NCBI GenBank assembly: GCA_910575055.1 | Contig: CAJTDC010000008.1 | Span: 1 to 64,000 of the forward strand | Origin: Clostridia bacterium | Lineage (GTDB): Bacteria; Bacillota; Clostridia; Lachnospirales; Anaerotignaceae | DNA length: 64,000 bases | Reading direction: 5' to 3' | Shown here: positions 1 to 64,000 of the stretch, in pieces | How positions within the stretch are numbered: the stretch's first letter is position 1 | Layout: every line of letters begins with the position of its first letter | Position numbers and translations under genes: made by a program | The notes under the pieces: model-generated | Told to the model about the DNA's origin: nothing | Seen by the model: the letters and a program-made list of their open reading frames with translations, nothing else | Databases searched by the model: none

Positions 1-229
1 TTGGTGCTGCACTATTCAAAAGACGTACAAATTCTGCTCTTGTAATGGCTCTGTCTGGTTTGAATGTGCCATCTTCATAGCCACCAATTCTGCCTTCGTT
101 CTGCCATTTTGTAATGGTGAATTCTGCCCAGTGACCAAAAATATCATTTGATGCTCCAAATACAGGAGCTACGCTGCTTACTGTCATTGCTGTTGACAAT
201 AAAAATGCTACTGCTTGATACCTTTTCAT
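1..229 (-). CDS. S-layer homology (SLH) domain protein, N-terminal fragment
   Basis: Only the first 76 or so codons are in the window; the gene runs off the left edge. The start is ATG at 227-229, preceded by a strong AGGAGG at 236-245 (read on the minus strand). The protein opens with a basic residue pair and a hydrophobic stretch ending in VFGAS, a typical Sec signal peptide. It goes straight into an SLH repeat (DIFGHWAEFTITKWQNEGRI, then GGYEDGTFKPD and ITRAEFVRLLN). SLH repeats bind pyruvylated secondary cell-wall polymers, so this is a surface-anchored protein. What follows the SLH part cannot be seen, so its enzymatic or structural role is unknown. Confidence 0.9.
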   Translation of the reverse strand, partial: MKRYQAVAFLLSTAMTVSSVAPVFGASNDIFGHWAEFTITKWQNEGRIGGYEDGTFKPDRAITRAEFVRLLNSAAP

Positions 230-882
230 TTCTTAAATTCCTCCTTAAAAAATAAAATAAAACAAACTTTGATACTGTAATAGAGAGTCTGCCCTCCTCT
301 CTTTATATAATTATAAAAATTTAAGCTGTCCCAAAAGGTATACTTTTTGGAAAAAGAGATTTTTTTCACTTTTTGCAAATTTTCAAAAATTTTCTTGGAC
401 ATTTTAAATAAATTATGTTATAGTATAGGCATAAAAATTTATAACAAATGTATCTTTTTGGAAATACGGCAAATTTTTCAAAAAGTATACCTTTTGACAA
501 TTTTTACTACTTTTATTACTGTTATTATCATCGTATTTTCAATACTTTTTTCACTTTAATTTTATTTCAAAACAACACCTTTTATTTATTTTTTTCAAAA
601 AATTTTTACTTTACATTTCATTTTTAATATATTTCAATAGTTAATACTTTATTTTTTCCTTAAAATTCAACATTTTTTAAAATTTTAGTTATTATTTTTT
701 TGCACTATTTTTTATGCAGTTTGCACAACATCAAAACCAAATAAGAAGTATTTGCAATAAATAAATACATTTTTTATTGTTTTAATAGTCGCTTATTATT
801 TTCATATTGTTACTAAATTTTATAATTATATAAATTGTATTTCAAAACACTTAAAATTATATTTTTTTACTTCGGTTATTTA
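230..882. other. AT-rich intergenic stretch
   Basis: About 650 bases separate the SLH gene from the tetR promoter. The stretch is extremely AT-rich. It holds the SLH gene's ribosome site and presumably its promoter, plus the inverted repeat listed at 327-499. The only sizeable open frame (347-559, TTG start inside the left repeat arm) has no ribosome site and a low-complexity F/I/K composition, so it is not called. Nothing else is recognisable. Confidence 0.6.
327..499. repeat. MITE-like element with terminal inverted repeats
   Basis: Left arm 327-348 starts TGTC and contains AAAAGGTATACTTTTT. The right arm, read from 499 backwards, starts TGTC and contains the same AAAAGGTATACTTTTT, two bases shorter at CC. 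The arms enclose about 130 AT-rich bases. I see no convincing target-site duplication and no coding capacity. This fits a miniature inverted-repeat element or its remnant, but a chance palindrome pair in AT-rich DNA is possible. Confidence 0.4.
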
Positions 883-930
883 TTGACAAATGAAAACAAA
901 TTCTATATAATTGTTTTTGACCTACAGTCA
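883..930 (+). promoter_or_regulatory. tetR-MFS promoter with candidate TetR operator
   Basis: A perfect -35 TTGACA (883-888) and perfect -10 TATAAT (906-911) are 17 bases apart. Directly downstream, over the expected transcription start, lies TGACCTACAGTCA (918-930), an inverted repeat TGAC-N5-GTCA. Its position fits autorepression by the TetR protein encoded next. Confidence 0.7.
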
Positions 931-961
931 TTAACTATATATTGTAAAAGGAGGGTTTAAA

Positions 962-1621
962 TTGGCTAGACCTATTAAAAAAACACCTGAAATATGGAAA
1001 AAAGAAATATTAAATGCAGCACAAAATCTATTTCTATGCAAAGGGTATGAGCAAACTTCTATAGCTGATATTATGAAAACAGTAGGAGGCGCAAAAGGAA
1101 TGTTTTATCGTTTTTTTGAAAGTAAAGAAGAGGTAATGCACTTATTGTGTGACAAAATGTTTTTTGAAAACAATCCTTTTGAAATAATCAAAAAACGTAC
1201 TGATTTAAATGGATTACAAAAAATAAAAGAACTACTTGTTATCAACCAATCAGATACTAAACGAAATAATTTCAATTTACAAGCAATGTCTATATTAAAA
1301 GATACTCCTATTTTAATAGCAGCTATTGAAGCAAATAAAAGAGTATTGACACCATTATGGTTTGAATTATTAGAAGAAGCTAGAAAAGATGGTTCTATTA
1401 AAACAGAATATACAAAAGAACTTTCTGAAATATTGCCACTTATTAATTTTTGGCTTATCCCAACAATATACCCTGCTACCGCTGAAGAAATTCATCATAA
1501 ATATCTTTTTATAATAGAAGTTCTTTCTCATATGGGATTGCCTCTATTTGATAATGAAACAGCAGTTTTAGCAGAAAAATTTATTGCTAATATTTCAGAA
1601 AAAGGAGCAAAAAAACAATGA
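962..1621 (+). CDS. TetR/AcrR family transcriptional regulator
   Basis: A 219-residue DNA-binding repressor. An N-terminal helix-turn-helix of the TetR family spans roughly residues 10-57 (ILNAAQNLFLCKGYEQTSI, then ADIMKTVGGAKGMFYRFF). A helical ligand-binding/dimer domain follows. The start is TTG at 962, supported by AAGGAGGG just upstream. The last four bases overlap the ATG of the MFS gene (ATGA), so the two are translationally coupled. TetR proteins beside exporters usually repress that exporter and respond to its substrate; here the ligand is not known. The strong promoter with a palindrome at the start site suggests autoregulation. Confidence 0.9.
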   Translation: MARPIKKTPEIWKKEILNAAQNLFLCKGYEQTSIADIMKTVGGAKGMFYRFFESKEEVMHLLCDKMFFENNPFEIIKKRTDLNGLQKIKELLVINQSDTKRNNFNLQAMSILKDTPILIAAIEANKRVLTPLWFELLEEARKDGSIKTEYTKELSEILPLINFWLIPTIYPATAEEIHHKYLFIIEVLSHMGLPLFDNETAVLAEKFIANISEKGAKKQ

Positions 1622-2847
1622 CACAAAAATTATTTACTAAAAATTTTATATTTCTTATACTAGGACAAGCAACTTCATTGTTCGGCAATTTTATACTAAA
1701 ACTTGCACTTTCTATGTATGTATTAGAAAAAACAAAATCTGCTTCTATATTTGCTGAAATATTATCTATTGCAACAATTCCTACTATTTTGTTATCTCCT
1801 TTAGGTGGTATCATTGCTGATAGAGTAAATAAAAGAAATATTATGATTTTGTTAGATGTATTAACTGGAATTTTTGTTTTACTTGCTACAATAATATTAT
1901 CTGAATATAATGACATTATTACAATCAGTATATTATTGGTAATATTATCCATACTAGCAGCATTTGAAACACCTACTGTACAAGCCTGTATTCCATCTAT
2001 GTTAACAGGTGACAACATTACAAAAGCAAATGCAGTTGTAAATCAAATTGCTTCATTATCTTATTTCATTGCGCCTATGTTAGGCAGTATACTATATACT
2101 ATATTTGGTTTAAAAGCTGTTATGTATTCAAGCACTTTTTTCTTCTTTATTACTGCTTTATTAGAATGTTTTATTAAATTAAATCATTCTCCTTTTCACT
2201 ATAATAATAATAATATATTTTTTACTATCAAACAAGATTTTTTATGCAGTATACAATATATTTTTAAAGAGCAAACAAGTATTTTAAAAATATTACTTTT
2301 TACCTCCTTTTCCAGATTTTTTGTAACAGGCATTATTATAGTGGGACTTCCTTATATTGTACGTACTATACTTAGTTTAAATGCAAAATATTATGGTGCT
2401 GTAGAAAGTGCATTAGCGATTGCTACTATTTTAGGAAGTATTTTTGCTGGACTTTTTTCAAAAAAATGGAAAGCACATAATTTATATATTATTTTTTCTT
2501 TTATTGGTCTATTTATGATTACCAGTGGTATTGCTTTTATTCTTCCAGTCAATACCATTACAAAATATAGTATCAATGTCATTTCATATTGTGGTATGCA
2601 AATTGCAGTTACCATTTTTTCTATTTGTGCTGTTTCTTTTATACAACAAAAAATACCAAATTATTTTATTGGAAAAATGATGGCTTATACTTCTGCTATT
2701 ACATTATGTGTTCAGCCTATAGGACAGATAGTATATGGTTCACTTTTCGATTACTTTCACAATAAAATATATTTTATTATGATTACTACAGGTATAATTA
2801 TATATATTACAGCTATATTATCATCAAAATTTTTTAAAGCATTATAA
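1618..2847 (+). CDS. MFS transporter (MFS_3/enterobactin-exporter-like drug exporter)
   Basis: A 409-residue integral membrane protein with about 12 predicted hydrophobic helices. It shows the MFS loop signature between helices 2 and 3 (GGIIADRVNKRNIM). The opening, FLILGQATSLFGNFILKLAL, is typical of macrolide- or siderophore-exporter-like MFS proteins of Firmicutes. It is co-transcribed with and overlaps the TetR gene upstream, and a clear terminator follows. The likely role is proton-driven export of a toxic or signalling compound sensed by the TetR protein. The substrate cannot be read from the sequence. Confidence 0.88.
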   Translation: MTQKLFTKNFIFLILGQATSLFGNFILKLALSMYVLEKTKSASIFAEILSIATIPTILLSPLGGIIADRVNKRNIMILLDVLTGIFVLLATIILSEYNDIITISILLVILSILAAFETPTVQACIPSMLTGDNITKANAVVNQIASLSYFIAPMLGSILYTIFGLKAVMYSSTFFFFITALLECFIKLNHSPFHYNNNNIFFTIKQDFLCSIQYIFKEQTSILKILLFTSFSRFFVTGIIIVGLPYIVRTILSLNAKYYGAVESALAIATILGSIFAGLFSKKWKAHNLYIIFSFIGLFMITSGIAFILPVNTITKYSINVISYCGMQIAVTIFSICAVSFIQQKIPNYFIGKMMAYTSAITLCVQPIGQIVYGSLFDYFHNKIYFIMITTGIIIYITAILSSKFFKAL

Positions 2848-2858
2848 AAATTAATATA

Positions 2859-2896
2859 AAAAATCACTAACTTAAAAAATTAGTGATTTTTTAAAA
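2859..2896 (+). terminator. Rho-independent terminator of the tetR-MFS operon
   Basis: A stem AAATCACTAA / TTAGTGATTT flanks a short loop and runs into TTTTT, 12 bases after the MFS stop codon. Confidence 0.85.
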
Positions 2897-2925
2897 CACA
2901 TTTTCATTTAAAAATGATAATATGA

Positions 2926-3030
2926 TTAATATTCTCTTTCTCTTGTGTTTAAATCAATAATAGACATTGTTAAAAGTGCCGCAGATACTGCTAACGATAC
3001 CGCACTTAGCACTAATTTTGTTATTTTCAC
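2926..3030 (-). CDS. Small single-pass membrane protein, 34 residues
   Basis: A very short frame with excellent initiation signals: AAAGGAGGAAACGCT, then GTG at 3028-3030. It starts 15 bases after the purL stop codon, so it probably sits in the purL transcript. The product starts with two lysines near the N-terminus (VKITK), has a hydrophobic, alanine/leucine-rich helix over residues 6-25, and ends in a charged tail (NTREREY). It could be a small regulatory or accessory membrane peptide. It resembles the start of an exported protein but stops after the helix. I do not recognise a family. The ribosome site and compact helix argue that it is real. Confidence 0.55.
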   Translation of the reverse strand: MKITKLVLSAVSLAVSAALLTMSIIDLNTREREY

Positions 3031-3045
3031 AGCGTTTCCTCCTTT

Positions 3046-6000
3046 TTATTTAAAATAATTTACACCAGAAAGAAATATTTTTTGGTCTTTTTCTCCTGCT
3101 ACATTTTTGTAAAGACCGTTTCCAATTCTTTCAGAATGTCCCATTTTTCCAAATACTCTGCCGTCTGGACTAGTAATGCCTTCTATTGCCAAAGCAGAAC
3201 CATTTGGATTATAACGAATATCATAAGTAGGTTTTCCCGAAGGGTCAACATACTGTGTAGCAATCTGTCCTTTTGTTGCAAGTTCTTCTAATACAAATTG
3301 AGGTGCAACAAATCTTCCTTCTCCGTGTGATACAGGTATTGTATAAACATCTTCTGGTTCTACTGACCAAAGCCAAGGTGATAAATTAGATGTAATTTTT
3401 GTATCTACTAAGCAAGAAATATGTCTACCAATTTGATTATATGTCAATGTTGGGCTATTTTCGTCAATATCTCTAATTTCGCCATAAGGTACTAACCCTA
3501 ATTTAACCAGTGCTTGAAAACCATTACAAATTCCCAACATTAAACCATCTCTGTTTTGGAGCAAATCCATAACAGCCTCTTTTATTATAGGATTTCTAAA
3601 TGTTGCTGCAATAAATTTTCCGGAACCTTCTGGCTCATCTCCTGCACTAAATCCTCCTGGAAGCATAATCATTTGTGCATTACGTATCATTTTTTCCATT
3701 TTCTGTATAGTTTGTTCCAATGCTTGTACAGAAAGATTTGCTATAACAAGTGTTTCTACTTCTGCTCCTGCTTTTTCAAATGCTCTTTTAGAGTCATATT
3801 CGCAATTTGTTCCTGGAAAAACAGGTATAAATACACGAGGTTTTGCAATATTATGTGAATGAGTTGCCTTCTGTTTTATAGTATAATTTGCAACAGAAAT
3901 ATTTTCTTTTTTGTATTCTTTTGTCTTTGTTGGGAAAACACTTTCTAATGGCTTTTGCCAAACTTCTGCTGCTTGTTTAATATCAATTTCTATATTGCCA
4001 TAAGTAATAACAGGCTCTGCTATAGTTTCTCCTAATACAATCGCATCTGCTCCTTTAAAATCAAATACTTTAGAATTAACTAACTCTAATACAAAAGAAC
4101 CATATTCTGGCTGAAAGAAATCTTTTTGTTGTAATTCATCATTTAATTGTACACCTATAAAATTACCAAAAGACATTTTACTAATTGCCTCTGCAATACC
4201 ACCACTTTTTACCGTATGAGCAGAAACACAAATTCCTTTTTGAATATAACTATATACTAATTCAAATATCTTTTTTAAATAATCATAGTCCGGTAAATGA
4301 TTTTCGTCTAACCTTGCAGGTAAAAATACTACTTTATTTCCTGCTTTTTTAAACTCTGGAGAAATAATTCCTTTTATATTTTCATAGTCTACTGCAAAAG
4401 AAACTAATGTTGGAGGTACTGTCATATCTTCAAATGTACCAGACATACTATCTTTACCACCTATTGCTGCAACACCCATTTCCATTTGTGCCTTAAATGC
4501 ACCAATTAATGCTGCAAAAGGTTTTCCCCATTTTTCAGGATTTGTTCCCAATCTTTCAAAATATTCTTGAAATGTTAATCTTACTTTTTTATAATCACCA
4601 CCCGCTGCTACAATTTTGGCAAGTGACTCTACTACTGCAAATACTGCTCCATGAAATGGACTCCATTTTGCAATTTCCGGATGATATCCAAAACTCATCA
4701 TTGTAGCTGTAGTAGTTTCTCCTTCTAACATAGGCACTTTTGCTGCCATTACTTCCGTTGGTGTAAGCTGATTTTTACCACCAAAAGGCATAAGCACTGT
4801 ACTTGCTCCAATGGTAGAGTCAAAACGTTCTACTAATCCCTTTTGTCCTGCAACATTTAATTTTTGTAAATTTTTAAACCACGCTTGTTTAAAATCTTGT
4901 TCAATCATATCTTCCGCAACAGATGTTTTTTTGAAAAAATTATCTCTTGTAGGCATTTTTACAACAACATCTGTTATCTGTGTTGCACCATTTGTATCTA
5001 AAAAGTTTCTTGAAATATTAACAATGTCTTTTCCTCGCCAGTTCATAATCAATCTTCTGTCATCTGTTACAACAGCAACTTTTGTTGCTTCTAAATTTTC
5101 TTCTAAAGCATACTGTATAAAACTTTGTACGTTTTGTTCTGAAACAACAACTGCCATTCTTTCTTGTGACTCTGATATTGCCAGCTCTGTACCATCTAAA
5201 CCATCATATTTTTTAGGTACTGCATCTAAATTGATTACCAAACCTTCTGCAAGTTCTCCTATTGCAACAGAAACACCACCTGCTCCAAAATCGTTACATC
5301 TTTTTATCATTTTGCTGACTTCTGGATTTCGAAACAATCTTTGCAACTTTCTTTCTGTAGGAGGATTTCCCTTTTGTACTTCTGCTCCACAGTTCTCAAT
5401 AGAAGAAATTGTGTGCTCTTTAGAAGAACCTGTTGCTCCACCACAACCATCACGTCCTGTTCTGCCTCCTACTAATATAATAGCATCACTTGCTTGTGGA
5501 ACTTGTCTTACAATATTCTGTTTTTTTGCTGCACCAATAACTGCACCAATTTCCATTCTTTTTGCTACAAAACCTGCGTCATATATCTCCACAACTTGTC
5601 CCGTTGCTAAACCAATTTGATTACCATAAGAACTATATCCTTTTGCAGCTTCTGTTACAATTTTTCTTTGAGGCAGTTTTCCTGCTATAGTATCAGATAT
5701 TTTACCTGTTGGGTCGCCTGCTCCTGTTACTCTCATTGCTTGATATACATAAGAACGTCCAGATAATGGATCACGTATTGCACCACCTAAACAAGTTGCT
5801 GCTCCACCAAAAGGCTCTATTTCTGTAGGGTGATTATGCGTTTCGTTTTTAAACATAATTACCCAATCTTCTGTTACACCATCTACATCTACAGGTACAA
5901 TAATAGAACACGCATTAATTTCTTCTGATTGATCTAAATCGTCAAGCATTCCTTTTTTTCTTAATGCTTTCATACCCAAAACGGCAATATCCATTAAATT

Positions 6001-6822
6001 GACATCTCTTTGTTCTTCTTTTTGTCCATATACTTCTTTTCTTTCTGATTGATATAGTTCATATGCTTTTTGAAAAGGTGATTTATATTTTCCATTTTCA
6101 ATTTCTACATTTTGTATTTTTGTTTGAAATGTGGTATGTCTGCAATGGTCAGACCAATATGTGTCAATTACTTTAATTTCTGTTACAGTAGGATTTCTTT
6201 TTTCTGTATCTCTAAAATATTGTTGGCAAAATAAAAAATCCTCTTTGCTCATTGCTGTAGACAGTTGTTGACGCAGTTGTTCCAATTCTTCTGGAGTTTT
6301 ATTGATAAAGTCTTCAAAATATTTTACATCTTCTGGAACTTCTGTTTCTAACTGTAAACTGTTTGGTTTCTCAAGAGATGCCTCTCTGCTGTCTACTGGA
6401 TTGATACAATACGCTTTTATTTTATTAATTTCCTGTTCTGAAATATTTCCTTTTAACACAAACACTTTTGCTACTGCAATAGTAGGTTTTTCTGTTTGAG
6501 AAATAAGTTGAATACATTGCATAGCAGAGTCTGCCCTTTGGTCATATTGTCCTGGCAAAAATTCTGTTGCAAAAACGCTCTCATCTTGTGAAAAAGTAAC
6601 TTCTTCCTCATAAACATAGTCTACAGGAGGCTCCGAAAAAATAGTTGTTTTTGCACTTTGATAATCTTTTTCGCTAATTCCTTCTACATCATAACGATGG
6701 AGTATTCTCAAAGAAATTAGATTTTCTATAGCTAAATTTTCTTTTAAATCCTCTAAAAGATGTTGTGCTTCCACATCACAACCAGCCTTTTTTTCTACAT
6801 ACAGACGTTTTATATTTCCCAT
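3046..6822 (-). CDS. purL: Phosphoribosylformylglycinamidine synthase, single-chain PurL
   Basis: A 1258-residue enzyme of de novo purine synthesis. It converts FGAR, glutamine and ATP to FGAM in the cytoplasm. The length matches the large, fused PurL type rather than the PurLQS complex. The FGAM synthase domains include DTYWSDHCRHTTF and KNETHNHPTEIEPFGGAATC. The C-terminal glutamine amidotransferase carries GTNCEYDS, GGFSAGDE, the nucleophile Cys (about residue 1099, LGICNGFQ) and the His-Glu pair in HSE (about 1229-1231). The ribosome site GAAAGGGAT lies upstream. No other pur genes adjoin it. Its promoter overlaps the divergent promoter of the zinc-ribbon gene. Confidence 0.97.
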   Translation of the reverse strand: MGNIKRLYVEKKAGCDVEAQHLLEDLKENLAIENLISLRILHRYDVEGISEKDYQSAKTTIFSEPPVDYVYEEEVTFSQDESVFATEFLPGQYDQRADSAMQCIQLISQTEKPTIAVAKVFVLKGNISEQEINKIKAYCINPVDSREASLEKPNSLQLETEVPEDVKYFEDFINKTPEELEQLRQQLSTAMSKEDFLFCQQYFRDTEKRNPTVTEIKVIDTYWSDHCRHTTFQTKIQNVEIENGKYKSPFQKAYELYQSERKEVYGQKEEQRDVNLMDIAVLGMKALRKKGMLDDLDQSEEINACSIIVPVDVDGVTEDWVIMFKNETHNHPTEIEPFGGAATCLGGAIRDPLSGRSYVYQAMRVTGAGDPTGKISDTIAGKLPQRKIVTEAAKGYSSYGNQIGLATGQVVEIYDAGFVAKRMEIGAVIGAAKKQNIVRQVPQASDAIILVGGRTGRDGCGGATGSSKEHTISSIENCGAEVQKGNPPTERKLQRLFRNPEVSKMIKRCNDFGAGGVSVAIGELAEGLVINLDAVPKKYDGLDGTELAISESQERMAVVVSEQNVQSFIQYALEENLEATKVAVVTDDRRLIMNWRGKDIVNISRNFLDTNGATQITDVVVKMPTRDNFFKKTSVAEDMIEQDFKQAWFKNLQKLNVAGQKGLVERFDSTIGASTVLMPFGGKNQLTPTEVMAAKVPMLEGETTTATMMSFGYHPEIAKWSPFHGAVFAVVESLAKIVAAGGDYKKVRLTFQEYFERLGTNPEKWGKPFAALIGAFKAQMEMGVAAIGGKDSMSGTFEDMTVPPTLVSFAVDYENIKGIISPEFKKAGNKVVFLPARLDENHLPDYDYLKKIFELVYSYIQKGICVSAHTVKSGGIAEAISKMSFGNFIGVQLNDELQQKDFFQPEYGSFVLELVNSKVFDFKGADAIVLGETIAEPVITYGNIEIDIKQAAEVWQKPLESVFPTKTKEYKKENISVANYTIKQKATHSHNIAKPRVFIPVFPGTNCEYDSKRAFEKAGAEVETLVIANLSVQALEQTIQKMEKMIRNAQMIMLPGGFSAGDEPEGSGKFIAATFRNPIIKEAVMDLLQNRDGLMLGICNGFQALVKLGLVPYGEIRDIDENSPTLTYNQIGRHISCLVDTKITSNLSPWLWSVEPEDVYTIPVSHGEGRFVAPQFVLEELATKGQIATQYVDPSGKPTYDIRYNPNGSALAIEGITSPDGRVFGKMGHSERIGNGLYKNVAGEKDQKIFLSGVNYFK

Positions 6823-6885
6823 ATCGTAATCCCTTTCATCTATTCACGATTTATTTTTAACAATGCCGATTTCCTATCGACTCTA

Positions 6886-6921
6886 TTGTAACATTGTACC
6901 ATGTTATGATATAATTGTAAA
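6886..6921. promoter_or_regulatory. Overlapping divergent promoters of purL and the zinc-ribbon gene
   Basis: Leftward: -35 TTTACA (6921-6916) and -10 TACAAT (6898-6893), 17-base spacer, for purL. Rightward: -35 TTGTAA (6886-6891) and -10 TATAAT (6910-6915), 18-base spacer, for the gene at 6976. The two footprints share the same 36 bases, so the polymerases should exclude each other. No purine riboswitch was found in the purL leader. Confidence 0.55.
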
Positions 6922-6975
6922 AGGATTTTTAATAAAATGATTTAATTGCTTTATTTATTGGGGAGGTAGTAATTT

Positions 6976-7341
6976 ATGATTTTTATTTACAACTTTGGTT
7001 CTAAGTCAAAAAGTCTTTCTTCACAGTCTGGTATTTGTCCTCATTGTGGTCGTATGTGTCGATTTGATGTATTTTTAAAATACAGTTATTTTAGTTTATT
7101 TTTCATTCCTTTATTCAAATGGAATAAAAAATATTATGCAACAAGTAGTTGCTGTGGTGCAATCTATTCTATACTTCCAGAAGTAGGAAAAGACATCAAT
7201 AAAGGCTTAATTACATCTATAGATGAAAGTGATATGGAATATGTTTCAGGTTCTTCTTATTCAGAAAATAATTTTTGTACTTATTGTGGTGCTCCTCGTA
7301 ACGGAAATAATTATTGTGCAAAATGCGGAAATAAATTTTAA
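6976..7341 (+). CDS. Zinc-ribbon protein, double ribbon
   Basis: A 121-residue small protein with two zinc-binding knuckle sets. The N-terminal CPHCGRMC sits near residues 21-28. The C-terminal CTYCGAPRNGNNYCAKCG sits near 101-118 and is a classical zinc_ribbon_2 pair. Between them is an aromatic stretch (FSLFFIPLFKWNKKYYATSS) followed by CCGAIYSI, the layout of the zinc-ribbon 'zinc_ribbon_15'-like proteins of Firmicutes. The start is set by GGGGAGGTAG. It is monocistronic, ending in a bidirectional terminator shared with sigF. The molecular role is unknown; such proteins often bind nucleic acid or act as membrane-associated adaptors. Confidence 0.75.
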   Translation: MIFIYNFGSKSKSLSSQSGICPHCGRMCRFDVFLKYSYFSLFFIPLFKWNKKYYATSSCCGAIYSILPEVGKDINKGLITSIDESDMEYVSGSSYSENNFCTYCGAPRNGNNYCAKCGNKF

Positions 7342-7347
7342 TACTAT

Positions 7348-7386
7348 GATTGCCAAGCTGAAATATTTTTCAACTTGGCAATACAA
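7348..7386. terminator. Bidirectional terminator between zinc-ribbon gene and sigF
   Basis: A stem TGCCAAGCTG / CAACTTGGCA (7351-7360 with 7371-7380; two G-U or mismatch positions near the loop) lies between convergent stop codons. Confidence 0.65.
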
Positions 7387-7389
7387 TAT

Positions 7390-8136
7390 TTATATTTGTT
7401 CCATTTTCTTTCTTATTCTTAAAAGTACCTTTTTTTCTATACGAGAAACTTGTACTTGTGAAATTCCCATTTTTTTAGCAATGTCTGACTGTGTTTTATC
7501 TTCAAAATATCGTAGTACAATAATCTGTTTTTCTTTAGGTTCTAACTGATTTAATATTTCTTTTAGTGCAATTTTTTCAATCAGTTTCTCATCTGTATCA
7601 CTTTGTTTTTGTTCCAGCTTGTCCAATACATACATATCTTTACTATTATTATCTCCTTGATAAACAGTAGCATAAATACTTTCTACTTCTCTGTCGGCGT
7701 CCATTGCTGCTGCTAATTCTTCCACAGATACCTCTAATTCTTTCGCTAATTCTCCTATTGTTACATCTCTGCCCGTTTTATGAATAAGCATTTGTCTTGT
7801 ATATTTTGCTTTTACAGCAAGTTCTTTCAGAGAGCGACTTACTTTAATCATACCATCATCTCTCAAAAATCGTTTAATTTCTCCCATAATCATAGGCACA
7901 GCATAAGTAGAAAATTTTAAATTCATTGTAACATCAAATTTTTCAATACATTTTAGTAACCCAATCGCACCAATTTGATATAAATCTTCTAAATCATATC
8001 CTCTTCCTTGAAATCTTTTTACAATAGACCATATCAATCCTGTATTTTCAGAAATAAGCTTTTCTTTTGCTTGTTGTTTCCCAGATTGTGCTTGTTGTAT
8101 TAGTTGATATACCTCCTGCGTTTCCAATATGTCCAT
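7390..8136 (-). CDS. sigF: Sporulation sigma factor SigF
   Basis: A 248-residue sigma-70 family factor that directs early forespore transcription. Region 2 is DLYQIGAIGLLKCIEKFD and FSTYAVPMIMGEIKRFLRD. Region 3 follows, and region 4 ends in the helix-turn-helix TQSDIAKKMGISQVQVSRIE. SigF and SigG are close in sequence; the placement as third gene after spoIIAA and spoIIAB identifies SigF. The start lies 4 bases after spoIIAB. In known spore formers the protein is held inactive by SpoIIAB until forespore septation. Confidence 0.96.
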   Translation of the reverse strand: MDILETQEVYQLIQQAQSGKQQAKEKLISENTGLIWSIVKRFQGRGYDLEDLYQIGAIGLLKCIEKFDVTMNLKFSTYAVPMIMGEIKRFLRDDGMIKVSRSLKELAVKAKYTRQMLIHKTGRDVTIGELAKELEVSVEELAAAMDADREVESIYATVYQGDNNSKDMYVLDKLEQKQSDTDEKLIEKIALKEILNQLEPKEKQIIVLRYFEDKTQSDIAKKMGISQVQVSRIEKKVLLRIRKKMEQI

Positions 8137-8140
8137 CTCC

Positions 8141-8578
8141 TCACAAAAAGGTATTTTTGTTAACTATTTTTGTCATAGTAATTTTTGTACCAACACCTTC
8201 TACACTTTCTATTGTCATATCGTCCATAAATGTTTCCATAACAGTAAAACCCATACCAGAACGTTCTAGCTCTGGCTTTGAGGTATAAAGTGGTTGCCTT
8301 GCTTGTTCTATGTCTTTTATGCCTTTTCCCTTATCTGTTACTATAATGCTCACTTTATCCTCTATGTATCCACAAAATAATGTTACAATACCTTCTTTAT
8401 TCTCATATCCATGTATAATAGCATTTGTAACTGCTTCTGAAACAGCCGTTTTAATATCTGTAATGTCTGAAACAGTAGGATTTAACTGTGATACAAATGT
8501 TGCTGCTACTACTCTGGCAAATGCTTCATTTTCAGATATTGCTTTAAATTGTATTGTCATTTCATTTTCATACTGCAT
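8141..8578 (-). CDS. spoIIAB: Anti-sigma F factor and serine kinase SpoIIAB
   Basis: A 145-residue GHKL-fold ATPase/kinase. Seen are the N-box helix AVSEAVTNAIIHGYEN, the ATP-lid motif TDKGKGI and the C-terminal GMGFTVMETFMD. It binds SigF and phosphorylates SpoIIAA on a serine. The start ATG at 8578 lies inside the end of spoIIAA (11-base overlap) and is served by GGGAGG there, so translation is coupled. Gene order spoIIAA-spoIIAB-sigF is the canonical one. Confidence 0.96.
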   Translation of the reverse strand: MQYENEMTIQFKAISENEAFARVVAATFVSQLNPTVSDITDIKTAVSEAVTNAIIHGYENKEGIVTLFCGYIEDKVSIIVTDKGKGIKDIEQARQPLYTSKPELERSGMGFTVMETFMDDMTIESVEGVGTKITMTKIVNKNTFL

Positions 8579-8924
8579 TTTTCATACCTCCCATTTGCTG
8601 CAATGCTTCTGTTATGCTTTGATATTGTGGAATAATTTTTTGCATACCTGCCATTTGAAATATTTTTGAAACTTTTTCATTTGCATTTACAACAGCAGTT
8701 TTTCCTCCGCAAGCTAATACATTTTTATATCTTCCTATTATCATACCTATACCAGAACTATCCATAAATGTTACAAATTCAAAATCAAATACTAAATTTT
8801 TTGTATCACTTTTTTGATATTCCTTCTCAATTTTTTCTCTTATTATCGCTGCACAATGATGGTCTATTTCTCCCTGTATTTTTACAATCAGTGCAGATGA
8901 TTTTTTTTGAAATTCTATTTTCAT
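8568..8924 (-). CDS. spoIIAA: Anti-anti-sigma factor SpoIIAA
   Basis: A 118-residue STAS-domain protein. The phosphoswitch loop reads FMDSSGIGMIIGRY, with Ser57 as the expected counterpart of the regulatory serine of the Bacillus protein. Unphosphorylated SpoIIAA frees SigF from SpoIIAB. It is the first gene of the sigF operon, preceded by AAGGGAGG. I looked for Spo0A and sigma-H sites between 8925 and 9030. There is only a weak TTTGACGA-like sequence, so regulation by Spo0A is likely from knowledge of the family but not demonstrated here. Confidence 0.95.
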   Translation of the reverse strand: MKIEFQKKSSALIVKIQGEIDHHCAAIIREKIEKEYQKSDTKNLVFDFEFVTFMDSSGIGMIIGRYKNVLACGGKTAVVNANEKVSKIFQMAGMQKIIPQYQSITEALQQMGGMKNAV

Positions 8925-9026
8925 ATTTTTATTCCTCCCTTACAATAAAACTTCTCCTATTTACTATACACCATTTTTATGCTTATTTTATGAATTTTTT
9001 ATCGTCAAATTATTTCATATTACTGC

Positions 9027-9066
9027 ATAAAAAAAGCAGATACGTAATTACGTATCTGTCTTTTTT
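9027..9066. terminator. Terminator of the sugar operon, perfect 20-base palindrome
   Basis: 9038-9057 is a perfect palindrome (AGATACGTAA and its complement). It is flanked by A7 on the left, giving a U-run for leftward transcripts, and by T6 on the right. It lies immediately after the stop of the phosphoesterase gene. Confidence 0.85.
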
Positions 9067-9661
9067 ATAACTCATATTCAAATATATATCGTTCAAACGC
9101 ATTAATAATATGTGTTTTGCCATATTGAATATTTCTTTTATATTCTCTCCCATAACTCATATGCACATGACCATGTATAAAAAAACGTGGCTGATATTGA
9201 TTAAGTATAGAATGAAATGCTTCAAATCCTCTATGAGGTAAATCTTTGCCATCATTTAAACCATATGCTGGAGAATGTGTTAACAAAATATCAATTCCTC
9301 TGTTTTTTAGAATTTTCCATTTCATTTTTCTAACTCTTTCTGTCATCTCTTTTTGTGTATATTGATTTATTCCGTTATTGTATCTCATAGAACCGCCTAG
9401 TCCTAATATTCTAATTCCCTTATAAACATATATTTTATTTTCAATACAAATACAGCCTTCTGGTGCCTTCCATGCATATTTGTCGTCATGATTTCCTCTC
9501 ACATATAATACAGGAACAGAAGAAACCGTTGCTAGAAAAGAAAGGTAGTCAGGGTCTAAATCTCCACTGGAAAGTATCAACTCTATTCCATCAAGTTTTT
9601 CTTTTTGAAAATAATCCCATAAATATTTACTTTCTTCATCTGAAACCACCAGTATTTTCAT
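9065..9661 (-). CDS. Calcineurin-like metallophosphoesterase
   Basis: A 198-residue cytoplasmic phosphoesterase. The metal-binding motifs occur in the expected order: SSGDLDPDYL (GD motif), VRGNHDD (GNHD/E motif), LLTHSPAYGLND, and the C-terminal FIHGHVH. It is the last gene of the long leftward operon, 20 bases after the ParB-like/BMP gene and ending at a strong terminator. Relatives act on cyclic nucleotides, phosphodiesters or other small phosphates. Nothing in the sequence decides the substrate. The operon position suggests co-expression with sugar uptake, but could be only read-through. Confidence 0.85.
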   Translation of the reverse strand: MKILVVSDEESKYLWDYFQKEKLDGIELILSSGDLDPDYLSFLATVSSVPVLYVRGNHDDKYAWKAPEGCICIENKIYVYKGIRILGLGGSMRYNNGINQYTQKEMTERVRKMKWKILKNRGIDILLTHSPAYGLNDGKDLPHRGFEAFHSILNQYQPRFFIHGHVHMSYGREYKRNIQYGKTHIINAFERYIFEYEL

Positions 9662-9681
9662 ATGACATTCCTTTACCTTCT

Positions 9682-11592
9682 CTACTCCACACCTTCTACT
9701 CCTTGTAATAATATCATAGGTTTTGCCTTCTCTTTCAAATCGTCCATTTTAGGAATAGAACCAATGACATTTTCAGCTAGCCAATTCATATTAATAATTT
9801 CTTCTGGTGACATACTTTTATTTTTATCTTTTTGTACAATGCCATTTTGAGAATAAAGTATACCAGAAAAAGGATTGAAATCGCCATTACAAATGGTTTT
9901 TCTTAACAATGCAATAAGTCTTGTTGTTCCAATAGGCAAATGTTTGGAACAATATACATCTACAATACCTGCTGACATTCCCCACCAATAATTTAATCCT
10001 TTTTTATCGTCTAACGGGTCGTCATATTTCCAAGAACCATTCATAATATTTCTAATCATTTGTTCATAAAATTTCCCCCAATTCCATACAGGCATAGCAA
10101 CATTTAAGGGGGATTTTTCTTCTGCTCTGTAAAGCCCAAAATGACAGCCTATTTCCACTGGAGTTAATATATCCTTTCCAGAAATATATTCTACCCCATT
10201 TTTTAGAAATTTTTCATTAATATTTTTTTGTTTTACTTTTGTCCATTCTAAATAAATTTGTGCTCTGGAATTTACCATTTTTGCCCCTAATGCAAAAGCA
10301 TTAATATTTGCTATTGTTCCCCAAACAGGATAGTCGGCAATATATCCTATTTTTCCATTACTTGAAATTGCTCCTGCAATTGCACCCATTAAAAACTTGG
10401 GTTCATACATTCTAGCATAATATGTTCTAATATGCCTATGAGCAGTATTCAATGAACAATTTAATATTTTTACATCAGTATGTTCTACTGCTGTTTTTAA
10501 ACTTGCTTTTAAAAGCAATGGTGATGTTGTAAATATTAAATTATTGCCGTCTTCTACGGCTTTATTTAATAGCTCGTCTGCATTTTCTTCTGTTGCACCT
10601 TCATAATAGCTTGTATTAATCTGTCCTGCAAACATTTTCTGTAAATATCTTCTGCCTAATTCGTGAGCATATGTCCAGCCTGATTTTAATATTGTACTAC
10701 CATAAATAAATGCTGCTCTTTGTTGAGGAACATTGACAGGTATTAATCTCATAAAAAAATTCTTTTTATTCTCTAGCATAGGCGTCATTTGCAATTCAAT
10801 AGGGTCATCTGTTAAAAGTAATTTGAATTCGTCCCACGATTTATTTACTTTTTCGTGCATTTCTGACTGTTCCATATTTACCAAATCAGCATAGTCATAA
10901 ATTTCTAAAAAAGAAAGAAAAGCATCTCCTACTGTAATATTCAAATTTTGTCCTTTTTTTAATTGAAATTCTTTTGTAAATCTTGTAAATACAGAATTAA
11001 AATTATCTTTTTCAGTTTCTGTCCATACAAAATCTGGTATTTTTCCAGTCAATCTTTGCAATTTTGCAAAACTGCCCTCTTTTGTAAACCATATATAATT
11101 GATGCCCGACAGTCTATAAAAATCCATAAATTCATAATAAATTTTATTTTCTTTTTCTTCTGTTCTTGGCGGAATAATACGTATTACATTTGCTTGTATT
11201 GTTGCTGCTTTTAAGTATTTTAATACACTAACTCTTTTATTTCCTTCTGCTACATAAAAGCGGTTCATATATTCATACGCTTGTATAGGGTCGTGTATTC
11301 CCTCCTCAATATGAGATTGATACAAACGTATCCATTTATCGGAAAATTCTGTATGACATTCCATAACAGGATAAAAATTTTTACTAAAAGCATTTGCTCT
11401 GCCTTCTGTCTTTGTTCCAACAACTAGCTCCATAGGTACTTGAACTAACCCAAGAGGCATTTCATTAAATGAAACAATATTTTTCTCTTTTAAAATATTA
11501 TCAAGTACTAAAGGTGTTTTTCCTTCTTTTTTTCCAATACTTAATGCTTTTTCATAATTGATAAATGCTTCATTGCTAAGAGAATTTGACAT
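9682..11592 (-). CDS. Cytoplasmic ParB-like / BMP (PnrA-like) fusion protein
   Basis: A 636-residue protein without signal peptide or lipobox, starting MSNSLSNEAFI. Residues about 40-145 resemble a ParB/sulfiredoxin-type domain: LVVGTKTEGR, GIHDPIQAYEYM, then YVAEGNKRVSVLKYL, the GNKR-type motif of that fold. From about residue 300 the sequence follows the BMP/PnrA periplasmic-binding fold (AFIYGSTILKSGWTYAHELG, KILNCSLNTAHRHIRTYYAR, AGAISSNGKIGYIADYPVWG, ALGAKMVN). BMP proteins normally are lipoproteins that bind nucleosides; lacking export signals, this one should act inside the cell as a sensor or enzyme. It sits 21 bases after the GH36 gene, in the sugar operon. The ligand is unknown. Confidence 0.75.
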   Translation of the reverse strand: MSNSLSNEAFINYEKALSIGKKEGKTPLVLDNILKEKNIVSFNEMPLGLVQVPMELVVGTKTEGRANAFSKNFYPVMECHTEFSDKWIRLYQSHIEEGIHDPIQAYEYMNRFYVAEGNKRVSVLKYLKAATIQANVIRIIPPRTEEKENKIYYEFMDFYRLSGINYIWFTKEGSFAKLQRLTGKIPDFVWTETEKDNFNSVFTRFTKEFQLKKGQNLNITVGDAFLSFLEIYDYADLVNMEQSEMHEKVNKSWDEFKLLLTDDPIELQMTPMLENKKNFFMRLIPVNVPQQRAAFIYGSTILKSGWTYAHELGRRYLQKMFAGQINTSYYEGATEENADELLNKAVEDGNNLIFTTSPLLLKASLKTAVEHTDVKILNCSLNTAHRHIRTYYARMYEPKFLMGAIAGAISSNGKIGYIADYPVWGTIANINAFALGAKMVNSRAQIYLEWTKVKQKNINEKFLKNGVEYISGKDILTPVEIGCHFGLYRAEEKSPLNVAMPVWNWGKFYEQMIRNIMNGSWKYDDPLDDKKGLNYWWGMSAGIVDVYCSKHLPIGTTRLIALLRKTICNGDFNPFSGILYSQNGIVQKDKNKSMSPEEIINMNWLAENVIGSIPKMDDLKEKAKPMILLQGVEGVE

Positions 11593-11613
11593 AAGAACTC
11601 CCCTTTGTGTATT

Positions 11614-13791
11614 TTATACTTGTTTAATAAATATCATAGCAGCATCATAATTACATTGTGGTTTTGGCAAAACAATGCCTCCATTCATAAGTGCATAGCC
11701 AGTATATTTTTCACCATTTAATTCATACACAGCTTGTTTTAAAAGTCCTTTCCATTTTACACGCATAGGAGAAGGATTACCATGTAAATCTGTATATACT
11801 ACACTTAATACAGCACTTTTTTTATCTTCTGAAACATAACTCCACGCTGTAAAATCATTATTTTGAAATGGAGAAGAAAGTCTATAATATTCTCCTTTTT
11901 GGAACAATTCATAATGTTGATTATAAACTGCAATTTGTTCTTTGGCACATTTTTTATCCTCTTCAGATATCACACTCAAATCCATTTCATATCCAAATGC
12001 ACCTTGCATTGCACAAATTCCTCTTGTTTTAAATGGAGTTACTCTATTATTTTGTTCATTTGGACATTCTGATACATGAGATGCTACAGTAGACATAGGA
12101 TAACCAAATGATGTACCATAATGAATTTTAAGTCTTTCTATAGCATCTGTATTGTCACTGCACCATATTTGTGGTGTATAATACAACATTCCTGCATCAA
12201 ATCTTCCACCACCACCACTACAGCCTTCTATTAAAATTTGAGGATAATTTTTAACAACATATTCCAATACTTCATATAATCCCAATACATATTTATGACG
12301 TATGGTACCTTGTGCAGCTTGTGGGTCAGCAAAAGAATACAAATTGTCAAGGCTTCTGTTCATATCCCATTTAATATATTCTATATTAGCAGAATTTAAT
12401 ATATCATCAATAGAACGCATAATATATTGCTTTACCTCTTGTCTTGACAAATCTAATACAAGTTGATTACGTCCTCTATTGGGGTCACGTCCCGGAATTA
12501 CCATAGCCCACTCTGGATGCGTGCGGTAAAGGTCACTATCTTCTGAAACCATTTCAAATTCTACCCAAATACCAAATTTTAATCCCATTTGATTTATTTT
12601 TTGTACCAATTCTTTTAAAGAACAGCCTAATTTTTGCTCATTTGCATACCAGTCACCTAGTCCAGAATTGTCATCATTTCTTTTTCCAAACCAACCATCA
12701 TCTAACACCATCATATCTAAACCAATATCTGCTGCTTTTTCTGCAATAGAAAGTAATTTTTTGGCATCAAAATCAAAATAGGTTGCTTCCCAATTATTTA
12801 TTAATATAGGTCTTTTTTTATCTTTCCACCAACTTCTAATTAAATTCTGTTCAAAAGCCTTTTTTAATCCATTTGACAAATCAGAAAAGCCTTTATCTGT
12901 ATAAAACATAACTGCTTCTGGTGTAGTAAATATTTCTCCTTTTTGAAGTGTCCAACAAAATTCATCGTCATCAATTCCACAAACAACTCTTGTTCCTTCT
13001 ATTTGTGCTACTTCTGTCTGAATTTGATAGCTTCCACTGTACAGCAGAGAAATACCACAGCAAATGCCATGATATTCTGATGTATCATTTTTACATAGTA
13101 TAACATAAGGATTATGTTGATGACTTGATGTTCCTCTTTTGCTACTTATTTCTGTAATACCATGCACTAGATTACTACGTTCAAATTGTCTTTCACAAGC
13201 GTGCTTTCCATAAAAATGTACTAATTGCATATCATTATCCATAAAATCAATGCACATACTCATTGCTCTTTTAATTTCAAGTGTTTTTTCACTTTTATTT
13301 TCTATTATTGCTGCTCTTGTAATGACATTTTTTTGTTCAAACACTCCATAGAATAAATGTACATAAATATCTTCGTATAAATCTTTTAATATAATTTCTA
13401 ATGTTTCTGCTTCTTCTCCAAACATTGCTGGAAGTCCTGCAAGCTGGTACTTTCCTTTTGATATTTTATATTCTGAAAATCTTAAATCTAAAGAAGGTAC
13501 ACAATTTGTTAAATTTGCTTTTAAACATTTTATACGATAATCACCATTACCATGTACAGGATATTCCAATGGATAATAATCCATAGAATACGTTCTTTCA
13601 TTTCCAGCACCACTTGGCTGTCCACAAAAGCCACGGTCTTCTGGTACTAACAAATAGGAATAATCGCTATCATCTGTTGATACTCCAAAATAGGTATGTA
13701 ATAAAACATCATAATTGTCTATCTTCATTTGATAAGTAGAGCATTTTGTTTGTATTGTAAACGTTTTTGTATTTTTATCAAATTTTATCAT
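11614..13791 (-). CDS. Alpha-galactosidase, glycoside hydrolase family 36
   Basis: A 725-residue enzyme of full GH36 length with no signal peptide, hence cytoplasmic. It removes alpha-1,6-galactose from melibiose, raffinose or stachyose. An N-terminal beta-sandwich is followed by a TIM barrel. The motifs are DDGWFGKRNDD (about 364), the nucleophile Asp476 in IKWDMNR and the acid/base Asp546 in CSDNTDAIER. The glycine-rich IEGCSGGGGRFD loop is also typical. It lies between the GH13 and the ParB-like/BMP genes of the AraC-controlled transport operon, which fits use of imported alpha-galactosides. Confidence 0.95.
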   Translation of the reverse strand: MIKFDKNTKTFTIQTKCSTYQMKIDNYDVLLHTYFGVSTDDSDYSYLLVPEDRGFCGQPSGAGNERTYSMDYYPLEYPVHGNGDYRIKCLKANLTNCVPSLDLRFSEYKISKGKYQLAGLPAMFGEEAETLEIILKDLYEDIYVHLFYGVFEQKNVITRAAIIENKSEKTLEIKRAMSMCIDFMDNDMQLVHFYGKHACERQFERSNLVHGITEISSKRGTSSHQHNPYVILCKNDTSEYHGICCGISLLYSGSYQIQTEVAQIEGTRVVCGIDDDEFCWTLQKGEIFTTPEAVMFYTDKGFSDLSNGLKKAFEQNLIRSWWKDKKRPILINNWEATYFDFDAKKLLSIAEKAADIGLDMMVLDDGWFGKRNDDNSGLGDWYANEQKLGCSLKELVQKINQMGLKFGIWVEFEMVSEDSDLYRTHPEWAMVIPGRDPNRGRNQLVLDLSRQEVKQYIMRSIDDILNSANIEYIKWDMNRSLDNLYSFADPQAAQGTIRHKYVLGLYEVLEYVVKNYPQILIEGCSGGGGRFDAGMLYYTPQIWCSDNTDAIERLKIHYGTSFGYPMSTVASHVSECPNEQNNRVTPFKTRGICAMQGAFGYEMDLSVISEEDKKCAKEQIAVYNQHYELFQKGEYYRLSSPFQNNDFTAWSYVSEDKKSAVLSVVYTDLHGNPSPMRVKWKGLLKQAVYELNGEKYTGYALMNGGIVLPKPQCNYDAAMIFIKQV

Positions 13792-13828
13792 AGTGAAATT
13801 CCTTTCATATTGTTATATAAAATATTAT

Positions 13829-15628
13829 CTACATCAGCCATAAATACTCATAAGGTCCTAACAATATTTGATTATCATTCAAATTTACTTTTCTTGCTGT
13901 AATAGCATCTGTTAATTCTTCTTTCAATCCAAACCAATTAAAACGATAGGTATCCACCCACTGCTCCTGCTCTGAAAAATTTGCGAGCATAATCATTTTA
14001 TCTTCTTTATGAAAACCAAACACTGCTTTGTTGCCCATATCTATTGGTATTGACTGTATATCAGAACGGAAAAATGCACAATTTTTTCTAATATCAATCA
14101 TTTTTTTAATCCCATAAAATATTTTTGACTCTATTGTAGAAATGTCAAAACGATTTTCTGCTGCTTTCCAATTCATATTACCTCTATGAAGCCATCTGCT
14201 GTCACCTGCAATATCTTTGTGTGTTTTATAGCTCCAATCATTTAATTGTCCTATTTCATCTCCGCTATACAAAAGTGGTATACCTGTATAAGATATAATA
14301 ATAGAATTTAAAAGTAATATTCTTTTTATAGCAAGTTCTATTTTATACTGATGTTTTTCATTTAATGCTTGCTCCAAACCGCACATAGAAGCAAATGTTC
14401 CGCTATTTCTTGCATCTAATGTGACAGGATTAAATTCATATAACTCTCCTATAGAAAAACTTCCTGGATATTTTCCCAACATAAACTGTATCATAAATTG
14501 TTTATGTGCTTCTGGGTCAAATCCAATTTGTCTTAATATATCCTGCTCAAATCCCCAACCTATATCATCGTGACATCTTGCATAATTTATCCATACAGCA
14601 TCTTTAGGCACATCATATTTTTTAGACAGAGAACGTTCCATCAATCTGACATCTCTTGTTGCAATGCTATTCCATAATAAAACCATTAAAGAAGCATTAT
14701 ACATTACATTACATTCTTTTTGCTCAGCATCTCCAAAATATTTTACAATTTCTTTTGGTTCAATAATAGCTTCTCCTAAAAATACTACTGATGGGCATAC
14801 ATCTTGTATAATACTATACATCATTTTCAGAAGTTTATGTACATTAGTATGGTTCATACAATTTGTACCTACTTCTTTCCACATATAAGGAATAGCATCT
14901 AATCTAAAAATGTCAATTCCTTTATTTGCTAATGTCAATAAAACTTCCACTATTTTATTAAATACTTGTGGATTTGCATAGTTCAAATCCCACTGAAATT
15001 CATAAAAACGTGTCATAACATATTTTTTAATGTCATCATAATAAGTAAAGTTTTTAGGTGCAACTTCTGGAAAAATTTCTGTCATTGTTTTTTCATATTC
15101 TTTTGGAATAGTATCATCATCAAACATAAAATACATATTTTCAAAATCTTTGTTACCTTTTTTACATTCTTGTGCCCATATATGTTCTTTTGCAGTATGG
15201 TTTAGCACAAAATCAATGCAAGTACGTATTCCTTTTTGTTTGAACATTTTTACTACTTTTTGAAGTTGTTTCATATTTCCTAAACGTGGCTCTACATTTA
15301 AGTAATCGGATACTGCGTAACCTCCATCATTGTTACCTTCTCTTGATTTTAGGAGAGGCATAAAATGTACATAAGTAATACCTAATTCAACAAAATAATC
15401 TATTTTTTTCTCCATTTCATATAAGTCATTGCAAAAACGGTCTACATATAACATCATACCAACCATTTTTTCAGATAAATACCAATCATTTCCTGATTTA
15501 TCTTGTTCTACTAGCCATAATGGTCTGTCTGTTTTTGCTTTTTGAATAATGTCTAAAAGCTGGTTATAACGTAAATCTGTATTCTCATTTTTTCCATATA
15601 TGTCATAATAATTTTGCTTCCATTCCAT
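13829..15628 (-). CDS. Amylosucrase-like GH13 enzyme
   Basis: A 599-residue cytoplasmic alpha-amylase-family protein. GH13 motifs: CIDFVLNHT (region I), nucleophile Asp244 in IFRLDAIPYMWK, acid/base Glu286 in LGEAIIEP, and His353-Asp354 in CHDDIGWGF. The FRLDAIPYMWK and HDDIGW forms, plus the segment TEIFPEVAPKNFTYYDD, resemble amylosucrase (GH13_4). These enzymes split or transglucosylate sucrose. After GH36 removes galactose from raffinose, sucrose remains, so a sucrose-active enzyme fits the operon. A sucrose hydrolase or other GH13 with the same fold cannot be excluded. The gene is preceded by a GAGAGG-type site. Confidence 0.85.
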   Translation of the reverse strand: MEWKQNYYDIYGKNENTDLRYNQLLDIIQKAKTDRPLWLVEQDKSGNDWYLSEKMVGMMLYVDRFCNDLYEMEKKIDYFVELGITYVHFMPLLKSREGNNDGGYAVSDYLNVEPRLGNMKQLQKVVKMFKQKGIRTCIDFVLNHTAKEHIWAQECKKGNKDFENMYFMFDDDTIPKEYEKTMTEIFPEVAPKNFTYYDDIKKYVMTRFYEFQWDLNYANPQVFNKIVEVLLTLANKGIDIFRLDAIPYMWKEVGTNCMNHTNVHKLLKMMYSIIQDVCPSVVFLGEAIIEPKEIVKYFGDAEQKECNVMYNASLMVLLWNSIATRDVRLMERSLSKKYDVPKDAVWINYARCHDDIGWGFEQDILRQIGFDPEAHKQFMIQFMLGKYPGSFSIGELYEFNPVTLDARNSGTFASMCGLEQALNEKHQYKIELAIKRILLLNSIIISYTGIPLLYSGDEIGQLNDWSYKTHKDIAGDSRWLHRGNMNWKAAENRFDISTIESKIFYGIKKMIDIRKNCAFFRSDIQSIPIDMGNKAVFGFHKEDKMIMLANFSEQEQWVDTYRFNWFGLKEELTDAITARKVNLNDNQILLGPYEYLWLM

Positions 15629-15690
15629 AATTTGCCTCTCCTATCATCACAATTTTTATTATCATTATCATTTGCTATTTTATTATTGTA

Positions 15691-16542
15691 CTACTTCACT
15701 GCACCATTTACAACACCATTAATAATTTGTTTTTGACAAATAATATAGAATAATAATATTGGTATTAATGCAAGTATATAAGATGCAAATGCAAGATTAT
15801 AATTTGTACCAAATTGTGTTTGGAAATTCAACTGTGCCAATGGCAGTGTATTTTTTCCTGTACCAGACATAATAACAAGTGGTGTCATAACATCATTCCA
15901 CGTACTCATTGCTGTCAATACTGCTACTGTTGCGTGCATTGGTTTCATCATTGGAAATATAATTGTCCAGTAAATTTTCCACGTACTTGCACCGTCTACT
16001 CTTGCTGCTTCTTCAATGGCAATAGGAATATTTGTTAAAAATCCTTTGTAAAGCATTACATTTAAAGGCATATAAAATACAACATAGGAAAGTATAACAC
16101 CTAATCTGTTGGCAATGCCCATTTGAGCAGTTTGTTTTACCAAAGGCATCATCAATATAGCAAATGGTACAAACATACCACTTACAATAAACATATAAAT
16201 GACATTATAAACTTTACTTTTTTTCATACTTCTACCTATAGCATATCCTGCTATACCGTGTATTACAACAGCTAATACTACTGTTACAACTGTAATTAAA
16301 AGACTGTTTCCTAAAGAATGCCAAAAATCTGTTACTCTCATTGCTTCTCTAAAATTATCAAAACTCCATTGTGCTGGTAGTGACAATGCACCCGAAATAT
16401 CATTTGTCATTTCAGAAGGTTGTTTCATAGAAATAATAACAGCCATATATAGTGGGAAAAATATAGTTAAGCAACCCAATATCAATAATATTGTGACTGG
16501 CCAGTTGACTGCTCTTGTTTGTTTATTGCCTTTGCTCATCAT
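15691..16542 (-). CDS. Sugar ABC transporter permease, MalG type
   Basis: A 283-residue membrane protein with about six helices and the ABC permease EAA loop (EEAARVDGASTWKIYWTIIF, residues about 184-203). The loop docks the ATPase. The CUT1-family ending (IINGVVNGAVK) is present. Its start overlaps the end of the upstream permease gene by four bases. It pairs with that permease and the lipoprotein at 17413-18729. No ATPase gene adjoins, and the MsmK-like ATPase at 20229 is the likely partner. Confidence 0.94.
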   Translation of the reverse strand: MMSKGNKQTRAVNWPVTILLILGCLTIFFPLYMAVIISMKQPSEMTNDISGALSLPAQWSFDNFREAMRVTDFWHSLGNSLLITVVTVVLAVVIHGIAGYAIGRSMKKSKVYNVIYMFIVSGMFVPFAILMMPLVKQTAQMGIANRLGVILSYVVFYMPLNVMLYKGFLTNIPIAIEEAARVDGASTWKIYWTIIFPMMKPMHATVAVLTAMSTWNDVMTPLVIMSGTGKNTLPLAQLNFQTQFGTNYNLAFASYILALIPILLFYIICQKQIINGVVNGAVK

Positions 16543-17411
16543 AACTGTTCCTCCTTTTTATTCATAACTGTCATCTGTACAACTGAAATTACTACAATCA
16601 CTACGAAAAACAAAAACGCATTAGCACTTTGGAAACCAAATTGTCCGCCACTCATACCATTGTTATAAATCAAGTAAGAAATAGACTCTGTACTTTGAGA
16701 TGGACCGCCTTTTGTTAATGCCATAATTTGGTCAAATACCATTAAAAAGTTCTTCATAGAAAGTACCATATTAATACCAAAGAAAGGTATAATTAATGGG
16801 AATGTTAAATCCTTAAATTTTCTCCAGCCAGTAACGCCATCTATAGCACCTGCTTCGTAAATATCTTCTGGAACAGTTTGTAAACCAGAAATATAAATAA
16901 TTGTATTCATAGCAATCGCTTGCCAGCAGCCAACAATAACGATAGCAATCCACGCTTTTGATACACTAGAAAGCATACTACTACTTAATGCTTCAATGCC
17001 AAGCGACTGACCTACTACTGGAAGCACATATGTAAATATAAAACTAAATATGTAACCAATTACCAAACCGCCAAGTACATTAGGTACAAAATAAATACCT
17101 CTCAATACACTTTTACCTCTTATCTTGCTGTTTAATCCTAATGCAATCGTTAAACTAATGACATTTGTTAATATTGTACCTAATAAAGCATATTTAAATG
17201 TAAACAAATAAGATTTTGCTACACGTGCATCTGTAAATAAATCAACATAATTTCTTAATCCTACCCACTCATAAGAGCCATAACCTTTAAAATTTGTAAA
17301 ACTATATATAAAACCTTTTATTAATGGTAATGTGTTAAAACATACAAACAAAGCTACTACTGGAATTGTAATAAGAAGAAACGTACGTTCTCTATCTCTA
17401 TCGCCTCTCAT
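16539..17411 (-). CDS. Sugar ABC transporter permease, MalF type
   Basis: A 290-residue membrane permease of the CUT1 carbohydrate family with about six helices. The EAA loop is YEAGAIDGVTGWRKFKDLTF (about residues 193-212). The N-terminus ERTFLLITIPVVALFVCFNT leads into the first helix. It lies one base after the binding-protein gene and overlaps the second permease by four bases, an arrangement of tight translational coupling. It forms the heterodimeric channel with the MalG-type subunit. Confidence 0.94.
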   Translation of the reverse strand: MRGDRDRERTFLLITIPVVALFVCFNTLPLIKGFIYSFTNFKGYGSYEWVGLRNYVDLFTDARVAKSYLFTFKYALLGTILTNVISLTIALGLNSKIRGKSVLRGIYFVPNVLGGLVIGYIFSFIFTYVLPVVGQSLGIEALSSSMLSSVSKAWIAIVIVGCWQAIAMNTIIYISGLQTVPEDIYEAGAIDGVTGWRKFKDLTFPLIIPFFGINMVLSMKNFLMVFDQIMALTKGGPSQSTESISYLIYNNGMSGGQFGFQSANAFLFFVVIVVISVVQMTVMNKKEEQL

Positions 17412-17412
17412 A

Positions 17413-18729
17413 TTATTCTCCTCCTTCTGTTAACTTTTCAGGGTGCTCAGAATAAAATTTCTGTACTTTTGCAATCAAATCTCTGTTATATCTTGCCCAA
17501 TCTGTATCAAACTTTGTAAGGAATGTATCTGTAGCGTTTTCACTATTATCTACTAAATAAGTTTGTATCATAGCATCAACAGCCATTTCAGTAGGGTAAT
17601 GATGGTCTTGATAATCTGCCATTCTATCATTTTCAATATATGGCTTCATACCATCTAACATAGATGGAAGCTCAAAATCTCCTTTTTTACATGGTACTGC
17701 ACTTTGGTCATCTAAATAAGTTTGAATGTTTTCATCTTCATATAAGAAATTAAGTACTTCATAAATAGCCTCTTTTTTATCTTCATTTCCTGCCATAACA
17801 GACCATTGTAAGTCATTACCAGAGTTTAAAACGTTTTCTTCTTTATTATTGCTTGCTGGAAATACAAAAGAGTCAATATTAATATCTGGATTAACAGATT
17901 TTATTTGTGGTACAGCATAACTTCCTATAACATACATTACAGACTCTCCTCTTGCAAAAGCAGTACAAGCATCATTATAGCTATATGCAACTGGGTCTGG
18001 TTGAGCATATTGCAAAAGTGATTTTGTAATTTCTGCTACAGGTCTATAACCTTCTGAAAATGTAGCTAAACCTGCATTTACTTGTGAGCAAATATCTGCA
18101 TCTGCTACATCTACTGCAATAGCATTCCATGGTGCTAAAGTAGTCCAAGTATCTCTAAAACCGAAATACAAAGGCTGCATACCTTTTTTCTGTATGTCTT
18201 GGCAAAGTTTATAAAACTCATCTAATGTTTCTGGAATTTTCCAACCATTTTCATCAAATATGTCTTTGTTATACAATACACCTGCTGCATTTGCCATATA
18301 AGGAACTGCATATACACCATCTAAAGGAATAAACTCTAATTGTTTATCGATTGTCAAATAAGACTCTTTTATGTCTGAAAGTCCCTCAAAATCTGAAATA
18401 TCCATAAGCATTTCAGCATCTAAGAAATTAGAATAGTTAATGTCACCACCAATACCAATAATTTCCGGATAATCTTCTCTGACAAATCTTGTTTTTAATA
18501 TTGTCATTGCATCGTTAGGAGAATCAATCACCAACTCAATATCATCATGGGTTGCATTAAATTTTTCCTCCAAAGCCTCAAACGCTTTTACCGCTTCAGG
18601 TTTGTACTGCACAATTTCAATCACTGTCTTTCCAGACGCTGTTTCTGTGCTACAACCTGACAGTAGTGCAGTTGAAAACATTACTCCCATTAGGAGAATA
18701 CTACCAACTGTTTTAATTCGTGATTTCAT
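17413..18729 (-). CDS. Sugar-binding lipoprotein of an ABC transporter (family 1 SBP)
   Basis: A 438-residue extracellular solute-binding protein. The N-terminus has a basic start, a hydrophobic core and the lipobox LLSGC with Cys26 as the predicted lipid-anchored residue. The mature part has the type 1 sugar-binding pattern (FNATHDDIELVI, AVPYMANAAGVLYNKDIFDE, GWKIPETLDEFYKLCQ). It is the first gene of the seven-gene leftward operon, preceded by AGAGGAGGAAATT and by the operator module at 18836-18942. The associated GH36 and GH13 enzymes suggest raffinose-family oligosaccharides or sucrose as ligand. Confidence 0.94.
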   Translation of the reverse strand: MKSRIKTVGSILLMGVMFSTALLSGCSTETASGKTVIEIVQYKPEAVKAFEALEEKFNATHDDIELVIDSPNDAMTILKTRFVREDYPEIIGIGGDINYSNFLDAEMLMDISDFEGLSDIKESYLTIDKQLEFIPLDGVYAVPYMANAAGVLYNKDIFDENGWKIPETLDEFYKLCQDIQKKGMQPLYFGFRDTWTTLAPWNAIAVDVADADICSQVNAGLATFSEGYRPVAEITKSLLQYAQPDPVAYSYNDACTAFARGESVMYVIGSYAVPQIKSVNPDINIDSFVFPASNNKEENVLNSGNDLQWSVMAGNEDKKEAIYEVLNFLYEDENIQTYLDDQSAVPCKKGDFELPSMLDGMKPYIENDRMADYQDHHYPTEMAVDAMIQTYLVDNSENATDTFLTKFDTDWARYNRDLIAKVQKFYSEHPEKLTEGGE

Positions 18730-18835
18730 AAAAATTTCCTCCTCTCTCGTTTTACCTTACTCTTTTTTACATTTTTTACACTTTTTCTTACATTAAAACT
18801 ATGTATTTTTCGCTCATAGTTTTAAATTTTTTATC

Positions 18836-18942
18836 ATTATAGCATATTGTTCTGTATATATTGAATAGCATCAAATCAGTGTTTTTATGGCATATTGCTA
18901 TTTTTCTAATTTTATATGCAGTTGATATGGCATTTTGGTATA
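18836..18942 (-). promoter_or_regulatory. Promoter-operator module A (binding-protein operon)
   Basis: Reading leftward: -10 TATAAT (18841-18836), 18-base spacer and a poor -35 TTCAAT (18865-18860). Upstream is an 84-base block (18858-18941) that matches module B at 20051-20134 in 76 positions. It contains two half-sites, GCCATATC (18931-18924) and GCAATATG (18898-18891), 33 bases apart. A poor -35 with upstream direct half-sites is the layout of an AraC-activated promoter. Confidence 0.8.
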
Positions 18943-19120
18943 TTTTGATATATAATATAGAATAGTTACCGAAGATATGATTAATTTACTTATGAAATTT
19001 ACTCAATATGTATTCAAAAAACAGCAGATATACAGTGCAAAATTATATACTAACTAATATTTTTTAGTCGTTGTTGTTTATACTGTTTGTAGTAAAAAAA
19101 ATTACGTTAGGAGAAAGCTT
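18943..19120. other. Remainder of the intergenic region before the araC-type gene
   Basis: AT-rich sequence between operator module A and the AraC gene. The gene's ribosome site AGGAGAAAG (19110-19118) is clear. A TATACT (19079-19084 area) may be its -10, but no good -35 is visible. Confidence 0.4.
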
Positions 19121-19984
19121 ATGGAAAAAATTATGAACAATGTTATCTTTTCAATATTTCCCAATGAAAATTTTATTGACCTTTGTTTGTATCAATATGG
19201 TTGGGAAAAATGTGCTCCTTCTCATTCTTTTGGACCTGTTTCACGCAATCATTATTTATTTCATTATGTTATATCAGGAACAGGCACACTTATGGCTGGT
19301 AATAGCCACAAAGTTACACAAAATTATCAACTCAAACCAAGACAAGGTTTTATGATTTTTCCAGGACAAACAAATATGTATGTCGCATCAAAAGAAACCC
19401 CTTGGGAATATATTTGGTTGGAATTTGATGGACTTCGTGTAAAAGAGGCATTAGAAGTTGTTGGTTTATCTGTTGATAATCCCATATATCGTTCCCATTC
19501 TGATGAGCTTCAGAATAATATGCTACACGAAATGAATTATATTGTACATCATAGAGATTGTACTCCTTTTCATTTAATAGGACATTTATATTTATTTCTT
19601 GATTATTTAACTCGCTCCATCACTCCTATGTGTACAAAATGTCACAATAAACTGCGTGACTTTTATTTAAAAGAAGCAATTTCTTACATTGAATTAAATT
19701 TTCAAAATGATATCTCTGTAGAAGATATTGCAGAAAACTGTGGTTTAAATAGAAGTTATTTCGGTAAAATATTTAAAGATGCTGTTGGGAAATCTCCTCA
19801 GGAATTTTTAATCAATTATCGTATGGTAAAAGCTACAGAATTGCTTCGTTTAACACAACTATCTGTACAAGAAATTGGAAATGCTGTAGGTTATCCTAAT
19901 GCACTTCATTTTTCAAGAGCATTTAAAAATATTTATGGTGTTTCTCCTCGTACATGGCGTATACAAAAAGGAATTATGCAGTAA
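19121..19984 (+). CDS. AraC family transcriptional regulator
   Basis: A 287-residue regulator with an N-terminal cupin-like sugar-sensing domain (residues about 20-150; HYVISGTGTLMAG, GFMIFPGQTNMY) and a C-terminal double helix-turn-helix. The first DNA-reading part is VEDIAENCGLNRSYFGKIFK. The second is VQEIGNAVGYPNALHFSRAF, ending in GVSPRTWR. It lies between two nearly identical promoter modules that fire away from it on both sides, so it almost certainly activates both the binding-protein operon and the ATPase gene in response to an alpha-galactoside or related sugar. MsmR/RafR-type activators have this role. Confidence 0.93.
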   Translation: MEKIMNNVIFSIFPNENFIDLCLYQYGWEKCAPSHSFGPVSRNHYLFHYVISGTGTLMAGNSHKVTQNYQLKPRQGFMIFPGQTNMYVASKETPWEYIWLEFDGLRVKEALEVVGLSVDNPIYRSHSDELQNNMLHEMNYIVHHRDCTPFHLIGHLYLFLDYLTRSITPMCTKCHNKLRDFYLKEAISYIELNFQNDISVEDIAENCGLNRSYFGKIFKDAVGKSPQEFLINYRMVKATELLRLTQLSVQEIGNAVGYPNALHFSRAFKNIYGVSPRTWRIQKGIMQ

Positions 19985-20050
19985 AAATAAATAATTATCC
20001 ATATAAAAAGTTCCTAAAATCCATTAATTTTTAGTAAAATGTTTTTTTAT

Positions 20051-20156
20051 ATACCAAAATGCAATATGAATTTCATATAAATATAGAAAAATAGCAATAT
20101 GACATAAAAACACTGATTTGATGCTATTCTATATTAGCATATTGATATGTTATGAT
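20051..20156 (+). promoter_or_regulatory. Promoter-operator module B (ATPase gene)
   Basis: Nearly identical to module A but facing right. Half-sites GCAATATG at 20061-20068 and 20094-20101 are 33 bases apart. Then comes a poor -35 TTCTAT (20127-20132), an 18-base spacer and -10 TATGAT (20151-20156). Distances from half-site to -35 (25 bases) and to -10 equal those in module A. Confidence 0.8.
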
Positions 20157-20228
20157 AATGAAAAGACGAGGAACGTTGCAATTTTTACTAAAAATTTTAT
20201 AATATGGTAAGAGAAGGAGGATAATAAT

Positions 20229-21341
20229 ATGGCAAGTATATCTTTAAAAAACATTTGTAAAAAATATCCAAATGGTTATGAGGCAGTAAAAAATTTTAAT
20301 ATGGAAATAGAGGATAAAGAATTTATTATATTCGTTGGTCCTTCTGGCTGTGGAAAGTCCACAACACTGCGTATGGTTGCAGGACTCGAGGATATTTCTT
20401 CTGGTGAATTACTTATTGATGGAAAATTAGTAAACGATATGGAGCCAAAAGACCGTGATATTGCTATGGTTTTTCAAAATTATGCCCTTTATCCACATAT
20501 GACTGTTTATGAAAATATGGCTTATGCACTGAAGCTGCGTAAAACTCCACCAGCAGAAATTGAACAAATGGTACATAATGCTGCAAAAATATTAGACCTT
20601 GAAAAATTATTAGACCGTAAACCAAGTGCTTTATCTGGTGGTCAAAGACAACGTGTTGCTATGGGTCGTGCTATTGTTCGTAATCCAAAAGTATTTTTAA
20701 TGGACGAACCTCTTTCTAACTTAGATGCAAAATTGAGAGTACAAATGAGAGCAGAAATTTCTAAATTACATCAAAGACTTGGTACTACTATTATATATGT
20801 TACACACGACCAAACAGAAGCTATGACATTAGGAACACGTATTGTTGTTATGAAAGATGGTATTGTACAGCAAATAGATACCCCTCAAAATCTTTATAAC
20901 TATCCTGCAAACCTTTTTGTTGCTAGCTTTATTGGTTCTCCTCAAATGAACTTTTTAGATGCTGTTTGTAAAATAAATGGCAATCAAGTTAGTTTAAAAG
21001 TAGGAGATTATAGCATAGAACTGCCAGAACAAAAAGCAAAAAAATTAATTGATGATGGATATGCAGATAAAACGGTTGTAATGGGTATTAGACCAGAAGA
21101 TATTTATGACTCTGACGAAATGCTTGAAAAATTCTCAAATAGTATTATAGAGTCTACTATCAATATTTCTGAATTGTTAGGTGCCGAAGTGTATTTATAT
21201 TTTGATGTACAAGGCACAAGTTTAACTGCAAGAGTTGCTCCTACTACAAGTGCTCGTACTGGTTCTAAAGCACGTTTTGCTTTAGATGTAGACAAAATAC
21301 ACGTTTTTGATAAATCAACAGAATTAACTATAGTAGATTAA
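20229..21341 (+). CDS. MsmK/UgpC-type multi-sugar ABC transporter ATPase
   Basis: A 370-residue ATP-binding subunit of CUT1 sugar importers. Walker A GPSGCGKST (residues 37-45), Q-loop VFQNYALYPHMT, signature LSGGQRQR, Walker B VFLMDEPLSNLD and the H-loop VTHDQTEA are all intact. The C-terminal regulatory OB/TOBE part includes GIRPEDIYD. Such ATPases often serve several permeases from a distant locus. Here the gene shares an almost identical promoter module with the binding-protein operon, so it most likely energises the permeases at 15691-17411. The start is set by AGAAGGAGG. It ends at a bidirectional terminator. Confidence 0.95.
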   Translation: MASISLKNICKKYPNGYEAVKNFNMEIEDKEFIIFVGPSGCGKSTTLRMVAGLEDISSGELLIDGKLVNDMEPKDRDIAMVFQNYALYPHMTVYENMAYALKLRKTPPAEIEQMVHNAAKILDLEKLLDRKPSALSGGQRQRVAMGRAIVRNPKVFLMDEPLSNLDAKLRVQMRAEISKLHQRLGTTIIYVTHDQTEAMTLGTRIVVMKDGIVQQIDTPQNLYNYPANLFVASFIGSPQMNFLDAVCKINGNQVSLKVGDYSIELPEQKAKKLIDDGYADKTVVMGIRPEDIYDSDEMLEKFSNSIIESTINISELLGAEVYLYFDVQGTSLTARVAPTTSARTGSKARFALDVDKIHVFDKSTELTIVD

Positions 21342-21384
21342 TCATTATTTGGCATACTTTTCTAACTATTGTATAGGATACCAT

Positions 21385-21421
21385 ATCAAAAAACTTCCCA
21401 TTTGTTTGGGAAGTTTTTTGT
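21385..21421. terminator. Bidirectional terminator between msmK-type gene and GH31 gene
   Basis: A stem AAAAAACTTCCCA / TGGGAAGTTTTTT has A- and T-runs built into both ends, between convergent genes. Confidence 0.9.
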
Positions 21422-21434
21422 ATGTTTCTTTATT

Positions 21435-23423
21435 TTAATATTTCATTGTTTTATAATTTTCATTTTGATATTCTTTTGTAATACCATCATCGTCATAAAG
21501 CAGATATTCACTATTGTCATATCCATATAATTTCATATTTTTTGTATCAATTTGTTCTACATATTCTGCTGGCTCAGCAATAGGAATACAGCAACCCTTT
21601 CTTACAAACAATACAACTTCATCTAACTTTGTATCAATATAATGGTATCCTTTTTCATATTGCTTTGTATTAATTGTTCCATCAGATACAAATTTTATCA
21701 TCATCATTTCTTCTGGCAAATACACGCAACGTCCTTTTGCATTTTGTGTATAAACAGGTGCTATCATTATTTCATTTCCTATTAAAAGCTGGTCTTCTAT
21801 CTCTTTGGCGATTTCATCACTTTGATATACAAATGATAGAGGCTTAAAATACATATCATACTGTAAAGCAGCTTTCATATATTCACTGTAAATGTAAGGT
21901 ATCAATCTGTATCTTATTTCTATCAAATGTTTAAATTGCTCTATTTTTTCAAATTGATAACATTCTTGTCTTCTTGTGCCTTCTGCAGAATGATTTCTCA
22001 TAAGAGGAGTAAATATTCCAAAAGCAAGCCATCTAAGCAAAAGTTCTCTTGTTGTATTTGCTCCAAAACCTCCTATGTCTGCTCCTGTATACAAAAATCC
22101 ACACATATTTAAAGAAGGCATCATTTTGATATTCAACAAAAGATGTGACCACCACGACATATTATCTCCTGTCCATATTCCTCCATATCTGTGCATACCA
22201 ATATAAGAAGAACGAGAAAATAGCAAATATCTGCGGTTATTATCAATTTCCTGCAAACCTTCTGCCGCTGCTCTTGTCATATTGTAACCATATAAATTAT
22301 GTACTTTGTCATGTCTTATTTTTTTTCCGTCAACAGTATGATAAAATGATTTATAGTCATATGGATTGTTTGCCAAATGTCGTAAACTATCTCTCATAAA
22401 CCATACATCATTTTTAGAAGGTTCTTTTTCAATAAATTTTTTTATATTCTTTTTTATTCTTTCAATCCCTTCTGGTGTATAAAATATTGCTGGCTCATTC
22501 ATATCATTCCAGAAACCTTCTATACCTTTGTCTGTTAAAATTTTATATTTTAAACCGAACCACTTTCTTACCTCTTTATTGAGTACATCTGGAAAATGGG
22601 TATCATTTGGCCATACTGCTGCAACAAAATCACTGCCGTCTTCTCTTTTACAAAAATAATTATTTTTTACACCTTCCTCATAAACAGAATACCCTTTTTC
22701 AATTTTGACACCAGCATCTATAATAGGAATTAGTTTTAAATTGTTTTGTTTCATTTCTTTTACAAATTCTTCAAAATCACTAAAATTTTGTTCATTTAAT
22801 GTAAAATCTTTAAAATCCTGCATATAATCAATATCCATATATATCATATCAATAGGAATATGATTTTTTCTATATTCTCTCGCTACTTCTCTATAATCTT
22901 GTTTTGTTTTATAACCCCATCTACTTTGTGCATAGCCAAATGCAAATTTAGGAGGAATATAACTTTGTCCTATCAATTTACGAAATTGCTTTACAATATC
23001 ATAAGCATTTTGTCCCTCTATGACATAAAGTGTTACATCACAATATTCACATTCTATTTTTAATTTGTCACTATGTGTATATCCTATATCAAAAATAACA
23101 GTAGAAGGATAATCTACAAATAAACCAAAATTTTTTTCTCCTGAAATGACTATAAAATTATGTGCTCCATACAATGAAGTTTTGTGTTCTGTATGTTCGG
23201 GGTCATCTGTACAATTACTAATATAAATATATCCTCTTTTGTTAATGCCTCTATTACTTTGTCCCAAACCAAATATCATATCTTTCTGAGACATTTCATA
23301 TTCAAAACTAAACTTTTTTTCACAGCATACTTTGCCATATTCCATAACACCTTCTGTTTTTTCAATATTCATTACAACTGCTTCTGTTTCAAATGGATTA
23401 CCATAAACATATTTTTTTATCAT
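21435..23423 (-). CDS. Alpha-glucosidase, glycoside hydrolase family 31
   Basis: A 662-residue cytoplasmic enzyme (no signal peptide) of GH31. The nucleophile is Asp307 in FWNDMNEPAIF and the acid/base is Asp420 in IWTGDNMSWW. RNHSAEGTRRQE and the N-terminal beta-sandwich support the family. It releases alpha-glucose from maltose, isomaltose or related oligosaccharides; GH31 also holds alpha-xylosidases, so the sugar is not certain. It starts 29 bases after the nuclease gene on the same strand, so it may be read from further upstream. It has no copy of the AraC operator module. Confidence 0.92.
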   Translation of the reverse strand: MIKKYVYGNPFETEAVVMNIEKTEGVMEYGKVCCEKKFSFEYEMSQKDMIFGLGQSNRGINKRGYIYISNCTDDPEHTEHKTSLYGAHNFIVISGEKNFGLFVDYPSTVIFDIGYTHSDKLKIECEYCDVTLYVIEGQNAYDIVKQFRKLIGQSYIPPKFAFGYAQSRWGYKTKQDYREVAREYRKNHIPIDMIYMDIDYMQDFKDFTLNEQNFSDFEEFVKEMKQNNLKLIPIIDAGVKIEKGYSVYEEGVKNNYFCKREDGSDFVAAVWPNDTHFPDVLNKEVRKWFGLKYKILTDKGIEGFWNDMNEPAIFYTPEGIERIKKNIKKFIEKEPSKNDVWFMRDSLRHLANNPYDYKSFYHTVDGKKIRHDKVHNLYGYNMTRAAAEGLQEIDNNRRYLLFSRSSYIGMHRYGGIWTGDNMSWWSHLLLNIKMMPSLNMCGFLYTGADIGGFGANTTRELLLRWLAFGIFTPLMRNHSAEGTRRQECYQFEKIEQFKHLIEIRYRLIPYIYSEYMKAALQYDMYFKPLSFVYQSDEIAKEIEDQLLIGNEIMIAPVYTQNAKGRCVYLPEEMMMIKFVSDGTINTKQYEKGYHYIDTKLDEVVLFVRKGCCIPIAEPAEYVEQIDTKNMKLYGYDNSEYLLYDDDGITKEYQNENYKTMKY

Positions 23424-23452
23424 TATTATTCTCCTTTCTAATAAATACTATA

Positions 23453-24343
23453 TTATGGTTTACATATGCCACAAGGGGAATATCCTTTTGATATAAGCTC
23501 CTCTCTTGTTCCAGTATATTTTTGTTTGCTTTCTGTTTTTATTGTTTTTGCACTAGAACAATCTTCATTGTGAAACTTTTTAGAATTTGTATTTAATATA
23601 TAAATATGACTATCTTGTGAAACAGTAATATTATTTTGTTCTGTACCTTGTTTGCTTTCTCCTGTTTTATAATCTAGTACAATGCCAGGTTGACTATTGT
23701 AACAAAATACATTAAATAAAATATCTTCTCCATTATCTTCTACTGATGCTGCTTCTATCTGCACTCCTGTTGCTAAAAGATTGTCCCCTTCAAAAAGAGG
23801 TGTTACTCTATATAAAACATGATGGTTTGTTTCTTTTACATAATCTGCAACCATATTTTCAAATGGAAGCATACCTTCTACATTTAAGTATCTTGTTCCA
23901 GTAATTAAATTTTTTTCATTTGCATTTTCTCCTGTTAACTGAAACCCAATTAAATGACATCTGTTATAAAGGTATTTTCCGTCAACATTGTCATATTTTA
24001 CACTGTGCCATCCTGTTGGCTTTACGTGGCTAATAGAACCTCTTTCTTCTGTAGGCATAATGTCTTTTCCTATATTTGCAAAAGCAACTCCACATCTGCC
24101 TAAACTATCTAAATCACTATAACTTTCAAAAGAATTTGTATTAAAATATTGTTGTTCAAAATTAGGTTCATTATTATTTATAACAACATAAGGTTGTCCG
24201 GAATACTCTGGAAGTGTTTCCATACTGACAACTGCTGACGACTGTGCACTTTGAGAAAAGGCATCTAAATTACCACAAGCTACTGTAAAAATAAGCGTAA
24301 TGAGAGTAAACAGTAAAGCAATACTTTTTCTTTTCTTATTCAT
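23453..24343 (-). CDS. Exported DNA/RNA non-specific endonuclease with C-terminal Cys-rich tail
   Basis: A 296-residue protein with a basic N-terminus, hydrophobic helix and a lipobox-like TVAC (Cys23). The nuclease core holds GRCGVAFANIG, then YLYNRCHLIGFQLTGEN with His130 as the likely catalytic base, and EKNLITGTRYLN with the metal-ligand Asn. This is the beta-beta-alpha-metal EndA/NucA/streptodornase pattern. The C-terminus (about 245-296; YILNTNSKKFH, DCSSAK, GYSPCGICKP) matches the small Ada-like zinc-binding tail often fused to such nucleases. The likely role is extracellular DNA degradation for nutrients. Its start overlaps the end of the unknown gene upstream, so they are coupled. 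Confidence 0.88.
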   Translation of the reverse strand: MNKKRKSIALLFTLITLIFTVACGNLDAFSQSAQSSAVVSMETLPEYSGQPYVVINNNEPNFEQQYFNTNSFESYSDLDSLGRCGVAFANIGKDIMPTEERGSISHVKPTGWHSVKYDNVDGKYLYNRCHLIGFQLTGENANEKNLITGTRYLNVEGMLPFENMVADYVKETNHHVLYRVTPLFEGDNLLATGVQIEAASVEDNGEDILFNVFCYNSQPGIVLDYKTGESKQGTEQNNITVSQDSHIYILNTNSKKFHNEDCSSAKTIKTESKQKYTGTREELISKGYSPCGICKP

Positions 24344-24755
24344 TTGTGTAAACCTCCTCTGTAATAATATTATGAGAATTTCCTATTATATCAGTTGTTT
24401 TTTCTAATTTCCATTTATCTTTATTGAATGGAAATTGAAAATAAGTATCTGCTGGATAAACTCTATTCCATCGATATAATATGATTTTTTGAATATTGTT
24501 TTGATAGTTTAACAACTCTGTATTTTCTACAAAACAATAGTCATTTTCTGATGCGATTTCTAAAAAATCACATTGTACTATAATATGCTCTTTTTGTTTT
24601 TCTGAAAATAGTTTTGCAGAATAACTATTCATTAACAGCCTTTTTCCTTCTGTTACTTCTATAATGTGTTTGTACAAAAAAATATCTCTGCTTTGTCTTC
24701 TGTTATGAAACAGCATACCATTATTATCATCAACACATACTATAATTATCATCAT
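24336..24755 (-). CDS. Conserved hypothetical protein coupled to the nuclease
   Basis: A 139-residue protein starting MMIIIVCVDDNNGMLFHNRR after an excellent AAAGGAGG site. It overlaps the exported nuclease gene by eight bases. No signal peptide: the first residues are a short beta strand with an acidic turn (VCVDDNNGMLF), reminiscent of the start of dihydrofolate-reductase-like folds. Later motifs are RLLMNSYSAKLF, YCFVEN and ILYRWNRVYPADTYF. Similar short proteins in Clostridia are sometimes labelled ribonuclease Z, but the metallo-beta-lactamase HxHxDH motif is absent, so that label would be wrong here. A cytoplasmic partner, immunity or folding role for the nuclease is only a guess. Confidence 0.7.
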   Translation of the reverse strand: MMIIIVCVDDNNGMLFHNRRQSRDIFLYKHIIEVTEGKRLLMNSYSAKLFSEKQKEHIIVQCDFLEIASENDYCFVENTELLNYQNNIQKIILYRWNRVYPADTYFQFPFNKDKWKLEKTTDIIGNSHNIITEEVYTNE

Positions 24756-24886
24756 AACACCTCCTTTATTTTTGAATTAATTTATATTATTTTTATTATC
24801 ATAACATAAAAATATTATTTTAGACACGCACATTTTCAAAAATTTATTCATAAAATAAATCAATGACTCCTTTAGGAGGTGCGGCT

Positions 24887-25573
24887 GTGCTTACAGTAAT
24901 ATTCAGCACATTTTTTATGTTTTCTTTTGTATCAGGAAGTACTTCTTTTCCGAAGCCCCTTTCAGTAGAAGAAGAAAAAAAATACATCTCGCAATTTGAA
25001 ACAGGTACAGAGGAGGAAAAACAGCAAGCAAAAAATATACTTATAGAGCATAATTTAAGATTAGTAGCACATATTGCTAAAAAATATAATGGTTTTCAAA
25101 AAGACCAAGAAGATTTTATTTCAATAGGCACAATCGGTTTAATTAAAGCAGTTTCCTCTTATCATTCTGAAAAAGGAATTCGCTTAGCAACATATGCCTC
25201 TCGTTGTATCGAAAATGAAATTCTTATGGCACTAAGAGCATCAAAAAAATATAATCAAGATATTTCATTGCAAGACCCTATCGGAACAGACAGAGATGGC
25301 AACGAAATCGTTATGCTAGACATCATCAGTGCTGAAAATGATAACATTGCAGAACAAATTGATTTAAAAATACAAACAAAACAGCTTTACAAAAATTTAA
25401 AATCTGTTCTTAAAGATAGAGAACAGCTTGTAATAGAACTACGATATGGTCTATATGGCGGAAAAGAAGTCACACAGCAAGAAATTGCTAAAATGTTAGG
25501 TATCTCTCGTTCTTATGTTTCTCGTATAGAAAAAAAAGCACTAAAAAAATTATATGCAGAAATGAAACAGTAA
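24887..25573 (+). CDS. sigK: Sporulation sigma factor SigK precursor
   Basis: A 228-residue late mother-cell sigma factor. The start is GTG at 24887: AGGAGG at 24874-24879 lies seven bases ahead, whereas an in-frame ATG 24 bases upstream would place that site inside the gene. This start gives a hydrophobic pro-sequence (VLTVIFSTFFMFSFVSGS), as expected for the membrane-held pro-SigK that SpoIVFB-type proteases cut. Then come FPKPLS, NLRLVAHIAKKY, the core ISIGTIGLIKAV and YASRCIENEILMALRA, and the region 4 helix-turn-helix GISRSYVSRIEKKALKKL. The frame is unbroken, so no skin element interrupts it. Confidence 0.95.
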   Translation: MLTVIFSTFFMFSFVSGSTSFPKPLSVEEEKKYISQFETGTEEEKQQAKNILIEHNLRLVAHIAKKYNGFQKDQEDFISIGTIGLIKAVSSYHSEKGIRLATYASRCIENEILMALRASKKYNQDISLQDPIGTDRDGNEIVMLDIISAENDNIAEQIDLKIQTKQLYKNLKSVLKDREQLVIELRYGLYGGKEVTQQEIAKMLGISRSYVSRIEKKALKKLYAEMKQ

Positions 25574-25579
25574 TTATAT

Positions 25580-25645
25580 TGGGCATTTTGCCCTTACATA
25601 GATTTTTTTAAATAAAAAAAGCAGTAAAAATATACTGCCCTTTTC
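25580..25645. terminator. Terminators between sigK and the U32 gene
   Basis: A short GGGCATTTTGCCC hairpin (25580-25592) follows sigK. A second stem, GCAGTA / TACTGC (25621-25638), has A7 on its left and is the terminator for the leftward U32 gene. Confidence 0.7.
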
Positions 25646-25663
25646 TATTACATATTTTATCAT

Positions 25664-26899
25664 CTATTCTAAAACAGATTTTCTCATCATATCAAATTCT
25701 TTTACTGGTCTATCAAACTGTACTTTTAATATCTGCTGAGGATGTGGGGCAGATAATATTTTTTCTCCTTGTTCATTCCACATAGTTTCTACTTTCATAG
25801 AAAAGGAATTTCCTTTTGCTGGCATTACTTCTATTACCTCTCCAACAGAAAATTTATTTCTTTGTTCTACAATAGCACAATTACATTCATCAGAATTTTG
25901 TTTTATCATACCTATAAAATCATATTCTCTGATATAACTATTATTAGTATAAACTTGTTGATTTCCGTCAGGCTTTTCGTAATAAAATGCTGTTGTATAA
26001 TCTCTATGACTTGCTTTTGAAACCTCTTGCATATATAAAGGAATATTTTTATAATATTTTTCAGCACTTTCAAAATAGTCATCAATCGCCATACGATAGG
26101 CTTTTATTACAGTACCTACATAAAAAGGAGTTTTCATTCTTCCTTCAATTTTTAAACTTACAACACCTGCATCTACTAAATCAGGAATATGCTCTAACAT
26201 ACAGAGGTCTTTTGAATTATAAATATAAGTACCTCTTTCGTTTTCTTCTATAGGCATATATTCTCCTGGTCTTGTTTCTTCCACTAAATGGTATTTCCAT
26301 CTACAAGGGTGAGCACAAGCTCCTTTATTGGCATCACGACCACTTAAATAATTGCTTAAAAGACATCTTCCCGAATAAGAAATACACATAGCACCGTGTA
26401 CAAAAGCTTCTATTTCCATATCTTGTGGTATATTTTGACGAATTTGTTTGATTTCTTTTAATGAGAGTTCTCTTGCTACTACAATTCTTTTTGCTCCCAA
26501 CTGATGCCACATTTGTGCACTTTTATAATTTGTATTATTTGCTTGTGTAGAAACGTGTATTTCTAAATTAGGAGCTGCCTCTTTTGCTACAGAAAATACA
26601 CCTAAATCTGAAATTAAAACAGCATCTGCACCTATTTTTTCTACTTGTTTAAAATAATCCGCCATACCCTCAAAATCCGCATTATGAGCGTAAATATTGG
26701 CTGTCACATATACTTTTACACCATAAGCGTGAGCAAAATCAATACCTTCTTTCATTTTTTCCATATCAAAGTTTTTTGCTTTTGCCCTCAATCCATAGGC
26801 TTCTCCTCCAATATATACTGCATCTGCACCATAAAGTACAGCTATTTTTAATTTTTCCAAGTCACCGGCTGGTGCTAATAATTCTGGCTTTTGTATCAT
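25664..26899 (-). CDS. U32 family tRNA 5-hydroxyuridine synthase (TrhP/YrrO-like)
   Basis: A 411-residue U32 'peptidase-like' protein. Motifs: PELLAPAGDLEKLKIAVLYG, ADAVYIGGEAYGLRAKA, EIHVSTQANNTN, the cysteine set in AMCISYSGRCLLSNYLSGRD and ACAHPCRWKY, and the U32 signature around EAFVHGAMC. In E. coli (YegQ) and Bacillus (YrrN/YrrO), this family makes 5-hydroxyuridine at tRNA position 34 from prephenate-derived carbon metabolism. The length fits YrrO/TrhP. It lies just behind a TrmR-type methyltransferase gene, which would complete the modification. Only one U32 gene is present, versus two in Bacillus. Confidence 0.88.
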   Translation of the reverse strand: MIQKPELLAPAGDLEKLKIAVLYGADAVYIGGEAYGLRAKAKNFDMEKMKEGIDFAHAYGVKVYVTANIYAHNADFEGMADYFKQVEKIGADAVLISDLGVFSVAKEAAPNLEIHVSTQANNTNYKSAQMWHQLGAKRIVVARELSLKEIKQIRQNIPQDMEIEAFVHGAMCISYSGRCLLSNYLSGRDANKGACAHPCRWKYHLVEETRPGEYMPIEENERGTYIYNSKDLCMLEHIPDLVDAGVVSLKIEGRMKTPFYVGTVIKAYRMAIDDYFESAEKYYKNIPLYMQEVSKASHRDYTTAFYYEKPDGNQQVYTNNSYIREYDFIGMIKQNSDECNCAIVEQRNKFSVGEVIEVMPAKGNSFSMKVETMWNEQGEKILSAPHPQQILKVQFDRPVKEFDMMRKSVLE

Positions 26900-26934
26900 T
26901 TTTTTCTCCTCTATCTATATTGAAATCTATCTTA

Positions 26935-27591
26935 TTATTTGTCGTCTTTTTTATAACAAACTGCTACACCATCTCCTACAGGCAATATACAAGACTCTAA
27001 TGCAGTATTGTGAGAAATATCCCATAAAAAATTTCTCATTCTTTTGTGTATTGTTCTTTGTCTTCTCGGAACACTAAAGCGTGTTTTAGCAATGCTGCCT
27101 CCTTGCAAAACATCATCTACAATCAATATACCTCCTACTGGCAAAAGACGTATACAATGTGGCAAAAAATTGCCGTATTGTCCTTTTGCCGCATCTAAAA
27201 ATATGACATCGTACTTTTCTTGTAATGTAGGAAGTATATCTGCTGCATCTCCCTCCAATATTGTAATTACATTTTCTAAATTCATTTTTTTAATATTTTC
27301 TCTTGCATCTTTTAGCATTACTTCGAAACGGTCTATTGTTGTAATAGTACCTCCTTCTTGTAAATATTGACTCATAAGTCCAGCTGAAAAAGCAACTGCT
27401 GTACCAATTTCAAGTATTTTTTTCGGTTTTTTGATAGAAAGTAGTACACTTAAAAGCCTTGCTGTTTCGTGAGGCACAATAGGCACATCTTCTGCAATAG
27501 ATTTTTTTTGTATTTCTCCTAATACACCGTCATACATTGGTTGCACTGTTCTTAAATATAAATTCATTTCTTCATCTGTTACATAATTCAT
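26935..27591 (-). CDS. trmR: tRNA 5-hydroxyuridine methyltransferase TrmR-like (YrrM)
   Basis: A class I SAM-dependent O-methyltransferase of 218 residues. A longer in-frame start at 27678 would overlap mltG by 83 bases. The ATG at 27591 lies four bases after the mltG stop and gives MNYVTDEEMNLYL, matching the usual length. The SAM-binding motif is ILEIGTAVAFSAG; next come ITTIDRFEVMLKDARENI and VIFLDAAKGQY with the metal-ligand Asp, then ILIVDDVLQGG. Family members near U32 genes methylate ho5U34 to mo5U34 in tRNA, which tunes wobble decoding. Order mltG-trmR-U32 is as in Bacillus yrrL-yrrM-yrrN/O. Confidence 0.88.
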   Translation of the reverse strand: MNYVTDEEMNLYLRTVQPMYDGVLGEIQKKSIAEDVPIVPHETARLLSVLLSIKKPKKILEIGTAVAFSAGLMSQYLQEGGTITTIDRFEVMLKDARENIKKMNLENVITILEGDAADILPTLQEKYDVIFLDAAKGQYGNFLPHCIRLLPVGGILIVDDVLQGGSIAKTRFSVPRRQRTIHKRMRNFLWDISHNTALESCILPVGDGVAVCYKKDDK

Positions 27592-27595
27592 ACTA

Positions 27596-28948
27596 TCATT
27601 CCCTACTTGCAAAATAGTTATCTCTTGCTTGAATAAACTCTTCATAAGTTTCTGTAAATACATGGTTGCTGCTTCCATATTTTTCTACAACATAATAAAT
27701 ATAATTGTTGTCCTCTGGATGTAATGCTGCTTCTAATGCCGCAGAACCAGGATTTGAAATAGGACCAATAGGAAGTCCTTCCACTTGATAGGTATTATAA
27801 GGAGAACTATACTCTAAATCAGACTCCATAACACGGTCTTTTGTAGTGCCCTGTGCATATAATACAGTAGCATCTATTTGTAGTTTCATACCTTGTTCCA
27901 AACGATTTCTAATAACACCTGCTGCTCTTGGTCTTTCTTCTGGCACTTGTATTTCTGCTTCTATAATAGAAGCGATTATTACAATTTCATCAAGTGTATG
28001 TTCTGATTGCTCTAAATCCTCTTGTATATTTTGTGTGTACTCTATTTCAAAACGTTGCAGCATTTTATCAATTAATTCGTGTGCTGTAACACCATCATAA
28101 AGTGTATAGGTTGCTGGGAACAAATATCCTTCTAATTTATATCTTCTTTTTGTTGAAGTTGGTAAATCTTTTAAAAATTCATAATCAAATTCTCCTGTAT
28201 TGACTTCGTTAATAAATTCTTCTGCTGTCATAATGTCTTGTTCCTGCAATCTTTGTGCAATTTTGTCTATTGTAAATCCTTCTGGTATTACTAATTGATA
28301 TGTTTCTTTTGCTTCTCCACCTTTTTGGAGCAATTCCATAATTTGCTGATGTGTCATACTTGTGTTTAAAGTATAATTTCCTTGCTGGAATGTACCATCA
28401 TAATTATTTAATTTACTCTCTAATTTAAAGCGGAATACACTTTTAATTAAATTTTTCTCTTTTAAAATTTCTGCAATGTCTGATGTGCTTGCTCCTTGAG
28501 GTATTGTAATAGCAACATCTTCTCCAACATCTGTTGCTACACCCGGATTAGAAGGCATCATCAAACTTCTAAAAAATTGAAATGCTCCTAAACAAAGTCC
28601 AATGCAAATCAAAAATAGTAGCAATGTAGAAAATATTTTTTTTCTTCGTTGTTTCCTTTTTTGTTTTCTTTTTCTTTCTAAATTTCTTTTTCCCTCTTCT
28701 CTGTATTGCCTTTCTGGCACTCTTGTAGATTGTGTTTTATTTGTATGACGTGTTTGCTTTGACTGCCTTTGTATTGTTTGTCTTTGTTGTGTTTTTTCTT
28801 TTCTAGGAACTCTATTTTGTTGATATAACATTTGTTCCTGACGTATTCTATTTTGCTGTTGTTCTTCTGAAAACATTTCACGTAAAAAACGTGTTTTTTC
28901 TTCTTCACTTCCTAATGAATTATAATTATGTCCTTCTTTTTCCTCCAC
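27596..28948 (-). CDS. mltG: Endolytic murein transglycosylase MltG (YceG-like)
   Basis: A 450-residue membrane-anchored enzyme that cuts nascent peptidoglycan strands. Residues 1-104 form a long cytoplasmic, Gln/Arg/Lys-rich and probably disordered tail, unusually long compared with E. coli MltG. One transmembrane helix spans about 105-128 (IFSTLLLFLICIGLCLGAF). LysM-like and YceG parts follow: ITIPQGASTSDIAEIL, YKLEGYLFPATYTL. The catalytic Glu330 is in IIASIIEAEIQ. GVIRNRLEQGMKLQIDATVLY is also diagnostic. It starts the mltG-trmR-U32 operon. Confidence 0.94.
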   Translation of the reverse strand: MEEKEGHNYNSLGSEEEKTRFLREMFSEEQQQNRIRQEQMLYQQNRVPRKEKTQQRQTIQRQSKQTRHTNKTQSTRVPERQYREEGKRNLERKRKQKRKQRRKKIFSTLLLFLICIGLCLGAFQFFRSLMMPSNPGVATDVGEDVAITIPQGASTSDIAEILKEKNLIKSVFRFKLESKLNNYDGTFQQGNYTLNTSMTHQQIMELLQKGGEAKETYQLVIPEGFTIDKIAQRLQEQDIMTAEEFINEVNTGEFDYEFLKDLPTSTKRRYKLEGYLFPATYTLYDGVTAHELIDKMLQRFEIEYTQNIQEDLEQSEHTLDEIVIIASIIEAEIQVPEERPRAAGVIRNRLEQGMKLQIDATVLYAQGTTKDRVMESDLEYSSPYNTYQVEGLPIGPISNPGSAALEAALHPEDNNYIYYVVEKYGSSNHVFTETYEEFIQARDNYFASRE

Positions 28949-28992
28949 TATGACACCTCCAAATTACTTCAAAATACTTACAAAACTAATTT

Positions 28993-29022
28993 ATTATACA
29001 ATAGTTCTTACCTAAATGACAA
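28993..29022 (-). promoter_or_regulatory. Promoter of the mltG operon
   Basis: -35 TTGTCA (29022-29017), 18-base spacer, -10 TATAAT (28998-28993), about 45 bases before the mltG start. Confidence 0.6.
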
Positions 29023-29178
29023 TAAAAAATAAAAAATCATAACATAAAATTATTCCATACTGCAAATTCACAAATAGTATTGATATTTTTGTTTTGTGGT
29101 ATTTTACTATTTTCTGGCTGATATTGCTTATAATTGATATGAAATTCTTAAAAAACTCTTATATCTTTTGCAATATTA

Positions 29179-29207
29179 TTGCACTTTTTCCAATTACTGA
29201 TTATAAT
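29179..29207 (+). promoter_or_regulatory. Promoter of folC
   Basis: -35 TTGCAC (29179-29184), 17-base spacer, perfect -10 TATAAT (29202-29207). Transcription should begin near 29214, giving a leader of about 150 bases that holds the structure at 29230-29331. Confidence 0.65.
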
Positions 29208-29229
29208 TATATTTCAGATAGTAATGTTA

Positions 29230-29331
29230 GTATGGTGATAGTGCAGCCGTTTCTAAAGTAAAAGAATTTAGTGGGAGCAAAGCTCCCACTAAGGTTCTTT
29301 ACTTGGTAAAGAACCTTATACTACACTATAC
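29230..29331 (+). ncRNA. Structured folC leader element (candidate riboregulator)
   Basis: An outer helix pairs 29230-29242 with 29320-29331 (12 pairs, one bulged A, one G-U). Inside lie two perfect hairpins with three-base loops: 29268-29292 (11 pairs) and 29293-29315 (10 pairs). A competing helix pairs 29256-29266 with 29295-29304 (10 pairs, one bulge); it would enclose the first hairpin and abolish the second. Mutually exclusive stems are what one expects of a switch. It has no U-run, so it is not a terminator. It does not match the THF riboswitch consensus as I know it. A mobile repeat is the main alternative. Confidence 0.5.
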
Positions 29332-29366
29332 AAGTACAAAAGCAAAACAAATTTAAGGGGGTAATT

Positions 29367-30662
29367 ATGAACTATCAGCAAGCCTTAGCATATATCAATC
29401 AAATTTCTTCATTTCGCTCTACAACAACACTTGGACTGTCAAGAATACAACAACTTTTAAAAAAAATGGGAAATCCTCAAAAACAACTAAAATGTATTCA
29501 TATTGCAGGTACAAATGGCAAAGGTTCTGCTTGTGCTATGTTGCAAAACATACTGACTCAAAGTGGTTATAAAACAGCTTTATATACCTCTCCTCATTTA
29601 ATAAAATATAATGAACGCTATCAAATTGATGGTATTTGTATATCTGATGAGAAATTTGCACAAGAAGTTGATTTTGTTAAAAAATATTACACACAAATGA
29701 TTGATGAAGGCTTTGAAACTCCTACATTATTTGAATTTTTAACTGCAATTTGTTTTCACTATTTTGCACAGCAATCTGTAGATATTGTATTATTAGAAAC
29801 GGGCTTAGGCGGTTTGTCTGATGCCACTAATGTAATTGAAAAACCCCTTCTTTGTTTAATTATGTCTATTGGTATGGACCATATGGAATTTTTAGGAGAT
29901 ACCATTGAAAAAATTGCAGAAGAAAAAGCAGGAATTATAAAACAAAATTGTGCTGTAGCATTGTATCCTCAGAAGAATTTAGTATATAATAAAATAGCAG
30001 ATATTTGTAAACAAAAACAGTCTCCTCTTTATGACTTGCAACATAATGTTAAAACAAAAATACTCTTACAAAATTTAGAAAAAACAATATTTTCTGTATC
30101 TACAAAGTATTTTCACTATGATATGGTAAACTTGTCATTATTAGGAGATTATCAAATACAAAACTGTATTACTGTGCTAATAGCTTGTCACGTATTGAAA
30201 CAATACGGCTTGCATATCACAAAACAATCTATATTAAGTGGTATTGAAAAAACAAATTGGCCAGGCAGAATGGAAGTCATACAACATAATCCTATTGTGA
30301 TATTAGATGGAGCACATAATATAGATGGCATTATTATGCTTTCTCGTTCTATCAAAAAATATTTTAAACATAAAAAAATAACATTGCTTATAGGCGTATT
30401 GAGGGATAAAGAATACCAAAAAATGATTGATAATATACTTCCTATGGTAGACACTGTAATATTGACAGAACCTATGAGTAATAGAAAATTAAATATCGAA
30501 AAATTAGAAAAAATAACACTTTGTTTTCATAAAAAAGTACTAAAAAATGTTCATATAAAAGAAGCATATCAAACAGCATTATCTGTTACAGCAAAAAAAG
30601 ATGTATTACTTTGCTGTGGTTCTCTTTATATGATTGGAGAAATCAAAGCAACACAAATATAA
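29367..30662 (+). CDS. folC: Folylpolyglutamate synthase / dihydrofolate synthase
   Basis: A 431-residue cytoplasmic ligase of the Mur family. It adds glutamate to dihydropteroate and/or lengthens the glutamate tail of folates, using ATP. Seen are the P-loop HIAGTNGKGS (about 47-56), YTSPHLIKYNERYQI, TLFEFLTAICFHYF, ETGLGGLSDATNV (a variant of the usual GLGGRLDATN) and the C-terminal-domain opening VILDGAHNIDGI. The start follows TAAGGGGG. The gene stands alone, between its own promoter/leader and a terminator. Whether it has both activities cannot be told from the sequence. Confidence 0.95.
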   Translation: MNYQQALAYINQISSFRSTTTLGLSRIQQLLKKMGNPQKQLKCIHIAGTNGKGSACAMLQNILTQSGYKTALYTSPHLIKYNERYQIDGICISDEKFAQEVDFVKKYYTQMIDEGFETPTLFEFLTAICFHYFAQQSVDIVLLETGLGGLSDATNVIEKPLLCLIMSIGMDHMEFLGDTIEKIAEEKAGIIKQNCAVALYPQKNLVYNKIADICKQKQSPLYDLQHNVKTKILLQNLEKTIFSVSTKYFHYDMVNLSLLGDYQIQNCITVLIACHVLKQYGLHITKQSILSGIEKTNWPGRMEVIQHNPIVILDGAHNIDGIIMLSRSIKKYFKHKKITLLIGVLRDKEYQKMIDNILPMVDTVILTEPMSNRKLNIEKLEKITLCFHKKVLKNVHIKEAYQTALSVTAKKDVLLCCGSLYMIGEIKATQI

Positions 30663-30670
30663 ATAAAAAC

Positions 30671-30715
30671 TTACAAAAATAGAGATTTTGTTATACTATT
30701 TCTCTTTTTTTGTAA
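30671..30715 (+). terminator. Terminator after folC
   Basis: A stem TTACAAAAA-AGAGA / TCTCT-TTTTTGTAA (one internal T-T mismatch) starts eight bases after the folC stop codon. Confidence 0.65.
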
Positions 30716-30768
30716 ATTATATTATTCGTAACTAATAAAAATGACATCTCTTATTGGAGGTTTTATAT

Positions 30769-30954
30769 ATGATAGATTTTAAACAAGAACTTTCTAAATA
30801 CCAACCTATATTAGAATTAGAACGAATAGAAGACTCTATTCATACCAGTGAAGTACAAGACATTCTTGACATATTACAGCACCTTTCAAAAGGTGCTTAT
30901 ACTCAAACAACACAAAATCAAACCGTACACAGTCGTCCAAAACAAAATTCTTAA
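30769..30954 (+). CDS. Small acidic hypothetical protein (61 residues)
   Basis: The ATG at 30769 is chosen because GGAGG at 30756-30760 stands eight bases ahead. An in-frame TTG at 30754 overlaps that site. The product, MIDFKQELSKYQPILELERI and on, is rich in Glu, Leu and Ile in its first 45 residues. A helical pattern (SEVQDILDILQHLSKG) is followed by a polar tail (QTTQNQTVHSRPKQNS). It has no membrane segment. It lies 12 bases before the zinc-ribbon/TPR gene, in the same operon, so it may be a partner of that membrane protein. I recognise no family. Confidence 0.65.
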   Translation: MIDFKQELSKYQPILELERIEDSIHTSEVQDILDILQHLSKGAYTQTTQNQTVHSRPKQNS

Positions 30955-30966
30955 GGAGAATGTCTA

Positions 30967-32397
30967 ATGAAATGTCCAAATTGTGGTTATTTTATACGTC
31001 AAGGGGTAGTCTGCCCAAATTGTGGCGTAGATGCCTTTATATTCAGAAAAACACGTAATACTTCTATTCGTTTATATAATAAAGGATTAGAACAAGCAAA
31101 ATCACGTGATTTAACAGGTGCTATTAAATCACTGGAACAAAGTATACTTTTTGATAAAAACAATTATATTGCACGTAATCTATTGGGTTTAGTATATCAC
31201 GAAAAAGGACAAATTGCAGATGCTCTAAAGCAGTGGATTGTAAGTGCTTCTATAGAACATAAAAATAATCCTGCTTCTCGTTATATGGATATATTACAAA
31301 AAGACGGCAGAAAAATGGAGAAAAAAAATGATGCTGTACAGTTCTATAACCAAGCGATTGCTTATTTGCAGCAAGGAAGTGATGATTTAGCATTAATACA
31401 ATTAAAACGTGCTTTAGACTATAACAGCAATTTCGTAGAAGCTTGTAATTTAATGACACTTTGTTGTCTGCAAGAAAAAAATTTTAATAGAGCTTCTTAT
31501 TTTGTGCAAAAAGTGCTTAAAATTGACCAATATAATCCTATTGCTTTACACTATGCCAGAGAATTGGATATTGCAACAAACAAAAAATCAGCAAAGAATA
31601 ATACTGACAGCAATGCTGTAAAAAGAACAGATGCTGCACCTCCTGCTCCCACATACCGCAAACAAATTCGTCAAAATAACTTTAAAAATGAAATTATTTC
31701 TTTTTTAATTGGTGGTGTCAGTGTTGCTATTGTATTACTTTCTTTAGTTATGCCTGCTTTATCTGAGCAAAAAGATAAAACTATTGACGATTTACGTTCT
31801 AAAGTGTCTTCTGCTACTGCAAACGGTAATATTACACCTGAAGAACTAACAGAACTACGTGAAAGAGCTGAAAAATTAGAAAAAGAAAATGAAAAATATA
31901 AAAAAGAAGCTGAAAAACAGCAAAATATTACTTTATTACAAGAGGCATCTGCTTTAGCTGAAAACAGTAATTTTGTTGACGCTGCTGCTAAAATTATTTT
32001 AATTGATGCCTCAAATTTTTCAGAAGAAGAAAGTGCCACATTAGATACACTAAAATCTTCTGTTTTGCCAGAAGCAACTTCTATATTATATACACAAGGG
32101 AGAAATGAATTTTTAAATAAAAATTATGATGTAGCAAAAGAAAATCTTGAAAATTGTTTAAAATATGCTTCTTCAGAAGACTTTATTGATGACGCATTTT
32201 ATTATCTTGGGCAAATTGCACAAGAAAAAAATGATGTTACAGCAGCAATAGAATACTATCAAAGAATTATAGAAAAATACCCAGACTCCAACAATGTCGC
32301 TAATGCTCAAAATGCTTTAGAACAATTAAATGCAACAGCACCTGAAACAGAAGCAGAGCCTCAACCTGAAGAAAATACAGAACAAAATACAAATTGA
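30967..32397 (+). CDS. Zinc-ribbon, TPR-repeat membrane protein
   Basis: A 476-residue protein with several parts in order. A zinc ribbon lies at residues 3-19 (CPNCGYFIRQGVVCPNCG). Cytoplasmic TPR repeats span about 33-200 (YNKGLEQAKSRDLTGAIKSL, YNQAIAYLQQGSDDLALIQL). A single transmembrane helix lies near 243-262 (ISFLIGGVSVAIVLLSLVMP). A coiled coil follows (about 270-320, LRERAEKLEKENEKYKKEAE). Extracellular TPR repeats (about 335-455, ALAENSNFVDAAAKI and EYYQRIIEKYPDSNNVANAQ) lead to an acidic, Glu/Gln/Thr tail. TPR arrays on both sides of a membrane suggest a scaffold linking cytoplasmic and cell-wall partners. The function is unknown. Confidence 0.8.
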   Translation: MKCPNCGYFIRQGVVCPNCGVDAFIFRKTRNTSIRLYNKGLEQAKSRDLTGAIKSLEQSILFDKNNYIARNLLGLVYHEKGQIADALKQWIVSASIEHKNNPASRYMDILQKDGRKMEKKNDAVQFYNQAIAYLQQGSDDLALIQLKRALDYNSNFVEACNLMTLCCLQEKNFNRASYFVQKVLKIDQYNPIALHYARELDIATNKKSAKNNTDSNAVKRTDAAPPAPTYRKQIRQNNFKNEIISFLIGGVSVAIVLLSLVMPALSEQKDKTIDDLRSKVSSATANGNITPEELTELRERAEKLEKENEKYKKEAEKQQNITLLQEASALAENSNFVDAAAKIILIDASNFSEEESATLDTLKSSVLPEATSILYTQGRNEFLNKNYDVAKENLENCLKYASSEDFIDDAFYYLGQIAQEKNDVTAAIEYYQRIIEKYPDSNNVANAQNALEQLNATAPETEAEPQPEENTEQNTN

Positions 32398-32408
32398 ATT
32401 ATTTATAA

Positions 32409-32458
32409 AACACTAGCAATGCCCTCTCATTTTTATGAAATGGGTATTTGCTAGTGTT
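32409..32458 (+). terminator. Hairpin after the TPR operon
   Basis: A stem AACACTAGCAA / TTGCTAGTGTT (32409-32419 with 32448-32458) has further pairing inside (CCC/GGG, CATTT/AAATG). There is no clear U-run after it, so termination is likely but not certain. Confidence 0.5.
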
Positions 32459-32501
32459 GTTACAACATTGATATTTACAAGCATAAAGAAGGGAAATGAC
32501 T

Positions 32502-32909
32502 ATGCTGAATTGTATTTTTATTGCCATTTTTACATTGTTTATTGCATTTCAAAATATAATACCTATGGCAATAGAAAAGAAAGCTAACTTTTTATGCTTT
32601 ATACTATTTATTGTGTATTTATATTGCTGGTATAAAGTATTAAAAAATTTTCGTATAGAAAAAAATATTTCTTTATTAAGGTTTTCAGCTATATTTTGGT
32701 TTGTTGTACCATTATTTCATATTCTATTGATTATTTGGCAGTTATATGGAGTGCATTTTCCTTTGTTTTCTCCATTGATACTACTTGTATATAGTCTATT
32801 TTGGGGAATTAGCTTTTTATCAAAACAATACTTTTTTTTGCTATCTTTTGGTGTATGTTTATTTTATTTCTGTATTTCATTAAATCAATTTAAAAAAATA
32901 ATCCCCTAG
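32502..32909 (+). CDS. Small integral membrane protein, unknown
   Basis: 135 residues if started at ATG 32502; an ATG at 32496 lies too close to the GAAGGG site (32489-32493). The sequence is almost entirely hydrophobic, with about four helices (CIFIAIFTLFIAFQNIIPM, FLCFILFIVYLYCWY, FSAIFWFVVPLFHILLIIW, FSPLILLVYSLFWGISFL). It has aromatic-rich interfaces and few charged residues. The gene stands alone, converging with the gene at 32923. No motif ties it to a family. Confidence 0.65.
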   Translation: MLNCIFIAIFTLFIAFQNIIPMAIEKKANFLCFILFIVYLYCWYKVLKNFRIEKNISLLRFSAIFWFVVPLFHILLIIWQLYGVHFPLFSPLILLVYSLFWGISFLSKQYFFLLSFGVCLFYFCISLNQFKKIIP

Positions 32910-32935
32910 CTTTACCAGAGGATTATTTTTGTACC
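32896..32935. terminator. Bidirectional terminator between convergent unknown genes
   Basis: A stem AAAAATAATCC / GGATTATTTTT encloses CCTAGCTTTACCAGA. Its arms overlap the 3' ends of both genes. Confidence 0.75.
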
Positions 32936-33546
32936 AAATATTGGCAAAATAACAATATACCATTTCTTTTATTTAACGACTGATTTACATAATATTCTGA
33001 ATTGATAAACTGTATATTTTCTTTTTCTACTATTGCAAAAGGGCTTATATTAGGATATTCTCCTTTTTCTATATCTGTTATTGTTATGGTATCATCATCA
33101 AATTCTAAACCTGTTTGTATTGCTTTAACATATGGAAACTGCCATATTTTTTTTGATAATTCTAATAGTTCATCTATTTTCTGTTGCTGAAATATAGTGT
33201 CACATTCTAAAGTTAAAACATCACTTTCTGGTATAATAATTTCATAACAAAACATATCATATTCTGGATAATTATTTAACCAAAATCCTCTTACTTCTGT
33301 ATATTCTCCAAAATCAAAATAACTTTGTTTATAGTTATGAGAGCGATGTTCTGTAAAACCTAATACAAAATTTTGTTCTATTTTATGTTGGTTCCACTCT
33401 ACAATTTGTTGTTGAGAAATCTCATTATCATACCCATGCGAAAATTTTAAACCAGCAATATTCAGCGTTGTATAAAAATCATTCATAAAATTGCTATAGA
33501 TATCTTCTCTTTTGAATTGTAGTGAAATATTAAAATAAGCAGGCAT
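32923..33546 (-). CDS. Hypothetical protein (207 residues)
   Basis: A soluble acidic protein starting MPAYFNISLQFKREDIYSNF, with no signal peptide and no membrane segment. Features are an aromatic-rich middle (YFDFGEYTEVRGFWLNNYPE) and FCYEIIIPESDVL. The C-terminal YPNISPFAIVEKENIQFINS is followed by FCQYLVQK. The pattern resembles small cytoplasmic proteins that cluster with unknown or immunity genes, but I cannot name a family. It lies 17 bases upstream of nothing on its own strand except its partner aroD, which precedes it (aroD 33564-34334), so they may share a transcript. Confidence 0.6.
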   Translation of the reverse strand: MPAYFNISLQFKREDIYSNFMNDFYTTLNIAGLKFSHGYDNEISQQQIVEWNQHKIEQNFVLGFTEHRSHNYKQSYFDFGEYTEVRGFWLNNYPEYDMFCYEIIIPESDVLTLECDTIFQQQKIDELLELSKKIWQFPYVKAIQTGLEFDDDTITITDIEKGEYPNISPFAIVEKENIQFINSEYYVNQSLNKRNGILLFCQYLVQK

Positions 33547-33563
33547 TGTATAACATCTCCATA

Positions 33564-34334
33564 TTATATTTCTATCATAGTATCATGTATCATTTGCAAC
33601 ATCTGTTTTAATTTTTTTGCTTTTATTTGTCCAGGTGCTGAGCTTTTTTGTACTGCTCCAAATGTAATAGCAGAGCCAAATATTTCCCCTGCTATACGTG
33701 AAATACTGCCTATACTTCCCATAGACATCGTAACAAAAGGTCTATCTGCATATTGACATTGCATTTGTTCTGTAGCACAAAGAAGCGTTAAAACATCTTT
33801 TTTATTTTGGGGCATTACTGCAATTTTAGTAATATCTGCTCCTAATTGTTGCATAGTACAAAGTCGTGATAGTATTTCATTCTGTTCTGGTGTTTTTTCA
33901 AAATCGTGGTTAGATAGTATTGTTTTAACAGAATACTGTTTTGCTTTTTGTAATAATGAAGTCAAAACAGTATTCTCTGTAAATAATTCTATATCTACAA
34001 TATCAGCTTGTTTACATTGTATTACTGCTGAAAGAAGTGTTTCATACTCTTTTGCAGAGATTTCTTTTTGTCCACCTTCTTTTGCTGTACGAAATGTAAA
34101 TAATATAGGAATTTGTTTCATCATATTTTTTATTTCACAAAGTGTTTGTAATACTTTTGGTATATCAAAACAATATTCATACCAATCTGAACGCCATTCT
34201 ATTAAATCTATATCTTCTGTATTCATTTGATTGATTTCTTGAAATATGTCTTGTTTTGTAACACCTACAATAGGAACACAAATTTTAGGTATTCCCTCTC
34301 CTATTGTCACGTTATTAATGGTAACACTTTTCAT
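33564..34334 (-). CDS. aroD: Type I 3-dehydroquinate dehydratase
   Basis: A 256-residue class I dehydratase of the shikimate pathway. It forms a Schiff base and converts 3-dehydroquinate to 3-dehydroshikimate. Key residues are in place: Glu46 (IEWRSDWY), His143 (SNHDFEKTP), the Schiff-base Lys170 (GADITKIAV), Arg213 (GSISRIAGE) and Ser232/Gln236 (SSAPGQ). The last five match the numbering used for the Salmonella enzyme. No other aro genes are adjacent. Its end is 17 bases before the unknown gene at 32923-33546. Confidence 0.96.
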   Translation of the reverse strand: MKSVTINNVTIGEGIPKICVPIVGVTKQDIFQEINQMNTEDIDLIEWRSDWYEYCFDIPKVLQTLCEIKNMMKQIPILFTFRTAKEGGQKEISAKEYETLLSAVIQCKQADIVDIELFTENTVLTSLLQKAKQYSVKTILSNHDFEKTPEQNEILSRLCTMQQLGADITKIAVMPQNKKDVLTLLCATEQMQCQYADRPFVTMSMGSIGSISRIAGEIFGSAITFGAVQKSSAPGQIKAKKLKQMLQMIHDTMIEI

Positions 34335-34345
34335 ATTAATTCTCC

Positions 34346-35095
34346 TTATACCTTTTTTCTGATATTGCTTTTTGTTTCTGTAATTTCACTTATTGCTTGA
34401 TAGTTATCATATGCTTGTTTAAATGTTGTAGAAGAAGTAGTTGTTGTGTCTGTTTTTTGTTCCATAGCAGAAGTATTTTTTTCTTTTTGGCATATTGTGC
34501 CATCTTCTGATACATCATATTCCGCAGTTATTTGTTCTGCTCTTTTCAAAACAGATTGATAAATTTCTTCTACACTACTTGTTTTAATACTCTTTTTATT
34601 TTTTGATACTTTTTCTGTTTTTTCTGTTGTTAGTTCTGTTTCCCATTTCATATTTTTATAGTTGTCTGTTTTAGTAAAATGAGTATGTTCATCTTGTAAT
34701 GCAGATGTAAGATATTCTGCCATTTCTTGGTCTTGTTTTGCTATAGACATAGAAAACTCCATTTTCTGTGAAAACAATCTTTGTACATCATCTTTTGTTT
34801 TACAATTTTTTAATGCTTCTTTAAAATTTTTTCTTTCTTGTTGTACTGCTTCTGCTTTTTTATATAATTCTGGAGCGTGTTCCCTTAAAAGCCTTAATTC
34901 TTTATCAGATAATTTTTTTCCAAATTTCAATTTTGTACGAATATCTGATATTTTTTGAGAAATTTGTTTTTGTTTTTGTTCCTTTTCAATTCTTGCTCTT
35001 TCTGGGTCTTGCTTTTTCATTTCCCACAAATTCTGCATTTTCATCGTATTCAAAAGAGTATTGATATTTGTAATACCTGTTATATTTTTCATCAT
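34346..35095 (-). CDS. Lysine-rich helical hypothetical protein
   Basis: A 249-residue highly charged protein, predicted helical, with no signal peptide or membrane helix. A coiled-coil-prone region runs through residues about 25-120 (ERARIEKEQKQKQISQKISD, LSDKELRLLREHAPELYKKA, AVQQERKNFKEALKNC). A low-complexity Thr/Ser/Lys C-terminal half follows (TEKTEKVSKNKKSIK, TDTTTTSSTTFKQAYDNY). The start has a GAAAGGTGG site. It lies 11 bases before aroD. Similar charged proteins occur in Clostridia without known function. Confidence 0.65.
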   Translation of the reverse strand: MMKNITGITNINTLLNTMKMQNLWEMKKQDPERARIEKEQKQKQISQKISDIRTKLKFGKKLSDKELRLLREHAPELYKKAEAVQQERKNFKEALKNCKTKDDVQRLFSQKMEFSMSIAKQDQEMAEYLTSALQDEHTHFTKTDNYKNMKWETELTTEKTEKVSKNKKSIKTSSVEEIYQSVLKRAEQITAEYDVSEDGTICQKEKNTSAMEQKTDTTTTSSTTFKQAYDNYQAISEITETKSNIRKKV

Positions 35096-35169
35096 AATAT
35101 TTCCACCTTTCCAATATTGCCCTTTTATTATTTTTCGGCAGAATAATAGTTTTTCTTAATACTTACTTA

Positions 35170-35829
35170 TTATCTTTTATGTTGCATTGCTTTTGATAAT
35201 AATTTATCAAATCCTACATAAACATAACCTACTACAATATAACAAGCACTTAATGCAATTACATTTACAAGTACTCTTTCCCACCCTAACAAATCTACTG
35301 CAATAAATTTATAGGGATAATTTGTATTTTGGTTGGGTATAAAACTTCCTTTAGATGCCACCCAAAATATCAATATCATATAAATATATGGTATCACTGC
35401 CCAATAAAGAGCTGCTTTTTGCAAAAACATTCCTTTTTTATCCCATAAAAGCCAATCAAAAAAAACAAAAAAAGGGATATAATAGTGTAGTAAAAAACTG
35501 CCTAATCCTTCTGCTGTTTTAATTGGCTGCATAGTAAAATCTTTTCCATTCAATAAAAAATGATAAATAAATGCTGTAAGTAGTATCATCATTGTGACAC
35601 CACCTTTTATATTAAGTAATTTTTTATTTTTGTCATATTCTGGAAACAATAATAGAAACAAAAATAGCACAAATACAAAAAAATTACTCCAATTTGTATA
35701 ATACATTAATGTGTACCATTTTATTTTGCCGTGATACAATCCTAATTTTATAAAAAGCCCTATACCACACCCTATTATTAAAAAAAGTCTATATAATGTT
35801 TTTTTTACACTTTTATATGGCTTGTCCAT
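35170..35829 (-). CDS. Pr6Pr family membrane protein
   Basis: A 219-residue integral membrane protein with about six hydrophobic helices. Motifs: YTNWSNFFVFVLF (the YFTxxSN-like signature of Pr6Pr/FAR-17a-AIG1-like proteins), FIYHFLL, LGSFLLHYYIPFFVFFDWLL and YPYKFIAVDLLGW. A good GGGAGG site precedes ATG. The family has no established function in bacteria; remote eukaryotic relatives are membrane hydrolases (AIG1/ADTRP), but the catalytic Thr/His arrangement was not checked. Confidence 0.75.
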   Translation of the reverse strand: MDKPYKSVKKTLYRLFLIIGCGIGLFIKLGLYHGKIKWYTLMYYTNWSNFFVFVLFLFLLLFPEYDKNKKLLNIKGGVTMMILLTAFIYHFLLNGKDFTMQPIKTAEGLGSFLLHYYIPFFVFFDWLLWDKKGMFLQKAALYWAVIPYIYMILIFWVASKGSFIPNQNTNYPYKFIAVDLLGWERVLVNVIALSACYIVVGYVYVGFDKLLSKAMQHKR

Positions 35830-35937
35830 TTAAAAATCCTCCCTTTTTATTTCTTTTATCATACCAAATTATGGTAAAAAATACTATAAACTTTGTACTA
35901 CAAAAATATCGCCCTAATGTATCATTATTTGTTTTTA

Positions 35938-35978
35938 TGACAAAAAAAGCTACTAACTTTATTGTCAATAGCTTTTAT
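35938..35978 (-). terminator. Terminator after glcT-like gene
   Basis: Reading leftward, AAAGCTATT / AGTAGCTTT forms a stem followed by a U7 run (35942-35948), 18 bases after the stop codon of the antiterminator gene. Confidence 0.75.
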
Positions 35979-35993
35979 AAAAAGGGGGATTAT

Positions 35994-36824
35994 TTATTCA
36001 TCTACACTTTTTACACGTTCAATGTGTATTGCAAAATAACTTATTTCTATATCAGGAAAAGGCTTTTTTGTCATATTTTCAAATTCCTTGCAAATTCTTT
36101 TTGCTAATTCAAATGAAGCTGGAAAATTATCTAAAACATAAGATGTCATATCTAAATGTAATTTTTCTCCATTTATCACACGTAGTATCATAAATTTCAT
36201 ATGGGTTAATAATCTTGTATAAGAAATTGTTTCATCGTCTAACATTGTACCTAATTCTGTCTCAATTTTTTGTATTCCTTCTTGTATCATACGAGCAATA
36301 TCCATACTTTGTACAACGTGTTCTCTTGTTAAAGCAGTGTGAACATGAAGTGTAATATAACCAACTTCATCATCATTAATTTCTATACCAATTTTTTCTT
36401 TTATAAACTCTTTACCCATTTTTGCTACACTATATTCTTCTTCAAAAAGCACTTTAATTTCTTTTGCAAAAGGATTTTTTAATTCTACACCTTCCTGCAT
36501 ACGTTTTATAGCAAAAGCAATATGGTCTGCCAAAGCCAGCAATATATTATTATCTACAGCACCAAATTTTCTTTCTGCTTCTTCTATAATATTTCCTGCA
36601 ATTTCAATGAAAACAGGGGAAATACTTTTTATGGTATGAATAGAGTCCTGTCTTGATTGTTCTTCTGTAAAACGGTATGCTTTTGCATTTTCAATAGTAT
36701 TTACATTTTGATTTACTTTTTTACCAAAACCTACCCCTTTACCAAGAAATATATATTCTTGTTTATTGTCTAAATCCATTACTAATATACCATTATTATT
36801 TAAAACTTTTAAAATTTTAAACAT
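35994..36824 (-). CDS. glcT: BglG/GlcT-family transcription antiterminator
   Basis: A 276-residue RNA-binding regulator. An N-terminal CAT domain (residues 1-60; VLNNNGILVMDLDNKQEYIF, LGKGVGFGKK) binds RAT hairpins. Two PRD domains follow: PRD1 with ALADHIAFAI and YITLHVHTAL, and PRD2 with LLTHMKFMIL and YFAIHIERV, whose histidines are the usual PTS phosphorylation sites. It lies 24 bases downstream of ptsG, whose leader has a RAT and overlapping terminator, so it is expected to control its own operon in response to glucose-type PTS flux. The gene order (ptsG before glcT) is the reverse of Bacillus. Confidence 0.92.
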   Translation of the reverse strand: MFKILKVLNNNGILVMDLDNKQEYIFLGKGVGFGKKVNQNVNTIENAKAYRFTEEQSRQDSIHTIKSISPVFIEIAGNIIEEAERKFGAVDNNILLALADHIAFAIKRMQEGVELKNPFAKEIKVLFEEEYSVAKMGKEFIKEKIGIEINDDEVGYITLHVHTALTREHVVQSMDIARMIQEGIQKIETELGTMLDDETISYTRLLTHMKFMILRVINGEKLHLDMTSYVLDNFPASFELAKRICKEFENMTKKPFPDIEISYFAIHIERVKSVDE

Positions 36825-36848
36825 ACTCCCCCTGCTTCCTATTATCTG

Positions 36849-38996
36849 TTATTGCACTATAATGATATCTTCATTTGCTTGATATTCTGTTTTGTTTTGG
36901 TCTTTCCAAATAATTTTTTGTCCTTCTTCTAAATTTGTAAATACCATAGGAATTGCTGTAGATGCTGCATTTTCTGCAATATAGTTTAAATCTACTTCCA
37001 TAAGTTTATCGCCTTTTTTCACAGTATCTCCATCATTTACAAATACAGTAAATCCTTTTCCATCTAATTTCACAGTATCAATACCAACATGAAGTAATAT
37101 CTCTGTGCCTTCTTTTGTTTTTAATCCTATTGCGTGTTTTGTAGGGAATACCGTTTCTATTGTAGCATCTGCTGGAGCATATACAATATTTCCTTTTGGG
37201 AACATTACAATGCCATCTCCCATAAGTTTTCCTGCAAAAGCTTCGTCTGGTGCTTCACTAATGTCGGCCATACGTCCCTCTACATAACTACTAAATACTT
37301 CTTCCTTTTTATTTGTTGTTTGTTTTTTATTTTCTGTGTTTTGTTTTTCTGGTTCTGGTGCAGGTGCTGCTGTAACTGGTATCTCCACATCACTTGCTGG
37401 ACTTGCTAAATAATCTTCTAAATTAGATTTAATTACAGTAACTTTTGGACCATAAATAACCTGTACGCCTAATCCTTTATGAATAACACCTGCTGCTCCA
37501 GATTGTTTCAAAAGTGTATCTTGTACTTTTGAGGAGTCTATCACTGTACATCTTAATCTTGTTGCACAACAGTCTACATCAGAAATATTTTTCTTTCCAC
37601 CAAGACCTTGACAAATCAACTGAGAAACTGCATCTACACCGCCTGCTGCTGCTCCTGCTGCATTACCTGCTTTTGCTGCATTTACATCTGCTCTTGTGTA
37701 TAATTTTGTTTCTACGTCATCATCTTCTCTACCTGGTGTTTTAAAATTAAACTTTTTAATCAGTACAGTAAATACCAAAAAGTATACTACAAAATAAGCA
37801 ATACCTATTATTACAACCCATATCCAATTTGTTTTTGCATTACCTTGCATAATACCAAATAATGTCAAGTCAATCAATCCGCCAGAGAATGTCATACCAA
37901 CGCCAACTTTAAAAATGTGCATAAGCATATAGGCACAACCTGCAAAAAAACAGTGAATTGCATACAATATAGGTGCAATAAATAAGAATGTAAATTCTAA
38001 TGGTTCTGTAATACCTGTCAACATAGATGTCAATGCTGCGGAAAGTAACAAACCTCCTGCAATTTGTCTCTTTTCTGGTTTTGCTGTTTTATACATAGCA
38101 AGTGCTGCTCCAGGTAAACCAAATATCATAAGTGGGAATTTACCAGCCATAAATCTTGTTGCTTCTACATCAAATATTGTTGTGTTAGAGCTTGCTAATT
38201 GTGCAAAGAATATATTTTGTGCACCTTCAATTAAATTGCCATCTATTGTTGCTGTACCACCAACTGCTGTCTGCCAGAAAGGCAAATAAAATACATGGTG
38301 CAAACCGAAAGGTATTAATGCTCTTTCCATAATACCATAGATTAATGTACCTGCATAGCCTGAACTTCTTACTACATCACCTACAGCATAAATACCTTGC
38401 TGTATAATAGGCCATATGTAGAACATAACAATACCAACAATTAAATAAACAATAGAACAGATAATTGGCACAAATCTTGTACCACCAAAAAAGGATAATA
38501 CTTGTGGCAATTCTATTTTATAAAAACGGTTGTGCAATGCTGCAACGCCCAGTCCTACTATAATACCACCAAACACGCCCATTTGCAATGACTCAATACC
38601 AACAACAGAACTAATAGAACCATTTGGTAATGTTTCTGCTGCATTTGTTACAGTAAGCATTGCTCCAATAGCAGAGTGCATAATAAAAAATGCAATTGCT
38701 GCTGCCAATGCCGCAACTTCTTTTTCTTTTTTTGCCATACCAATGGCAACACCCATTGCAAACAATATTGGTAAATTTCCAAATACAATGTCACCACATT
38801 TGTTTAATACAGAAAGTATTGCATATAAAAATGTACCTTCTCCTAATATTCCACTTAAACCATAGGCTTCAATCATATTTGCATTTGTAAAAGAACCACC
38901 AATACCTAAAAATAAACCTGCTACTGGCAATATTGCAATAGGTAACATAAATGAACGTCCAACTCTTTGTAATACGCCAAAAATCTTATCTTTCAT
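36849..38996 (-). CDS. ptsG: PTS glucose-type EIICBA permease
   Basis: A 715-residue phosphotransferase permease with domains in order C-B-A. EIIC (about 1-410) has ten or so helices and the signature GITEPLEFTFLFIAP. EIIB (about 455-535) carries the phosphocysteine Cys477 in DCCATRLR. EIIA (about 585-715) carries the phosphohistidine His636 in ILLHVGIDTVKL. Linkers are rich in Ala/Pro/Glu. It imports and phosphorylates glucose or a close analogue such as N-acetylglucosamine or maltose; the family as a whole shares these motifs. A GlcT-type partner and RAT leader favour glucose. The start has an AAGGAGCGAT site. Confidence 0.94.
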   Translation of the reverse strand: MKDKIFGVLQRVGRSFMLPIAILPVAGLFLGIGGSFTNANMIEAYGLSGILGEGTFLYAILSVLNKCGDIVFGNLPILFAMGVAIGMAKKEKEVAALAAAIAFFIMHSAIGAMLTVTNAAETLPNGSISSVVGIESLQMGVFGGIIVGLGVAALHNRFYKIELPQVLSFFGGTRFVPIICSIVYLIVGIVMFYIWPIIQQGIYAVGDVVRSSGYAGTLIYGIMERALIPFGLHHVFYLPFWQTAVGGTATIDGNLIEGAQNIFFAQLASSNTTIFDVEATRFMAGKFPLMIFGLPGAALAMYKTAKPEKRQIAGGLLLSAALTSMLTGITEPLEFTFLFIAPILYAIHCFFAGCAYMLMHIFKVGVGMTFSGGLIDLTLFGIMQGNAKTNWIWVVIIGIAYFVVYFLVFTVLIKKFNFKTPGREDDDVETKLYTRADVNAAKAGNAAGAAAGGVDAVSQLICQGLGGKKNISDVDCCATRLRCTVIDSSKVQDTLLKQSGAAGVIHKGLGVQVIYGPKVTVIKSNLEDYLASPASDVEIPVTAAPAPEPEKQNTENKKQTTNKKEEVFSSYVEGRMADISEAPDEAFAGKLMGDGIVMFPKGNIVYAPADATIETVFPTKHAIGLKTKEGTEILLHVGIDTVKLDGKGFTVFVNDGDTVKKGDKLMEVDLNYIAENAASTAIPMVFTNLEEGQKIIWKDQNKTEYQANEDIIIVQ

Positions 38997-39132
38997 GTGA
39001 TATCGCTCCTTTTCTTATAAAATAATAAATAAAAATTTTATAATGCAGAGAAGAATAAATATCATTCTTCCTTTGTATTGTGCCCCTTTTGTACTAAAAT
39101 TTCATTTGAACCTAGGAAAATAAAAAATTAGC

Positions 39133-39192
39133 ACAAAAAAAGGCACTAATACCCAAAATAATATAATAATACATTTTGGATAGTTAATGCCT
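39133..39192 (-). terminator. Leader terminator of ptsG (attenuator)
   Basis: Reading leftward, AGGCATTAACTATCCAAAAT pairs with ATTTTGGGTATTAGTGCCT and is followed by U7. This 18- to 20-pair stem lies 130-190 bases ahead of ptsG. Its first arm overlaps the RAT, so binding of the antiterminator would prevent its formation. Confidence 0.9.
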
Positions 39193-39210
39193 GTTTGAAC
39201 AGTAACACAC
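39183..39210 (-). promoter_or_regulatory. RAT (ribonucleic antiterminator) site
   Basis: Reading leftward the site is GTGTTACTGTTCAAACAGGC, then ATTAAC. It has the conserved TTACTG...CAGGCA core of BglG/GlcT-type RATs, with a six-base apical loop, and overlaps the terminator stem. The cognate protein is very probably the GlcT-like product of the adjacent gene. Confidence 0.88.
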
Positions 39211-39220
39211 TATTTATCTT

Positions 39221-39250
39221 AATATAGCATAGTTATATCCTATTTGTCAA
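39221..39250 (-). promoter_or_regulatory. Promoter of ptsG-glcT
   Basis: Perfect -35 TTGACA (39250-39245), 18-base spacer ending in the extended-10 TGC, -10 TATATT (39226-39221). The RAT begins about 11 bases after the -10. Confidence 0.8.
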
Positions 39251-39298
39251 TCCCTTTTTTATTTTTTAATAATTTCTATTTTTTGCAAAATATATATT

Positions 39299-40186
39299 TT
39301 ATAGTATGCGTGAAAGCCCTCTATTTTGCAGCTTTCCGTATTTCATTAAATTATTTCCCATTACTTCCGACACATCTAATATAGTTACAAAAGAAGGACT
39401 GTTTGTTTCAATATCTACTCGTTCTATTACCGTACGCAATTCTGTTACTTCTACACGAGTTAATACAACATACAATACTGCTTTTTTTCCACTGAACATT
39501 CCTTCGCCTTCCATTTTGGTTACAGTTCTTCCCAAATTCTTTAGTATTGCTTGTGATACTGCTTGTTGTTGTTCTGTTACAATCAATGCTGCTTTTACCT
39601 GATTAGAGCCTTCTACAACAGTATCTATCAATTTTGAAGCCACAAAATAAGCTACAAGAGAATACATTGCTCTATCAAAACCAAATATAAATATCGCTAC
39701 TGTAAATATAAAAAGATTACAAATCAACACAAATTGTCCTACAGAAGTATTTGTTTTTTTACTTATTAGTATTGCTGCCATTTCTGTCCCATCCATACAA
39801 GCGCCATATCGTATGACAAGTCCTACACCAATACCCAACAATACACCTCCAAATAACGTAGCAAGTAATGTGTCTTGTGTAATACTTTCCAAATTTTTTG
39901 CTAATATCAAACCAGCAGAAAGTGCTGCCATAGCATATAAATATCCTATTGCAAAACGTCTTCCCATTTGTTTTGATGAAACAAATATAAAAGGAATATT
40001 GAGTATTACAACTATGACATTTAAAGGAATATTTGTTAAATAGCTTAACATAATAGAAATGCCCGTAATTCCCCCATCAATAATATGATTTGGTATTAAA
40101 AATACTTCTAATCCTATTGAAACAAATATAATCCCTATTGTAATCATAATATACCTTGCAATGAATGTTCTAATGGTATGTAACAT
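39299..40186 (-). CDS. YitT family membrane protein (DUF2179)
   Basis: A 295-residue protein with an N-terminal membrane region of five to six helices (IGIIFVSIGLEVFLIPNHII, DGGITGISIMLSY, then GGVLLGIGVGLVIRYGACMD) and a soluble C-terminal DUF2179 domain (about 210-285; ALIVTEQQQAVSQAI, RTVTKMEGEGMFSG). The family is widespread in Firmicutes with paralogues per genome; the transport function is unproven. DUF2179 resembles small ligand-binding domains. The gene is monocistronic. Confidence 0.9.
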   Translation of the reverse strand: MLHTIRTFIARYIMITIGIIFVSIGLEVFLIPNHIIDGGITGISIMLSYLTNIPLNVIVVILNIPFIFVSSKQMGRRFAIGYLYAMAALSAGLILAKNLESITQDTLLATLFGGVLLGIGVGLVIRYGACMDGTEMAAILISKKTNTSVGQFVLICNLFIFTVAIFIFGFDRAMYSLVAYFVASKLIDTVVEGSNQVKAALIVTEQQQAVSQAILKNLGRTVTKMEGEGMFSGKKAVLYVVLTRVEVTELRTVIERVDIETNSPSFVTILDVSEVMGNNLMKYGKLQNRGLSRIL

Positions 40187-40238
40187 AATATCATTTCCCT
40201 TCTCTTATATCCATAAATGGATAGCATTTTTAAGTTCT

Positions 40239-42467
40239 TTATTCAGTTGTTTGCTCTATTTCTTCTGTATCTTCTTCTATCCAAATAGGCATCATAACGA
40301 TTGCTTTAAATAAATCACCATCAATATTGATTTCAAATTTTCCATTTTGTATTTCAGAAAGACTTTTTGCAATAGACAAACCTAATCCAGAACCTTCTGT
40401 TGTACGTGAAACATCTCCCCTTACAAAACGGTCCATAAGTTGCTCTGGAGTAATATCAATAGAAGAAGCTGAAATATTTTTTATAATTAATACTCCCATA
40501 TCGTCCATTTTAAAAATATCTACATAAACACGAGAATTTGGCATAGAATATTTAATAATATTTGATATTAAATTTTCCAATATTCTCCACATATGCCTTC
40601 CATCTGCATAAATATTTGTTTCTTCTTCACAGTTGATTTTTATAGTCAGACCTGCTTTTTCTATTTTTTCCTCCAATTCTCCTATTGCCTGTATTAACAA
40701 CATTTTTAAATTTATTTTTTCTTTTGTTACTGTTAAATTTCCACTAGATGCTTTACTTGCCTCAATTAAATCTTCTATTAACTGTTTTAATCGATAAGAT
40801 TTATCGTGAAGCACATTGACAAATTCTTCTGCTTTTTCATTATTTAGTTCTTCTTTTTTCAGTAAATCTGCATAGGTAATAATGGATGTTAAAGGTGTTT
40901 TTAAGTCATGTGATACATTTGTAATTAGTTCTGCCTTCATTCTTTCCCCTTTTACCGCTTCCTCTACTGCTCTTTTAAAACCACTTTGTATATTTGCTAC
41001 ATCTTCTGCAAAATTTTTAAAAGAAGGAGAAATCTTTTTTAAATCTAATTCATAAGCTAAATTTCCTTTTGATGTTTCTTTTGCAGAAATCATTACTTTT
41101 GTAAGAGAACCTAACGCACGTGCACAAAATGCTGCTGCTATACCATTAAACAAAAGTATACAAAGCAGTAAAAATAATGCAATACTTGTGTTACTATAAA
41201 GTATAGCACTTAACAAAAACATTGTCATAATGCAATTTGCCATACCATATCCCATAAGTAAAAATACAATCCAGCCACAAAATGTTTTCCCACTAAACAA
41301 ATAACTAATTTTTTGTAATATAGCAGCTACCATAGTATTGCTAAAAAAACGTTTGCCTTTTATTTGTCTGGAAAGACTTGTTGTAAAACTTAACCAAACA
41401 GTACTATATACAATCAGCAATGCTCCTAACAATGTAGAAAAAATGTATGTCCATAAATAATAAGTGCTATTATATAATATAATACTGCAAAGCATTAATG
41501 TTGCTATACCAGCAATAAAATTGAATATCAAAAATAGTATAATATGAATATCATTATATATTCTATCTACTACCATATACTCTATTTCTCCGCCTTTTTG
41601 TTTTTGTCCTGCTACTCTAACTAAATATAATAATGATACAATAATAGCTATACACGCTACCATTGAAACACCAATCAGTATGGGATAGCTTCTTTTTATC
41701 ATATAAAACTCTTCTTGTTCTCTATAAAAAGCATCTCCTGGAAAAAGTGGTTCTCTTATTGCTGCATAAAGTTTACATCCACTTTTTTCTAATACTCCAT
41801 TGTGATATTCTTTATAATATCCTAAGTTATCAATAGAAAAACCACCTTCTAATATGATACTTCTTGTCATATTAGAAATACCTTCTTTTGAAATATTACC
41901 AGCTATTTTTATGCCATTTTCATCTTCTAAATAATAAAAAAAGTTTTCATAGTCATTTAGTTCTCTTTTCATATTACGATAAGCTTCAAGCTGATTTTGT
42001 ATATACATATTTCTGTATTGTGATAGACGAGTTTCTACTAATGTTTTGTATTCCTCAAAATTATTTTTTAAATTTTCTGGTATTGTATTTTTGACAATTA
42101 AACCATCATAAGTATCATTTACTTCTGTGCTTTGTGTAATCACACCATCTATTACACCATAATAATTTTTAAAACTTGCTAACAAATCTTCTCTAGAAAG
42201 ATGTTCTCCTGCTTCAATACTGTTTTCATCTTTATAATAGATAGATACATTAATCACATCATTTAACAATTTGTCAAAACGCAGTCTAAAATTTTGTGTT
42301 TCATAATAACTATTTGTAGCAACAGCCTGAAACTTCCAATTCTGACTAATATTTAAAAATATCATACTTGACAAATACAGTGTTAACACACCTATAAAAT
42401 ATATCATTGCTGCAAAAATCTTTGTCCTAGTCAAATATTGACTAGTTTTTTTCGATTTTGTAGCCAA
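40239..42467 (-). CDS. Sensor histidine kinase with multi-helix membrane region
   Basis: A 742-residue kinase. Helix 1 (about 17-40) and helix 2 (about 260-283) flank an extracellular sensor of some 220 residues. Further helices near 305-332, 340-362, 395-424 and 430-452 give an unusually large membrane part. A HAMP-like linker follows, then the HisKA phosphoacceptor His520 (ITNVSHDLKTPLTSI), the N-box NLISNIIKYS and the G-box GSGLGLSIAKSL. TTG at 42467 starts the gene 26 bases inside the response-regulator gene, so they are coupled. Its signal is unknown. Confidence 0.92.
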   Translation of the reverse strand: MATKSKKTSQYLTRTKIFAAMIYFIGVLTLYLSSMIFLNISQNWKFQAVATNSYYETQNFRLRFDKLLNDVINVSIYYKDENSIEAGEHLSREDLLASFKNYYGVIDGVITQSTEVNDTYDGLIVKNTIPENLKNNFEEYKTLVETRLSQYRNMYIQNQLEAYRNMKRELNDYENFFYYLEDENGIKIAGNISKEGISNMTRSIILEGGFSIDNLGYYKEYHNGVLEKSGCKLYAAIREPLFPGDAFYREQEEFYMIKRSYPILIGVSMVACIAIIVSLLYLVRVAGQKQKGGEIEYMVVDRIYNDIHIILFLIFNFIAGIATLMLCSIILYNSTYYLWTYIFSTLLGALLIVYSTVWLSFTTSLSRQIKGKRFFSNTMVAAILQKISYLFSGKTFCGWIVFLLMGYGMANCIMTMFLLSAILYSNTSIALFLLLCILLFNGIAAAFCARALGSLTKVMISAKETSKGNLAYELDLKKISPSFKNFAEDVANIQSGFKRAVEEAVKGERMKAELITNVSHDLKTPLTSIITYADLLKKEELNNEKAEEFVNVLHDKSYRLKQLIEDLIEASKASSGNLTVTKEKINLKMLLIQAIGELEEKIEKAGLTIKINCEEETNIYADGRHMWRILENLISNIIKYSMPNSRVYVDIFKMDDMGVLIIKNISASSIDITPEQLMDRFVRGDVSRTTEGSGLGLSIAKSLSEIQNGKFEINIDGDLFKAIVMMPIWIEEDTEEIEQTTE

Positions 42468-43137
42468 TTCCCCACACCACCTTTAAATATCTTGGCTCTT
42501 TTGGATTAATTTCAATTTTCTCTCTTATTCTTCTAATATGTACAGAAACAGTGTTTTCTGGTGCAAATGAAAGTTCTTTCCAAACATTTTCATAAATTTG
42601 GTCAATAGAAAATACTTTTCCTGCATTTTCCATTAAAAGTTGTAATATGCCATATTCCGTAGCGGTTAATTTTACTTTTTCTCCTTCTACACGTACCTCT
42701 TTGGCATCCTTGTCCAGTTCCAAACCTCCTATTTTGATGATATTACTTTTTTCTGCAATGCTGCCTAATGTAGTATATCTTCTCATTTGACTTTTTACCC
42801 TTGCTAACAATTCTAAAGGATTAAAAGGCTTCGTAATATAATCGTCTGCCCCAAAATTTAATCCTAATATTTTGTCTGTATCTTCTGATTTTGCAGACAA
42901 TATGATAATAGGTATATTTAGTCTTTCTCTAATTTTAATTGTCGCATTTAAACCATCTAACTTAGGCATCATAATGTCTAAAAGTATCAAATGTACTTCA
43001 TTTTCTTCCAGTGCTTGCAACGCCTCTTCTCCATTATACGCTTTTATAATATTATAATTTTCTTGTTTTAAATAAATTTCAATCGCATCTACAATAGACT
43101 TTTCATCATCACACACCAATATATTAAACTTTTCCAT
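42442..43137 (-). CDS. OmpR/PhoB-family response regulator
   Basis: A 231-residue DNA-binding regulator. The receiver domain (1-120) has the acidic pocket CDDEKS, phosphoacceptor Asp54 (LILLDIMMPKLDG), Ser in IILSAKS and Lys in YITKPFNP. A winged helix (about 135-231) carries LTATEYGILQLLMENAGKVF and SVHIRRIREKIE. It is the first gene of the pair, followed with overlap by its sensor kinase. Members of this architecture often regulate cell-envelope or antibiotic-response genes. Confidence 0.95.
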   Translation of the reverse strand: MEKFNILVCDDEKSIVDAIEIYLKQENYNIIKAYNGEEALQALEENEVHLILLDIMMPKLDGLNATIKIRERLNIPIIILSAKSEDTDKILGLNFGADDYITKPFNPLELLARVKSQMRRYTTLGSIAEKSNIIKIGGLELDKDAKEVRVEGEKVKLTATEYGILQLLMENAGKVFSIDQIYENVWKELSFAPENTVSVHIRRIREKIEINPKEPRYLKVVWGIGYKIEKN

Positions 43138-43251
43138 TTCTATAAAGCCCCTCCTTTGTATTTTTCACTTCCTTATCATCATATTTAAGCACCTTATCAT
43201 TATTATAGCAGCATAAATTTAAAAATGATAAATAGTTCTCTTAAAAAATTC

Positions 43252-44139
43252 TTACATTTGTTGTTTTGCTTCCTTTTGTCCTATTACACGAACAACAACA
43301 CCTCCTAATACAAGTATAATGCCTAATAGCTTTTGCCAAGAAGCATCTTCTTTAAACAATAAAATGCCTATCATTGCAGCTACTACAGGTTCTATTGTAG
43401 CAAGTACAGAAGCTTGACTTGCAGGCATATTACTCAGCCCTTTTGTATAACAAATATAAGGAATAAGTGCTGTTACAACAGAAAACAAAAACATATTCCA
43501 AAAAACACCTTGTTGTACTATTCTTTGTAGCAAATCTAAAGGGTGAACTAAAAAAAATGTTGCCACTGCTGCCATTACAAATGTATAAAATGTAATAGTT
43601 AAAGAATGGTAGTCTTTTTTAAGAGCAAACATACTAAATATACTATACAAAGCATAACCAATACCAGAACAAATACCAAATAATATCCCCTTTGCTGTAT
43701 ATGTAACTTTTTCTGTTCCTAAAATACCTGTTACAAAAACACAACCTAAAAATGTCATTGCTACTACAAAACATTTTAATTTTGTCAATTTTTCTCCAAA
43801 AAGAAATAATGAACAAATCATAACAATAGCAGGTGCTGTATACAACAGCACCGCTGCTACACCCAAGCTTGTCTGTGCTATTGCCTTCATATAACACCAA
43901 TTAAAAAATGTATAACTACAAATACCTGTACCTATAAAATAGCGTATATCTGTTATTTTATGCAGACAAAATAATTTTCTATTTTTTAATAATAATATTG
44001 GTATCATTAGAAGCATATCTATTAACATTTTTGTAAAAAGCATTTCCATTTCTGTAAATCCAGTAACCATAATTTTTTTTGTAAACAATCCTATAGAACC
44101 CCAGCAAACGCCTGACAATATTACTAACACATACGCCAT
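43252..44139 (-). CDS. EamA/DMT-family transporter
   Basis: A 295-residue membrane protein of the drug/metabolite transporter superfamily with ten predicted helices in two EamA repeats. Repeat 1 opens AYVLVILSGVCWGSIGLFTK; repeat 2 opens GILFGICSGIGYALYSIFSM and contains SVVTALIPYICYTKGLSNM, then ATIEPVVAAMIGILLF. Such proteins export amino acids or metabolites. The substrate is unknown. It starts 17 bases after addA on the same strand (AGGGGGAAG site), so it could share that transcript. Confidence 0.9.
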   Translation of the reverse strand: MAYVLVILSGVCWGSIGLFTKKIMVTGFTEMEMLFTKMLIDMLLMIPILLLKNRKLFCLHKITDIRYFIGTGICSYTFFNWCYMKAIAQTSLGVAAVLLYTAPAIVMICSLFLFGEKLTKLKCFVVAMTFLGCVFVTGILGTEKVTYTAKGILFGICSGIGYALYSIFSMFALKKDYHSLTITFYTFVMAAVATFFLVHPLDLLQRIVQQGVFWNMFLFSVVTALIPYICYTKGLSNMPASQASVLATIEPVVAAMIGILLFKEDASWQKLLGIILVLGGVVVRVIGQKEAKQQM

Positions 44140-44155
44140 ACTTTTCTTCCCCCTA

Positions 44156-47100
44156 TTACTCCATCAAAAGTGCTTTTCCTAATGCAAAAGAATATAAATA
44201 AACTTCTTTTACCTCTTTTCCAGTAGATTTTTCTAATGCTTTTTTATACAGTTTCATTTGTATTTCATATTGTTTTTTTAATGTATCAGCCGTTTTTTGT
44301 CCCCACAATCTATTATTTTTATAGTCTATTAACACAATTTGTCCATTTTCTTCAAAAAAACAGTCTATAATACCATTTATCATAACGCTATCTTCTACAA
44401 ATTCATATTCTTTTTCTGTAAAAATTTCATTCGCTTTCATTAACATAGAAAATCTTTTTTCTTGTTCTATATTATCTGCATTTCGTATTCTTTGTGCTAG
44501 TTCAGATTGAAAAAACATTAATATTTCATATACATTTAGTGCTTTTGCTTCTTGTTCAGATAAAATATTTTGTTCTACTAAAAAAGCAATCTCTTTTATG
44601 ATATCTTCTTTTGTATATTGCTTTTTAATATCACATTGTTCCATAAAAGTATGTGTTGCTGTACCTATTTCTGCTGCAGTCAATTTTTTTCCTTCTTTTT
44701 CAAATTTAGGCATTTTCATAGTAATATTCCATTGTTTTTCTTCTTCAGATAAATTACTTTCTTCTTGCCATTTTCTTTTAATTTCAGATATTGTAATATT
44801 TGTTTGTAGTGTAGTAGAAGTTTTTTGTGTATATTTCCAATCTAAAGTATCAAAAATTTGATTTCTTTTTCCACTGTAATCTTTTTCATTATCCCATTTG
44901 TCAAAATAATCTATCATCTGTTTTTGTTTTTGCTGTTGTGTTACTTCCTCTTCGTTTTCTTGTTGTTCATTCAACAATGTAATACTCCATTCAGAAGTAT
45001 CTTGTAATACTATACTATTATAATAATCAAATTTATATTTCTTTAAAAATTCTTTTCCTGCTTTATGTTGTAATATTGCTGGCATTATCCAATCTAAATA
45101 ATTTCTTGCTTGTGCCATTTTGTAATAAGACAATACTCCTTTTTGTGTACTTTCACAATTACACCATTTTTCAATACTTTTTTCTTTTATACTTCCTGTC
45201 AATATTAATTTCTCTTTTGCTCTAGTAAGTGCAACATAAAGCACACGCATTTCTTCTGAAAGATTATTTTGTTTTATTTTCAGTTTTACTGCTTCTTTTG
45301 CCCAAGTAGTATATTTTGCTCTTTGTTCCAAATCTATATAATCTACACCAATACCAATTTTATGGTCTAACAATACATCTTTTTTTAAATCACTTATATT
45401 AAAATTTTTTCCCATATCAGAAACAAATACCACAGGAAATTCTAATCCTTTACTTTTATGTATTGTCATAATACGCACCATATTTTCTCCTTCATTGAGT
45501 AGTTTTGCTGAACCAGAAGTATCTTCTGCTTTTTTAATATTCTCAATATATCTTACAAAATGAAACAATCCCTTTAAACTTGTTTTTTCATATTCTTCTG
45601 CTTTTTTGATTAAAAATCGTAAATTTGCTTGTCTTAATTTTCCTCCTGCTGTAACTCCTACATAATCAAAATATCCCGTTTCACTATAAAGATACCAAAG
45701 TAGTTGACTAATAGAGCTTTCTCTTGCTTTTTTTCTCCAATCAGAAATATTATCAAATACCATTTTCAATCTTTTTGCAATCGCTTTCATATTTTGCTGT
45801 ATTGTATTTTGCTCATATTCGTGTATACATTTTTGGGCACAATCATAATAATTGTCTTCTTTATTTTCACTCATCATTCTAATTTGCATTAACTCTTCTG
45901 CTGTAAAATGATATATTGGAGAATGCAATACAGAAAGTAATGGAATATCTTGTATTGGATTATCTAATACTTGTAAAAGATTTAATATTGTCATAACCTC
46001 TAATGTTTCAAAATATCCTAATGAAGTTTCAGCATAAAAAGGAATATCTTCTTTTATAAAAATATGGTCAAAAATTCCATTCCATCTTTTGCTACTTCTT
46101 AGTAATACTGCAATATCACGAAAAGCAATTTTATGATACTGTCCTGTTTTTTTATCTAAAATATGATAATTTTCCTCTGTTATCATTTTTTTAATACGTT
46201 TTGCAATAACAAATGCTTCTTTTTCTGCTTGGTTCCACTCTTCTAAAATATCCTCTTTTTCTTCTCCATCTACTTTATTTTGTGAATTTAATAATATAAT
46301 TTCATTTTCTCCTCCACAATTTCCATAAAAAGGCGGAAATGTTGCTCCTGCATATAATGCAGCGTGTTCATCGTATACTAGTCCTCCTACTCTTTCAGAC
46401 ATTATTTGACGAAATATAAAATTAATGCCATCTAATATATTTTTACGACTTCTGAAATTTTGAGAAAGTAATATTTTTTGTTCTTTTCCTTCTTCTAATG
46501 TATATTGATTGTATTTCTGCATAAAAATTTCAGGCATAGCAAGTCTAAAGCCATAAATACTTTGTTTTACATCTCCTACCATAAAACGATTGTATTTTCC
46601 CATAGTTTTTTTTGAAACAGCAGATAATATCATTTCTTGTATTAAATTGCTGTCTTGGTATTCGTCTGTAAACACTTCTTCATATTTTTTTTGTAACTCT
46701 ATTGCAGCTTCTGTTGGTAATATATTTTCTGGTGTACTTCCCTCTTTTAAAAGCACTCTTAAACAAAAATGCTCATAGTCTCCAAAATCTAATATTCTTT
46801 TTTCTTTTTTTACTTGCTGATATTTTTCCATAAATAATTTTGTCACATTCCCTAAATATTTTAGTATAGGATATAACTGTTTCATATGTTCTTCCATTGT
46901 TTCTATAGAATAAGGAAAAATACTTTTCTGTAAATCTTCAAATATTTTTTTAGCTTTATTTCTAAAATCAATTATTTCATCTTTTACTTCTTTATATTCT
47001 CCTCTATAAGCAGGAAGTTTATCAAAATAAATTTGTTTAATAGCTTTTTCTACACGGCGAAAAGGCAGAGAACATTGACTTCTACAATTCTCCGCCATTT

Positions 47101-47857
47101 CTAACTCTATTTGTAAATATGGTTGATATGCCTTTAAATCGCTTATGCTTTTTGTTAACTCCAAAGCACGCTTTAAATAATAGCACATCATATCTATTTC
47201 TTCTGTCATTTTTTGACGTAATATTTTTGCCCAAATAGTATTTTCTAGTGTATTATGTTCTGACAAATGAAACATTTCTATTGTTTCTTCTAACCATTTT
47301 AATGGTTCAGGACAACCTAGCAAAAAATCATATATATTTAATATTAATTCTTTCAATTTATCATCTTTTGTATCATTTGCAAACATTTCTACTAATGTAT
47401 AAAATTCTGTATTTTCTTCGCTATATAGTTTTTCAAACAAATCTGTTATAACTTCTTGCTTTAGAAGTTTTACTTCTGTTTCATCTGCTGTTCTCATAAC
47501 AGGGTCAATACCAAGTGTATAGTAATTTTCTCTTACAACTTGTAAACAAAAAGAATGTATTGTTTTAATATCGGCTCTATTTAGATTTGTTAATTGATTT
47601 TGTAAATGTTCATTACGAGGATTATTTTCTAATTGTTTCGCAATGGCATCTCCAATTCTTTGCTTCATTTCAGATGCCGCTGCATTTGTAAATGTTACAA
47701 CAAGGAGTTTATCCACATCAATAGGATTTTTTTCATCTATTATCATAGAAATAATACGTTCTACAAGTACAGCTGTTTTTCCAGAACCTGCTGCTGCGGA
47801 AATCAAAAGGTTGCGGTTTCTTGTATCAATAGCTTTCTGTTGCTCTTTTGTCCACAT
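44156..47857 (-). CDS. addA: ATP-dependent helicase/nuclease subunit A (AddA)
   Basis: A 1233-residue UvrD-like helicase with a C-terminal RecB-type nuclease, for double-strand break repair. The start is ATG at 47857. A GTG nine bases earlier is part of its GAGGTG ribosome site. Motifs: Walker A SAAAGSGKTAVLVERI, motif Ia TFTNAAASEMKQRI, DEYQDSN, GDVKQSIYGFRLAMPEIF, TIHKSKGLEFPVV, and the nuclease IVLIDYKNNR near the C-terminus. AddA normally works with AddB, usually encoded just upstream. Here that place is taken by an unrelated 199-residue gene. The partner must lie elsewhere or be missing. Confidence 0.95.
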   Translation of the reverse strand: MWTKEQQKAIDTRNRNLLISAAAGSGKTAVLVERIISMIIDEKNPIDVDKLLVVTFTNAAASEMKQRIGDAIAKQLENNPRNEHLQNQLTNLNRADIKTIHSFCLQVVRENYYTLGIDPVMRTADETEVKLLKQEVITDLFEKLYSEENTEFYTLVEMFANDTKDDKLKELILNIYDFLLGCPEPLKWLEETIEMFHLSEHNTLENTIWAKILRQKMTEEIDMMCYYLKRALELTKSISDLKAYQPYLQIELEMAENCRSQCSLPFRRVEKAIKQIYFDKLPAYRGEYKEVKDEIIDFRNKAKKIFEDLQKSIFPYSIETMEEHMKQLYPILKYLGNVTKLFMEKYQQVKKEKRILDFGDYEHFCLRVLLKEGSTPENILPTEAAIELQKKYEEVFTDEYQDSNLIQEMILSAVSKKTMGKYNRFMVGDVKQSIYGFRLAMPEIFMQKYNQYTLEEGKEQKILLSQNFRSRKNILDGINFIFRQIMSERVGGLVYDEHAALYAGATFPPFYGNCGGENEIILLNSQNKVDGEEKEDILEEWNQAEKEAFVIAKRIKKMITEENYHILDKKTGQYHKIAFRDIAVLLRSSKRWNGIFDHIFIKEDIPFYAETSLGYFETLEVMTILNLLQVLDNPIQDIPLLSVLHSPIYHFTAEELMQIRMMSENKEDNYYDCAQKCIHEYEQNTIQQNMKAIAKRLKMVFDNISDWRKKARESSISQLLWYLYSETGYFDYVGVTAGGKLRQANLRFLIKKAEEYEKTSLKGLFHFVRYIENIKKAEDTSGSAKLLNEGENMVRIMTIHKSKGLEFPVVFVSDMGKNFNISDLKKDVLLDHKIGIGVDYIDLEQRAKYTTWAKEAVKLKIKQNNLSEEMRVLYVALTRAKEKLILTGSIKEKSIEKWCNCESTQKGVLSYYKMAQARNYLDWIMPAILQHKAGKEFLKKYKFDYYNSIVLQDTSEWSITLLNEQQENEEEVTQQQKQKQMIDYFDKWDNEKDYSGKRNQIFDTLDWKYTQKTSTTLQTNITISEIKRKWQEESNLSEEEKQWNITMKMPKFEKEGKKLTAAEIGTATHTFMEQCDIKKQYTKEDIIKEIAFLVEQNILSEQEAKALNVYEILMFFQSELAQRIRNADNIEQEKRFSMLMKANEIFTEKEYEFVEDSVMINGIIDCFFEENGQIVLIDYKNNRLWGQKTADTLKKQYEIQMKLYKKALEKSTGKEVKEVYLYSFALGKALLME

Positions 47858-47880
47858 TTTTGTCACCTCATTTCAAAAAA

Positions 47881-48480
47881 TCAGTTTGTCACCTTTTTTA
47901 ATCTCACATTTACAGAGAGATATTTTGTAAAAGAAGACATAAAACTGTTAAATGAATTATAACAAAAATTTTCTATAAATGCCAATGAAAATGGTGAAAG
48001 ACTATGAGAACCAAAAATATATCTTGCTGTTGTTTTTGCAAATAAATCAGAAAAACAACTTTCACCACTTTTTGCACAACTATATAAAGCATCTGCTAAC
48101 TTTTTTTCTGTGTCATTGAGTTGAAATACAAAATATAAATTCTGTTTCATTTCTCTCCATCGCAATTTTCTTCTTTTAATACGGGAAAGACGTATACTAT
48201 GATACATTGCTACTAATTTTAAAAACCTTCTTCCTTTCTCTTTATCTAGTTCTTTTAGTCTTTGCTCAAAATAATTATATTCCGTTTTTGTTTCTAAAAA
48301 TATTTCATAAGCATCTGCAACAGCATTTTCTATAGAATGTTCAAAAAATGCTTCATAAAAAGAATTTTGTAATTTTTCTGTTCTTTCTAAAAAAATATAT
48401 TTCTGTTCTTCTATGTTCTCTCTTATAATATCCTGCTTTTTTGGTTTTTTTTGATAAAGTGTTGTAATATAGTCAAACAC
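47881..48480 (-). CDS. Hypothetical basic helical protein upstream of addA
   Basis: A 199-residue cytoplasmic protein with GTG start after GAAGGAGGACAAG. It is rich in Lys/Arg/Glu and aromatic residues and predicted helical (QKYIFLERTEKLQNSFYEAF, RLSRIKRRKLRWREMKQNL, KKLADALYSCAKSGESCFSD). No nuclease (DxK) or helicase motif is present, so it is not a shortened AddB. It lies 23 bases before addA and should be co-transcribed. The function is unknown; a DNA-metabolism link would be inferred from position only. Confidence 0.65.
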   Translation of the reverse strand: MFDYITTLYQKKPKKQDIIRENIEEQKYIFLERTEKLQNSFYEAFFEHSIENAVADAYEIFLETKTEYNYFEQRLKELDKEKGRRFLKLVAMYHSIRLSRIKRRKLRWREMKQNLYFVFQLNDTEKKLADALYSCAKSGESCFSDLFAKTTARYIFGSHSLSPFSLAFIENFCYNSFNSFMSSFTKYLSVNVRLKKVTN

Positions 48481-48652
48481 AACTTGTCCTCCTTCAATCT
48501 GTTTTTATTACCATAAACACTATACTAAAAACAATAATGAATATACAACTTTTTTTGTCGCAATATATGACAAAGCTTTATACAATACTATCTCATATTA
48601 CAGTTTATAAATAAATATACTTTAGACTGCCAAAAAAGCTAATATAATATTT

Positions 48653-49576
48653 TTAAAACCACCCCTTTTTTTTGAAAAATGCTATACCAGCAATTACTAC
48701 TCCTACAGATAAAACAATTACCATAGCATAACTATGCTTCCAAGTATATTCTGGCATATCAAAATTCATACCATACCAGCCTACAATAAGCGTTAAAGGT
48801 AAAAATATTGTAGTAATTACTGTAAATATTTTCATAGTATAATTTAAATTAATGTCAACTTGTGCTTGATAAGACTCTCTTACTTGTGTTACAGCCTCTC
48901 TTAAATTTAATATATTTCCATAAAATCTCTCTGTCTTTCTTTGTAGCCTATCAAAATATTTTATGGCTTTTTCATCAAAAATATCATTTTCATTTTCACA
49001 TAAACATTCCAAAACATACAATATTTGTTCATGATATCTTTTTAATATCATCAATCTTTTTCGTAAAGAAATAATTTCTTTTACACAATCCCTTTTTTGT
49101 GTTGTAATTAATGCTTGTTCTAATTCTACAATTTCCTTTTCTAAATCATCAAATATTGTAATATCGCTTCCTATTAGCTTTGTAATAAAATCTGATAACA
49201 CTTTATTACTTGTATTTTTTTCTCCTAATATTGCTATAATATTTTCTACAACTTTTTTCCACTTTGCAGGCTCATCAGAAAAAATGATATAAAAATTCTT
49301 TTGTAAATAAAATAATACTCGTCTTTGTCCTCCATATAAATTCTGATAATCAATAACATTCATACAAATAAAATCAAATCCATCTAAACATTCATAATAA
49401 GCATATTTTGAAATTTCTTGTAAAGGTGTATAATTGATGTGATACTTTTGTGCAATTTCCTGCCATTGTTCTTGATGAAACATTCCTATTATATCTACTC
49501 CCTTTTTAGGAGGATATTCTATTTTTTCTGCTTGTTCCACTTTTCCCTCTGAAAATATATAAAACATAATCATCAA
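48653..49576 (-). CDS. CorA-family divalent cation transporter
   Basis: A 307-residue protein. A cytoplasmic funnel-forming N-terminal domain with long helices (about 150-240; ITTQKRDCVKEIISLRKRL, YEQ-type acidic helix CENENDIFDEKAIKYFDRLQ) precedes two C-terminal transmembrane helices. The helices are joined by the selectivity motif GMN (YGMNFDMPEY, about 267). CorA channels carry Mg2+ or Co2+ or related ions. No M-box riboswitch is visible upstream. The gene stands alone. Related family members may export Zn2+ (ZntB), so the ion is not certain. Confidence 0.9.
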   Translation of the reverse strand: MMIMFYIFSEGKVEQAEKIEYPPKKGVDIIGMFHQEQWQEIAQKYHINYTPLQEISKYAYYECLDGFDFICMNVIDYQNLYGGQRRVLFYLQKNFYIIFSDEPAKWKKVVENIIAILGEKNTSNKVLSDFITKLIGSDITIFDDLEKEIVELEQALITTQKRDCVKEIISLRKRLMILKRYHEQILYVLECLCENENDIFDEKAIKYFDRLQRKTERFYGNILNLREAVTQVRESYQAQVDINLNYTMKIFTVITTIFLPLTLIVGWYGMNFDMPEYTWKHSYAMVIVLSVGVVIAGIAFFKKKGWF

Positions 49577-49625
49577 CCTTTCATCGTCAGTATGCCCGTT
49601 TTCTATTTTTATTATAACGTTAAAT

Positions 49626-49660
49626 AAGCTAGTGTAATTTTTATCACACTAGCTTTTCTT
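49626..49660. terminator. Hairpin downstream of the antiporter gene
   Basis: A perfect stem AAGCTAGTGT / ACACTAGCTT (49626-49635 with 49646-49655) is followed on the plus strand by TTTCTTTTTTT. It lies after the antiporter stop codon read leftward, but the T-rich side faces right, away from that gene, so its orientation is odd. Confidence 0.5.
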
Positions 49661-49711
49661 TTTTTATATTCACTTTATTTTTGCCTTAGTTATACCTTTT
49701 CATTAGTGAAT

Positions 49712-50881
49712 TTACTTCATTTGCACTTTTAATAATATTGGTGTTAATAATACTGTAATAATAACTACAAATATAATTGCTGGAAACATATCTTGAGCAA
49801 TTAAACCTGCTTGGGAACCTTTTTGTGCTACAATCAGTGCTACTTCTCCACGTGATACCATACCAATACCTACAGAAAGTGCTTCATCGTTTGTATATCC
49901 GCACATTTTTGCACCTAATCCACAACCTACTACTTTTGATAATATTGCTACAATAAGCAATGCAATCGAAAATAGCAGTAAAGAAGATGTCATTCCACTT
50001 AATACTGTTTTCATTCCTATACTTGCAAAAAATATTGGTGTAAAAAACATATAAGATACAATACTAATCCTTCTTGCAACATAATTTCTAATTTCTCCTG
50101 AATTACAAAGTATCAAACCAGCAAAATAAGCACCTGTAATGTCTGCAACACCAAAAAATACTTCTGAACAATATGCCATTATTAAACAAAATGCTGCAGA
50201 ATAAATTGCTGTACGCCTTTTTCCTGTAGGATAAATATTAGGAAAGCGTTTTAATGTTTTTTGAATTACAAAAGCACAAACTCCAACAAAAACAAAAAAT
50301 AGTAAAATTTTGATAAGCACTGTTGCAATGCCACTCTCTTTTGGAGAGGTAACTCCTGTAATAACAGTTAATACTATAATTCCCAAAATGTCATCAATAA
50401 TTGCTGCACCTAATATAGATGTTCCTACTTTTCCTTTTAATTTTCCCATTTCTTTTAATGTTTCTACTGAAATACTAACAGATGTTGCTGTTAAAATAAC
50501 ACCTACAAAACACCCTTTTAATAAATCAATACCTGTCATTGCAGAAGAACGGAAAAATAACAAATATACTATTGTTCCTCCTAAAAATGGTACAATTACG
50601 CCAATTAAAGCGATGATAAAAGAAGCTTTTCCTGTTTTTTTCAACTCTTCAAATTCTGTATCCAATCCCGCTTGAAACATCAGAAAAATAACACCAATTT
50701 CGGCCGCTTTCATTAAAAAATCTGTTTCTGCTAAAATATTTAAACAACCTGGTCCTAGTATAATTCCTACTGTTAAAGCTCCTACAACTTGTGGCATATG
50801 TACCTTTTGAGATAATAAGCCAAATACTTTTGTTGACAATAAAATAATTGCTGACACTAATAAAAAATGATAGGACTGCAT
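49712..50881 (-). CDS. Kef-type cation:proton antiporter (CPA2)
   Basis: A 389-residue membrane protein with about 12-13 helices of the Na+/H+ or K+/H+ exchanger family. Motifs: the second-half acidic pair in LGAAIIDDILGIIVL (Asp-Asp motif of the ion site), VGIILGPGCLNIL near the N-terminus, and GAYFAGLILCNSG. It has no C-terminal RCK (TrkA-N/C) domain, unlike E. coli KefC. Upstream lies AAAGGAGG. The ion (K+, Na+) is not decided by sequence. A separate regulatory subunit was not seen nearby. Confidence 0.88.
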   Translation of the reverse strand: MQSYHFLLVSAIILLSTKVFGLLSQKVHMPQVVGALTVGIILGPGCLNILAETDFLMKAAEIGVIFLMFQAGLDTEFEELKKTGKASFIIALIGVIVPFLGGTIVYLLFFRSSAMTGIDLLKGCFVGVILTATSVSISVETLKEMGKLKGKVGTSILGAAIIDDILGIIVLTVITGVTSPKESGIATVLIKILLFFVFVGVCAFVIQKTLKRFPNIYPTGKRRTAIYSAAFCLIMAYCSEVFFGVADITGAYFAGLILCNSGEIRNYVARRISIVSYMFFTPIFFASIGMKTVLSGMTSSLLLFSIALLIVAILSKVVGCGLGAKMCGYTNDEALSVGIGMVSRGEVALIVAQKGSQAGLIAQDMFPAIIFVVIITVLLTPILLKVQMK

Positions 50882-50909
50882 ATCTTTTCCTCCTTTTTCA
50901 TTTCTATGA

Positions 50910-50927
50910 TTATGATGTATATCATAA
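50910..50927. promoter_or_regulatory. Small palindrome upstream of the antiporter gene
   Basis: TTATGAT-GTAT-ATCATAA, seven-base arms around four bases, lies 29 bases before the antiporter start. It may be an operator of the antiporter promoter. In such AT-rich DNA it could be chance. Confidence 0.25.
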
Positions 50928-51439
50928 AAATGTTCCTATTCACTTGTACTCATAACATACAATATCTATATTATTTACCCTTCACAATAGACATTTCATA
51001 CCTGTTATACCTACAATTATTTTAGGAAATACTAAGGCATTTTTGTATTATACCACATATTGACGACCTATATAAATTTATAACATTATTTTTTTTTGAA
51101 AAAATATTATATAATATTAAAGTGATAAATGTAAAAATTGACAACAGTAAAAACAAAATCTGTTTATTTTGTTTAAAAATTATATTTTTTTATTATAATT
51201 TTTGTATAGTAATTCTTTTTATTATCATTAAAACATTTATATAAAAACAACAGAGTAAAAGCACTCTCTTATAAGCATTAAAAATGTATTTTTTATATGC
51301 AGAAGTTCTGTCTATTTTATCAATTATACGTGTAATACTGATTATTTCAGAATGACGAAAGTATACATAATTTCTTTTTTAGTTATGTATTCAAATACGT
51401 GAAAAGAGAATACTACAGAAATAAAAGTTAAGAGAGGAA
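50928..51439. other. AT-rich intergenic region left of the insertion sequence
   Basis: About 510 bases with no convincing gene, between the antiporter promoter region and the IS element. It contains isolated TTGACA (51138) and TATAAT-like strings but no coherent promoter-gene arrangement. Confidence 0.5.
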
Positions 51440-51466
51440 AATTTTTAACTAATTTCAGCAAGAATT

Positions 51467-51487
51467 CCCCCGCCTCTTAGGTGGGGG
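51467..51487 (+). repeat. Left-end hairpin of the IS element
   Basis: CCCCCGCCT pairs with AGGTGGGGG around CTT, with one G-T pair. It is the subterminal hairpin recognised by the Y1 transposase in this family. Confidence 0.8.
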
Positions 51488-51506
51488 ATGAATTGCGTTC
51501 TCATTA

Positions 51507-51535
51507 TTGACAAACGAAAAATAATATAGTATAAT
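51507..51535 (+). promoter_or_regulatory. Promoter of tnpA
   Basis: Perfect TTGACA (51507-51512) and perfect TATAAT (51530-51535), 17-base spacer, 29 bases before the tnpA start. Confidence 0.75.
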
Positions 51536-51564
51536 CAGTCGAATAATAAAAAAATGGTGATTAT

Positions 51565-51978
51565 ATGATGAAATTAGATAGTAATGCACATTCGGTATTC
51601 AGCTTAAACTATCATTTGATACTTGTAGTAAAATATAGAAGGAAAGTAATAAATGATGAAATATCTAATAGAGCGAAAGAAATATTTGAATATATCAGTC
51701 CTAAATATAACATAACATTACAACAATGGAATTATGATATAGACCATGTGCATATACTTTTCAAAGCACACCCTAATACAGAAATAAGTAAATTCATAAA
51801 CGCATATAAAAGTGCAAGTAGTAGATTAATAAAAAAAGAATATCCACAGATTAGACAAAAGCTGTGGAAAGAATATTTTTGGAGTCAAAGTTTTTGCTTG
51901 ATTTCGACAGGTGAAGCTAATATTGAAACCATAATAAAATATATAGAAAGGCAGGGGGAAAAACATGAAACAAAATAA
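51565..51978 (+). CDS. tnpA: IS200/IS605 Y1 transposase TnpA
   Basis: A 137-residue HUH-type single-strand transposase. The metal-binding pair is His61/His63 (DHVHILFKAHP), and the nucleophile is Tyr126 in IIKYIERQ. The N-terminus reads NYHLILVVKYRRKVI, as in the family. It cuts and rejoins the top strand at both element ends as a dimer. Its last 14 bases overlap tnpB. It appears complete, with normal family length. Confidence 0.95.
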   Translation: MMKLDSNAHSVFSLNYHLILVVKYRRKVINDEISNRAKEIFEYISPKYNITLQQWNYDIDHVHILFKAHPNTEISKFINAYKSASSRLIKKEYPQIRQKLWKEYFWSQSFCLISTGEANIETIIKYIERQGEKHETK

Positions 51979-53065
51979 AGCATATAAATTTAGAATCTAT
52001 CCAAATGAAGAACAAAAGATAATATTTGCTAAAACTTTTGGCTGTACAAGATTTATCTACAATAAGATGTTATCCGATAAGATAGATTACTACAAACAAA
52101 CGAAACAAAAATTAAATAATACTCCTGCTCAATACAAGATTGAATTTGAATGGCTTAAAGAAGTAGATAGTTTAGCACTTGCTAATGCTCAAATGAATTT
52201 ACAAAAAGCTTTTACTAACTTTTTCATCAATACTAAAAGTGGATTTCCAAAATTTAAGTGTAAGCATAAAAATAAAAAAAGTTACACTACAAATAATCAA
52301 AGAAATACTATCACTTTAGAAAATGGTTTTCTAAAGTTACCAAAATTAGTGTATTTAGTAAAAGTAAAGCAACATAGACAAATACCTAAAGATTATAAAA
52401 TAAAATCTGTGACAATAAGCCAAACTCCAAGTGAAAAATATTATGCAAGTATTCTATGTGAGTATGATAATCAAATACAAACAATAGAACCTAAAACCTT
52501 TTTAGGTTTAGATTTTTCTATGAAAGAATTATACGTTGCAAGTGATGAAACTTCAGCAGACTATCCAAGGTATTTTAGAAAATCTCAAGAAAAGTTAGCA
52601 AGGGAGCAGAGAAAACTCTCAAGATGTGTAATAGGTAGCAAGAACAGAGCCAAACAAGGCTTAAAAGTTGCTAAATTACATGAAAAAGTATCTAATCAAA
52701 GAAAAGATTTCTTACATAAACTATCGAGGCAGATAGCCAATGCCTATGATTGTATATGTATTGAAGATTTAGATATGAAAGCTATGTCACAAGCATTAAA
52801 TTTTGGGAAATCTGTTGCTGACAATGGATGGGGTATATTTACCACATTTCTAAAATATAAACTTGAAAATTTAGGAAAACAACTGATTAAAATAGATAGA
52901 TGGTTTCCAAGTTCAAAAACTTGTAGTAATTGCAATCATATCAAGGAAGATTTATCACTAAATGATAGAATATATCATTGTGATTGCTGTGGTATTACTA
53001 TCAATCGTGATTACAATGCAAGTATAAATATTAGAAATCAAGGTATAAAGTTAGTAATATCTTAG
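51965..53065 (+). CDS. tnpB: TnpB RNA-guided nuclease
   Basis: A 366-residue protein of the family ancestral to Cas12. RuvC residues are intact: Asp183 (FLGLDFSMKELY), Glu267 (CICIEDLDMK) and Asp349 (INRDYNASINIR). The zinc finger has Cys320, Cys323, Cys339 and Cys342 (CSNCNHI, HCDCCG). The N-terminal OTCC/helix-turn-helix part opens MKQNKAYKFRIYPNEEQ. The start follows GGGGGAAAAAC inside tnpA. TnpB proteins cut DNA directed by an omega RNA made from the 3' part of the gene and the right end, which favours retention of the element. Confidence 0.95.
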   Translation: MKQNKAYKFRIYPNEEQKIIFAKTFGCTRFIYNKMLSDKIDYYKQTKQKLNNTPAQYKIEFEWLKEVDSLALANAQMNLQKAFTNFFINTKSGFPKFKCKHKNKKSYTTNNQRNTITLENGFLKLPKLVYLVKVKQHRQIPKDYKIKSVTISQTPSEKYYASILCEYDNQIQTIEPKTFLGLDFSMKELYVASDETSADYPRYFRKSQEKLAREQRKLSRCVIGSKNRAKQGLKVAKLHEKVSNQRKDFLHKLSRQIANAYDCICIEDLDMKAMSQALNFGKSVADNGWGIFTTFLKYKLENLGKQLIKIDRWFPSSKTCSNCNHIKEDLSLNDRIYHCDCCGITINRDYNASINIRNQGIKLVIS

Positions 53066-53190
53066 AATATTATATTACAGAAACCGTGGGACACACGGGG
53101 TTAGCTCGCTTATGCTTAGTACATTGGTACTATCGAACGAGAAGCCCCCGCCTCTATGCGTTAGCATAGGCGGTGGGAGTATGTCACTAT
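52980..53190 (+). ncRNA. Probable omega RNA (reRNA) of TnpB
   Basis: In this family the guide RNA spans the last part of tnpB and the right end, with the guide being the flanking host DNA. Here the tnpB stop is followed by a GC-richer, structured tract: ACCGTGGGACACACGGGGTT (53083-53102), a stem candidate TTAGTACATTGGTACTA (53116-53132), and the end hairpin 53145-53179. The guide would be the host DNA from about 53185. The 5' limit is a guess. Confidence 0.6.
53145..53179 (+). repeat. Right-end hairpin of the IS element
   Basis: The lower stem pairs CCGCCT with AGGCGG. The upper stem pairs ATGC with GCAT around GTTA, with small bulges between. It shares CCCCCGCCT with the left hairpin. Confidence 0.75.
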
Positions 53191-53254
53191 CTGTAGTAAA
53201 AATAAAATGTCCAATGTGTGGGCTTATAGAAAATATATTCTTTTCTAACACAAT

Positions 53255-53372
53255 AAAAAAGACACCTGTTAGACCATAGGTGTCCTTCTTTATTTCATTA
53301 ATCTCATTCTATATGAGATTAATGCAAATTATATATTAGTGAACTACCCATTGTCTAAAGCTAATGGGATTG
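53255..53372 (-). terminator. metA 3' region: terminator and two further hairpins
   Basis: Reading leftward from metA: a hairpin pairs CCCATT with AATGGG (53349-53370), then a perfect 12-pair stem (53296-53307 with 53313-53324). Last is the terminator GACACCT / AGGTGTC (53261-53283) with a U6 run at 53255-53260. The first hairpin resembles an IS200/IS605 end. The last is the likely transcription stop of metA. Confidence 0.65.
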
Positions 53373-53404
53373 CGGTCGCACTATTTCAATTTTCTTTAAA
53401 TCCC

Positions 53405-54358
53405 TTATTTTATTGAATTAAAAGGGATATATTCAGGAGTTCCATCTACTCTTTCAATTTCAAAAGGTGTTACTTGATAAACATAATAATTTAACCAATT
53501 AGAAAATAATAAATTACTATGACTTTTCCAAGTTACAACAGGTTGTTTATTTGGGTCATCATTTTCAAAATAATGCTTTGGAAAAGGTACATCATTCCTT
53601 TTTCCTAAATCTCTTACATATTCCTCTTTTAATGTAAGAGGGTCATATTCAGAATGTCCCATAACAAAAATACGACTACCGTGACGAGAAGAAGCAATGT
53701 ATAATCCTGCTTCTTCTGACGCAGAAAGTACTTCTAATTTTGGCTCTTTATAAATATCTTCTAATTTTACCTCTGTATGGCGAGAATGAGGAGCATAAAA
53801 TTCATCATCAAATCCTCTCACTAAATCAGCACTTTTTACACGTACTGTATGTGGAAAAACACCAAACATTTTTTCACATAAAGTATGTTTTTGTATACCA
53901 TAATGATAATAAAGACCTGCTTGTGCTCCCCAACAGATATGTAGAGTAGATGTCACATTTGTTCTTGACCATTCCATAATCTCCTTTAGTTCTTCCCAAT
54001 AGTTTACTTCTTCAAAAGGTAAATCTTCCACTGGTGCTCCTGTGATAATCATACCATCTAATTTTTTATGTTTTATTTCATCAAAACTATGATAAAAACT
54101 TTTTAAATGTTCTGGAGCTGTATTTTTTGTTTGGTGATTTTTAGGAAACAATAATGTAATATTAATTTGTAATGGTGTATTTCCTAAAAGACGCAGTAGT
54201 TGTGTTTCTGTTGTTTCTTTTAATGGCATTAAATTCAGTATAGCAATTTCTAAAGGTCGTATGTCTTGGTGAAAGGCTCTTTCTTCTCCCATTACAAATA
54301 TATGCTCTTTTTCCAATATTTCTTTTGCTGGTAAATTGTCTGGTATTCTAATTGGCAT
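53405..54358 (-). CDS. metA: Homoserine O-acetyltransferase (MetA family)
   Basis: A 317-residue enzyme that starts methionine synthesis by acylating homoserine. Family motifs: [14 protein letters not shown] at the N-terminus, nucleophile Cys142 ([16 protein letters not shown]), and the His-Glu pair in VMGHSEYD. Position 111, in TGAPVE, is Glu; in this family Glu111 goes with acetyl-CoA and Gly111 with succinyl-CoA, so an acetyltransferase is predicted although the gene is called metA. The start has AGGAGG. A T-box leader lies directly upstream, linking expression to tRNA charging. Confidence 0.94.
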
Positions 54359-54389
54359 TTTTATTTTCCTCCTATATTTTTAATAATAA

Positions 54390-54670
54390 TAAAAAAAGCC
54401 TTCACAGGATTTCTCCTATGAAGGCGTATTAACGCTGTACCACTTCACTTCATTTTCTGAAAAAAACAGAAAACCTCATTTCAGTACGTCCTTTTTATAA
54501 AGGATAATACCGTTTCGCTGTAACAGGCGAACCTGTTGTAGCCTAGACCTAAAAGGTTTCGGTACACCATTCAAGAGCCATTTTCAGCACTGTTTCTTCT
54601 GCCTTTTCCCACCATATTTCAAGGCTCTCTGAAAGATTTCACAAGCTTACTTTCTCCATCATTACGTTTA
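54390..54670 (-). promoter_or_regulatory. T-box leader of metA
   Basis: Reading leftward from about 54670: a stem I with AGAAAGTAAGC and, on the returning side, CTTGAATGGTG; further stems; then the T-box GTGGTACAGCG (54444-54434). The antiterminator pairs TGAAG with CTTCA and GCG with CGC. The competing terminator GCCTTCA.../TGAAGGC (54398-54425) runs into U7 (54391-54397). The specifier is read as AUG (54570-54568), that is methionine, in line with metA. A register shift by one base would read UGG (Trp). Confidence 0.88.
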
Positions 54671-54676
54671 AAATTT

Positions 54677-54705
54677 ATTTTAATACAATTTTTTAAATTT
54701 GTCAA
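54677..54705 (-). promoter_or_regulatory. Promoter of the T-box-metA unit
   Basis: Perfect -35 TTGACA (54705-54700), 17-base spacer, -10 TAAAAT (54682-54677), immediately ahead of the T-box stem I. Confidence 0.75.
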
Positions 54706-54817
54706 TTCCCTTGTTTTAAAAATTCCTCTTTAGTAGTATATTGCATATAAAAACAAATAGTATTAAAATTAGAACTATAAATCAAAATTTACACTATTTG
54801 AATTGAGGTGTTTCACA

Positions 54818-55501
54818 TTGGATTATAAGCAATTTATTACAGAAATTCAAAAATACTGGAATTTATATAGTAAAGGACTGAAAAAACAAGCAAATTACTC
54901 TTTATTTGAATTTACTAAGTATTTTAAATCATATGTTACTAAAAGTGAAGCAGATAATATACTATTTCAGTTTTGTAAAGAATATATTGATGAAGTAAAA
55001 TTTCCTGACACTAATTTGCCATTTCAAATAAGAGAACTGCTTAATCACTATTTCTTTCAAGAATGCAAAAAAAATAAAATGCCCCAAATGCGATGGGCAT
55101 TTCAAATTTTTGGAGAGTATTATAATACATATGATACTAATTATGAAAATAATACATATAACATATTAGAACAAGCATATAAACATAAACAGTGTGACCC
55201 AAAAACAGTTGAGCTTTACTTTAATGAACAGCTAAAGTATTTATGGTGGGGACAGCACCACTTTCCAGAATATTGCACAATTAGCAATTCTGACTTTGAA
55301 CATACTATATATATTGCAAATAAAATTCTTTCAGAAAAGTCAGTTGCTCCATCACTTATAGCAGAATTGGAATATTATATAAAATTATATAATATTTATT
55401 TTATGTGGGAAAGAAATGGTAAAACAGATGATTTTTATAAATTATGTAACACTAAAGGAATAGAATATCAAAAAACGATTGTATTTTATTACAAAAAGTA
55501 A
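54818..55501 (+). CDS. Hypothetical protein (227 residues)
   Basis: The start is TTG at 54818, seven bases after GAGGTG; an in-frame TTG at 54803 overlaps that site. The protein is soluble, very rich in Tyr, Phe, Asn and Lys, and predicted helical (YKQFITEIQKYWNLYSKGL, FQIRELLNHYFFQECKKNKM, KTVELYFNEQLKYLWWGQHH). It has no signal peptide, membrane helix or known catalytic motif. It is an isolated gene between the divergent T-box-metA unit and topB, with its own terminator. A helical-repeat fold (TPR-like) is possible. No family recognised. Confidence 0.65.
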   Translation: MDYKQFITEIQKYWNLYSKGLKKQANYSLFEFTKYFKSYVTKSEADNILFQFCKEYIDEVKFPDTNLPFQIRELLNHYFFQECKKNKMPQMRWAFQIFGEYYNTYDTNYENNTYNILEQAYKHKQCDPKTVELYFNEQLKYLWWGQHHFPEYCTISNSDFEHTIYIANKILSEKSVAPSLIAELEYYIKLYNIYFMWERNGKTDDFYKLCNTKGIEYQKTIVFYYKK

Positions 55502-55503
55502 AA

Positions 55504-55540
55504 CTACCAAAAGTAATATACCTTTTGGTAGCTTTACTTG
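55504..55540 (+). terminator. Terminator after the hypothetical gene
   Basis: A perfect ten-pair stem CTACCAAAAG / CTTTTGGTAG surrounds TAATATAC. The following T-run is weak. Confidence 0.6.
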
Positions 55541-55571
55541 CTGCAAATATTTTTACATAGTTTCCATTATA

Positions 55572-57710
55572 TTATGTATTTGTTTTGTTAAAATCCATTA
55601 TTTCCAATCTTCCTGAATTATCTGGGCTTAATATTAATGTTGCTTTTCCTTTTTCTCTTGTTTGGGGCAATGTAACAGAAACAGATTTTACTTTTCTTTC
55701 TGTTAATAACTTTTTAATCATACTGTCTTTTAATGTAATACCATACAATTCTACACTATTTTTCCATATTGTAAATTTGCAGTCATTTTTCCATTCACTA
55801 CAATAATAAGCTTTTGTATTTTCCAGTATAGTACCTTTTTGACAGAGAGGACAATTTCCTAATTTTTTTATTTTGTTTTTTTCTTTTTTTATTTCTTTTT
55901 CAAATATGACAGTTTCATTTTTATTTTCAGATGCTTCTATTAAAAAATAAACATATTTTTTAATACTTGTCATAAATTTTTCATCTGTCATTTTTCCTTT
56001 TGAAATAGAATACAATCCTTTTTCCCATTTTCCTGTGGTTTGAGGAGATTTTAATTGTTCTGGTACAATTTCTATCAATTTCATCCCTTTTTCAGTGGGC
56101 ACAAGTGTTTTTCCCTTTCTTTCAATATAACCTACTGTAAGCAATCTTTCTATAATGGCTGCTCTTGTAGCAGGTGTTCCTAATCCATTTTCTTTCATTT
56201 GTTCTTTTAGTGCTTCATCTTCTACAAAACGACCTGCATTTTCCATAGCAGAAAGCAAACTACTGTCAGTATAAAATGCTGGAGGTTGTGTTTTCTTTTT
56301 ATTGCATTTTAGTTGTTTTACAGTTACTTGTTGCCCTTTTTTTAATTCTGGCAATGTTTCCTCTTTTTTATTTTCCTTTTTTTTCAAATCTAATGCTTTA
56401 TATATTGCTGTCCAGCCTTGTTGCAATATTGTTGTACCCTTTGATATAAAATGTTCTTGTTCTATCACAGTAATAACTTTTGTTATTTTATAAATATACT
56501 GCTCATAAAATACAGACAAAAAACGAATAACAATCGTATTATATACCTTTTTTTGTTCTTCTGTTAAATTTTCATAGTTAATTTTTGCATCTGTAGGTAT
56601 AATGGCATGATGGTCTGTTACTTTACTATTATCAATAATACGTTTTCCTAAAGGCAATGTTTCTAATGATAATATTTGTTTTGCATATTCATTATAACGC
56701 TCTATTTCTCCTAATTTTTTCAATACTTTATTGATATTTGATTTCATATCATCACTTAAATATCTGCTGTCTGTACGAGGATATGTAATTGCTTTTTTTG
56801 TTTCATATAAGCTTTGTGCTATAGAAAGTGTTTTTTGTGCAGAAAATCCAAATTTCTTATTACAATCTCTTTGTAATTCTGTTAAATCATAAAGCAATGG
56901 AGGAGGTAATTTTTTTTGTTCTTCTTCTATATTTGAAATAATTCCCTTTTTTCCTTTTACTTTTTTAATAATTTCTTCTGCTTGTTCCAATTTTTTTATT
57001 TTTGTTTCTGTTTCTTTTTTATCAAACCAAATTCCTTTAAAATTTTCATATGTTACTTCTACTTCATAATAAATTTCTGGTACAAAATCATTAATTTCTT
57101 TTTGTCTTTGCACCATAATAGCAAGTGTAGGTGTTTGTACCCTTCCTATACTTAACAAAGCATTATATTGTAATGTATATGCTCTTGTTGCATTCATACC
57201 TACAAGCCAATCTGCTTCTGCACGACATTTTGCAGAAATATACAAATTATCATATTCTTTACCGTTTTTTAATTTTGAAAAACCTTCTTTTATTGCAATA
57301 TCTGTCATACTAGAAATCCATAATCTTTGAAATGGTTTTTTGCACTTTACAATATCATAAATATATCGAAATATGAGTTCTCCCTCTCTACCACTATCTG
57401 TGGCACAAATTAAACTATCTACTTCTTTACTATTCATCAACTTTTTTAATATTTTTAACTGAGGTGCTGTTTTTTTTATTATTTTTAATTTCATTTGTTC
57501 TGGCAATATAGGTAATGTTTCTTTTTTCCATTTTTTATATTTATCGTCATATTCTTCAGGGTCTGCTAATGTCACTAAATGTCCTATTGCCCAACAAACA
57601 ATATATTTTTGTCCATATAAAAATCCTTCTCCTTTTTGTTTGCACTGTAAAACACGTGCAATATCTCTTGCTACAGAAGGCTTTTCTGCAATTACTAATA
57701 TTTTGCCCAT
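55572..57710 (-). CDS. topB: DNA topoisomerase III
   Basis: A 712-residue type IA topoisomerase that relaxes and decatenates DNA. The start is ATG at 57710 after AAGGAGGAG, giving MGKILVIAEKPSVARDIARV; longer in-frame starts add 25 residues outside the family and ignore that site. The TOPRIM part has EKPS and ATDSGREGE (Asp105). The catalytic Tyr310 is in TYPRTDSRYL; LSIGRVQTPTLAIM and LGTPATRAAIIERL are family marks. A C-terminal zinc finger (CPLCQKGTI, AYYCSEWKNDC) is present. Its promoter region abuts the divergent DegV gene. Confidence 0.96.
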   Translation of the reverse strand: MGKILVIAEKPSVARDIARVLQCKQKGEGFLYGQKYIVCWAIGHLVTLADPEEYDDKYKKWKKETLPILPEQMKLKIIKKTAPQLKILKKLMNSKEVDSLICATDSGREGELIFRYIYDIVKCKKPFQRLWISSMTDIAIKEGFSKLKNGKEYDNLYISAKCRAEADWLVGMNATRAYTLQYNALLSIGRVQTPTLAIMVQRQKEINDFVPEIYYEVEVTYENFKGIWFDKKETETKIKKLEQAEEIIKKVKGKKGIISNIEEEQKKLPPPLLYDLTELQRDCNKKFGFSAQKTLSIAQSLYETKKAITYPRTDSRYLSDDMKSNINKVLKKLGEIERYNEYAKQILSLETLPLGKRIIDNSKVTDHHAIIPTDAKINYENLTEEQKKVYNTIVIRFLSVFYEQYIYKITKVITVIEQEHFISKGTTILQQGWTAIYKALDLKKKENKKEETLPELKKGQQVTVKQLKCNKKKTQPPAFYTDSSLLSAMENAGRFVEDEALKEQMKENGLGTPATRAAIIERLLTVGYIERKGKTLVPTEKGMKLIEIVPEQLKSPQTTGKWEKGLYSISKGKMTDEKFMTSIKKYVYFLIEASENKNETVIFEKEIKKEKNKIKKLGNCPLCQKGTILENTKAYYCSEWKNDCKFTIWKNSVELYGITLKDSMIKKLLTERKVKSVSVTLPQTREKGKATLILSPDNSGRLEIMDFNKTNT

Positions 57711-57846
57711 TTTATTCTCCTCCTTGCCTTTTGTTAATGCCATAATATCACTTTGCTGCTTTTTATGCAAATAGAATGATAGCATTGACAGTTATGTCTA
57801 TTACTTATAAAATAAATAACATAAACAACATTTTAGGAGGTGCTTT

Positions 57847-58728
57847 ATGCCCAATTATAAACTTTTTTCAGATAGTTCCTGTGATTTGCCTATCTCTTAT
57901 GTACAACAATATGATATTGGTATTATTCCTTATTCTGTTTCATTGGGCGATGAAACATATTACAAAGAAATTTCAGAACTAAAAACAGAAGATTTTTATA
58001 AAAAAATAGTAGATGAAAATATTTTTCCTAAAACATCATTACCTTCCATACAAGACTACATCAATGCTTTTACACCAGCATTAGAAAATGGTAAAGATAT
58101 TATTTGTATTTGTTTAAGTTCCAAATTTAGCGGTTCTTTTCAAAGTGCACTCAATGCCAAAAACATTTTATTAGAAAACTATACTAACAGAAACATTGCA
58201 GTAATAGACTCTCGTCAAGCAACGGGAGGACAAGGACTTTTACTTTATGAAATGGCACAAATGCAATCTGCTGACTATCCCTTTGAAAAAGTAATTCATT
58301 TTGCAGAATGTTTACGTGATACAGCAAAAATTAATTTTACAGTAGAAAATTTAGAATATCTTCAAAAAGGTGGTCGTATTGGGAAAGCAAGTGCATTAGC
58401 GGGTACTATATTAAATATAAAGCCTATTATCGTTATGGCAAATGGAGAATTAAGTCCTGCTGGAAAAGTAAGAGGATTTAAAAAAGCTGTAAAAACCATT
58501 ATAGATATGACAGAAAAAGAAATTGGTTCTGAAGCAAAAAAATATCAAATTTGTATTGTTTCTGCTCAAAATATGGACAAAGCTATAGAATTAAAACAAA
58601 CATTACAGCAATGTAATCATTGTTATGATATACTGGATATTCCCTTTCAAGTAGGCGTTACAATAGGTTCTCACGCTGGACCTACTGCATTGGGTATCTG
58701 TTATATTAAAAAATATGATTTTTTATAA
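57847..58728 (+). CDS. DegV family fatty-acid-binding protein
   Basis: A 293-residue EDD-fold protein, cytoplasmic. It opens with MPNYKLFSDSSCDLPISYVQ (the SDSSCDLP signature). It has TSLPSIQDYINAF, CICLSSKFSGSFQSA (ligand-contacting Ser-Gly-Ser region), VIDSRQATGGQGLLLYEM and LEYLQKGGRIGKASAL. Such proteins (FakB-type) hold fatty acids for phosphorylation by FakA. The fakA gene is not nearby. The start is set by TTAGGAGG. Confidence 0.92.
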   Translation: MPNYKLFSDSSCDLPISYVQQYDIGIIPYSVSLGDETYYKEISELKTEDFYKKIVDENIFPKTSLPSIQDYINAFTPALENGKDIICICLSSKFSGSFQSALNAKNILLENYTNRNIAVIDSRQATGGQGLLLYEMAQMQSADYPFEKVIHFAECLRDTAKINFTVENLEYLQKGGRIGKASALAGTILNIKPIIVMANGELSPAGKVRGFKKAVKTIIDMTEKEIGSEAKKYQICIVSAQNMDKAIELKQTLQQCNHCYDILDIPFQVGVTIGSHAGPTALGICYIKKYDFL

Positions 58729-58746
58729 AAATGTTATAACAAATAG

Positions 58747-58790
58747 GAAGTATTCCGTTCAAAAATAGAATACTTCCTAAATTTTTTAAA
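58747..58790. terminator. Bidirectional terminator between degV and DUF4397 gene
   Basis: A stem AGGAAGTATTC / GAATACTTCCT is followed by AAATTTTTT, between convergent genes. Confidence 0.8.
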
Positions 58791-59631
58791 ATGACAAATA
58801 ACTTGTGCCTTCCAAAGGAATTAATACTTGTAATCCCATTCTATTATTGCTATCTCCTACAATATAAACAGAATAAGAATTTCCTGCTCTCAAAAACATA
58901 TTAGGGTCTTCCAATATTGTTCTATTTGTAGTAGCAACTTTTAATTTAATATTTCGACTGCCTGGTGCTAATGAAAGATAGCGACTTACTTCTTGAAAAT
59001 CTAAATCACTCAATACTAATCTGTTATCTATATAAACGTCCATAAGAGGTGCTGTATAAGAAAGTTGTATAAATCTTACAAATGCTCTATTTTGATTTAA
59101 TATTCTTGTATTGTCTGTTATCATTTGCCATTCGCTATTGATGCCAGTATCTATAAAAGCCGCTGTATAAATTCTATTTGCAATGATATTAATTTGAGAA
59201 ACACTAATTGGATTTCTTCTTGTACCCGCCTTGAATACTACAATACGATAGTATCCTGGAAAGGCTTTCATATATTCTGTAAATGCTCTATAATTTAGAT
59301 AAGAAGCAACTTTTCTGCCATTGATATAAATATCTACAGGAGTTTGAGAAGGATTTGCATTTAAAAAACGAATATAAGAAAACTTTGTAACACCTGGTAT
59401 AATAGGAATAATTGTAATATTAGTATTTGGTCTATTATTTTCTGGAAAAAAATTTCCCGGAAATATTGCTCTACCCATATTGTTTCCTTGTTCTCCTACA
59501 AAATCAACATCTGAAACTTCTGTCGTATAATTTTCTTCTGTTAAATTATCAATTTGTTCCTCTGTTAAAGGTAAAGGCATAATCATATCTGCACTTGTTT
59601 CCATTTCTGTCATATTGGTATCTTCATCCAT
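58786..59631 (-). CDS. DUF4397 domain protein, two repeats
   Basis: A 281-residue protein. An acidic, Met/Thr/Glu-rich N-terminus (about 1-50) is followed by two DUF4397 domains. Repeat 1 holds FSYIRFLNANPSQTPVDIYI and YRIVVFKAGTRRNPI (about 78-165). Repeat 2 holds AFVRFIQLSYTAPLMDVYID and NIKLKVATTNRTIL (about 178-265). No classical signal peptide is visible. DUF4397 proteins in Clostridia and Bacilli are beta-sandwich domains often found on the surface or in spore envelopes; the role is not known. It is divergent from the MATE gene. Confidence 0.85.
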   Translation of the reverse strand: MDEDTNMTEMETSADMIMPLPLTEEQIDNLTEENYTTEVSDVDFVGEQGNNMGRAIFPGNFFPENNRPNTNITIIPIIPGVTKFSYIRFLNANPSQTPVDIYINGRKVASYLNYRAFTEYMKAFPGYYRIVVFKAGTRRNPISVSQINIIANRIYTAAFIDTGINSEWQMITDNTRILNQNRAFVRFIQLSYTAPLMDVYIDNRLVLSDLDFQEVSRYLSLAPGSRNIKLKVATTNRTILEDPNMFLRAGNSYSVYIVGDSNNRMGLQVLIPLEGTSYLSF

Positions 59632-59759
59632 ATTGTTTCACCTGCTTTCTGTTGATACTGCTAATATATGCCTTGTTTAAAATTTGGTGCATATATTTGA
59701 CAAGTTTATTACTATTTGGATATAATAAAGTCAATATTATTTTTAAGGAGATGACAAAA

Positions 59760-61142
59760 ATGGAGCAGCAAAATATATTAGCTACAGGAAATATAGTAAA
59801 GCTTTTATTTCGTCTTGCACTTCCCTCTATCACTGCTCAAATTATAAATGTACTTTACAATATGGTAGACCGTATGTTCATTGGTCATATTTCAGAAATT
59901 GGCTCTATGGCACTAACAGGTGTTGGTATTACATTTCCCATTATTACATTAATTTCAGCTTTTAGCGGCTTGATAGGTATGGGCGGTGCTCCTCTTGCAG
60001 CTATAGAAATGGGAAAACAAAATATACAAAAAGCAGAAAAAATATTAGGGAACTGTGTTACTTCTCTTGTTGTAACATCTATTTTTTTAATGGCTTTTAT
60101 ATTTTATTTTCAAAATACATTACTTTCTTTTTTTGGTGCAAGCGAAAACACAATACAATATGCTTCTGATTATTTAACAATATATGTCTGTGGTACGCTT
60201 TTTGTACAGATTTCACTAGGATTAAATACATTTATTACTTCTCAAGGATTTGCTAAAACAAGTATGTCCACAGTAATGATTGGTGCAATATTAAATATAA
60301 TATTAGACCCTATATTAATATTTGGCTTTGATATGGGCGTAAAAGGAGCAGCTTTTGCTACAATTTTATCACAATGTGTTTCTGCTATTTGGGTAATGCG
60401 TTTTTTAACAGGTAAAAATACAAAATTACGTATTAAAAAACAATATTTAAAAATAGAACAAAAATTACTTTTTTCTATATTAGCATTAGGAATTTCTCCT
60501 TTTATTATGCAATCTACAGAAAGTCTTTTAACAATTTGTTTAAATACTTCTTTGCAAAAATATGGTGGTGATTTAGCTGTTGGTTCTATGACAATATTAA
60601 CAAGTATTATGCAGTTTTCTATGTTGCCATTATTAGGATTGACACAAGGAGCACAACCTATTGTTAGTTTTAATTATGGTGCAAAACAAAAACAACGTGT
60701 TAAAAAAACAATATTTATATTATTATGTTCTTGTTTCTGTTATAGTTTTACATTGTGGCTTATTATTATGTTATTTCCACATTTATTTGTTAGAATATTT
60801 ACAAATTCTTCTGAACTAATTTCTTTTTCTTGTTGGGCTTTACGTATTTTTATGGGTGTTTCTTGTATTATGGGTATTCAAATTGGCTGTCAGCAGTCTT
60901 TTCTAGCATTAGGGCAAGCAAAAGTATCTATGTTTCTCGCATTGCTTCGAAAAATTATATTGCTGATACCACTTATTTATATATTGCCATTGTTTTTTGA
61001 AAATAAAGTATTTTCTATATTTTTAGCAGAACCTGTTGCAGATAGCATTTCTATCACTACTACATCAATATTATTTTATATACAGTTTAGAAAAATTCTT
61101 TCTACATTATCTGATAATGCAGAAAACAGTAAAACCGCTTAA
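59760..61142 (+). CDS. MATE family efflux transporter
   Basis: A 460-residue multidrug/toxic-compound exporter with 12 helices. The start is ATG at 59760: AAGGAG at 59745-59750 lies nine bases ahead, while longer frames reaching 59595 add an unlikely leader. The opening, GNIVKLLFRLALPSITAQII, then NMVDRMFIGHISEIGSMALT, is typical of the MepA/NorM-like DinF branch. The second half repeats it (GISPFIMQSTESLLTICLNT, LLGLTQGAQPIVSFNYGAKQ). It uses a Na+ or H+ gradient. The substrate is unknown. Confidence 0.94.
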   Translation: MEQQNILATGNIVKLLFRLALPSITAQIINVLYNMVDRMFIGHISEIGSMALTGVGITFPIITLISAFSGLIGMGGAPLAAIEMGKQNIQKAEKILGNCVTSLVVTSIFLMAFIFYFQNTLLSFFGASENTIQYASDYLTIYVCGTLFVQISLGLNTFITSQGFAKTSMSTVMIGAILNIILDPILIFGFDMGVKGAAFATILSQCVSAIWVMRFLTGKNTKLRIKKQYLKIEQKLLFSILALGISPFIMQSTESLLTICLNTSLQKYGGDLAVGSMTILTSIMQFSMLPLLGLTQGAQPIVSFNYGAKQKQRVKKTIFILLCSCFCYSFTLWLIIMLFPHLFVRIFTNSSELISFSCWALRIFMGVSCIMGIQIGCQQSFLALGQAKVSMFLALLRKIILLIPLIYILPLFFENKVFSIFLAEPVADSISITTTSILFYIQFRKILSTLSDNAENSKTA

Positions 61143-61158
61143 ACGGTTTTACTGTTTA
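61124..61158. terminator. Bidirectional terminator at the end of the MATE gene
   Basis: A stem ACAGTAAAACCG / CGGTTTTACTGT (twelve pairs) overlaps the MATE stop codon and the end of the convergent methyltransferase gene. Confidence 0.8.
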
Positions 61159-61949
61159 TATTTACAAATAACTAAACGGTCATTCATATTTTTTATAAAA
61201 GGTAATGTTGCAAAAAGTCTTCCCCTGAAAGAATATTTTTTCATTTCTTCATTAAAACTTGTGTCACTTACTAATTTTAATCCAGAAACATAACTTTCTA
61301 ATTCTTTTCCAGAAGAAATTCCCCATTGAAATACAGCATCTGTATTTTTTACAGTATCATGATATTTGCTCATTTTACAAAGAAAAGGAGAAGATACATC
61401 TAAAAGTAATATACTCTTTTTAAAATGGCTGCATATAATATTAAGAAGTTCCTTCACTTGTTTTTCATTAAAATACATCAATAATCCTTCTATAATAAAT
61501 ATTGTAGTTTTATTTTTGATTATATTTTCTGTCCAAGACGCATCTAAAGCAGATTTTGCTATCATATGTACTCTTTGTTGTTTTACAAAATATTCCTTTC
61601 TGCACTTTATGACATTAGGCAAATCTAAGTCATACCAAGTGATTTTTCCATTGTCTACTCTTTCAAAGCGAGCATCTAATCCGCAACCTATACATATACA
61701 TACTGCATCTGGTATTTGACATAATATAGATTTTAATGCTTTATCAATCAATATTGTCCTTGCTACAACACCTTCATGACTCATAAACTTATCATATTTT
61801 TGTGTGTCTATTTGTAATTTCTGTATTATTTCTACTGCTTTTTTATCTTGTATTCTTGCTTTTTTTCTCATTGTTTCATTTGCTTTAATAACAAGAGGAA
61901 TTAACATTGTTTCTTCTACACCATATAATATTTTCATTTCAGAAATCAC
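61149..61949 (-). CDS. LCM-type SAM-dependent methyltransferase
   Basis: A 266-residue enzyme of the leucine-carboxyl-methyltransferase-like (LCM/PPM1, TcmP) family. Motifs: ARTILIDKALKSIL, the SAM motif VCICIGCGLDARFERVD, TWYDLDLPNVIKCRKEYF, and FIIEGLLMYFNEKQVKELL. In bacteria such enzymes methylate polyketides or small molecules; the substrate here is unknown. No biosynthetic cluster surrounds it. It is monocistronic. Confidence 0.88.
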   Translation of the reverse strand: MISEMKILYGVEETMLIPLVIKANETMRKKARIQDKKAVEIIQKLQIDTQKYDKFMSHEGVVARTILIDKALKSILCQIPDAVCICIGCGLDARFERVDNGKITWYDLDLPNVIKCRKEYFVKQQRVHMIAKSALDASWTENIIKNKTTIFIIEGLLMYFNEKQVKELLNIICSHFKKSILLLDVSSPFLCKMSKYHDTVKNTDAVFQWGISSGKELESYVSGLKLVSDTSFNEEMKKYSFRGRLFATLPFIKNMNDRLVICKYKQ

Positions 61950-62055
61950 TCCTTTTAGTTAATTTATAGTAATATTAGTTACTATATACTAACTAAATAA
62001 TAACACATTATACTATAAATTGCAAGCAATAAATCATACTAAATTGATAAAAAAT

Positions 62056-62117
62056 AAAATACAAACAGAAATTTATCAATTTTATAAATAATCAATAACA
62101 TTTGCTGTTTGTATTTT
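62056..62117 (-). terminator. Terminator after the DUF7666 gene
   Basis: A perfect 13-pair stem (AAAATACAAACAG with its complement; 62056-62068 and 62105-62117) has a 36-base AT-rich loop and an A-rich (U-rich when transcribed leftward) exit. Confidence 0.6.
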
Positions 62118-62129
62118 ATAAATCTATTT

Positions 62130-63407
62130 TTATTTATTTATATCAATTCCTGTCATTTGTTTAAATATAGCAGCATCAAAATTAGGTATCCATTGAATAA
62201 TATTTTTTTCTCTATCACTTAGACTTTTCCACCATATTTGGCAAGCCTCATAAAAATTATAATATTTTAAATAGCCTCCTGTCACAGTAAATTCTTTATG
62301 TCTTTGTTTTTCTTCTTCTGTCATATTTTCTTTTGAAATCCATTCTGTTAAAGTGATACGACTTAATATTTTATTTGCTTTACTATTTTTCCAAATTCTA
62401 TAAGTCCAGTCAGAAGGTTTATCAAATAAACAAATTTTAGGCTCTATGGTATTAAAACAGCCATTTGAAAAGTTGGTTTTATTCCAATCTCCTGTATTAT
62501 AATTTCCTGTATTATATTTTCCTGTATTGTAATTGCCTTTGTTTTGTTCTCCTGTATTGTAATTTCCTATGCTACAGTTTGCTGTATTAAAACTTCCTAT
62601 ATTACAGCTACTTGTATTTTGTGCCCCTATATTGTAATCCCCTATATTGTAATCCCCTATATTTTTCCTTCCTACATTATAATGTCCTATATTGTAATTT
62701 CCTGTATTACGACTTCCTTGATTATAGCTTCCTGTATTAAAGTTTCCTTTATTAGCAATGCCAACATTTCGATAGTCTTTATGTTTAGTACATTGACCTA
62801 AATCAAGTATATAAAGCACTTCTAGCCAATTTAATTCTTTTATTATTTTTATTTTATTGGTGCAACACTTTCTTCCTAAAGAATAAAAATCAATATCTCC
62901 TAATGCAGCTACTTCTGCTATACGATATTCTTTTTCTTCTCCAATAACACAATAATCTAAACAATCTAACAAATTCAAACAATAATGAAAGCCTTTTTCA
63001 CAGTATTTTGGTATTTCATTTTCTTCATAAATTCTGCCAACTTTAAATTTCATTTTTTTAAACTTCCAATCAGAATGAAACACTTTATAGCCTTTATTGA
63101 TATTTAATAAATTCATAACTTCTTGCCAGTCTAATTCTCTCACAATTTGAATTTTGTTAGTACAACATTTACTAGTTTTTAAATCAAAATCTACTTCACC
63201 TAAGGCAATCACTTCTGTTACTTTATTTTTGCTATTAAATTCATAATAAGCAAAACAATCTTCTAATATTAAACAAAAATGAATACCACTTTTACAACAT
63301 TGTGGTGTTACATTTTCTTCATAAATTTTGCCGACTTCAAATTTCATATTTCTACAAGTCCAATCAGGCTGAAATACTTTGTATCCTCTTATTTCCTTTT
63401 CCCCCAT
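62130..63407 (-). CDS. DUF7666 tandem-domain protein with NxG pentapeptide repeats
   Basis: A 425-residue protein starting ATG at 63407; a GTG nine bases earlier lies inside the AAAGGTG site. Two similar N-terminal domains (about 7-100 and 108-205) each open GYKVF.DW, contain KFEVGKIYEEN or KFKVGRIYEEN, GIHFCLILEDCFAYY or GFHYCLNLLDCLDYC, and close with CCTNKI, as in DUF7666. Next are about 21 pentads of NxGxx type (YNTGN, FNTGS, YNIGD), a pentapeptide beta-helix-like array. A C-terminal domain of about 110 residues follows (WIPNFDAAIFKQMTGIDI). Related DUF7666 proteins occur in phages and gut Clostridia. The function is unknown. Confidence 0.75.
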   Translation of the reverse strand: MGEKEIRGYKVFQPDWTCRNMKFEVGKIYEENVTPQCCKSGIHFCLILEDCFAYYEFNSKNKVTEVIALGEVDFDLKTSKCCTNKIQIVRELDWQEVMNLLNINKGYKVFHSDWKFKKMKFKVGRIYEENEIPKYCEKGFHYCLNLLDCLDYCVIGEEKEYRIAEVAALGDIDFYSLGRKCCTNKIKIIKELNWLEVLYILDLGQCTKHKDYRNVGIANKGNFNTGSYNQGSRNTGNYNIGHYNVGRKNIGDYNIGDYNIGAQNTSSCNIGSFNTANCSIGNYNTGEQNKGNYNTGKYNTGNYNTGDWNKTNFSNGCFNTIEPKICLFDKPSDWTYRIWKNSKANKILSRITLTEWISKENMTEEEKQRHKEFTVTGGYLKYYNFYEACQIWWKSLSDREKNIIQWIPNFDAAIFKQMTGIDINK

Positions 63408-63437
63408 ATTTTTCACCTTTCTTTACTGAAAAACATT

Positions 63438-64000
63438 TTACAAACTTTTTAAATAACTAATTTCTTTTTGTGTCAAATATCTATAGTTTCCCTTTTTCAA
63501 ATCTTTTAAAAATAATGTTCCTGTTCCAATTCTTTTTAATTGTGCTACAGGGTGCTTAATTGCTTGACACATTTTTCTAACTTGTCTATTTCTTCCTTCT
63601 TGTATTACAATACGAACAGTAGTATATTTTTTTTCTTTTTGTAGTATTTCCAATTTTGCTGGTTCTGTTTTTTTGCCATCAATTACAATCCCCCTACGAA
63701 ATTGTATTATATTATGCTCTGAAGGTGTTCCAAATAATTTTGCTTCATATGTTTTTTCGATATGATGTTTTGGGTGTGTCAAACAGTATGTCAAATCACC
63801 ATCATTTGTTAATAAAAGTAGTCCTGATGTATCATAATCCAAACGTCCTACAGGATATACTCTTTCTGTAATATCCTTTAACAAATCTATTACAGTAGGT
63901 CTTTGAAACTGGTCTTTCACTGTTGTAACATAGCCCTCTGGTTTATGAAGCATAATATATACAAAATTTTGTTTCATTTCTACTTTTTTATTTTGATATA
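63438..64000 (-). CDS. 23S rRNA pseudouridine synthase RluB-like, start beyond window
   Basis: About 187 residues are visible; the frame is open to the window edge, so the first methionine at 63977 is probably internal and the N-terminal S4 domain of the family lies beyond 64000. The catalytic domain shows VYIMLHKPEGYVTT, then VYPVGRLDYDTSGLLLLTND with the catalytic Asp, EKTYEAKL and IQEGRNRQVRKMCQAIKHPV. It isomerises a uridine in 23S rRNA; the RluB/RluE/RluF/RsuA branches are close, so the target base is not certain. Confidence 0.9.
   Translation of the reverse strand, partial: YQNKKVEMKQNFVYIMLHKPEGYVTTVKDQFQRPTVIDLLKDITERVYPVGRLDYDTSGLLLLTNDGDLTYCLTHPKHHIEKTYEAKLFGTPSEHNIIQFRRGIVIDGKKTEPAKLEILQKEKKYTTVRIVIQEGRNRQVRKMCQAIKHPVAQLKRIGTGTLFLKDLKKGNYRYLTQKEISYLKSL

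Follow-up and report, generated by a model that had tools for sequence, protein, structure and literature searches.

Stable hairpins near the 5' end of bacterial mRNAs are exemplified by the 5' stabilising stem-loops of the ompA and aprE type. As for folate genes, THF-I riboswitches (RF01831) control folC, folE and folT in many Firmicutes, and THF-II (the folE motif) is a short two-helix RNA of Gram-negative bacteria with the ribosome-binding site in the right arm of its P1 (PMC9881143). Here we describe a leader of folC in a 64 kb window (the whole stretch of DNA that was analysed) from a species designated G000, which we compared with four other members of its genus g1 (G001-G004) and with the nearest member of another genus (G005). 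No published folC leader of such a sort was found in the openly accessible literature. Searches of the leader against Rfam, at the gathering score and at E up to 5, gave only weak, unrelated hairpin-family matches far below gathering; RF01831 was not matched even at E up to 5, in agreement with a preliminary description of the locus which noted that the features of the THF riboswitch are lacking. The leader is thus absent from the Rfam catalogue, and, as a folded 5' UTR, it is a real, lineage-specific feature of a housekeeping gene. Elsewhere in the window lie an ordinary T-box leader (RF00230, 93.7 bits; 54417-54671, minus strand) upstream of a homoserine O-succinyltransferase-like gene (53405-54358, minus strand; metA by eye), and an ORF (51965-53065, plus strand) for a TnpB/OrfB-like protein of the IS200/IS605 type, judged by sequence alone.

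The sigma-70-type promoter of folC consists of a -35 box (TTGCAC, 29179-29184), a 17-nt spacer and a -10 box (TATAAT, 29202-29207), from the position of which we infer that transcription starts at around 29213-29215. The promoter and the ensuing leader of about 150 bases reported in the preliminary description are both present in the sequence. The locus comprises the following features, all on the plus strand.

29179-29207, plus: folC promoter, TTGCAC-17-TATAAT, read from the sequence; the same promoter occurs in each of the five congeners, whether they carry the leader or not
29213-29366, plus: folC 5' UTR, as inferred from promoter and start codon; leader segment in three of the five congeners
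29230-29243, plus: 5' strand of helix P1 with A29238 bulged, from the MFE fold; a 6-pair core, UAUGGU/ACYAUA, is common to three species
29256-29266, plus: A-rich 5' strand of a competing helix, which extends P2 and pairs with 29295-29304
29268-29292, plus: P2 hairpin, TTAGTGGGAGC AAA GCTCCCACTAA, 10-11 pairs, from the fold; flagged as terminator-like on both strands
29290-29318, plus: P3 hairpin with as many as 13 perfect pairs in the window's species, from fold, hairpin scan and alignment
29293-29304, plus: U-rich tract GGTTCTTTACTT directly 3' of P2, also the 5' arm of P3 and the 3' strand of the competing helix
29319-29331, plus: 3' strand of P1, from the MFE fold; 6-pair core kept in three species with one G-U to G-C change
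29355-29361, plus: Shine-Dalgarno sequence (SD) AAGGGGG of folC, read from the sequence; largely free of pairing in the window's species, whichever conformer forms
29367-30662, plus: folC, 431 aa, ATG at 29367; folylpolyglutamate/dihydrofolate synthase family by homology

The predicted fold largely agrees with the preliminary description. Its closing helix exists, with 13 pairs and one bulged A (29230-29243 with 29319-29331) instead of 12 pairs. The two perfect hairpins with 3-base loops were recovered as P2 (29269-29278 with 29282-29291, 10 pairs) and P3 (29292-29302 with 29306-29316, 11 pairs); they directly abut, and extending P3 to 13 pairs (29290-29318) costs P2 two pairs. The alternative 10-pair helix was also confirmed: 29256-29266 pairs with 29295-29304 (10 pairs, one bulge), using the 5' arm of P3 and thereby excluding P3. 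The plus strand of 29214-29375 folds at -44.0 kcal/mol against a mean of -29.45 (sd 3.64) for dinucleotide shuffles (z -4.0; 0 of 200 shuffles as good), and the minus strand, compared in the same manner, folds equally well or better (z -6.1), which is what a palindromic stretch would be expected to do. As a hairpin scan detected only 7 long, near-perfect, non-overlapping hairpins in the 64 kb, two that abut and have 3-nt loops are exceptional. Taken alone, P1 in the window's species is not beyond chance (p 0.12 against shuffles; 0.56 and 0.06 in the other two leader-bearing species), nor does the competing helix rise above chance in G000 and G001 (p 0.16); in G002 it does slightly better (p 0.02). 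A candidate upstream ORF in the leader, AUGUUAGUAUGGUGA (MLVW), was discarded, as it has no visible ribosome-binding site and by eye reads differently in G002.

DNA search, pattern search with 2 mismatches and the covariance model all placed the leader at a single locus of its own genome (3.55 Mb, 155 contigs), and the second BLAST or pattern match is the same palindrome on the opposite strand. A genome copy-number count had been proposed to separate a leader RNA from a mobile repeat, and its outcome favours the former: being single-copy, the leader does not belong to a mobile repeat family, and a MITE- or REP-like element was rejected, since each genome has one copy and the matches on both strands fall at the same place. 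Orthologous leaders precede folC in three of the five genomes of the genus, namely G000, G001 (89% identical to G000 over 162 nt) and G002 (70% identical over the piece aligned by BLAST; folC protein 78% identical). In G003 and G004 (folC 67-68%), AGATAATAGATTTAGGAGGTTTATAATATG comes immediately after the same promoter, leaving a 5' UTR of ~30 nt and no leader, and G005, behind a promoter of this kind, likewise has a short 5' UTR with the leader absent. Judging from these outgroups, a single, recent gain of the ~120-140 nt leader in the ancestor of G000-G002 is probable, since several losses would otherwise have to be assumed. The comparisons show the leader to be a single-copy 5' UTR of the folC mRNA, with a predicted structure, in three congeners.

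In the covariance search suggested earlier, a model built from the three sequences brought up nothing believable as a relative among 57 genomes of the family, 392 of the order and 391 of the class, a search in which distant relatives may be missed because genomes were sampled from the larger groups, filters were strict and a three-sequence model is weak. Two matches, in G017 (E 0.0018, next to where an unrelated gene ends) and G033 (E 0.015), were set aside as isolated hairpins that match poorly outside P2. Phage, plasmid and viral collections (viral contigs by exact pattern) yielded nothing meaningful, and none of the other folC leaders of the family is similar to that of G000-G002. Genus g17 of the same family (L071, L074, L085, L089) has a long folC leader after the promoter, unrelated in sequence to the G000 leader and without an Rfam match; a closing helix, CCAAAAUUU...AUUUUGG, occurs in 4 of the 8 genomes examined, and this is a candidate for a second, independent structured folC leader.

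The alignment of the three leaders shows which parts have been kept. In P2, 100% of cells are paired; G002 shows one compensatory change there (G-C to A-U) and one change from A-U to G-U. P1 is paired in 92% of cells with two one-sided changes, and P3 in 88%, G002 having two interior mismatches and an outer one; overall, the structures with P3 and with the competing helix score the same (93%). P1 and P2 can form in all three species although the interior of the leader varies, and the junctions change rapidly (15/30). The preliminary description had made its reading depend on compensatory changes in related folC leaders. These do occur, as the one double change and the one G-U in P2 only; in covariation measures, neither the P3 nor the competing structure showed an excess over shuffled columns with three sequences. 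P2 together with the following tract GGUUCUUUACU is identical at 32 of 36 positions between G000 and G002, as compared with 62 of 103 four-fold sites of folC (Fisher p 9e-4) and 25 of 50 positions elsewhere in the interior of the leader (p 1e-4), the region having been picked post hoc on inspection of the alignment. Within the tract, GGTTCTTTACT is identical in all three leader-bearing species. As GGUUCUUUACU remained unchanged while the opposing 3' arm of P3 diverged (7/13 with the loop), it is seemingly constrained for something other than P3. For the three species, the alignment shows that the predicted conserved core is P2 with the U-rich tract and not the three-way junction, and that the surroundings are fast-changing.

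The preliminary description took the leader for a three-way-junction switch controlling translation, which our predictions do not bear out. Only G000 and G001 form both P3 and the competing helix well: G000 favours the P3 conformer by 3.6 kcal/mol, the two are nearly balanced in G001, and G002, with P3 broken, favours the competing helix by 8 kcal/mol. The SD sits 24 nt past P1, outside the fold, in an A-rich unstructured stretch in the window's species, where its unpaired probability is 0.64-0.91 with either conformer enforced. In G002, both conformers pair the first four bases of the SD and leave the last three unpaired; some coupling appears in G001 (~0.1 vs ~0.5), through pairing that is not common to G000 and G002. 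Pairing of AAGGGGG with GCUCYC or CCUU in the arms of P2 and P3 is possible on paper, and was rejected as an anti-SD because the ensembles predicted for the window's species do not contain it and because it differs among the three species. Neither a terminator nor an anti-SD is exchanged between the conformers in a manner conserved in the three species. The SD is not coupled to the switch, which leaves the three-way-junction switch unsupported.

P2 also has features of a terminator. A scan of 450 bp flagged P2 with its tail on both strands (2 matches; 0.1 expected from shuffles), the plus-strand tail being GUUCUUUACU. As a U tract, the tail GTTCTTTA is poor, with only 5 T in 8 and interrupted, while the tails of two further terminator-like hairpins of the window contain 6-7 T in 8. 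No conserved antiterminator was seen in the three leaders. The joint conservation of P2 and the U-rich tract, which lie between promoter and gene, and the decay of P3 would best suit a partial terminator-like brake. We therefore favour, tentatively, the reading of the leader as a single-copy structured folC 5' UTR, gained once and recently, and acting as a weak, partial, terminator-like brake centred on P2. If this is the case, ~120-140 nt would have been inserted between the older promoter and ribosome-binding site in the common ancestor of the three species, and the leader would act, if at all, in cis as RNA. P2 would fold immediately on being transcribed, at the U-rich tract a share of the RNA polymerases would come to a halt, the others would continue through into folC, with P1 and P3 compacting the read-through leader and leaving the SD free. 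Such a brake may exert constant damping or be regulated.

The main rival is that the leader is a functionless, hairpin-rich mobile or foreign fragment inserted once, the fold of which reflects its palindromic origin. We regard this as rather unlikely. The clean presence and absence among congeners and outgroup, the palindromic nature of both strands (minus strand z -6.1), the decay of P3 in G002 and the rapidly changing junctions would all be expected of it; however, no second copy was found in the three genomes, in the order and class samples, in phage and plasmid records or in viral contigs (by exact pattern), and P2 with its tract is conserved above four-fold sites.

Another close rival, a constitutive structured 5' UTR, of which the 5' block guards the mRNA from 5'-end-dependent decay or keeps the ribosome-binding region open with no switch or termination, would account for a P1 that starts ~16 nt from the putative transcription start, for the SD of the window's species lying in an unstructured A-rich stretch, and for P1 and P2 being formable in all three species despite the varying interior. 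This explanation also falls short of being probable, as it leaves the sequence conservation of GGUUCUUUACU unexplained and as SD accessibility varies among species.

We consider it doubtful that the leader is a metabolite riboswitch of a new class, sensing folate or another ligand and alternating between P3 and the competing helix. folC is a folate gene, and in G000 and G001 the two exclusive helices can both form and lie no more than 2-4 kcal/mol apart; however, in G002 P3 is poor and loses to the competitor by 8 kcal/mol, in two species the competing helix is no better than chance, neither state consistently hides the SD or a strong terminator, and the junction (15/30) provides no conserved single-stranded stretch as a possible aptamer core. 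The folate genes of the genus bear on this question. RF01831 is carried by 30 of the 58 genomes of the family, and within the genus only by G003 and G004, where the model works well (77 bits) and marks a THF riboswitch at folT, not folC:

L091, 3471-3573, minus: THF riboswitch before the second folT-like gene (RF01831 match), G003/G004
L092, 3062-3163, plus: THF riboswitch before the second folT-like gene (RF01831 match), G003/G004

This folT-like gene follows fhs and folD, as identified by eye from translations. Neither the gene nor its THF riboswitch was found in G000-G002, of which G002 is only 78% complete. The leader occurs exactly in those congeners, and this complementary distribution across the genus is suggestive, as a single evolutionary contrast. 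Another FolT-family gene (ECF S-component, TIGR04518) is present in all five congeners; in G000-G002 (L131, L132, L133), it adjoins by eye a CbiK-like gene, which puts its true substrate in question. Dihydropteroate synthase (TIGR01496) was not found in the five genomes of g1, control genomes being positive; the genus therefore presumably cannot make folate de novo and takes it up. It is attractive to speculate that a cis-regulatory RNA, unrelated to the THF riboswitch and possibly folate-sensing, was newly born at folC in the branch without the THF-controlled folT, a proposal to which we give very little weight. It is highly improbable that the two palindromes just past the promoter (perfect, 11-3-11 and 13-3-13) are DNA operators for a dimeric repressor acting as a roadblock, because all differences in the P2 stem keep pairing and G002 retains P2 through a G-U pair that breaks the DNA palindrome but not the RNA stem, P3 has lost its symmetry in G002, and the genome has no second site.

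As it stands, the leader is a modest, lineage-specific element. It represents a structured mRNA leader that arose within a single genus and separates a promoter and a ribosome-binding site which are both older, and the before-state, still visible in sister species, makes it a test case for the origin of 5' UTR RNA elements. If the leader responds to folate, it would be weightier, because the leader-bearing species are without the THF riboswitch of their sisters.

Compared with known systems, the leader shares with THF-I (RF01831) a three-way-junction 5' leader in Gram-positive bacteria (PMC9881143), but its hairpins are long and perfect, with 3-nt loops, and the THF-I consensus is nowhere apparent. 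Like THF-II, which acts on translation, it precedes a folate gene; its SD, however, lies outside the fold, and it has no Rfam match. Stem-loops of the ompA and aprE type resemble it in being stable hairpins close to the 5' end, whereas our leader is a three-helix block with conserved sequence beside P2. With intrinsic terminators and leader attenuators, it has in common a G+C-rich hairpin between promoter and gene, preceded by an A-rich stretch and followed by a U-rich tract, although this tract is weak and interrupted and no conserved antiterminator was found. On balance, a simple hairpin serving as brake or spacer seems a better description of the leader than a new class of regulator.
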